Below are positions 1-26,124 of a stretch of DNA of 26,124 nt, one piece after another. How positions within the stretch are numbered: position 1 is the stretch's first letter; every line of letters begins with the position of its first letter. The stretch covers positions 1 through 26,124 of IMG/VR virus record IMGVR_UViG_3300036772_000088. One strand, written 5' to 3'. The notes under the pieces were generated by a model. It saw only the letters and a program-made list of their open reading frames with translations. It did no database searches and was not told the origin of the DNA. This DNA is from a virus. The position numbers were made by a program, and so were the translations under genes.

Positions 1-281
1 CCGCGCTTTATGTGCTTAACGCCGAGGACCATAAATTATGGAAGCAGGTAGTTTTTGCGCTGATTTCGTTTGTTGGCGGTGTGTATTGCTCAGGAATGGC
101 TTCCGAAATTATCGCCGCTGTTATTAATGGAGGGTTAAGCCATCTCAGCCCACCGGTGCAGATTAAAGTTACCCCGGCCATCGGCGCGCTGGCGGCTTCA
201 ACTATTTCCGTCACTATCCTGTTACGCGTTCTTTCCCGTTCGCGCAGCGGCAATCTACCCGGGCTGAAGGAGGAAAAATGA
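1..281 (+). CDS. Holin-like phage membrane protein, 5' end outside the window
   Basis: The reading frame is open to the left edge (codons from base 3 read A-L-Y before a GTG at 12), so the true start is probably upstream and this is a partial gene. The visible part begins with a charged stretch (LNAEDHKLWKQ) followed by two hydrophobic segments, roughly VVFALISFVGGVYCSGMA and AIGALAASTISVTILLRVL, and ends in a basic/acidic tail. It lies first in the lysis cassette and overlaps the next gene by ATGA at 278-281. Size, membrane segments and position next to an endolysin suggest a holin or holin-related protein that makes inner-membrane lesions at lysis. I do not recognise a specific family with certainty. 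Confidence 0.6.
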   Translation, partial: ALYVLNAEDHKLWKQVVFALISFVGGVYCSGMASEIIAAVINGGLSHLSPPVQIKVTPAIGALAASTISVTILLRVLSRSRSGNLPGLKEEK

Positions 282-559
282 CATGGCAAACGCTCCTGAT
301 TAACGTCAATGCCATTGCCTGCATTCTGATTTGTATCCGTTTGCTGTTCTTCCGTAAGCATGGCGCGCGCCATCGTCCGGGCATGGCCTGGCTTGCCTAC
401 GGCTTAATCCTCGGCTCGGCATGGACCGCGTTTCGAATCTGGCACGGCGTTTATGTCCAGGTCGACTATGGCGAGTTAATCATGAATATTTTCGTCTGCG
501 TCATCATCTGGCGTGCCCGTGGCAATGTAGCAAAGGTGACGGGCGAAACGGTGGTGTAG
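278..559 (+). CDS. Putative 3TM holin (Phage_holin_3-like)
   Basis: This 93-residue protein has three hydrophobic segments: about residues 5-25 (LLINVNAIACILICIRLLFF), 36-56 (WLAYGLILGSAWTAFRIW) and 66-80 (ELIMNIFVCVIIW). Short basic loops with Arg/Lys clusters lie between them. The pattern fits the small three-helix putative holin family of enterobacterial lambdoid phages. It overlaps the upstream holin-like gene by 4 nt and precedes the endolysin by 22 nt, so it belongs to the lysis operon. With two small membrane proteins in tandem, one may be the holin and the other an antiholin or pinholin; the sequence does not say which. GGAGG just before the ATG is a good ribosome binding site. Confidence 0.65.
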   Translation: MTWQTLLINVNAIACILICIRLLFFRKHGARHRPGMAWLAYGLILGSAWTAFRIWHGVYVQVDYGELIMNIFVCVIIWRARGNVAKVTGETVV

Positions 560-581
560 AGAGTTAATTCCGGAAAATCAT

Positions 582-1196
582 ATGAACCAACAACAATTTC
601 AAATGGCGGCTGGCATCAGCGCCGGGTTAGCTGCGCGCTGGATCCAGCCGTTAGATGCAGCGATGAAAGAATTTGGCATTACAGCACCGGCAGACCAGGC
701 GATGTTTATCGCCCAGGTCGGGCATGAGTCGGGCGGCTTTACCGCAGTAGCGGAGAATCTGAACTACACCCCGGCGGCGCTGGTGTCTACGTTCGACAAG
801 CGCATAACTCAGCAGCAGGCCGACGCGCTCGGCAGAACGATGACACATCCGGCCCGGCAGGACGCTATCGCGAACCTGGTGTACAGCAAGCGCCTCGGCA
901 ACAACGCCCCGGGCGATGGCTGGAAGTATCGCGGGCGTGGCCTGATTCATATTACCGGGCTGGAAAATTATCGCACCTGCGGCGTCGCGCTGAAACTCGA
1001 CCTTGTGACTTCGCCGCAACTGCTGGAGCAGGAGCTGCACGCCGCACGCTCAGCAGCATGGTTTTACACGTCAAAAGGCTGCATGGCATATAGCGCTGAT
1101 ATAAATCGAGTGACGCGCATTATCAATGGTGGAATCAATGGCATCGACGACCGCAGGCTACGCTACAACAAAGCGCGTGCGGCGCTGCTGGTATGA
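582..1196 (+). CDS. GH19-family endolysin (chitinase-class lysozyme)
   Basis: This 204-residue protein carries the glycoside hydrolase 19 signatures of phage lysozymes. HESGGF at residues 48-53 contains the probable catalytic acid Glu49, followed by Glu58 in AENLNY. YRGRGLIHITG at about 115-126 forms the substrate cleft, and an NGG-containing C-terminal helix follows. GH19 phage enzymes cleave the N-acetylmuramic acid-N-acetylglucosamine glycan strand. There is no signal peptide, signal anchor or cell-wall-binding domain, so it should accumulate in the cytoplasm and depend on the holin for release. Length is normal for a single-domain GH19 endolysin. The last 4 nt overlap the start of the Rz gene. 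Confidence 0.9.
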   Translation: MNQQQFQMAAGISAGLAARWIQPLDAAMKEFGITAPADQAMFIAQVGHESGGFTAVAENLNYTPAALVSTFDKRITQQQADALGRTMTHPARQDAIANLVYSKRLGNNAPGDGWKYRGRGLIHITGLENYRTCGVALKLDLVTSPQLLEQELHAARSAAWFYTSKGCMAYSADINRVTRIINGGINGIDDRRLRYNKARAALLV

Positions 1197-1663
1197 CGTT
1201 CTTCAACTGGAAAACCTTCGCTGTTGGCATGCTGATTGTGATGATGGTAATCACTGCAAAAATCGCTTCACACGAAAAGAAGCGTGCCGACGCAGCCGAG
1301 CTTAATCTAGCGCAAGCCACCAGCACCATTGCCGATTTAACAACCCGCCAGCGCGCCGTTGCGGCGCTCGATGCAAAATACACTGGAGAACTACAAATTG
1401 CCCATGCAACTATTGAAGGGTTGCAGCGCGATGTTGCTGCTGGCGATAAGCGGCTGCACATCAACGCAACTTGCAAGCCAGTGTCCAAACCCACCAGCGC
1501 CGCCGGCGTGGATGATGCAACCGGCCCCGGACTTACTGACGCCGCTGAACGGAATTATTTCGATCTCCGGCAGCGAATCGAAACCAGCAGCAAAATGATT
1601 GCAGGGTTGCAGGACTACATCAGGCAGCAATGCTCTAGGGCTAAATTGAGCAAAAATAATTAA
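1193..1663 (+). CDS. Rz: Rz-like inner-membrane spanin subunit
   Basis: This 156-residue protein has an N-terminal membrane anchor (about residues 7-25, FAVGMLIVMMVITAKIA) followed by a long charged, Ala-rich periplasmic region. That region is predicted to be alpha-helical or coiled coil (KKRADAAELNLAQATSTIADL onward). This is the type II topology of lambda Rz, the i-spanin that joins Rz1 across the periplasm and fuses inner and outer membranes in the last step of lysis. It overlaps the endolysin by 4 nt and contains the Rz1 gene in the +1 frame, the classic embedded arrangement. Its TAA (1661-1663) overlaps, on the opposite strand, the stop codon of the convergent gene at 1660-1662. Confidence 0.85.
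   Translation: MTFFNWKTFAVGMLIVMMVITAKIASHEKKRADAAELNLAQATSTIADLTTRQRAVAALDAKYTGELQIAHATIEGLQRDVAAGDKRLHINATCKPVSKPTSAAGVDDATGPGLTDAAERNYFDLRQRIETSSKMIAGLQDYIRQQCSRAKLSKNN
1404..1598 (+). CDS. Rz1: Rz1-like outer-membrane lipoprotein spanin, nested in Rz
   Basis: Read in the +1 frame inside Rz, this ORF encodes a small lipoprotein. It has a hydrophobic stretch ending in the lipobox L-A-I-S-G-C (Cys18 from this start), then a Pro-rich region (CPNPPAPPAW). Lambda Rz1 is likewise a Pro-rich o-spanin lipoprotein embedded in Rz. The frame stays open upstream to 1359, with another ATG at 1371, so the start is uncertain. I chose ATG 1404 because it puts a basic residue and a hydrophobic core of typical length directly before the lipobox. 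The mature protein would be about 47 residues, anchored in the outer membrane and bound to the Rz C-terminus. Confidence 0.8.
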   Translation: MQLLKGCSAMLLLAISGCTSTQLASQCPNPPAPPAWMMQPAPDLLTPLNGIISISGSESKPAAK

Positions 1664-2190
1664 CGCTTTAAAACTTTCTCAATACGATGTTGTATTTCCT
1701 CTGCTTTGCCCCATAACATATACAAATCGAGTACTCCCAAAGGAGAATGCAGTGTAATTCTTCTTGTAAAAACATCTTCGCTATTTTCTCGAGCGAATAT
1801 TACTGCCGCAGCCATGGAATATATATATGAGTGCGGTAGTTCCCATACTTCCCCAATACTGATTCGGCTTCCTTTGTGTATCACCAATCGATGGTCTAGT
1901 TCGCCTTCATGCATTATCGATGTTCTGCCGAATTTATAAATGGCCTGTTCAAATGACATTCCTTCGGCAATTATTGTCAAGACGTTGGTGGTTGCTAGAA
2001 ATTGGATAATGGTTTCACTATCTTTCAAAAACATCCTAATTCTCTCACCGACTTTTTCTTTTGGGTAACGTTTTTTTGCTGTGTTATCTATGGCTGGGAA
2101 AAGATGAACTAAAGCTGCTTCGAAATTATCAACAGCCATTTCATTAAGACACGATTCAATACGTCTACCTACTGATCCTTGTTTAAGCAC
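1660..2190 (-). CDS. Reverse-strand cargo protein, HEPN-like candidate
   Basis: This 176-residue soluble protein is in an AT-rich stretch unlike its neighbours and runs against the late operon, the mark of a moron (cargo gene). The GTG start is supported by AGGA about 8 nt upstream and by an extended -10 promoter. No signal peptide or membrane segment is visible, and the protein looks mostly helical. Residues 89-94 read R-T-S-I-M-H followed by EGEL, which fits the R-x4-6-H motif of HEPN ribonuclease domains, where this element often reads R..IVHEG. An acidic/basic N-terminal helix (FEAALVHLFPAID) would suit the first HEPN helices. I infer a possible RNase acting in defence or superinfection exclusion. 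No family assignment is certain, and no antitoxin partner gene is adjacent. Confidence 0.6.
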   Translation of the reverse strand: MLKQGSVGRRIESCLNEMAVDNFEAALVHLFPAIDNTAKKRYPKEKVGERIRMFLKDSETIIQFLATTNVLTIIAEGMSFEQAIYKFGRTSIMHEGELDHRLVIHKGSRISIGEVWELPHSYIYSMAAAVIFARENSEDVFTRRITLHSPLGVLDLYMLWGKAEEIQHRIEKVLKR

Positions 2191-2217
2191 GTTAATTTCC
2201 TAAGAGTGAACAGTTGG

Positions 2218-2258
2218 ATGATTAGCAATCATATCATGTAAGGGGAAATTTAAAACAA
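2218..2258 (-). promoter_or_regulatory. Promoter of the reverse-strand cargo gene, with operator-like repeat
   Basis: On the reverse strand, TATGAT (2228-2233) preceded by TGA (2234-2236) makes an extended -10 element. TTGTTT (2253-2258) lies 19 bp upstream as a weak -35. The predicted transcription start is near 2221, about 30 nt before the GTG start. A perfect inverted repeat, ATGATT-AGC-AATCAT (2218-2232), overlaps the -10 and start site and could be an operator. The placement implies independent, possibly lysogenic, expression of the 1660-2190 gene. Confidence 0.5.
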
Positions 2259-2295
2259 TCAGGGCCTTGGGCTCAAACTCTTTTCTGGATACGTT

Positions 2296-3675
2296 ATGGA
2301 AGTAATAATTGATGGCAAACATTATGCACCTGCCTGCCGTTCCGTGGCCCGCATCGGAATAGCGATTACGACTCACAACCGCGCTGACGTTCTGGCCCGT
2401 GCCATTGCTCAACACCAACAATATTTACCGCCCGGCGCGCTGGTGGTTGTTATCGAGGATGGATCATCGCCTGCGGCTGTAGTGCCTGACGGTGTGCAAC
2501 TCATTCGACATGATAAATCGCTGGGCATTGTTGCTTCTAAAAACAGGAGCATTGAGGCGCTGGTAGATGCCGGGTGCGAACACCTATTTCTATGGGATGA
2601 TGATGCCTGGCCGATAGCGCCGGGCTGGCACCTGCCTTACGTTGAATCCCCGGAGCCGCACCTTGCCTACACGGGCCAGCGTGGCGTGATGCTTTACTAC
2701 CACCGCAGCGCTATCGAGAAGGTAGGCGGATTCGATCCGGTCTACGGTCGCGGTATGTACGAACATCCCGATCTCGCGCTGCGCATCCATAACGCTGGGC
2801 TGACGTCCTGGGCGTTTGCTGATGTGGCCGGTTCGGCTGCGCTGATTCACTCAATGGACGAACATGAAGAGGTTACCCGCTCAGTGCCGCGCCCGGATCG
2901 TGAGGCGCTGGTTAAACGCAATGTTGGTATCTTCAACGCTCGACGCGACAGCGGCTATACCGGCTTTGCTTCATACAGCCGCAATCCGAACGTCGTTCTG
3001 ACTACGTTGCTGACCAACCAGCCGGACCCGCAGCGCAATGGCAGAATGAGCGCTGACCCGCAGCTGTTGCAGGCGTGGGCCGATTCCATTTCTGGCGCGC
3101 TGCCGCTGGTCCTCGCTGACGAGCTGAAAGAGTCGCCGACTGGCTCAGGGCTGTTTGAGGTCCCCGCGCTGAGCATGAGCCCGTACTTTGCGCGCTGGCT
3201 GCACATCTACCAGCACCTGCGCGCACATCCAGAATACCGGCTCGTCTGGTGTACCGACGGTACAGACGTTGAGATGCTGCGCGAACCATGGGCAGAGATG
3301 GAGCCAGGAAAGGTTTACGTTGGCTCTGAGCACAAGACTTATGCCGATGAATGGATGAAAGCCAATCACCACGGCAAAGCCTACAGCGAGTTCTTCGACC
3401 AGTACCGTGATGAGCCGCTGCTGAATGCCGGGCTACTGGGCGGCAGCCGGGCCGACGTGATGGAGTTCGCCCATCGCATTATTCGCCTGTACTACCGCAT
3501 CGAGAGTCAGCGCTTCTGGAAGATGGAAACAGCCCAGGTCACGCTCGTAGACATGGGCGCGTTTGGTATTTCTGCTAAGTCTTTTGGCGATCGGGTAGTG
3601 ACCGGGCCAAAGGTCCACACGATTTTTAAAACTGACGGTATAGGCAAGGAGCATGCATGGTTTCGCCACAAGTGA
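2296..3675 (+). CDS. Two-domain glycosyltransferase, family 2-like N-terminal half
   Basis: This 459-residue soluble protein has an N-terminal GT-A/GT2-like domain. ARIGIAITTHNRADVLARAI (19-38) forms the nucleotide-binding strand, VVVIEDGSSP (50-59) follows, the metal-binding acidic triad is in WDDDAWP (Asp101-103), and the acceptor-side region is GGFDPVYGRGMYEHPDLALR (144-163). Residues from about 225 to 459 form a second region with another acidic motif (WCTDGTDVEML), which may be a second GT-A-like domain. No membrane segments are seen, so it does not resemble the Gtr O-antigen conversion systems. It overlaps the next glycosyltransferase-like gene by 19 nt and lies between the lysis and packaging genes. 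The acceptor is unknown: a virion protein, DNA or a cell-surface sugar are all possible. The SD sequence before the ATG is weak. Confidence 0.75.
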   Translation: MEVIIDGKHYAPACRSVARIGIAITTHNRADVLARAIAQHQQYLPPGALVVVIEDGSSPAAVVPDGVQLIRHDKSLGIVASKNRSIEALVDAGCEHLFLWDDDAWPIAPGWHLPYVESPEPHLAYTGQRGVMLYYHRSAIEKVGGFDPVYGRGMYEHPDLALRIHNAGLTSWAFADVAGSAALIHSMDEHEEVTRSVPRPDREALVKRNVGIFNARRDSGYTGFASYSRNPNVVLTTLLTNQPDPQRNGRMSADPQLLQAWADSISGALPLVLADELKESPTGSGLFEVPALSMSPYFARWLHIYQHLRAHPEYRLVWCTDGTDVEMLREPWAEMEPGKVYVGSEHKTYADEWMKANHHGKAYSEFFDQYRDEPLLNAGLLGGSRADVMEFAHRIIRLYYRIESQRFWKMETAQVTLVDMGAFGISAKSFGDRVVTGPKVHTIFKTDGIGKEHAWFRHK

Positions 3676-4277
3676 AGTTTGTTGTCGTCGGCCATCACAT
3701 TCGGTGCGCCATGGCTACCCGCCTTGCTAATCAGCTGGGCGCACATGTGCTGACTGATGAAGAGAACCACGGCGCCAACTGGAATCATCGCCGCGCGCTT
3801 GAGTGGGCATCCGGGCAGGATTGCCGGGTTGTTGTGCTGGAAGATGATGCCCAGCCGGTTGCCGGCTTTACCGCACTGGTGGCTGATTGGCTGACCCGCT
3901 TTCCGGATAGCCTTTGCTCTTTCTATCTGGGCACTGGCCGCCCGCCTCAGTATCAAATGCAGATAGCCGAGCGGCTTATCATTGCCGATAAGAATCGTTC
4001 GGACTACATCACGTTACCGCGGCTGATACATGGCGTGTGCTACAGCGTACCGCCACAGCATATCGAGCGCGTCCTCGAACGATGGGACAGCAGCAAGGCA
4101 GCCGACTATGCGGTGGGTGATGCCCACGGCGGCCCGGTCCTTTATCCGTGTTATTCACTCGTTGACCATGCTGATGGGGAGCCTGTAGAGAGGCCGATGG
4201 ATGGCATGCCGCGGACTGAACGCAGGAGAGCATGGCGACTCGCTGGAAGGCCGGAGATAAACCAATGCCAGCATTGA
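3657..4277 (+). CDS. Small glycosyltransferase-like protein (GT-A fold candidate)
   Basis: This 206-residue soluble protein overlaps the end of the larger glycosyltransferase by 19 nt, so the two are probably co-translated. It starts with a strand-rich segment (KFVVVGHHIRCAMATRLANQL), then has VVVLEDDAQPVAG, a D-D motif of the kind used for metal and sugar-nucleotide binding in GT-A enzymes (compare GT25). The order helix-strand, then EDDA, then a Tyr/Leu-rich region (SFYLGTGRPP) and a late acidic HxGP segment matches small GT25-like proteins. I infer a partner to the upstream enzyme, adding a second sugar or acting on the same target. The family call is from motif and context only. ATG 3657 is preceded by AGGAGCATGC, a usable ribosome binding site. 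Confidence 0.6.
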   Translation: MVSPQVKFVVVGHHIRCAMATRLANQLGAHVLTDEENHGANWNHRRALEWASGQDCRVVVLEDDAQPVAGFTALVADWLTRFPDSLCSFYLGTGRPPQYQMQIAERLIIADKNRSDYITLPRLIHGVCYSVPPQHIERVLERWDSSKAADYAVGDAHGGPVLYPCYSLVDHADGEPVERPMDGMPRTERRRAWRLAGRPEINQCQH

Positions 4278-4615
4278 TACCGAGAGCATGTCGTAAGCGT
4301 GGATGTGCTGGCACAACAACAGACCGCTCCGGTTACTGTGAGAAGCACCGCAATGAAGGTTGGCAGCAGCACCAGCGCGGTCAGTCCAGGCATGAGCGTG
4401 GCTATGGCACAAGCTGGGACAAACTGAGGCCACTCATTCTGGCGCGCGATAAATACCTGTGTCAGAACTGTCAGCGCTCAGGACGTATTGCGCCGGCAAA
4501 AACAGTGGACCACATCACACCCAAGGCGCATGGGGGGACCGATGAACCATCGAACCTCGAAAGCCTTTGCTGGCCTTGCCACAGAGCTAAGACCGCGCTC
4601 GAAAGAGTAAAATGA
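4265..4615 (+). CDS. HNH endonuclease of the packaging module
   Basis: This protein of about 116 residues has the HNH fold: Cys pairs around C-x2-C (YLCQNCQRSG) and later CWPCH bind zinc. The catalytic motif is TVDHITPKAHGG followed by N in DEPSNLESLC and a final His in PCHRAKT. An N-terminal Cys-rich stretch (ACRKRGC) is usual for HK97 gp74-like proteins. I chose ATG 4265 because GGAG lies about 8 nt upstream; an in-frame ATG at 4232 would add 11 residues. HNH proteins next to the terminase genes of cos phages are known to act with the terminase in cutting DNA at cos. The gene overlaps the previous one and is followed by the probable cos region. Confidence 0.88.
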   Translation: MPALIPRACRKRGCAGTTTDRSGYCEKHRNEGWQQHQRGQSRHERGYGTSWDKLRPLILARDKYLCQNCQRSGRIAPAKTVDHITPKAHGGTDEPSNLESLCWPCHRAKTALERVK

Positions 4616-4772
4616 TAGCGATTATCAGTTGTGAGTGACCGGGGGAGGGGCGGGTTGAGAGTTCAGCCCTCTCGGCCTTCAGGACCGCCGCCTTACCTCT
4701 TTCCAGATCGCCGCAGGTTAGAAAACTTTTTTTTGGGGTCCCCCAGCAGATGATTAATAGGAGTTTTCGATT
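4616..4772. other. Probable cos region between HNH and terS
   Basis: This 157-bp non-coding stretch lies between HNH and the small terminase, where HK97-type phages carry cos, the site at which terminase cuts concatemeric DNA. It holds a strongly G-rich block (GACCGGGGGAGGGGCGGG, 4637-4654), a C/T-rich segment, an 8-T run (4727-4734) and a small GGGGTCCCC palindrome (4735-4743). The terS ribosome binding site AGGAG follows at its right end. The exact nick positions cannot be read from sequence. Confidence rests on gene order and base composition. Confidence 0.5.
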
Positions 4773-5270
4773 ATGTCTGGACCACCGAAAACCCCGACCC
4801 ATCTACGTTTGGTGAGGGGTAACCCATCAAAGCGCCCAATTAACAAAGACGAACCAAAACCCGCTACTGGGGTACCCCCAACACCAAAGCATTTTGATAA
4901 GCAGGCAAAATACTGGTTCAAGCGAATGGCTGAAGAACTGGATGCTGTTGGCGTTCTGACTCAGCTTGATACCCGAGCCCTTGAAATGCTGGTGGAGGTT
5001 TACACCGAATACCGGCATCACTGCGAAACGCTTGACCGTGAGGGTTACACCTACGCTGTTTATAGCGAAGAGGATCGGGATGAAGGCAAGGAGCGGGAAA
5101 TCCGAATGATAAAGCCACATCCCGCCTCAATGATGAAAGCGGATGCATGGAAGCGGCTGCGCGCAATGCTTGCCGAGTTCGGTATGACGCCTGCCAGCAG
5201 GTCAAAGGTGAGCGTTAAAAATGCCGATGAGGTTGATCCTCTGGCTGAATTTATGAAAGCGAGAGATTAA
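4773..5270 (+). CDS. terS: Terminase small subunit, P27 family
   Basis: This 165-residue protein starts with the Pro/Lys-rich segment typical of P27-type small terminases (MSGPPKTPTHLRLVRGNPSKRP). A helical DNA-binding region follows (KYWFKRMAEELDAVGVLTQLDTRALEMLVEVYTEY, split by short loops), and near the C-terminus SRSKVSV. Small terminases recognise the packaging site as oligomers and control the large subunit. AGGAG about 8 nt before the ATG is a strong ribosome binding site. The TAA stop shares one base with the ATG of the large subunit (TAATG at 5268-5272), which suggests translational coupling. Length is normal for the family. Confidence 0.9.
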   Translation: MSGPPKTPTHLRLVRGNPSKRPINKDEPKPATGVPPTPKHFDKQAKYWFKRMAEELDAVGVLTQLDTRALEMLVEVYTEYRHHCETLDREGYTYAVYSEEDRDEGKEREIRMIKPHPASMMKADAWKRLRAMLAEFGMTPASRSKVSVKNADEVDPLAEFMKARD

Positions 5271-7006
5271 TGGCAAAGGTTGCAGAAGGTATACGGTACG
5301 CCGAACGAGTCGTGGCCGGGGAGATTATAGCCTGTGAGTTTGTCAGGCTAGCCTGCCAGCGTTTTCTGGATGATCTGAAAAGCGGCGAAGCCCGCGGCAT
5401 ATTCTTCAGTGAGCCCAGGGCGCAGCACATACTGAATTTTTATAAATTTATCCCACACGTCAAAGGGGCGCAGGCCGGGCAACCTATAGAACTGATGGAC
5501 TGGCATATTTTCATCCTTATCAACATTTTTGGGTTTGTCATTCCGCTGGTGAATGAGGAAACAGGTGAGGTCGTGCTGCGCAACGATGGCAGCGGGCGAC
5601 CGGTAATGGTTCGCCGTTTCCGTACTGCCTATAACGAAGTTGCGCGTAAAAACGCAAAATCCACACTCTCCTCCGGCGTTGGCCTCTATATGGCTGGGGC
5701 GGATGGTGAGGGCGGTGCAGAAGTTTACTCAGCGGCTACGACCCGAGACCAGGCAAGGATCGTGTTCGAAGATGCCAAGAATATGGTCAAAAAAGCAAAG
5801 GCTACGCTGGGCCGCTTGTTTGAATTTAACAAACTGGCGATCTATCAGGAGCAAAGCGCTTCTAAATTTGAGCCTCTTTCCAGTGATGCGAATAACCTGG
5901 ACGGTCTGAATATTCACTGTGGCATAGTTGACGAGCTGCATGCTCACAAAACCCGTGACGTGTGGGATGTTCTTGAAACCGCCACCGGCGCTCGCCTTCA
6001 GTCACTTTTGTTCGGTATTACTACCGCAGGTTTTAACAAAGAAGGCATTTGCTACGAACTGCGCGACTACGCTATCAAAGTGCTGCGCGGCCTGGTGAAG
6101 GACGACACCTTTTTTGCCATTGTTTACACGCTGGATGAAAACGACGATCCGTTTGATGAAACGGTCTGGCAAAAGGCAAATCCTGGCCTCGGTATCTGCA
6201 AGCGCTGGGACGACCTGCGCCGACTGGCAAAAAAAGCCAAAGAGCAGGTTTCCGCGAGGGTTAATTTTTTCACCAAACACATGAATATCTGGGTTACCGC
6301 TGAGTCTTCCTGGATGGACATGATGAAGTGGGAAAAGTGTGCCTTTATCGCACCGGTCCATGAGTTGAAAACTTATCCGCTTTGGGTCGGTGTCGACCTG
6401 TCGAACAAAATTGATATTTGCGCAGCTGTTAAGATCTGGCGTTCGCCGGATGGTCATGTGCATGGCGACTTTAAATTCTGGCTGCCGGAAGGTCGACTTG
6501 AGAAATGCTCCCGGCAAATGGCCGAGCTTTACCGGAAGTGGGCCGAACTGGATAAGCTCACTCTCACCGACGGGGATGTTATCGATCATGCGCAGATTAA
6601 AGAGGAAATCCAGGCCTGGGTGTCAGGCGAGAGCCTGAAAGAAATTGGTTTCGATCCCTGGAGTGCAACGCAGTTCAGCCTTGCGCTTGCTGAGGAAGGG
6701 TTGCCGCTGGTGGAGGTCCCTCAGACCGTCAGAAACTTCTCTGAAGCAATGAAAGAAGTAGAGGCGCTGGTTTACGGTGGACGCTTCCACCACAGCAACC
6801 ATCCGGTAATGAACTGGATGATGTCGAATGTAACGGTGAAGCCCGACCGCAATGACAACATATTCCCGAATAAATCGACACCCGAAGCGAAAATAGACGG
6901 TCCTGCGGCGCTGTTCACTGCAATGAGCCGCCAGCTCGTAAACGGTGGCAACGATCAGCAGGACCTCAGCGGATTCTTTGATAACCCCATCATGGTAGGT
7001 TTCTGA
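5270..7006 (+). CDS. terL: Terminase large subunit (Terminase_1 family)
   Basis: This 578-residue packaging motor has a variant Walker A at about residues 124-132 (EVARKNAKST), Walker B GIVDE at 218-222, and the coupling-type FGITTAG at about 248-254. The C-terminal RNase H-like nuclease carries Asp in GVDLSNK (about 375) and in IGFDPWS (about 460). It hydrolyses ATP to push DNA into the prohead and cuts the concatemer at start and end. The length is normal and no frame break is visible. The start codon is fused to the terS stop, and its own TGA overlaps the portal ATG (7004-7008). Confidence 0.95.
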   Translation: MAKVAEGIRYAERVVAGEIIACEFVRLACQRFLDDLKSGEARGIFFSEPRAQHILNFYKFIPHVKGAQAGQPIELMDWHIFILINIFGFVIPLVNEETGEVVLRNDGSGRPVMVRRFRTAYNEVARKNAKSTLSSGVGLYMAGADGEGGAEVYSAATTRDQARIVFEDAKNMVKKAKATLGRLFEFNKLAIYQEQSASKFEPLSSDANNLDGLNIHCGIVDELHAHKTRDVWDVLETATGARLQSLLFGITTAGFNKEGICYELRDYAIKVLRGLVKDDTFFAIVYTLDENDDPFDETVWQKANPGLGICKRWDDLRRLAKKAKEQVSARVNFFTKHMNIWVTAESSWMDMMKWEKCAFIAPVHELKTYPLWVGVDLSNKIDICAAVKIWRSPDGHVHGDFKFWLPEGRLEKCSRQMAELYRKWAELDKLTLTDGDVIDHAQIKEEIQAWVSGESLKEIGFDPWSATQFSLALAEEGLPLVEVPQTVRNFSEAMKEVEALVYGGRFHHSNHPVMNWMMSNVTVKPDRNDNIFPNKSTPEAKIDGPAALFTAMSRQLVNGGNDQQDLSGFFDNPIMVGF

Positions 7007-8310
7007 TGAAAAATAAAAAGCATCCCGGCAAGGTGAAGTCAGCCTTGCTGAACTGGCTGGGTTTGCCCATCAGCCTTACCACTGGCACGTTCTGGCAGGA
7101 GTTTTACGGAACAAGCAGCAGCGGTAAGGTCGTCACCGCCGATAAAGCGATGCGACTCTCAGCCGTCTGGGCCTGCGTTCGCTTGCTCAGTGAATCAGTA
7201 TCAACGTTGCCGCTTAAAGTGTATGAAAGACAGCCCGACGGGTCGAGAAAGCTGGCACAGAGTAATGCTGTGTATCAGGTGCTTTGCCGCCGGCCCAATC
7301 CTGAAATGACACCATCCCGCTTTATGCTGATGGTTGTAGCCAGCATCTGCCTGCGCGGGAATGCATTTGTCGAGAAGTTGTTTATCGGTAGCCGGCTGGT
7401 TTCCCTGGTCCCACTACTTCCACAGAATATGGTCGTAAAGCGGCTTGATAACGGACGTCTGCAATACACGTATACGGAGAGCGGTAAACCGAGAATTATT
7501 TCACCCGACCGTGTTATGCACATTCGCGGTTTCGGCCTGGATGGCGTCTGCGGCATGATGCCAACCATGGCGGGCGTAGACGTATTTGGCGCGGCCATGT
7601 CTGTAGATGAAGCCGCTGCCAAGATATTCGAAAACGGCCTTCAAAGTTCCGGTTTCCTTTCTGCCGATCAGGCACTTGATAAAGATCAGCGGGAGCGACT
7701 TCGCGGCTATATGCAGGCGTTTACCGGCTCCAAAAATGCCGGGAAGATTATGGTCCTTGAGGGTGGGCTGAAGTATCAGAACGTCACCATGAATCCGGAG
7801 GCTGCCCAGTTGCTGGAGTCCCGCTCGTTCAGCATCGAAGAGATTTGCCGCTGGTTCAGAGTGCCGCCTTTTATGGTCGGACACACGACAAAGCAAAGCA
7901 GCTGGGCTTCCAGCCTGGAAGGTATGAACCTACAGTTTCTCACTCACACGCTGCGGCCGCTGCTGATCAATATTGAGCAGGAAATTTCACGCTGTCTCCT
8001 AAACGGCGACGAAGATGTTTTTGCGGAATTTTCTGTTGAAGGTCTGCTGCGAGCAGATAGCGCAGGGCGGGCGGCTTACTATACCAGTGCGTTGCAGAAT
8101 GGCTGGATGAGCCGCAACGATGTACGACGCCTTGAGAATTATCCACCGATCCCGGGTGGAGATATTTATACCGTCCAGCTCAATCTGACCGCGCTGGAAG
8201 ACCTGAGAAGCAACAACGTTGCCGCCCAGGCTATGGCCCTGAAAAACCTGCATAGCGAAATTTTCCCGGAAATTCCTTTCGAACAGTCGCCTTTTAAACA
8301 GGCTGCTTAG
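7006..8310 (+). CDS. Portal protein, HK97 family
   Basis: This 434-residue protein has the hallmarks of HK97-type portals: KAMRLSAVWACVRLLSESVSTLPLKVYER near residues 45-75, the crown/wing region with RVMHIRGFGLDG, and the GYMQAF...GKIMVLEGGLKYQ segment. The Pro-rich FRVPPFMVGH precedes the stem helices. Portals form a dodecameric ring at one capsid vertex through which DNA passes and to which the tail connects. It lies between TerL and the prohead protease, the standard order. The N-terminal dozen residues are Lys-rich (MKNKKHPGKVKS). Nothing is missing compared with the usual length of about 420-440. Confidence 0.93.
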   Translation: MKNKKHPGKVKSALLNWLGLPISLTTGTFWQEFYGTSSSGKVVTADKAMRLSAVWACVRLLSESVSTLPLKVYERQPDGSRKLAQSNAVYQVLCRRPNPEMTPSRFMLMVVASICLRGNAFVEKLFIGSRLVSLVPLLPQNMVVKRLDNGRLQYTYTESGKPRIISPDRVMHIRGFGLDGVCGMMPTMAGVDVFGAAMSVDEAAAKIFENGLQSSGFLSADQALDKDQRERLRGYMQAFTGSKNAGKIMVLEGGLKYQNVTMNPEAAQLLESRSFSIEEICRWFRVPPFMVGHTTKQSSWASSLEGMNLQFLTHTLRPLLINIEQEISRCLLNGDEDVFAEFSVEGLLRADSAGRAAYYTSALQNGWMSRNDVRRLENYPPIPGGDIYTVQLNLTALEDLRSNNVAAQAMALKNLHSEIFPEIPFEQSPFKQAA

Positions 8311-8322
8311 GAGCTCTAACCC

Positions 8323-9180
8323 ATGACAAAAAAACAACTCCCGGTTGCTCCGGCGGGTCGCCCCTGCGCGGGTGTTACCTGTGAGCCATTACCGTCGGCC
8401 CTTGACCGCTGGGACGGGGGCATTAAGGCCGCGGCTTCAGACGATAACAGTATTTCAGTTTTTGACGTTATCGGGCAGGACTACTGGGGAGAAGGCGTGA
8501 CGGCCAAGCGTATTGCCGGAGCTTTGCGCGCCATGAATGGCGCTGACGTTACGGTCAATATCAACTCGCCCGGCGGGGATATGTTCGAAGGCCTGGCTAT
8601 TTATAACCTGCTGCGGGAATACGAAGGCAGCGTAACTGTAAAAGTGCTGGGCATCGCCGCCAGCGCTGCCTCAGTTATCGCCATGGCCGGAGACAACATT
8701 CAGATCGGACGTGGGGCATTTCTGATGATCCACAATTGCTGGGTTGTCTCGATGGGTAACCGGCATGATTTTGCGGCGCTGGCCGATTATCTGGAGCCGT
8801 TTGATAACGCAATGGCAGATATTTATGCCGCCCGGTCCGGGTTGGATGAAGGCGCCATTCACAAACTGATGGATGCAGAAAGCTACATTGGTGGCAGCGA
8901 TGCTGTCGAAAAAGGTCTGGCTGACAGCCTGCTTGCCGCCGATGCCGTCTCTGATGGCGACGACTCACCGACCGCAGCGCTGCGAAAACTCGATGCGCTG
9001 CTGGCAAAGACGAACACCCCGCGCTCAGAACGCAGAAAACTCATCAAAGCATTAACCGGGAGTATGCCGGGCGCTACTTCCGATCCCGAAGGCATGCCGA
9101 GCGCTGCCGTAGAACCAAACCCTGAAACTTTAGCTCAGCTGGATGCCGCACTTTACGGCCTGGCTAACGCATGCCAATAA
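8323..9180 (+). CDS. Prohead maturation protease, ClpP-like serine protease
   Basis: This 285-residue protein carries the ClpP fold. INSPGGDMFEGLAIYNLL (80-97) forms the oxyanion strand, GIAASAASVIAMAG (110-123) contains the probable nucleophile Ser114, FLMIHN (133-138) contains His137, and an Asp lies in the helix after residue 160. In HK97-like heads this enzyme is packed inside the prohead, cuts the delta domain from the major capsid protein and then itself. The C-terminal 80 residues (Arg/Ala-rich, then acidic) are low in structure and probably act in assembly. GGAG 10 nt before ATG 8323 supports the start. It is followed directly by the capsid gene, as expected. Confidence 0.92.
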   Translation: MTKKQLPVAPAGRPCAGVTCEPLPSALDRWDGGIKAAASDDNSISVFDVIGQDYWGEGVTAKRIAGALRAMNGADVTVNINSPGGDMFEGLAIYNLLREYEGSVTVKVLGIAASAASVIAMAGDNIQIGRGAFLMIHNCWVVSMGNRHDFAALADYLEPFDNAMADIYAARSGLDEGAIHKLMDAESYIGGSDAVEKGLADSLLAADAVSDGDDSPTAALRKLDALLAKTNTPRSERRKLIKALTGSMPGATSDPEGMPSAAVEPNPETLAQLDAALYGLANACQ

Positions 9181-9190
9181 CGGAGTAATT

Positions 9191-10402
9191 ATGTCTGAAG
9201 TAAATGAAATCCTGAAAAAAGTAACCGCATCCATTGAAGAAGCAACAGGTAAATTCAACGCTAAAGCGGAGGATGCGCTTAAAGAAGCCCAAAAATCTGG
9301 TCAGTTGTCTACCGATACGAAAGCTGCGGTGGACAAGATGGCCTCAGAGCTCAATGCGATGCGTGAAGCGGAGAAAACGCTTAAAGCTTCCCTGGGCGAA
9401 CTTGAGCAGCATGTGGCGCAAATGCCACTGGCTAACGCGGCAAAAGTTGCTGAAACGGTCGGGCATGTTGTCATCAGCAATGAAGCGCTCAAGGCTTTTG
9501 CAGCGAGTGTGGAAGGTGGCAAACGTGTGAGCGTGCCGGTTAACGCGGCTCTGCTTTCAACGGATGTCGCTGATGGGGTTGTTGAGCCCCAGCGCCTGCC
9601 GGGCATCGACACCGCGCCAAAGCAACGCCTCTTCATCCGCGACCTGATCGCCCCCGGTCGCACTTCATCCCCGGCTATCTTCTGGGTGCAGCAGACCGGC
9701 TTCACCAATGCTGCAAAAGTGGTTGCAGAGGGTACAGCCAAGCCGTACAGCGATATTGAGTTCGCAACAAAAATTACGCCGGTGACCACCATCGCGCACA
9801 TGTTCAAAGCATCCAAGCAGATTCTGGACGACTTTGCGCAGCTTCAGTCCACGGTTGACGCAGAAATGCGTTACGGGCTGAAGTATGTCGAAGAGCAGGA
9901 AATTCTGTTTGGCGATGGTACCGGCGTTCATTTGCATGGCATTGTGCCGCAGGCATCTGCGTTCGACCCGGCATTTAGCGTTGAAAGCCAGAACGGTATT
10001 GATGATCTGCGTCTTGCTATGTTGCAGGCTCAGCTTGCGCGCTTCCCGGCATCCGGCCATGTCCTGCACTTCGTCGACTGGGCGAAGATCGAACTCACAA
10101 AAGACAGCCTGGGGCGTTACATTCTGGCTAACCCGGCAGCCCTGACCGGACCGACGCTGTGGGGGTTGCCGGTCGTGGCCACCGAAGCCGCTGCCTTCCA
10201 GGGCAAATTCCTTACCGGGGCATTCAACGCCGCCGCGCAGCTGTTCGATCGCGAAGATGCCAACGTTGTTATCTCCACAGAAAACGCCGACGACTTCGAG
10301 AAAAACATGATCTCTATTCGTTGTGAAGAACGACTGGCGCTGGCAGTGAAGCGCCCGGAAGCGTTCATTTACGGTGCGTTCTCTGCTGGCGCCACTTCCT
10401 GA
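9191..10402 (+). CDS. Major capsid protein, HK97 fold
   Basis: This 403-residue protein starts at ATG 9191 (CGGAG 7 nt upstream); an upstream in-frame ATG at 9143 lies inside the protease gene and is not needed. Residues 1 to about 110 are a helical, Lys/Glu/Ala-rich coiled coil corresponding to the removable delta domain. The HK97 core follows: RLFIRDLIAPGRTSSPAI, the E-loop AEGTAKPYSDIEF, and the C-terminal ENADDFEKNMISIRCEERLALA. By alignment from memory with HK97 gp5, Lys184, Asn372 and Glu379 match Lys169, Asn356 and Glu363, the residues that form and catalyse the isopeptide chainmail. Cleavage is probably near residues 111-122. Confidence 0.94.
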   Translation: MSEVNEILKKVTASIEEATGKFNAKAEDALKEAQKSGQLSTDTKAAVDKMASELNAMREAEKTLKASLGELEQHVAQMPLANAAKVAETVGHVVISNEALKAFAASVEGGKRVSVPVNAALLSTDVADGVVEPQRLPGIDTAPKQRLFIRDLIAPGRTSSPAIFWVQQTGFTNAAKVVAEGTAKPYSDIEFATKITPVTTIAHMFKASKQILDDFAQLQSTVDAEMRYGLKYVEEQEILFGDGTGVHLHGIVPQASAFDPAFSVESQNGIDDLRLAMLQAQLARFPASGHVLHFVDWAKIELTKDSLGRYILANPAALTGPTLWGLPVVATEAAAFQGKFLTGAFNAAAQLFDREDANVVISTENADDFEKNMISIRCEERLALAVKRPEAFIYGAFSAGATS

Positions 10403-10408
10403 TAACAG

Positions 10409-10426
10409 GGCGGCCTTCGGGCCGCC
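10409..10426 (+). terminator. UUCG hairpin after the capsid gene, likely attenuator or stabiliser
   Basis: GGCGGCC (10409-10415) and GGCCGCC (10420-10426) form a perfect 7-bp stem closed by a TTCG tetraloop. Only a weak TTCT follows, so full termination is doubtful. Such a stable structure between the capsid and connector genes could partly terminate the transcript or protect the capsid mRNA 3' end, helping the capsid to be made in excess. Confidence 0.6.
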
Positions 10427-10442
10427 TTCTCCGGAGAACAAT

Positions 10443-10691
10443 ATGAAACTGACCGTACTTAAACCTATTTATTTTGGTGGCAAGGTAGTGACCGAAGGTC
10501 ATTCTCTGGAAACGCTCGAGCAGCATGGCCGGGAATTAATCCTGAAAGGCTATGCGGCGCTGGTGGAAGCAGAACATCCTGCTGAGCAGCCTGAGCAGCC
10601 TGAGCAGCCTGAGCAGCCTGAGCAGCCTGAGCAGCCTGAGCAGCCTGAGCAGCCAGCGGAAGAGGGCACGTCTAAAAAAGGGAAAAAATGA
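10443..10691 (+). CDS. Small protein downstream of the capsid with an EQP tandem repeat
   Basis: This 82-residue protein starts at ATG 10443, 10 nt after CCGGAG. The first 45 residues (LTVLKPIYFGGKVVTEGHSLET...ELILKGYAALVE) resemble a small beta/alpha domain common beside head genes in HK97-like phages. Residues 48-71 are eight Glu-Gln-Pro units, and the end is Lys-rich (TSKKGKK). The repeat is probably flexible and acidic. The gene overlaps the next by ATGA at 10688-10691. Its role is not known to me; position suggests a head-assembly accessory factor or decoration protein. No catalytic motif is visible. Confidence 0.75.
   Translation: MKLTVLKPIYFGGKVVTEGHSLETLEQHGRELILKGYAALVEAEHPAEQPEQPEQPEQPEQPEQPEQPEQPAEEGTSKKGKK
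10584..10655 (+). repeat. Eight tandem copies of a 9-bp unit
   Basis: The unit GAGCAGCCT is repeated head to tail eight times, the last copy ending in A instead of T (GAGCAGCCA at 10647-10655). It encodes (Glu-Gln-Pro)8 in frame. Because the unit is a multiple of three, changes in copy number would alter linker length without a frameshift. Near-identity of all copies points to recent slippage expansion. Confidence 0.95.
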
Positions 10692-11017
10692 TGCTCGATA
10701 TCGATGCGGTCAAACAACACTGTCGGATCGAGGTAGATTTTACCGATGACGATAATCTGCTGGGTATCTACACCGGCGCGGCGGTGCGCTATGTGGAGAC
10801 CTGGACCCGGCGAACGCTTTTCGAAAATGAAAACAGCTCCGGATACGCCGATGCGGAAGACCCTATTTTGTTGGGCGATGATGTAAAGGCGGCAATGCTT
10901 TTGCTGATTGGCAACTGGTATGAAAATCGTGAATCCGTTGTGATTGGTGATACCGCGGCTGCTGTTCCTTTTGCTGTTGAGGCGCTGTTGCAACCTTACC
11001 GGGTTTACGGCCTATGA
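10688..11017 (+). CDS. Head-tail connector protein (gp6-like, Phage_connect_1)
   Basis: This 109-residue, mainly helical protein has the gp6-like pattern: LDIDAVKQHCRIEVDFTDDDNLLGIYTGAAVRYVETWT near the start, then DDVKAAMLLLIGNWYENRE and a C-terminal EALLQPYRVYG. HK97 gp6 forms a ring below the portal and is the first connector layer. It begins in an ATGA overlap with the previous gene (ATG ATG at 10688-10693; either could serve) and ends in another ATGA overlap with the closure gene. Length is normal for the family. Confidence 0.88.
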   Translation: MMLDIDAVKQHCRIEVDFTDDDNLLGIYTGAAVRYVETWTRRTLFENENSSGYADAEDPILLGDDVKAAMLLLIGNWYENRESVVIGDTAAAVPFAVEALLQPYRVYGL

Positions 11018-11358
11018 GTTCTTTACGGGCTGGCGAGCTGAATAAACGCATCGATTTACAGACGATGGAAGTGCAGCGGGGGCCGCTCGGCGAGCCTTTA
11101 CCAGATCTGCCAGTCAAAATTGCTACCGTGTGGGCGAAAGCCGAGGCCGTTTCTAACCGGAAAATTCGCACCATGGATCAGCAGCAGGTCGTCGAAACCT
11201 GGTTGTTTACGATCCGGGCCCGCAAAGATGTGCAGGTTGACTGGAAAATTGCCTGGGGCGAAGACGTCTATACCGTGCGTGCCGCCGATCGGAGCAAACC
11301 CGATCGTACTGTCATTACAGCCGAGAGGGATAACCGTCATGATAGAGCAGGCAATTAA
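11014..11358 (+). CDS. Head closure protein (Phage_H_T_join family)
   Basis: This 114-residue protein starts MSSLRAGELNKRIDLQTMEVQRGPLGEP, the usual opening of SPP1 gp16-like head-tail joining proteins (LRHRI.L....D..G). It continues with VATVWAKAEAVS-like and FTIRARKDVQVDWKIAWGEDVYTVR segments forming the beta barrel. It attaches under the connector ring and closes the filled head. It overlaps the connector gene by 4 nt and the next gene by 20 nt. The C-terminal tail (ERDNRHDRAGN) is encoded within the ribosome binding region of the next gene. Confidence 0.85.
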   Translation: MSSLRAGELNKRIDLQTMEVQRGPLGEPLPDLPVKIATVWAKAEAVSNRKIRTMDQQQVVETWLFTIRARKDVQVDWKIAWGEDVYTVRAADRSKPDRTVITAERDNRHDRAGN

Positions 11359-11728
11359 ATCCTCGCTTGAGCGCATAACTGGAATGGATGTTTACCCCCT
11401 GTTACTGCCGGATACCGCGCAAAGCGGTGTGACTTTCCAGCGTATATCCGATCCTGAAATTGAAACGGGCATGGTACGCACTGGGCTCATCGCGGGCCGC
11501 TTTCAGATTTCCATGTACACGGTTGACGATTACACCGGCCTGGTTCAAATGGATAAAGCCATCTGGTCAGAATGGAAAGACATTGTTCATGACACCCTCG
11601 AGGGTTACCCGGTCCAGTATGTGCAGCGAGGGAGTATCCGGCAGGATAAAACCACGCTAACCAGCAATCGGGTCCAGTACCGCATCGCGCGTGATTTCAT
11701 CCTGTATTTTTTTGAGGACACATCATGA
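11339..11728 (+). CDS. Tail terminator-like protein (DUF3168-type)
   Basis: This 129-residue protein starts at ATG 11339 within the end of the closure gene; a GAGAGG sequence about 6 nt upstream is a good ribosome binding site. The pattern MIEQAIKSSLERI...VYPLLLP...GVTFQRISD, then GRFQISMYTVDDYTGLVQMDKAIWSEWKDIV and a C-terminal strand with aromatic residues (RIARDFILYFF), fits tail terminator proteins that cap the tail tube and fix the joint to the head. It precedes rather than follows the gp10-like gene. The family call is by pattern and place. Confidence 0.7.
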   Translation: MIEQAIKSSLERITGMDVYPLLLPDTAQSGVTFQRISDPEIETGMVRTGLIAGRFQISMYTVDDYTGLVQMDKAIWSEWKDIVHDTLEGYPVQYVQRGSIRQDKTTLTSNRVQYRIARDFILYFFEDTS

Positions 11729-12135
11729 TCAGAATGGAGGTAAAGGGCCTGCAAGAGCTTGAAAGAGAGCTGCTGGCGCTGGGTGAAAAAATCGGCGCTA
11801 AAGTTCTGACTTCTGCCGGGAAAGAGGCCATGGAGATCGTCAGCGACGATATGCAGCAGCATGCAGGATATGACGAAAGCAGCCCCGGACCGCACCTGCG
11901 CGACAACATCAAAACCACGTCCAAAAATCGCATGAAAGACAGCCGCTGGGTCACCGTCGTGACTATCCGGGTTGGCCCGTCTAAAGAACACACCATGAAA
12001 GCCCTGGCGCAGGAATTTGGCACCGTTAAGCAGGTCGCCAGCCCTTTTGCGCGCCCGGCGCTGGATTTCAATCGCGCAAAGATACTTCGCATTCTTGCTG
12101 TCCGACTCCGTGAAGGTATCGAAAACAATCGTTAA
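11725..12135 (+). CDS. HK97 gp10-like neck or tail completion protein
   Basis: This 136-residue protein begins MIRMEVKGLQELERELLALGEKIGAKVLTSAGKEAMEIV, the typical gp10-like helix, followed by GPHLRDNIKT, strands with VTVVTIRVGP, the conserved ALAQEFGT, and a C-terminal SPFARPALDF. These are the standard marks of the HK97-gp10 family, neck or tail-completion proteins of siphoviruses. It overlaps the terminator-like gene by ATGA at 11725-11728 and is followed after 12 nt by the tail tube gene. Confidence 0.88.
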   Translation: MIRMEVKGLQELERELLALGEKIGAKVLTSAGKEAMEIVSDDMQQHAGYDESSPGPHLRDNIKTTSKNRMKDSRWVTVVTIRVGPSKEHTMKALAQEFGTVKQVASPFARPALDFNRAKILRILAVRLREGIENNR

Positions 12136-12147
12136 TGAGGTAATGAA

Positions 12148-12606
12148 ATGCCAGATGCAAATAAAAGCTCCCCCGAATATGCGATGCTCCCGGCGGGAAC
12201 TGTTGTTATGTGGGGGCCTGCGGGCAGCGACGTAGCCACAATGAAGCCGCTGATTAACTGTAAAGCACTGGGGGCAACGGGGCAGACGGGCAGTTTTGTC
12301 GACTGCACAACGCTCATCGATACCAGTAAGCAGTTTATTTCTGACCTGCCGGAAGGCCCGGAAAAGTCGCTGGGCTTTATCGATGATCCGGCCAATCAGG
12401 ATTTTGCTGACCTTCTGAACTCTGCCGAAAGTCGTGAAACCATTCAGTTTTATGTAGAGCTGCCAAACGGGCGAACGGCGAATATGATCCTGGCACTTTC
12501 CGGCTGGCAGATGAACGAAATCACCGCGCCGGCCAGTGAAGTTATCCAGATAACCGTTCAGGGTAAGCAAAACAACATCGTATGGGGAACCGCAGCTACA
12601 AGCTGA
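12148..12606 (+). CDS. Major tail (tube) protein
   Basis: This 152-residue protein lies just before a strong terminator and the tail chaperone frames, the place of the tail tube gene. It has PAGTVVMWGPAGSD near the start, then DCTTLIDTSKQFISDLPEGPEKSLGF, a helical DFADLLNSAESRETIQFYVEL segment and beta strands ending in VIQITVQGKQN. This order matches tube proteins of lambda-like and HK97-like tails. The tube subunits stack as hexamers around the tape measure. GAGG about 9 nt upstream is the ribosome binding site. The following terminator would limit downstream expression relative to this abundant product. Confidence 0.82.
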   Translation: MPDANKSSPEYAMLPAGTVVMWGPAGSDVATMKPLINCKALGATGQTGSFVDCTTLIDTSKQFISDLPEGPEKSLGFIDDPANQDFADLLNSAESRETIQFYVELPNGRTANMILALSGWQMNEITAPASEVIQITVQGKQNNIVWGTAATS

Positions 12607-12626
12607 TCCAACTGTGCTTTTCACAG

Positions 12627-12648
12627 GCCGCCGCGTGGCGGCTTTTTT
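12627..12648 (+). terminator. Rho-independent terminator after the tail tube gene
   Basis: GCCGCC (12627-12632), loop GCGT, GGCGGC (12637-12642), then six T (12643-12648). This is a textbook intrinsic terminator within the late operon. As late transcripts in lambdoid phages are antiterminated by Q, it may be read through in part and so set a high ratio of tube protein to chaperone. Confidence 0.85.
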
Positions 12649-12665
12649 ATTGAATGGAGAATTAA

Positions 12666-13013
12666 ATGAAAGACCTGAAATCCCTGCTGCTGGCCCCTGA
12701 GCATGACGCTTACCCTGTCACCATACTGGGTGCCGAGGTATTTATTCGTCGCCTGACATCATTTGAACTGGAACAGTACGACGAAAAGCAGGAGCAGCTG
12801 CGCGAAGAAAAAAATCTGAGCGGTGTCGGGCTGTCGACCGCTTCGCTAATTCTCAGCGCGCTAGTTGATGATAAAGGTGTCCCTGTCCCGGCAACCGACC
12901 TGCCTGCTCCCGATGAGCTGCTGAAGGCCCGCTCTAACGCTTCGATCATTGAAGCCCTGCGGACTATTCAGCGCCACAGCTGGGGCACGCTGGAGGAAGC
13001 GAAAAAAAACTAA
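12666..13013 (+). CDS. Tail assembly chaperone, G-type frame
   Basis: This 115-residue protein sits between the tail tube and tape measure genes, the place of lambda G. It starts MKDLKSLLLAPEHDAYPVTILGAEVFIRRLTSFELEQYDE and ends EEAKKN. Tail chaperones bind the tape measure protein and bring in tube subunits; G makes most of the product and a small share is extended by frameshifting. The last codons AAA AAA AAC lie on a slippery heptamer (13004-13010), and TAA (13011-13013) overlaps the ATG of the next frame. ATG 12666 has GGAG 6-9 nt upstream. The fusion with the next frame would have 193 residues. Confidence 0.85.
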   Translation: MKDLKSLLLAPEHDAYPVTILGAEVFIRRLTSFELEQYDEKQEQLREEKNLSGVGLSTASLILSALVDDKGVPVPATDLPAPDELLKARSNASIIEALRTIQRHSWGTLEEAKKN

Positions 13014-13068
13014 TGGACTCCCCCTGGCTGATGGACATTTTCAGCCTTGCCGATCGTCTGGGGGAGTC
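12992..13068 (+). promoter_or_regulatory. Programmed -1 ribosomal frameshift element
   Basis: Three elements line up. GGAGGA (12992-12997) is an SD-like sequence 6 nt before the slippery site. A AAA AAC (13004-13010) is a canonical -1 heptamer in the correct phase (zero-frame codons AAA at 13005 and AAC at 13008). Starting 5 nt later, GACTCCCCC (13016-13024) pairs perfectly with GGGGGAGTC (13060-13068). A second stem GGCTGA (13026-13031) with TCAGCC (13041-13046) lies inside its 35-nt loop. Shifting to -1 reads CTA then ATG and enters the downstream frame. The design resembles E. coli dnaX (SD, A AAA AAG, hairpin) more than the lambda G GGA AAG site. Confidence 0.88.
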
Positions 13069-13246
13069 TGACCCGCGCAAAATTGCCAGCCTGCCGGCTA
13101 ACATTCTTCTTCACTGGAAAGCATTTTACTCCCTGACTGGCAACACGGTTGAAAGAGGTGCGCCAGTTGCGCCGGTAACTGCTCCACCCGCCAGTAATGA
13201 CCCGTCCAGGCAGTGCGCTGACGTTATGAGGATCTTAGGACAATGA
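13013..13246 (+). CDS. Tail assembly chaperone extension, T-type frame, made by -1 frameshift
   Basis: This 77-residue frame lies -1 relative to the G-type frame and has no good ribosome binding site of its own, since the nearest GGAGG is 16 nt before the ATG. It probably is expressed as the C-terminal part of a G-T fusion, joined through Leu (CTA 13010-13012). The lambda T domain contacts the tail tube protein; here the sequence is MDSPWLMDIFSLADRLGESDPRKIASLPANILLHWKAF, then a Pro/Ala-rich tail. Independent restart at the TAATG overlap is an alternative. The stop overlaps the tape measure ATG (13243-13246). Confidence 0.8.
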   Translation: MDSPWLMDIFSLADRLGESDPRKIASLPANILLHWKAFYSLTGNTVERGAPVAPVTAPPASNDPSRQCADVMRILGQ

Positions 13247-16215
13247 GTGATGTTGCAAGCCTGTCGGTCGCCCTGCACCTTAACTCTGCGGCGTTCAAGT
13301 CGCAGATCACCGACGCATATCAGAAAGCGGGGCAGGCCAGCACAAAATTCAATAGCCAGGCGACCACTCAGGCTAACGAGCTGGCTAATGCCATTTCGAA
13401 AACGGTTACCGCCGCAAAAGGCATTGGATTCCCTGCTGCAAATGCCGATCAGTTTTCTGGGGCTACTCGCGGTGCCGGGCAGCTCAACTTTGTGCTTCAT
13501 GAAGTGGCCGCAGGCAGTAATGTCGCCAGCAGCAGCATAATTAACGCGCTGATCCCCGCTGTACACTCACTGAAATCACAGCTTGATGGCAGCGCGGGTG
13601 GCTGGAAAACGCAACAGGAGGCCGCCCGATCCGCCGCAGCTGAGTTGGCTAAGGCGGCTGAAAACCAGATAGCCATGGCGCAGGCGGAAAAGCAGGCCGC
13701 CATTAACAAAGTCACGATTGCTGAAAAAACGGTTGCCGCCGCTAAAGCCCAGCGGGACCAGGCGATCGCGCTGGATGAGTATTACGCGAAACAGGAAGCG
13801 GTGAATAAACAGTTTGGCCTGAATGTCAGCTATCAGGATGAACATCTCAAGAATGAGCGCGCCATTCTGGAAGCTAACAGGCTTGAAGCCGGGGCGCTGG
13901 ACAAGCTCAAAACAGCTAAAGCAGCCGTGATTGCTGCGGAGCTGGCTGAGACTGGCGGGAAGGCGGCACTCACCGCGTCAACAGAAGCGGCCGCTTTAGC
14001 TAACACGCAGCTCTCCGTCAGTCAGCGTATAGCGGCAACCAGCAGCCGGGCACTCAGCTCTGCGATGAGCTTGCTGGGCGGGCCCGTTGGCATTGGTCTG
14101 ACCGCCGTGGCCGCCGCCGGTGCGTTTGTCTACAGCGAGTTTAAAAAAGCGGAAGAGCAGACAAAAAAGCTTAACGCCGCTGTCCTCGATTTGAGCACGT
14201 CGGCGCTGGTGTCGGCTGACGATCTAAAGCGGTTGAATGGTGAGCTTGGTAATACCGAAAATTCCGTAGATGCGGTAACCACGACGGCTAAAGCCGGATT
14301 TGGTGGCAAGCTATTGACGGATGTTGCCACGCTGGCAAACGCATACGCGCAGGCGGGCGGCAGTGCCCAGGAGTTGGTAAACAATCTTTCCGGGTTGCGT
14401 GGCGATCCGGTTGCCGCTATGTCAAAACTGACCGCTTCCGGCGTGGTGTTGAAAGACTCATTCATTCAGCAGGTGATGGCGCTTAATGAGCAGGGCCGCG
14501 CCGCTCAGGCCAGCCAGATGATTATTGAGGCGGCTATGGCAGCCGAAAAAGCCCGGCTTTCTGAGCTGGGTATAGAGGTCGATAAAACATCTGAGACAGT
14601 CAGAAATCTGGGGCAAACATGGGGCACAGCAGGCGAGCAGGCAGTGATCGCTCTTGGGGGCGCGATTGATAAGACCCAGGAGACGAATAAAAAGCTCGGA
14701 CTGATGGCTCGCCAGTTATCGCGTGATATTACAGCTGCAAGCGCTGCGGAACAGAATGAGCGGATAAAAAATTCAGTTGGCCTGAAAAGCTACATGGATG
14801 CAGGTACCACTGCTGCCGAAAAGCGAGCGGCGGCGATAAAAAAACTTAACAGCAGTATCTATTCATCGGATTCAGAGGACTATAAACGCATCCTGAAAGG
14901 GATTAACGACGAGTACGATAAAGCTGTTAAGAAGGATGCTCCTAAAAAACAGTCATCAGCAGGTGTAAGCGAGGGCCAGCGGGCGCTGATGCAGGCCCAG
15001 CAGCAAAACGCAGTCCTGCGCGAACAGGCACAGACGACGGATAAAATGACCGGGTCTGCGCGGCAACTGGCAGCCTTCAACGAGCAAATATCCAGTCTTA
15101 AGGGCCAACACCTGACCGCGGACCAGAAAAGCCTGGTCAATATGCAGGACCAGATCCGGGCGCAGCTTCAGGCGAACGCCGCCCTGGAGAAAGAGGCTCA
15201 GCTTCGCGTCACGGTCCAGAAGTATCAGCAGGAGAGCATTAAGTGGGCTGAAGAGGCCGATGCGATGCAGCGAGAGGCCGCGCTGAATCTGGGTAAATAC
15301 AGTCTTTCTGACAGAGAGTCTGCGGATGCGGACGCACGAAACGCCATTATCAACCGGTTCAATCAGCGTCGGATTGCGCTCGAAAAGGATTTTACCGATC
15401 ACTCGTCGGCAGAATATCAGGCCCGGCTTACCGACCTGGAAAATGCCAAACAGCGAGAACTACAGATAACCGAGCAAAACAGCCAGGATAAATTGTCAGC
15501 TGAGCAGGATTTCACCGCGGGTTTTCGTCGGGGAACGCTGAACTGGGTGGACGCGGCGCGGGATGCAAACAACCAGATGGAAAATTTTTCTGCCGGGTTG
15601 TTCGATGGCATGACCGATTCCCTCTCGACGTTCGCCATTACTGGCAAACTGAGTTTCAGAAGCTTCACCACGTCCATTCTTGCTGACCTGGCAAAAATTG
15701 CCACCCGGATAGCCTTATCCAGCGCGCTGCAAAGCATTTTTGGGGCGGTCACGTCTTCATTTTCAGGCGGTGGCGACGGCACCACACCTTCTGGCGCGTA
15801 TGACAATGCGGCGGCAGGCATAAAATTTAATGCAAAAGGTGACGTCTATAACTCGCCATCGCTGAGTTCATACAGCAATGCGGTTTATGACTCACCTCAG
15901 ACCTTTGCTTTTGCTAAGGGGGCCGGTGTCTTTGCGGAGGCCGGGCCAGAGGCCATTATGCCGCTGACACGATCAGCAGATGGTTCACTTGGTGTTCGGG
16001 CTGTGGGCGGCGGTGCCGGAGCCTCAACAGGGGCAGCGCCGCAGGTTTACATCACTATTACCAGCGAAGGTAACACGTCGACCCAAAGCAACGGCGGATG
16101 GGAGCAGTTTGGTAAGGAGATTGGCAGCTTTGTCGATCAACGATACCGGCAGCTTATCAAGTCGGATATTCGCCCGGGCGGCTCAATCTGGAATGCAACA
16201 AAAGGCGGGCGCTAA
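13243..16215 (+). CDS. Tape measure protein, lambda type
   Basis: This 990-residue protein is the longest in the operon after J and follows the chaperone frames. It is Ala/Gln/Lys-rich with long helical, coiled-coil stretches (about 110-250 and 560-690). Residues about 275-300 (ALSSAMSLLGGPVGIGLTAVAAAGAFVYSEF) are a hydrophobic segment that may help DNA cross the inner membrane. Residues about 757-835 (LNWVDAARDANNQ to ALQSIFG) match the lambda tape-measure C-terminal domain. The C-terminus has a Gly/Ser-rich stretch, then FAEAGPEAIMPLTRSADG, common in these proteins. It sets tail length and enters the host; at about 1.5 Angstrom per residue the tail would be near 150 nm (inference). Confidence 0.93.
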   Translation: MSDVASLSVALHLNSAAFKSQITDAYQKAGQASTKFNSQATTQANELANAISKTVTAAKGIGFPAANADQFSGATRGAGQLNFVLHEVAAGSNVASSSIINALIPAVHSLKSQLDGSAGGWKTQQEAARSAAAELAKAAENQIAMAQAEKQAAINKVTIAEKTVAAAKAQRDQAIALDEYYAKQEAVNKQFGLNVSYQDEHLKNERAILEANRLEAGALDKLKTAKAAVIAAELAETGGKAALTASTEAAALANTQLSVSQRIAATSSRALSSAMSLLGGPVGIGLTAVAAAGAFVYSEFKKAEEQTKKLNAAVLDLSTSALVSADDLKRLNGELGNTENSVDAVTTTAKAGFGGKLLTDVATLANAYAQAGGSAQELVNNLSGLRGDPVAAMSKLTASGVVLKDSFIQQVMALNEQGRAAQASQMIIEAAMAAEKARLSELGIEVDKTSETVRNLGQTWGTAGEQAVIALGGAIDKTQETNKKLGLMARQLSRDITAASAAEQNERIKNSVGLKSYMDAGTTAAEKRAAAIKKLNSSIYSSDSEDYKRILKGINDEYDKAVKKDAPKKQSSAGVSEGQRALMQAQQQNAVLREQAQTTDKMTGSARQLAAFNEQISSLKGQHLTADQKSLVNMQDQIRAQLQANAALEKEAQLRVTVQKYQQESIKWAEEADAMQREAALNLGKYSLSDRESADADARNAIINRFNQRRIALEKDFTDHSSAEYQARLTDLENAKQRELQITEQNSQDKLSAEQDFTAGFRRGTLNWVDAARDANNQMENFSAGLFDGMTDSLSTFAITGKLSFRSFTTSILADLAKIATRIALSSALQSIFGAVTSSFSGGGDGTTPSGAYDNAAAGIKFNAKGDVYNSPSLSSYSNAVYDSPQTFAFAKGAGVFAEAGPEAIMPLTRSADGSLGVRAVGGGAGASTGAAPQVYITITSEGNTSTQSNGGWEQFGKEIGSFVDQRYRQLIKSDIRPGGSIWNATKGGR

Positions 16216-16553
16216 TGGCGATAGAAACATTCACCTGGAGTCCCCGGGTCAATCCCACGCAAACGGTCAATTACAGGACCCGAAAAGCACAGTTTGGCGA
16301 TGGTTATGAGCAGGTCAGCGGGGATGGCCTCAACCCTCGTAGCCAGCAATGGGAGCTGAATTTTGTGGGCCCGGAGGATTACATCGAAGCGATCAAAAAT
16401 TTCCTGGACAGGCAGGGAGGAACCAAAGCGTTTCAGTGGAAGCCCCCTCTCGAACCGCTGGGCCTTTATCGTTGTGAAGAATTTAAACCGGCACCGATGG
16501 GCGGGGATAATTATTCCCTGTCCGCCACGTTCACGCAGGCATACAAACCATGA
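16215..16553 (+). CDS. Minor tail protein M-like
   Basis: This 112-residue protein begins METFTWSPR-like (AIETFTWSPRVNPTQTVNYRTRKAQFGDGYEQVSGDG) and has NFVGPEDYIEAIKNFLDRQGGTKAFQWKPP, the signature of lambda gpM minor tail proteins (distal tail-type beta sandwich). It caps the tube at the tip end and joins L. TAATG overlaps the tape measure stop at 16213-16217, and ATGA overlaps the L start at 16550-16553. Length is as in lambda (109). Confidence 0.92.
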   Translation: MAIETFTWSPRVNPTQTVNYRTRKAQFGDGYEQVSGDGLNPRSQQWELNFVGPEDYIEAIKNFLDRQGGTKAFQWKPPLEPLGLYRCEEFKPAPMGGDNYSLSATFTQAYKP

Positions 16554-17302
16554 TTAACAGCGATTATCAGAAACTTGAACCGGGTGACGCCATTCGATTA
16601 TTTACCGTGGACGGCAGCGCCTTTGGTATGAGTGATATTCTTCGATTTCATTCGCACAGCATACCCCACACGGAAGCTGAAATTGCTGCGGCCGGTGGCG
16701 ACGAGTCTAAACTTCCGGCCAAATCAATCTGGTGGCAGAACGAAGAGTACAGAGCCTGGCCCTGCAAGATTGAAGGGCTTGAGTCCTCAACCAGCGGCAG
16801 CGGTGCGGAGCCCAGGCTCTCGGTTGCTAATCTCGACGCTTCAATAACCGCGCTATGCCTGCATTATGACGACCTGCTTCAGGCAAAGGTCACGATTCAC
16901 GATACGCTGGCGCAGTATCTTGATGCCCGAAACTTTACGAGCGGCAATCCCTCAGCCGACCCGACGCAGGAAAAGCTACAGGTCTGGTACATCGACGGTA
17001 AAACGACTGAGCTCAACACGTTCGTTGAGTTTGCCATCAGCAGCCCGATGGATTTGCAAGGACTGATGATCCCCACGCGTCAGATGCATTCTCTTTGTGT
17101 CTGGTGCGCGAGGGGTAAATATCGGACTGGCGACGGCTGCGACTATGCAGGAACGCGCTATTTCGACGATAAAAACAATCCTGTAGACGATCCGTCGCTC
17201 GATGAGTGCAGCGGTACGATGCGGGGCTGCAAACTCCGCTTCGGTGAAAATGAAGAGCTGCCGTTCGGCGGATTCCCCGGCACATCACTTATCAGGAGCT
17301 GA
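16550..17302 (+). CDS. Minor tail protein L-like, iron-sulfur type
   Basis: This 250-residue protein shows the gpL pattern: DYQKLEPGDAIRLFTVDG, IWWQNEEYRAWPCKIEGLE, the middle RNFTSGNPSADP, and a Cys-rich C-terminal part. Cys183, Cys186, Cys197, Cys220 and Cys227 are present (VWCARGKYRTGDGCDYAG and DECSGTMRGCKLRF), and four of them could bind the Fe-S cluster described for lambda L. The last residues (PFGGFPGTS) are conserved. It forms part of the tip complex under J, with M above. The start overlaps the M stop. Confidence 0.92.
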   Translation: MINSDYQKLEPGDAIRLFTVDGSAFGMSDILRFHSHSIPHTEAEIAAAGGDESKLPAKSIWWQNEEYRAWPCKIEGLESSTSGSGAEPRLSVANLDASITALCLHYDDLLQAKVTIHDTLAQYLDARNFTSGNPSADPTQEKLQVWYIDGKTTELNTFVEFAISSPMDLQGLMIPTRQMHSLCVWCARGKYRTGDGCDYAGTRYFDDKNNPVDDPSLDECSGTMRGCKLRFGENEELPFGGFPGTSLIRS

Positions 17303-17304
17303 GC

Positions 17305-18015
17305 ATGCGCCAAAAAACCATTGAGGCCATCATGGCGCATGCGGCCGCCGATTATCCGCGGGAGTGCTGCGGTGTGGTGGCGCAAAAAAGCCGGGTAGAG
17401 CGTTATTATCCGTGCCGAAACCTGGCGACGGAGCCGACAGAACATTTTCACCTATGCCCGGAAGATTACGCTGCGGCGGAAGACTGGGGAACGGTGACGG
17501 CCATTGTGCACAGCCACCCGGACGCAACGACGCAGCCGAGCGAGCTGGATAAGGCACAGTGTGATGCAACGCTGCTGCCCTGGCATATCGTCAGCTGGCC
17601 GGAAAGGGATTTGCGGACCATACAGCCGCGGGGTGAGCTGCCGCTGCTGGAGCGCCCGTTTTTGCTGGGCCACTTCGACTGCTGGGGGCTGGTGATGAGC
17701 TACTTCCGGCAGCAGCACGGCATCGAGCTGAAAGATTATCGAGTCGATTACCCGTGGTGGGAAGATCAGTACGAGGGCAATTTCTATCAGGATTGCTGGT
17801 ATGAGTGCGGATTCCGCGAGTTCACCGGCGCGCCGCAGCCCGGCGACATGGTGATCATGCAGGTGCAGGCGAATAAGTGGAACCATGCGGGAATTCTGCT
17901 GGAAGGTAACATGCTGCTACACCATCTGTATGGGCATCTCAGCCAGCGCGTGCCTTATGGCGGCTACTGGCAAGACCGGACAATGAAGGTGCTGCGACAT
18001 AATGCCCTGTGCTAA
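17305..18015 (+). CDS. Minor tail protein K-like: JAMM plus NlpC/P60 peptidase
   Basis: This 236-residue protein has two enzyme domains. The N-terminal JAMM/Mov34-like domain carries Glu20, His69, His71 (VHSHPD), Ser79 and Asp82, the full metal-binding set. The C-terminal NlpC/P60 domain has Cys126 (HFDCWGL), His194 (NHAGI) and a following polar His in HHLYG, the Cys-His-polar triad. Lambda K has the same architecture. It is thought to act in tail tip assembly and in cutting peptidoglycan during DNA entry. Both active sites appear intact. GAGC 3-6 nt before the ATG is a weak ribosome binding site, so expression may depend on coupling to L, 2 nt upstream. Confidence 0.9.
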   Translation: MRQKTIEAIMAHAAADYPRECCGVVAQKSRVERYYPCRNLATEPTEHFHLCPEDYAAAEDWGTVTAIVHSHPDATTQPSELDKAQCDATLLPWHIVSWPERDLRTIQPRGELPLLERPFLLGHFDCWGLVMSYFRQQHGIELKDYRVDYPWWEDQYEGNFYQDCWYECGFREFTGAPQPGDMVIMQVQANKWNHAGILLEGNMLLHHLYGHLSQRVPYGGYWQDRTMKVLRHNALC

Positions 18016-18047
18016 TCTTCTTGTGATTTTTCAAAGGGGATAAGGAT

Positions 18048-18458
18048 ATGAGAAAATTACTTGCTGCGCTCTGCGTGCTTGGGTTGGCTGGGTGTTCGAC
18101 AGAGCCAGTTCTCCCGCAGTTTGCAAAAGAAGTGTCAGCACCAACGGAATTTCAACAGAAAACAAATACAACTGCCGTAACCATCATTCGAGATAAAGGT
18201 TTCGTTGCTGGTGGATGCGCTATAACAACCTATATCAATGGTAAATATTTGGCTGAACTTGATACAGGGGAAAAAGTCACTGCTTTCTTAAGCCCTGGCG
18301 AAGTATTGATTGGGGCAGGATTTGCTGGGAAAGGTCTATGTAATGGCGCGCCAAAAAAAGAAAGGGAATTTATTATCAAAGCTGATGCACCCAGAAATCT
18401 AAGGATTTTCATAGACCAAAGTGGCAATGTAGATATATTGCCATCCAGTCTGAATTGA
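18048..18458 (+). CDS. Predicted lipoprotein cargo gene between K and I
   Basis: This 136-residue protein has a lipoprotein signal (MRKLLAALCVLGLAGC, Cys16), then an Asn/Thr/Gln-rich linker and a beta-rich domain (VTIIRDKGFVAGGCAITTYINGKYLAEL, KVTAFLSPGEVLIGAGF, LRIFIDQSGNVDIL). Two Cys in that domain (about residues 53 and 98) could pair in the periplasm. The base composition is more AT-rich than in K and J, and the gene sits between K and I, which are usually adjacent. It is followed by its own terminator (18477-18500). This is the profile of a moron, possibly in superinfection exclusion or host-surface change. Ser at +2 after Cys favours outer-membrane sorting. I do not recognise the family. 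Confidence 0.8.
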   Translation: MRKLLAALCVLGLAGCSTEPVLPQFAKEVSAPTEFQQKTNTTAVTIIRDKGFVAGGCAITTYINGKYLAELDTGEKVTAFLSPGEVLIGAGFAGKGLCNGAPKKEREFIIKADAPRNLRIFIDQSGNVDILPSSLN

Positions 18459-18476
18459 ACTAGGTAATAAATATAA

Positions 18477-18500
18477 AACCCGCTTTCGGCGGGTTTTTTT
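18477..18500 (+). terminator. Rho-independent terminator after the lipoprotein gene
   Basis: AACCCGC (18477-18483), loop TTTCG, GCGGGTT (18489-18495), continuing in T to 18500. A strong intrinsic terminator that gives the lipoprotein gene its own transcript end inside the tail operon; the next gene starts 12 nt later. Confidence 0.87.
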
Positions 18501-18511
18501 ATGGAGTTTAT

Positions 18512-19102
18512 ATGCAAGAAGCAATGACAAAAATTGAATTAGGTGGTGTGCTCGGGAAAATGTTTGGAAAACGGCATGAGCGTTTGGTTAGCACATCTGC
18601 CGAGGCAATTAGAGCACTTTGCTGCACTATTAATGGATTTGAGCAATTCCTGAACACCAGTAAAACCCGCGGCCTTACGTATGCAATTTTTCGTGGTAAA
18701 AAAAATATTGGAGAAGATGATTTAGGTTTCCCAGTAACCACAGATGTCTTACGAATCGTACCTGTAGTCATGGGTAGTAAAAAGGCTGGTGCACTTCAAA
18801 CCATTTTGGGCGCTGTGCTGGTTGTAGTTGGCGTTGTTTTGAGCTTTACCCCTGCTGCTGGGATGGCCCCATTTTTTTATCAAGCAGGTGCAGCCATGAT
18901 GCTTGGCGGCGTAATTCAGATGCTTTCACCACAGGCAGGCGGCCTTGCCAGCAAACAGAGCGCAGACAATCAGGCATCCTATGCTTTCGGTGGCGTGACC
19001 AATACCGCCGCTCAGGGTTATCCGGTCCCGCTGGGTTACGGCAAACGTCGAATCGGCGGTGCGATTATTTCAGCCGGTATTTACGTCGAAGATCAGCAGT
19101 AA
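18512..19102 (+). CDS. Tail assembly protein I-like, apparently mosaic
   Basis: This 196-residue protein occupies the position of lambda I, between K and J. The C-terminal part (about residues 90-196) has hydrophobic Gly/Ala-rich stretches (GALQTILGAVLVVVGVVLSFTPAAG, MMLGGVIQMLSPQAGGL) and the YPVPLGYGKRRIGGAIISAGIYVEDQ ending that is strongly conserved in the family. The N-terminal 85 residues are more AT-rich and less typical, and look related in composition to the neighbouring lipoprotein insert. This suggests a recombination joint within the gene. I is needed for tail tip assembly but is not found in the mature lambda virion. ATG 18512 has GGAG 8-11 nt upstream. Confidence 0.85.
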   Translation: MQEAMTKIELGGVLGKMFGKRHERLVSTSAEAIRALCCTINGFEQFLNTSKTRGLTYAIFRGKKNIGEDDLGFPVTTDVLRIVPVVMGSKKAGALQTILGAVLVVVGVVLSFTPAAGMAPFFYQAGAAMMLGGVIQMLSPQAGGLASKQSADNQASYAFGGVTNTAAQGYPVPLGYGKRRIGGAIISAGIYVEDQQ

Positions 19103-19120
19103 AACTCACTATTTCAATTA

Positions 19121-19142
19121 ACCGCCCTAGGGCGGTTTTTTT
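19121..19142 (+). terminator. Rho-independent terminator before J
   Basis: ACCGCC (19121-19126), loop CTAG, GGCGGT (19131-19136), followed by T to 19142; counting the inner C-G pair gives a 7-bp stem with a 2-nt turn. The gene J start lies only 11 nt further, so late transcription must be antiterminated, or J needs read-through. Confidence 0.82.
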
Positions 19143-19153
19143 ATGGGCGCAAT

Positions 19154-22100
19154 ATGGCAAAGAATATTATTAAGGGCCGTAAAGGCGGCTCCTCATCATC
19201 CCGAACGCCTACCGAGCAGCCTGACGATCTCCAGTCCGTAGCTAAAGCTAAATTGCTGCTGGCGCTGGGTGAGGGGGAGTTTGCTGGCGGGCTGGATGGG
19301 CAGAGCATCTTCCTGGACGGTACACCGCTGGAGAATGCCGACGGCTCCGCTAACTTCAGCGGCGTAACGTGGGAGTTTCGCCCTGGCACTCAGGCCCAGC
19401 AGTATATTCAGGGTATACCCGGCACAGAAAATGAAATCAGTGTTGGCACTGAGGTATCCAGTGCCACGTCATGGACCCACACATTTACCAATACCCAGCT
19501 GTCTGCCGTTCGTCTGCGCCTGAAATGGCCGTCTCTGTTCAACCAGGAGGATGATGGCGACCTTGTGGGGTATTCCATCAAGTACGCTGTCGATCTACAG
19601 ACTGATGGCGGCACATGGAAAACGATAATTGATACGGCAGTAACGGGCAAGACAACTTCCGGATATGAGCGAAGCCACCGTATTGATTTGCCTCCTGCCT
19701 CCAGCACCTGGACAGTGCGCCTGCGAAAAATAACTGCCGATGCCAACAGTGCGAAAATTGGCGACACGATGACCCTGCAAAGCTATACCGAGGTGATTGA
19801 CGCCAAACTTCGTTACCCCAACACTGCATTACTGTATATCGAGTTTGACTCCAGTCAGTTTAACGGCAGTATTCCGCCAATCTCCTGTGAACCCAAAATG
19901 CGGGTTATCCGCGTGCCGGATAATTACGATCCGATTGCCCGGACATACAGCGGTACCTGGACCGGTTCGTTTAAGTGGGCATGGACAGATAACCCGGCCT
20001 GGATTTTTTACGATCTGGTGGTCACTGACCGCTTTGGCCTCGGCAATCGCCTGACCGCGGCGAACATAGATAAATGGACACTGTACCAGGTTGCGCAGTA
20101 TTGCGATCAGATGGTTCCGGATGGGAAGGGGGGCAGCGGAACAGAACCGCGCTATGTCTGTAACGTTTATGTTCAGAGCCGAAATGACGCGTACACTGTG
20201 CTGCGCGACTTCGCGGCAATCTTCAGGGGTATGACCTACTGGGGCGGAAATCAGATCGTCGCACTGGCCGATATGCCGCGGGACATTGATTATAGCTACA
20301 CACGCGCCAACGTTATTGATGGACAGTTCACGTACTCAAGCAGCACCTCGAAAACCCGATACACAAATGCAATGGTATCCTGGTCTGATCCGGCCAATGC
20401 CTATGCTGACGCGATGGAGTCTGTGTTTGAGCAAAATCTGGTTGCGCGCTTCGGCTTCAATCAGCTCGAATTAACCGCCATCGGCTGCACCCGGCAGAGT
20501 GAGGCGAACAGAAAAGGGCGCTGGGGTATTCTGACCAACAACAAAGACCGGGTTGTAAAGTTCTCAGTTGGACTCGACGGCATGATCCCGCAGCCTGGCT
20601 ATGTTATCGCCGTCGCAGATGAAATGCTTTCCGGCAAAGTGACCGGTGGCCGCATAAGCTCGGTGAACGGCAGGGTTATCACGCTCGACCGCAAGCCTGA
20701 TGCCGTTGCTGGAGATCGACTTATTCTCAACCTGCCATCCGGTGCCGCGCAGAGCCGAACGATTCAGGCAGTTAACGACAATTCCGTGACGGTGACAGTG
20801 GCCTACAGCGAAACACCGCAGGCGGAAAGTGTCTGGGTCGTTGAATCTGATGAGCTCTATGCGCAGCAGTATCGTGTGCTTAGCGTGGCGGATAATAACG
20901 ACGGCACGTTCACTATCTCCGGTGCTTATTACGACCCGGACAAATATGCCCGCATCGATACCGGCGCGCTGATTGACGATCGCCCGATCAGCGTTATTCC
21001 GCCGGGCAGCCAGCTTCCGCCGGACAATATTGTTATCAGCTCGTTCTCTGTCGTGCAGCAGAACATCAGCACGGAAACGATGCGGTGCAGCTGGGACCAG
21101 GCGGCCAACGCTATCTCTTACGAGGCACAATGGCGCAGGAATGAGGGCAACTGGGTTAACGTGCCTCGCAGTTCGACCACATCGTTTGATGTGCCTGCCG
21201 TATACGCTGGGCGCTACCTTGTTCGCGTGCGGGCTATTAACGCCGCCGAAATTTCATCCGGCTGGGGCTACTCGGAAGAGAAAACGCTGACCGGGAAAGT
21301 GGGAAACCCGCCGAAGCCCGTCGGCTTTATGGCGACACCGATTAACTGGGGTATTCGCCTGAACTGGGGATTTCCGGCAAATACCGGCGATACGCTGAAA
21401 ACTGAAATTCAGTACACGCCGAACGCGGATTACTCAAATCCGATACTGCTGACCGATGTGCCATATCCCCAGGCGGAATACACGCAACTTGGTTTGCGAG
21501 CAGGTCAGATATTCTGGTACCGCGCGCAATTGGTTGACAAAACAGGGAACGAATCAGGTTATACAGACTGGATCAGGGGGATGGCTAACGACAACGCCGA
21601 CGACTACCTCGGGGATATTGCCGATGACTTCCTTTCTTCGGAGGATGGTGAGCGCCTTTCAGGCCAGATAGACACGAATATCGAAGGCATGCTGCAAAAT
21701 GCGCTCAACAATAATTCCTCAGTCAATCACCAGTTCGCGCTGTACGGCCAGAACCGTGCTGACATTCTCACGATTGGCACAACAGTAGCTGATACTGAAA
21801 AAAGCCTTGCCGATTTGACAACGACTGTTGCAGTGCAGTTTGACGAACAGGAAGCGGCGCTCGAGCAGAAAATGACGTCGGTATTCGACAGCACTGGCGG
21901 CTCAGCGATTTACAGCATGAAAGCCGGCGTGAATCTGAACGGCAATTACTACGACGCCGGAATGACTATCGCCGTGCTGGCCCCTGCCGGGCAGCCGGTC
22001 ACGACACGCATAGGCTTTAACGCAAACCAGTTCGTCGTCATGAGTGGCAGCGGCGGAACGGCGTATTCGCCTTTTGCGATTGTTAACGGTCAGGTCTTCA

Positions 22101-22336
22101 TCAGCGATGCATTTATCCAGGAAGGGACCATAACGAATGCGAAAATCGGTAATTTCATCCAGTCCAATAACTATGTAGCGGGCAGCGCGGGCTGGAAGCT
22201 GGATAAAAACGGTACATGGGAAAACTTTGGCTCAGACGGGGCCGGTGCCAAGAAAGAGACGAATGTCACGACCAGTATCAGAGACGAAAATAGCCGGCTT
22301 AGAGTTCAGTTTGGCAAAATTACAGGGGTGTTTTAA
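19154..22336 (+). CDS. J: Tail tip and host specificity protein J-like
   Basis: This 1060-residue protein aligns over its N-terminal two-thirds with lambda J: DNLQSV-like opening, DGTPLENADGSANFSGV, SYTEVIDAKLRYPNTALLYIEFDS, RVIRVPDNYDPIARTYSGTW, and DKWTLYQVAQYCDQMVPDG. Two fibronectin III-like domains follow at about 615-710 and 715-805. The C-terminal DUF1983-like part (IGFNANQFVVMSGSGGTAYSPFAIVNGQVFISDAFI) and the final VTTSIRDENSRLRVQFGK are shorter than in lambda (1132 residues), so receptor binding may be shared with the downstream tail proteins and fibre. No strong ribosome binding site is seen before ATG 19154. The stop overlaps the next ATG (TAATG at 22334-22338). Confidence 0.93.
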   Translation: MAKNIIKGRKGGSSSSRTPTEQPDDLQSVAKAKLLLALGEGEFAGGLDGQSIFLDGTPLENADGSANFSGVTWEFRPGTQAQQYIQGIPGTENEISVGTEVSSATSWTHTFTNTQLSAVRLRLKWPSLFNQEDDGDLVGYSIKYAVDLQTDGGTWKTIIDTAVTGKTTSGYERSHRIDLPPASSTWTVRLRKITADANSAKIGDTMTLQSYTEVIDAKLRYPNTALLYIEFDSSQFNGSIPPISCEPKMRVIRVPDNYDPIARTYSGTWTGSFKWAWTDNPAWIFYDLVVTDRFGLGNRLTAANIDKWTLYQVAQYCDQMVPDGKGGSGTEPRYVCNVYVQSRNDAYTVLRDFAAIFRGMTYWGGNQIVALADMPRDIDYSYTRANVIDGQFTYSSSTSKTRYTNAMVSWSDPANAYADAMESVFEQNLVARFGFNQLELTAIGCTRQSEANRKGRWGILTNNKDRVVKFSVGLDGMIPQPGYVIAVADEMLSGKVTGGRISSVNGRVITLDRKPDAVAGDRLILNLPSGAAQSRTIQAVNDNSVTVTVAYSETPQAESVWVVESDELYAQQYRVLSVADNNDGTFTISGAYYDPDKYARIDTGALIDDRPISVIPPGSQLPPDNIVISSFSVVQQNISTETMRCSWDQAANAISYEAQWRRNEGNWVNVPRSSTTSFDVPAVYAGRYLVRVRAINAAEISSGWGYSEEKTLTGKVGNPPKPVGFMATPINWGIRLNWGFPANTGDTLKTEIQYTPNADYSNPILLTDVPYPQAEYTQLGLRAGQIFWYRAQLVDKTGNESGYTDWIRGMANDNADDYLGDIADDFLSSEDGERLSGQIDTNIEGMLQNALNNNSSVNHQFALYGQNRADILTIGTTVADTEKSLADLTTTVAVQFDEQEAALEQKMTSVFDSTGGSAIYSMKAGVNLNGNYYDAGMTIAVLAPAGQPVTTRIGFNANQFVVMSGSGGTAYSPFAIVNGQVFISDAFIQEGTITNAKIGNFIQSNNYVAGSAGWKLDKNGTWENFGSDGAGAKKETNVTTSIRDENSRLRVQFGKITGVF

Positions 22337-22647
22337 TGGCATGGGGTATCCAGACATGGGACGCAAACGGGAATCCCAATAACTATGGCCTTGTGCCGGT
22401 GAGCGTGGTCGGATTCTTTGCTGTATCTGCCGGCCAGCAATCCGGGACGGCGTCGTATCCGGTACCAGCAGGTTTTGTACTGGATATCTTGCAGGTATGT
22501 ACCGGGGAAACTTATACCCAGACGAGGCGAACGGTCACGGTATCGGGAGGCAATATCGCCATCGGTGCCGCTGCGGATACTAATTTCGGGGCTAATACCT
22601 ACCCGGCAATCGGCGGATTCATCATTGCATTTCTGAGGGCAGCATAA
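22336..22647 (+). CDS. Small tail-tip accessory protein, shares AWGIxxWD motif with next gene
   Basis: This 103-residue protein follows J with a 1-nt stop/start overlap, and its own stop overlaps the next ATG in the same way. It has no signal peptide; it is Gly/Thr/Val-rich and looks like a beta-rich fold. Residues 2-12 (AWGIQTWDANG) resemble residues 102-112 of the next gene (AWGIAIWDEQG). The family is of the kind annotated as DUF6453-like in related phages, which I recall rather than verified. I infer a minor tail component attached to J. A GGGG block lies about 8-11 nt upstream of the start. Confidence 0.7.
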   Translation: MAWGIQTWDANGNPNNYGLVPVSVVGFFAVSAGQQSGTASYPVPAGFVLDILQVCTGETYTQTRRTVTVSGGNIAIGAAADTNFGANTYPAIGGFIIAFLRAA

Positions 22648-23318
22648 TGGCAGACTGGGGAGCGCTTCTGGCAACCGATAATGGGGCGCCATTCATAACA
22701 CCGCAGTCCATTCCGCTGGCGCTTATTGGCAAACAGTCGGTAGCGTTGAAAACTGGCTCCGGAGAAATCACAACGATTTCACAGGCAATACCCGCCGGGC
22801 GGCCGGTCATTCCGTTTGTGTGCTCAACAATAAACTGCGTGCTGAGTTATGCCGTAAGCGGGAATACTTGCACTGTTTCAGCGAGCAAGCCGGAAGGGGC
22901 CGGAACCGTGCACGTGGATTTCTTCACGATACTTGCACAGCCTTTGCCAGCATGGGGGATCGCTATCTGGGATGAGCAGGGCACCTGCATTCTGACAAAT
23001 GAAACCCGGGTGCTCACAGACATTGAGGCGATAGGCACAAACGGAAGCGACACGGCGGGAGGCTATAACATCAATGTTACCCGGTCCGGTAAAGTCGGTA
23101 TCGTGCCGTCGATGTGCGGGCTGGTCACCGGTGTTATAACATCCGGCGGGACAAGGCCATTCATGTCACAATACTTTTTCTCTGCTGTTGTTAGCGGAGG
23201 AAGCACAAAAATAAGCGTGGCAACATCAAATGGGACGCCATCCGGACCAATAACAAACATCGCTTATCATAATATGCGTAACCGGGTATATGCGCTGAAT
23301 CTTGATAATTACGATTAA
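22647..23318 (+). CDS. Minor tail accessory protein (DUF6453-like)
   Basis: This 223-residue soluble, beta-rich protein starts in a TAATG overlap with the previous gene. Residues 1-100 form one region (ADWGALLATDNGAPFITPQSIPLALIGK, then Thr/Val-rich strands). Residues 102-223 begin with AWGIAIWDEQG and end with NMRNRVYALNLDNYD. The second region has about the size of the whole preceding protein and shares its opening motif, so one may have arisen by duplication. Cys at about 59, 64, 75 and 114 are present. Position between J and Cor suggests an external tail-tip protein. No enzyme motif is seen. Confidence 0.7.
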   Translation: MADWGALLATDNGAPFITPQSIPLALIGKQSVALKTGSGEITTISQAIPAGRPVIPFVCSTINCVLSYAVSGNTCTVSASKPEGAGTVHVDFFTILAQPLPAWGIAIWDEQGTCILTNETRVLTDIEAIGTNGSDTAGGYNINVTRSGKVGIVPSMCGLVTGVITSGGTRPFMSQYFFSAVVSGGSTKISVATSNGTPSGPITNIAYHNMRNRVYALNLDNYD

Positions 23319-23320
23319 TG

Positions 23321-23383
23321 AATTGATCGGTGAAAACGATCAATTACTGTTAATTGATCTATGTAACCAATTATCAATATTAT
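23321..23383 (+). promoter_or_regulatory. Promoter and overlapping inverted repeats upstream of cor
   Basis: TTGATC (23354-23359), 18-bp spacer, TATTAT (23378-23383) form a plausible sigma-70 promoter for cor. Upstream and overlapping the -35 are two mutually exclusive inverted repeats: AATTGATCG (23321-23329) with CGATCAATT (23337-23345), and GATCAATTA (23338-23346) with TAATTGATC (23351-23359). Three half-sites of AATTGATC in alternating orientation suggest a dimeric repressor. This would let cor be expressed in the lysogen apart from the late operon, under control. Confidence 0.55.
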
Positions 23384-23430
23384 CGGGTTGCTGTTATTTT
23401 CATTGTCAATAACATTTTCAATGTGGATGA

Positions 23431-23667
23431 ATGATGAAAAAGCTATTTTCGATTATTATTGTTGCCCTTGCGTTATCTGGTTGCGCCGATGTGATGAAGC
23501 GTCAGCAGCCGGTCTGCACGGCGTCAGCGGTCATTGGCGGACAGAGCGCACTGGTACAAATTTACGACGTTAAAAAAATTAACGGGCAAACGAAATATAA
23601 GGCGGGTTATCCGTTTAACTGGAAATGGGTGAGTAAGAATAACTTCACCGATTCCACCTGCAATTAG
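23431..23667 (+). CDS. cor: Cor-like superinfection exclusion lipoprotein
   Basis: This 78-residue lipoprotein has a Lys-rich start and hydrophobic core ending in L-A-L-S-G-C (Cys18), with Ala at +2. The rest includes QPVCTASAVIGGQSALVQI, YDVKKINGQTKYKAGYPFNWKWV and a final STCN. This agrees with the Cor family of phi80, N15 and HK022, which in the outer membrane blocks the FhuA receptor and excludes phages that use it (T1, T5, phi80). The two Cys after the lipobox (about 29 and 77) may form a disulfide. A second ATG directly follows at 23434. It has its own promoter candidate and terminator, so it is an independent unit between J-linked genes and the tail fibre. Confidence 0.88.
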   Translation: MMKKLFSIIIVALALSGCADVMKRQQPVCTASAVIGGQSALVQIYDVKKINGQTKYKAGYPFNWKWVSKNNFTDSTCN

Positions 23668-23685
23668 TCAACACCAATTTAAAAC

Positions 23686-23711
23686 AACCCGGCCACCGTG
23701 CCGGGTTTTTT
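23686..23711 (+). terminator. Rho-independent terminator after cor
   Basis: AACCCGGC (23686-23693), loop CACCGT, GCCGGGTT (23700-23707), with T continuing to 23711. An 8-bp stem and T tract make a strong intrinsic terminator. It separates cor from the tail fibre gene, which starts 24 nt later. Confidence 0.88.
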
Positions 23712-23735
23712 ATTACAGATATTCAGGAGAATGAT

Positions 23736-25073
23736 ATGCCAGCTGGCACTATTACCCTTACAAATAACTCAACAGCCGTCACCGGCGCTGGAACGGCTTT
23801 TACAACGGAGTTGAAAGCCAATGATTTTATCGTCGTGGTTGTCGGCGGCACGACATATACCCTCGGTGTTAGCGCGATTGGTTCGGCATCGGCATTAACC
23901 CTTACAACCGCTTACGGCGGGCCAACGACGTCCGGTCTTTCCTGGACGCCTATCCCGAACGGAACGCTGGTGGGAATCACAGCGCAGATTGCTGCCGACA
24001 CGGCGCGGGCAATCCGCGGACTGAACTTTGACAAAGCGAACTGGCAGCAGGTCTACAGCGGCAGCGGAAACATTACCGTCAGTCTCCCCGATGGCTCAGC
24101 ATTCACGGGTCCGTCATGGAAGTATCTTGCAGACAACATGGCAACGAAGGTCAGCGGTGCTGTGCCGGTTGCCCAGGGCGGCACGGGAGACACGACTGCG
24201 GCAGGCGCCCGCGCAAACCTCGGTTTGGGAAGTAGCGCCACGAGGAACGCCTACAGCACATCAGGCGATATGCTTTCTGTGGGGGATTTTGGTTTTGGTT
24301 CTCAAAACCCGACAACGATGCCGCAGGACAACACTGCAAACTATACTAATTATCCTAACGGCTTTTATACCGCGTTGACTGATTGGGTTTCTTCCCCTGC
24401 GGGAATTGCTGGACAGGCAATCGGTATTATCAATACCGGATTGCATTCTAATTCATCAACAACGTGGCGCGGGCAAATAGCATTATCCTACTCATCTTCA
24501 GGAAGAATGTTTTTCCGGTGCACTACATCTGGAACATGGAACGCCTGGCGGGAAGCTTATCACACGGGTAACACAACGAAAGCCAGCGACGGCACGCTTA
24601 AGGCGGCCTCGCCGGTTGCCAGAATCGTCAAAAGCCAGGAAGAAAACCAGCGGGATGATGTTGCAGAAGAGGGTTATACCTGGTGTGGCTGCGGCACAGC
24701 GAACGCCGAAGCAGAAGGCATCAACATCTCTCGCCTCGACACCGGCGTGTATTTGCTCACAGGCTCGGCAGGATTGGCATCAGAAGGCTGGCAGCTACTG
24801 CCACCGATGGACCCGGGTGGCATGGGGGAACTGGGCGTAGTGGAAGCTGAAGAGACGGAAAGCGGCGGTATCACCGTGCGACTGTTTAAACGCCGGTACG
24901 CGATGGGGGACGATGGCGACATAGTGAAAACGAAGGGCGTACCGATGGATGTGCCGGACAACAGCTGGATCGATATTCGCCTGGATATGCCTGCGGACAG
25001 CATCTGGAATAAAAAAACCGCAGAAGCGGAGAAGGCCGGCGCGCAGGAAAATCAGGGTGATATGCAGTCGTAA
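23736..25073 (+). CDS. Tail fibre protein with pyocin-knob-like region
   Basis: This 445-residue protein starts with a Thr/Gly/Ala-rich beta region (about 1-110) that likely attaches to the tail. SGAVPVAQGGTGDTTAAGARANLGL (about 140-165) is a repeat-type segment common in tail fibres. Residues about 200-285 (NYPNGFYTALTDW ... WNAWREAYHTGNT) look like a pyocin-knob receptor domain. The C-terminal 150 residues (ARIVKSQEENQRDDVAEEGYTWCGCG...WQLLPPMDPGGMGELGV...DNSWIDIRLDMP) match a conserved fibre C-terminus in phi80- and HK022-like prophages; the very end is Glu/Gln/Lys-rich and disordered. It is expected to bind a surface receptor. AGGAG 8 nt before the ATG is a good ribosome binding site. Confidence 0.87.
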   Translation: MPAGTITLTNNSTAVTGAGTAFTTELKANDFIVVVVGGTTYTLGVSAIGSASALTLTTAYGGPTTSGLSWTPIPNGTLVGITAQIAADTARAIRGLNFDKANWQQVYSGSGNITVSLPDGSAFTGPSWKYLADNMATKVSGAVPVAQGGTGDTTAAGARANLGLGSSATRNAYSTSGDMLSVGDFGFGSQNPTTMPQDNTANYTNYPNGFYTALTDWVSSPAGIAGQAIGIINTGLHSNSSTTWRGQIALSYSSSGRMFFRCTTSGTWNAWREAYHTGNTTKASDGTLKAASPVARIVKSQEENQRDDVAEEGYTWCGCGTANAEAEGINISRLDTGVYLLTGSAGLASEGWQLLPPMDPGGMGELGVVEAEETESGGITVRLFKRRYAMGDDGDIVKTKGVPMDVPDNSWIDIRLDMPADSIWNKKTAEAEKAGAQENQGDMQS

Positions 25074-25095
25074 AAATTGATAGACGTTACCTTTC

Positions 25096-25144
25096 TTGAT
25101 CTGTTTAATTAGCTCAATTACTGTATGCGCATACAGTAATTGAG
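25096..25144 (+). promoter_or_regulatory. LexA-controlled promoter with 32-bp perfect palindrome
   Basis: Positions 25113-25144 are a perfect inverted repeat (each arm CTCAATTACTGTATGC or its complement). Its centre, TACTGTATGCGCATACAGTA (25119-25138), fits the LexA box CTG-N10-CAG and differs at one base from the E. coli recA box as I recall it (TACTGTATGAGCATACAGTA). TTGATC (25096-25101) could be the -35, with a -10 region at 25119-25124 inside the box after 17 bp. GAGGAGGGG at 25142-25150 is the ribosome binding site for the next gene. LexA should repress the following two genes until DNA damage. Confidence 0.87.
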
Positions 25145-25156
25145 GAGGGGAAAGAG

Positions 25157-25396
25157 ATGCCACGTTATACAGAAATAGGAACAGCGTTTAACCGCGCCGT
25201 CAGGGTTGAGCAGAGCGGGCGCAAGACAGTGACAACTGCTGATTTTGTAGCTGAGCTTGAAAAACTGAACTGGCACTGGGATCTCAAAGAGGCGAACAGT
25301 TGGATTGAAAACCACGTTACAACGTTCAGAGACATCAGCGATCAGGAAGGTGAGGCCCGGATTTTCATGGTCTATAACCCGAACGGGAGGCACTGA
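25157..25396 (+). CDS. Small SOS-controlled protein of unknown function
   Basis: This 79-residue soluble protein is the first gene after the LexA box (12 nt after the palindrome, with a strong GAGGAGGGG ribosome binding site). It reads MPRYTEIGTAFNRAVRVEQSG, then TTADFVAELEKLNWHWDLKEANSWIENHV and a strand-rich end EARIFMVYNPNGRH. I see no zinc, catalytic or DNA-binding motif; Trp, Asn and Lys/Glu-rich helices suggest a small binding protein. It is not DinI-like in sequence as I recall that family. The stop lies 1 nt before the ATG of the UmuD'-like gene, so the two are co-expressed and may act together in the SOS response or prophage induction. Confidence 0.75.
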   Translation: MPRYTEIGTAFNRAVRVEQSGRKTVTTADFVAELEKLNWHWDLKEANSWIENHVTTFRDISDQEGEARIFMVYNPNGRH

Positions 25397-25397
25397 T

Positions 25398-25727
25398 ATG
25401 GGATTTCCATCGCCGGCACGTGACTATCTTGAACGCCGCCTAAGCCCTGAGATCATCTGTGGTATCAACAGCAATAGCCTCATCATAGACACATCATCGG
25501 GATATGCCGTTGTCGACACTTCAAAGCAAACTGGGGCGGTTTTGCTCATAAATTTTGAGGGCCGCAACCAGTTCGCCAGGGTGCTGGGCGGGGCTGTAAT
25601 AACGGACGACGGCGAAGCTATTGAAACAATCAAAGGTGACGCCTTGGACGATGTTACCGTGATCGGCTGCGTGGAGTTTTTCATCAACAGTGCCAGCGTG
25701 CGGGATGACGAGTTTCCTGTGATGTAA
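25398..25727 (+). CDS. UmuD'/HumD-like protein, SOS controlled
   Basis: This 109-residue protein starts MGFPSPARDYLERRLS, which matches UmuD just after its self-cleavage point (Cys24-Gly25, then GFPSPAADYVEQRI). It thus begins where mature UmuD' begins, without the removable N-terminus, as does HumD of phage P1. Residues 26-63 (NSLIIDTSSGYAVVDTSKQTGAVLLINFEGRNQFARVL, in short pieces) align with the S24 domain. Ser27 (NSNSLI) could match the catalytic Ser60 (GDSMI), but the catalytic Lys97 has no clear counterpart (FARVL for FTVKKL). I infer a non-cleaving partner for a UmuC-like polymerase or RecA. GGGAGG 7 nt before ATG 25398 decides the start. No umuC-like gene is in the window. Confidence 0.7.
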   Translation: MGFPSPARDYLERRLSPEIICGINSNSLIIDTSSGYAVVDTSKQTGAVLLINFEGRNQFARVLGGAVITDDGEAIETIKGDALDDVTVIGCVEFFINSASVRDDEFPVM

Positions 25728-25732
25728 AGTGT

Positions 25733-25802
25733 TGGTATATGAACTTGAATTAAGTAGCTAAATTATTGATTTTGATACTTGAGAAAATTTAAGTTTATAC
25801 CA
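25733..25802. repeat. Imperfect long inverted repeat near the attachment site
   Basis: TGGTATA (25733-25739) pairs with TATACCA (25796-25802), and AACTT (25742-25746) with AAGTT (25791-25795), with a further AT-rich match (AATT near 25748-25751 with AATT near 25787-25790). The arms are about 20 nt with a 2-nt bulge, and the spacer is AT-rich. Lying 40 nt before the attachment core, they may be integrase or accessory-protein arm sites or a weak bidirectional terminator. Confidence 0.45.
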
Positions 25803-25842
25803 TCACCGAAAGCTAACGTCTTGAAACTTCGTACTAATGGAT

Positions 25843-25902
25843 CGGTCTTGAAAACCGGCGACCCGAAAGGGTTCTAGAGTTCGAATCTCTACGCTTCCGC
25901 CA
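25843..25902 (+). other. Right attachment site: 3' fragment of tRNA-Ser(UGA)
   Basis: These 60 bases match the 3' two-thirds of tRNA-Ser with anticodon TGA (25849-25851), including the variable arm (GGCGACCCGAAAGGG), T-loop TTCGAAT (25880-25886) and CCA end (25900-25902). The 5' half is absent: bases before 25843 do not fit a D-arm or acceptor strand, and even the first base of the anticodon stem is T. This is how a tRNA 3' end looks when a prophage has integrated and supplied a new copy at its other end. Compared with E. coli serT as I recall it, C to T at 25875 and G to A at 25891 change one T-stem pair but keep it paired. Confidence 0.88.
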
Positions 25903-25910
25903 ACATTTAC

Positions 25911-25944
25911 AAGGGGTTGCCGAAAGGCAGCCCCTTTTTGTTTT
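25911..25944 (+). terminator. Terminator of the original tRNA-Ser gene
   Basis: AAGGGG-T-TGCC (25911-25921), loop GAAA, GGCA-G-CCCCTT (25926-25936), then a T-rich tail to 25944. The stem has one G-T pair. Its place 8 nt after the CCA end indicates the original chromosomal tRNA terminator, so host DNA starts at or before this point. Confidence 0.82.
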
Positions 25945-26003
25945 GGGGTGTTGGTTACCGGCCTTATACCAGCTTCAATGCAGCAACTTGCCGCAACTTT
26001 TAT

Positions 26004-26124
26004 CTAAAAGCTCATTGCCAACCCAATGCCATATCCGCGGGTATCATTGCCAAACATGTAGCGGGCGACTAAACGCGTTCGGGTGACAAAAACCTTGTAT
26101 TCACTGCTATCCAGCTCAATGCCA
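26004..26124 (-). CDS. C-terminal end of a host gene, possibly an outer-membrane protein
   Basis: On the reverse strand the last 39 codons of a gene are visible, ending in TAG (26004-26006). They read GIELDSSEYKVFVTRTRLV followed by ARYMFGNDTRGYGIGLAMSF. Alternating hydrophobic residues and a terminal Phe after Tyr/Ile/Leu at alternate places resemble the final beta strand of an outer-membrane barrel recognised by BamA. The rest of the gene is outside the window. It is the first host gene beyond the attachment site, convergent with the tRNA. I cannot name it. Confidence 0.6.
   Translation of the reverse strand, partial: GIELDSSEYKVFVTRTRLVARYMFGNDTRGYGIGLAMSF

Follow-up and report, generated by a model that had tools for sequence, protein, structure and literature searches.

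The window, by which we mean the whole stretch of DNA that was analysed, is a 26,124-base virus record in which profile searches identified genes of the siphovirus type. These comprise a terminase, portal, protease, major head protein, adaptor and major tail protein, along with a chaperone, a tape measure protein, minor tail proteins and the central fibre J. Elsewhere in the window, positions 2296-4277 carry glycosyltransferase and glucosyltransferase genes, which follow those for holin, endolysin and spanin and probably form a module for surface conversion. A Cor-like superinfection exclusion protein (23431-23667; phrog_1119, E 1.2e-30) has tail genes on one side and a tail fibre gene on the other. 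A perfect 16-nt inverted repeat (CTCAATTACTGTATGC/GCATACAGTAATTGAG, 25113-25144) stands 12 nt upstream of an ATG-initiated open reading frame (25157-25396; phrog_3893, function not known), and its CTGT-N8-ACAG core resembles a LexA box.

A tail assembly chaperone pair sits between the major tail protein and tape measure genes (phrog_158, PF16462/phrog_25875 and phrog_24, respectively). The features of this region are as follows.

12148..12606, + strand: major tail protein gene, given for context (phrog_158, E 2.8e-21)
12666..13013, + strand: 0-frame tail assembly chaperone, 115 aa, counterpart of gpG / HK97 gp13 (PF16462, phrog_25875, phrog_344)
12992..12997, + strand: SD-like GGAGGA (an SD-like element is present in 42/59 representatives)
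13004..13010, + strand: A AAA AAC, the in-phase slippery heptamer (window and 185 other loci)
13010..13246, + strand: -1 frame extension, counterpart of gpT / HK97 gp14 (phrog_25875 positions 118-194, phrog_14748)
13011..13013, + strand: 0-frame stop TAA directly 3' of the heptamer (a stop there in 53/55 frame-intact representatives)
13016..13024, + strand: 5' arm of the stem, GACTCCCCC (conserved core 13018-13024)
13026..13028, + strand: 5' side of a 3-bp inner extension beyond a 1x1 mismatch (window minimum-energy fold; RNAalifold 18-row subset)
13056..13058, + strand: 3' side of the same extension (same two sources)
13060..13068, + strand: 3' arm of the stem, GGGGGAGTC (conserved core 13060-13066)
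13243..16215, + strand: tape measure protein gene, given for context (phrog_24, E 5.9e-109)

The 115-residue upstream protein matches PF16462 (Phage_TAC_14) with an E value of 6.3e-18, and HK97 gp13 likewise matches phrog_344 (E 1.8e-42). Counted from the Leu codon CTA, the -1 extension consists of 78 residues plus a stop, and the tape measure gene overlaps its end by 4 nt. The single profile phrog_25875 covers both halves of the pair, which suggests that some of its members were deposited as fused proteins. Alignment of the -1 domain to lambda T and HK97 gp14 was weak (hhalign probability about 5%, with 4.9% for lambda T; P 0.008), and a Pfam search with this domain gave no match. A search of solved structures with the upstream profile returned a single match to a Rieske protein (E 0.051), which is not credible, and the same search with the downstream profile returned no match.

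The upstream frame ends with GAG GAA GCG AAA AAA AAC TAA, and the -1 frame goes on as AAA AAA CTA ATG GAC. The heptamer is of the X XXY YYZ type and is in phase with the open reading frame at 12666-13013, the downstream frame is open in -1, and a run of eight A residues (13002-13009) precedes the final C of the heptamer. Translation across the junction gives a predicted fusion of 115 + 78 = 193 residues spanning N115-L-M, as the initial annotation had anticipated. The elements from which that annotation assembled its proposal, namely GGAGGA, the in-phase A AAA AAC and a 9-bp stem 5 nt downstream, were each found where it had placed them. Counted on both strands, the window has 11 copies of the bare heptamer (5.5 expected), and the composite pattern GAGGA-N4-8-AAAAAACTRA occurs once, as against 0/100 shuffles.

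Relatives were gathered by several routes. A blastn search with 701 bases against 50,697 phage records matched 12 records; all of the matches start at 12975 or 12984 and end between 13103 and 13136, and they therefore lie on the junction. Protein searches returned 15 and 13 phage records. Two large scans of viral contigs contributed the best 80 of 306 and the best 80 of 213 relatives; the scans used peptide patterns, which bias the amino acids recovered and leave synonymous bases unbiased. The resulting set held the window and 185 other loci from phage records, IMG/VR and genomes, with the copy of the window itself (L007) left out and some contigs entered twice via different scans. It comprised 112 distinct junctions of 156 nt (L130, which was too short, was left out). 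Removal of L015 and L041, in which A6 breaks the frame, left 110 junctions, and clustering these at 90% identity gave 59 representatives.

AAAAAAC occurs in the window and in each of the 185 other loci. Of the 167 loci resolved by a scan free of any assumption about the slip sequence, 165 had the transition between frames at AAAAAAC; inspection of the other two (L080, L107) and of 19 loci missed by the scan found A6C or longer, with phase not always kept. The heptamer is in phase in 55 of the 59 representatives, the exceptions being L085, L110, L166 and L175, of which L110 is from Arsenophonus and has its heptamer out of phase. In the 55 frame-intact representatives the codons read GAA, AAA or CAA, then AAA, then AAC, and these three codons have a synonymous identity of 1.00 (55/55), compared with 0.21-0.84 for the other codons measured. 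Conservation of the heptamer, on which the initial annotation had made its proposal depend, is complete across the loci, and the site is synonymously invariant in the frame-intact representatives. A stop codon follows immediately in 53/55 frame-intact representatives (35 TAA, 18 TGA and 0 TAG). The lack of TAG was considered as a possible signal and dropped, because TAG is also rare as the end of the -1 frame (1/55).

A run of A residues can also be read by slippage of the transcribing polymerase, which would add an A to some of the mRNA and leave ordinary translation to give the fusion. Slippage on runs of 9 A is described in PMC5009743, the window has A8, and among 111 distinct junctions A8 occurs in 31 and A9 in 10. 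However, 69 of these 111 junctions have just A7, and the window falls short of the homopolymer of about 9 or more taken as the mark of transcriptional realignment. The invariant unit is moreover the heptamer (AAC and not AAT, with A third in the preceding codon) and not a longer run, and the covarying stem 5 nt downstream, described below, suits a ribosomal signal. We regard transcriptional slippage as an improbable explanation of the family's arrangement.

The downstream frame might instead be an independent gene expressed by termination and reinitiation at the ATG at 13013. In the window this ATG overlaps the stop (TAATG) and has GGAGGA upstream, but 15 nt separate it from the end of the SD-like element. 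Across the family, ATG stands at this position in 6/59 representatives, and in 38/59 the -1 frame has no ATG among its first 39 codons. The rarity of ATG is a strong argument against separate initiation as the family's route to the second half, and separate initiation leaves the synonymously fixed heptamer codons unexplained. Free initiation at 13013, which the initial annotation had named as the rival to a frameshift, is accordingly very improbable as the family mechanism.

The core GGAG of the SD-like element ends 8 nt upstream of the heptamer in the window. GAGG or longer occurs within 20 nt upstream in 42/59 representatives and is absent from 17/59. The Glu codon that forms the element is GAG in 40/56 cases, compared with 159/423 Glu codons of the upstream frame, in a test that used a fixed frame, so that out-of-phase rows add noise, and whose statistics ignore relatedness. 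The SD-like element appears to be favoured but is not universal, and a stimulatory role is probable from its distribution.

Downstream of the heptamer, the arms GACTCCCCC and GGGGGAGTC pair perfectly over 9 bp and are 35 nt apart, with 13011-13015 as the spacer to the heptamer. Of 33 inverted repeats in the window, 25 were listed; four of those listed are perfect and have arms that do not overlap, this stem included. The folding energy of an 80-nt segment has a z of -2.5 (3/200 shuffles equally stable), and that of a 171-nt segment a z of -0.55 (60/200 shuffles). Folding energy alone is only mildly unusual, and the case rests on comparison.

The register of the arms sets codon third positions opposite codon third positions. 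Counting from the C of the heptamer, the wobble base of a Ser codon (+11) and that of a Gly codon (+53) form a standard pair in 56/59 representatives, and they do so with six pair types (GC 20, CG 15, AU 12, GU 6, UG 2 and UA 1). When synonymous codons were permuted within amino acids, the mean was 27.9 (sd 3.4, maximum 40), and 0/5000 permutations reached the observed count. The wobble base of a Pro codon (+14) pairs with the facing third base (+50) in 48/59, for which the codon null was 29.8 with a maximum of 43 (0/5000 reaching). The pair +8/+56 forms in 43/59 (codon null 38.7; 24/5000 reaching). The +11/+53 and +14/+50 pairs need 18 and 17 changes of joint state, respectively, on a tree for which the columns of the stem were left out. 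Under a tree-based null the observed pairing at these two positions was reached in 0/20000 pairings, and in 0/400 with the 5' arm held; this null is a simple one-rate model in which each site is simulated alone, and the 20000 pairings were drawn from 400 x 400 histories. The same null reached the observed pairing at +8/+56 in 8935/20000 cases, and that pair therefore lends no support. The compensatory changes that the initial annotation had proposed to look for between 13016-13024 and 13060-13068 were thus found in relatives, at synonymous sites that pair in 56/59 and 48/59 representatives.

An independent count found pairing in 81.2% of 531 stem cells, which fell to 26-48% when the register was slid, and 0/500 shuffles attained the stem's covariation score (0.283). 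The stem ranks first among 13,366 five-pair helices scanned from -60 to +115, and the four top helices of that scan are registers of it. The conserved part consists of seven pairs (+8 to +14) and not nine, as the outer two form in 37/59 and 23/59. The core appears in the minimum-energy structure of 49/59 representatives folded singly, and all five central pairs are kept in 95 of 111 distinct junctions (L015 left out); 11/59 representatives have a longest run of fewer than six pairs in the stem register. Run on the full set of 59 representatives, RNAalifold gave no consensus structure, and on 18 rows that we chose it returned the seven stem pairs with the 3-bp inner extension.

Pairing of this kind could be a by-product of a conserved protein sequence (SPW ... 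xGE). Four of the five central pairs do involve the first two codon positions of S, P, G and E and show hardly any variation, but the informative pairs are third positions, where holding the amino acids fixed predicts 27.9/59 against the 56/59 observed. This explanation is less credible still than separate initiation. The comparison supports the view that selection has maintained a stem-loop about 5 nt past the heptamer.

Other candidate structures fared less well. The second hairpin that had been noticed within the loop (GGCTGA/TCAGCC, 13026-13031/13041-13046) is present as sequence and lies outside the minimum-energy fold of the window. Across relatives it pairs in 48.6% of cells compared with 45.8% in shuffles (2/500 reaching), and its covariation score is 0.186 compared with 0.153 (2/500 reaching). 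One slid register pairs 53.1% of cells and another scores 0.222; since slid registers outdo it, the inner hairpin is at best weakly supported and was not retained as a conserved element. The suggestion of a pseudoknot was not borne out: in a search for helices of 6 or more in the 59 representatives, with the two best per sequence counted, the best pair of loop and downstream positions recurred in only 5/59. A helix joining offsets -18..-14 with +28..+32 (score 0.79) sets the purine-rich SD region against a U-run and was taken as fortuitous. Rfam gave no match up to E 1 within 12600-13300.

Several relatives depart from the common arrangement. One extra A in the slip run merges the chaperone and extension frames in L022/L111, L079, L084/L155, L085, L166 and L175, so that the fusion would be constitutive in those loci; L079 and L166 have the same assembly number, and for these the extra A may be a sequencing error. 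In L015 and L041, A6 in place of A7 breaks the arrangement, and close relatives have A7. The stem register has a run of three pairs in L009, where by eye pairing is possible three bases further in, and five stem pairs are kept in L081 and L085. A clade of five representatives (L162, L164, L167, L176 and L177) reads GCA AAA AAA AAC, with A9, and has at most four consecutive stem pairs. The combination of A9 and a cut stem is a single event on the tree, and L040 has A9 yet keeps its stem. That this clade switched to transcriptional slippage is only a lead. Indels in the A run at L015, L022/L111, L041, L079, L084/L155, L085, L166 and L175 would fit a reading of the split frame as a sequencing error or pseudogene, but with the same split in 55/59 divergent representatives from independent records this reading is scarcely conceivable.

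We consider the site to be a programmed -1 ribosomal frameshift through which the tail assembly chaperone is also made in its long form, with a probability of about 0.9 on the basis of sequence comparison. The three-part signal first proposed between the tail-chaperone frames holds up in that the heptamer, its phase and the adjacent stop are conserved and the stem covaries. We infer the slippage itself, its efficiency, the effects of the stimulators and the roles of the proteins as follows. Most ribosomes would read GCG AAA AAA AAC and terminate at TAA to give the 115-residue chaperone. A minority would pause on the heptamer, with help from the contact that GGAGGA would make with 16S rRNA upstream and from the stem, which begins 5 nt downstream. 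These ribosomes would move one base towards the 5' side (AAA AAC to AAA AAA), and reading on through CTA ATG GAC would give the 193-residue fusion. A further pause, with tRNA-Asn in the P site, could come from the stop behind the heptamer; slipping by either route would yield the same peptide, and sequence therefore does not tell the two apart. If lambda gpG/gpGT is a guide, the shared portion would bind the tape measure protein and the extension would recruit the major tail protein.

A AAA AAC is reported to be much less shift-prone than A AAA AAG in E. coli (PMC5009743) and to have low efficiency (PMC4066793). The likely logic is a weak site raised to the needed level by two stimulators. By analogy, that level is probably a few percent. 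The lambda products are made at a ratio of 30:1 (PMC5009743), and frameshifting of 6% and 7% was measured in E. coli for two genes from a cluster of HK97-like tail chaperones, which may or may not belong to the present family (PMC3711429). A fuller proposal, that the weak heptamer and its three additions (SD-like element, covarying stem and a fixed adjacent stop, at which slow termination would keep the ribosome on the slip site) together set the product ratio and that the A9 clade may use transcriptional slippage, is tentative, and we think it rather doubtful as a whole.

The frameshift phenomenon itself is known, and G-T frameshifting is described as widely conserved in PMC5009743. The closest systems are phiKO2 gp13/gp14 and the PY54 chaperone, which belong to the protein family of the window and have A AAA AAC right before the stop, a stem at an equal distance, and GGAGGA (phiKO2) or GAGGA (PY54). 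They differ from the window in having G-C and not C-G at the centre of the stem and no in-frame ATG at the junction. The phiKO2 record is annotated 'putative programmed frameshift from Gp13', whereas the -1 frame is unannotated in the PY54 record. Ten phage records of the chaperone family were checked, of which nine are annotated in this stretch, and a joined gene is given solely in phiKO2. The deposited -1 frame starts about 33 and 27 codons too late in L008 and L009, respectively, and is omitted from L010 and L012. Annotation thus misses or truncates the -1 frame in this chaperone family.

Lambda G/GT and HK97 gp13/gp14 have the gene order and logic of the window. The HK97 chaperone has phrog_344 in common with that of the window, whereas lambda G gave no phrog_344 match; A AAA AAC was not found in the HK97 stretch examined. 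The lambda slip site was read as G GGA AAG, with a stop after five further codons. No GGAG or GAGG was found in the 25 nt upstream of it, in agreement with the contrast to lambda that had been drawn at the outset. With stimulators added, this motif ranks with the most efficient of those studied in PMC4066793.

The layout is nearer to that of E. coli dnaX than to that of lambda, as had been suggested, in that an upstream SD-like element, an A6-type heptamer and a stem-loop a few bases downstream are all present (for the roles of the dnaX elements, see PMC3711429). In dnaX the heptamer is A AAA AAG and the SD core is 10 nt away (MG1655 record), whereas the window has A AAA AAC and 8 nt. The window also has a stop behind the heptamer and gains a longer product, while the dnaX shift, with an efficiency of about 50%, gives a shorter one (PMC5009743). 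Because the slip site A AAA AAG is not shared, we do not file the window as a member of the dnaX type. Some frameshifts of IS1 and IS3-family transposases use A AAA AAC, and hairpin stimulators are common among them (PMC4066793); these are different genes, and no homology is claimed. The same source reports conserved hairpins in 3/5 phage clusters, thought relevant in only one, and SD elements in 3/13 IS and prophage clusters. The combined signal for this chaperone family was not found described among the matches listed, and we make no claim to a first report. What is added here is a heptamer reportedly weak in E. coli, set between two candidate stimulators like those of dnaX and with a stop right behind it. 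A common phage frameshift thereby gains an RNA stimulator that comparison of relatives supports well, and in this system the tuning of a weak slip site by stem pairs, SD spacing and adjacent stop could be tested cleanly.
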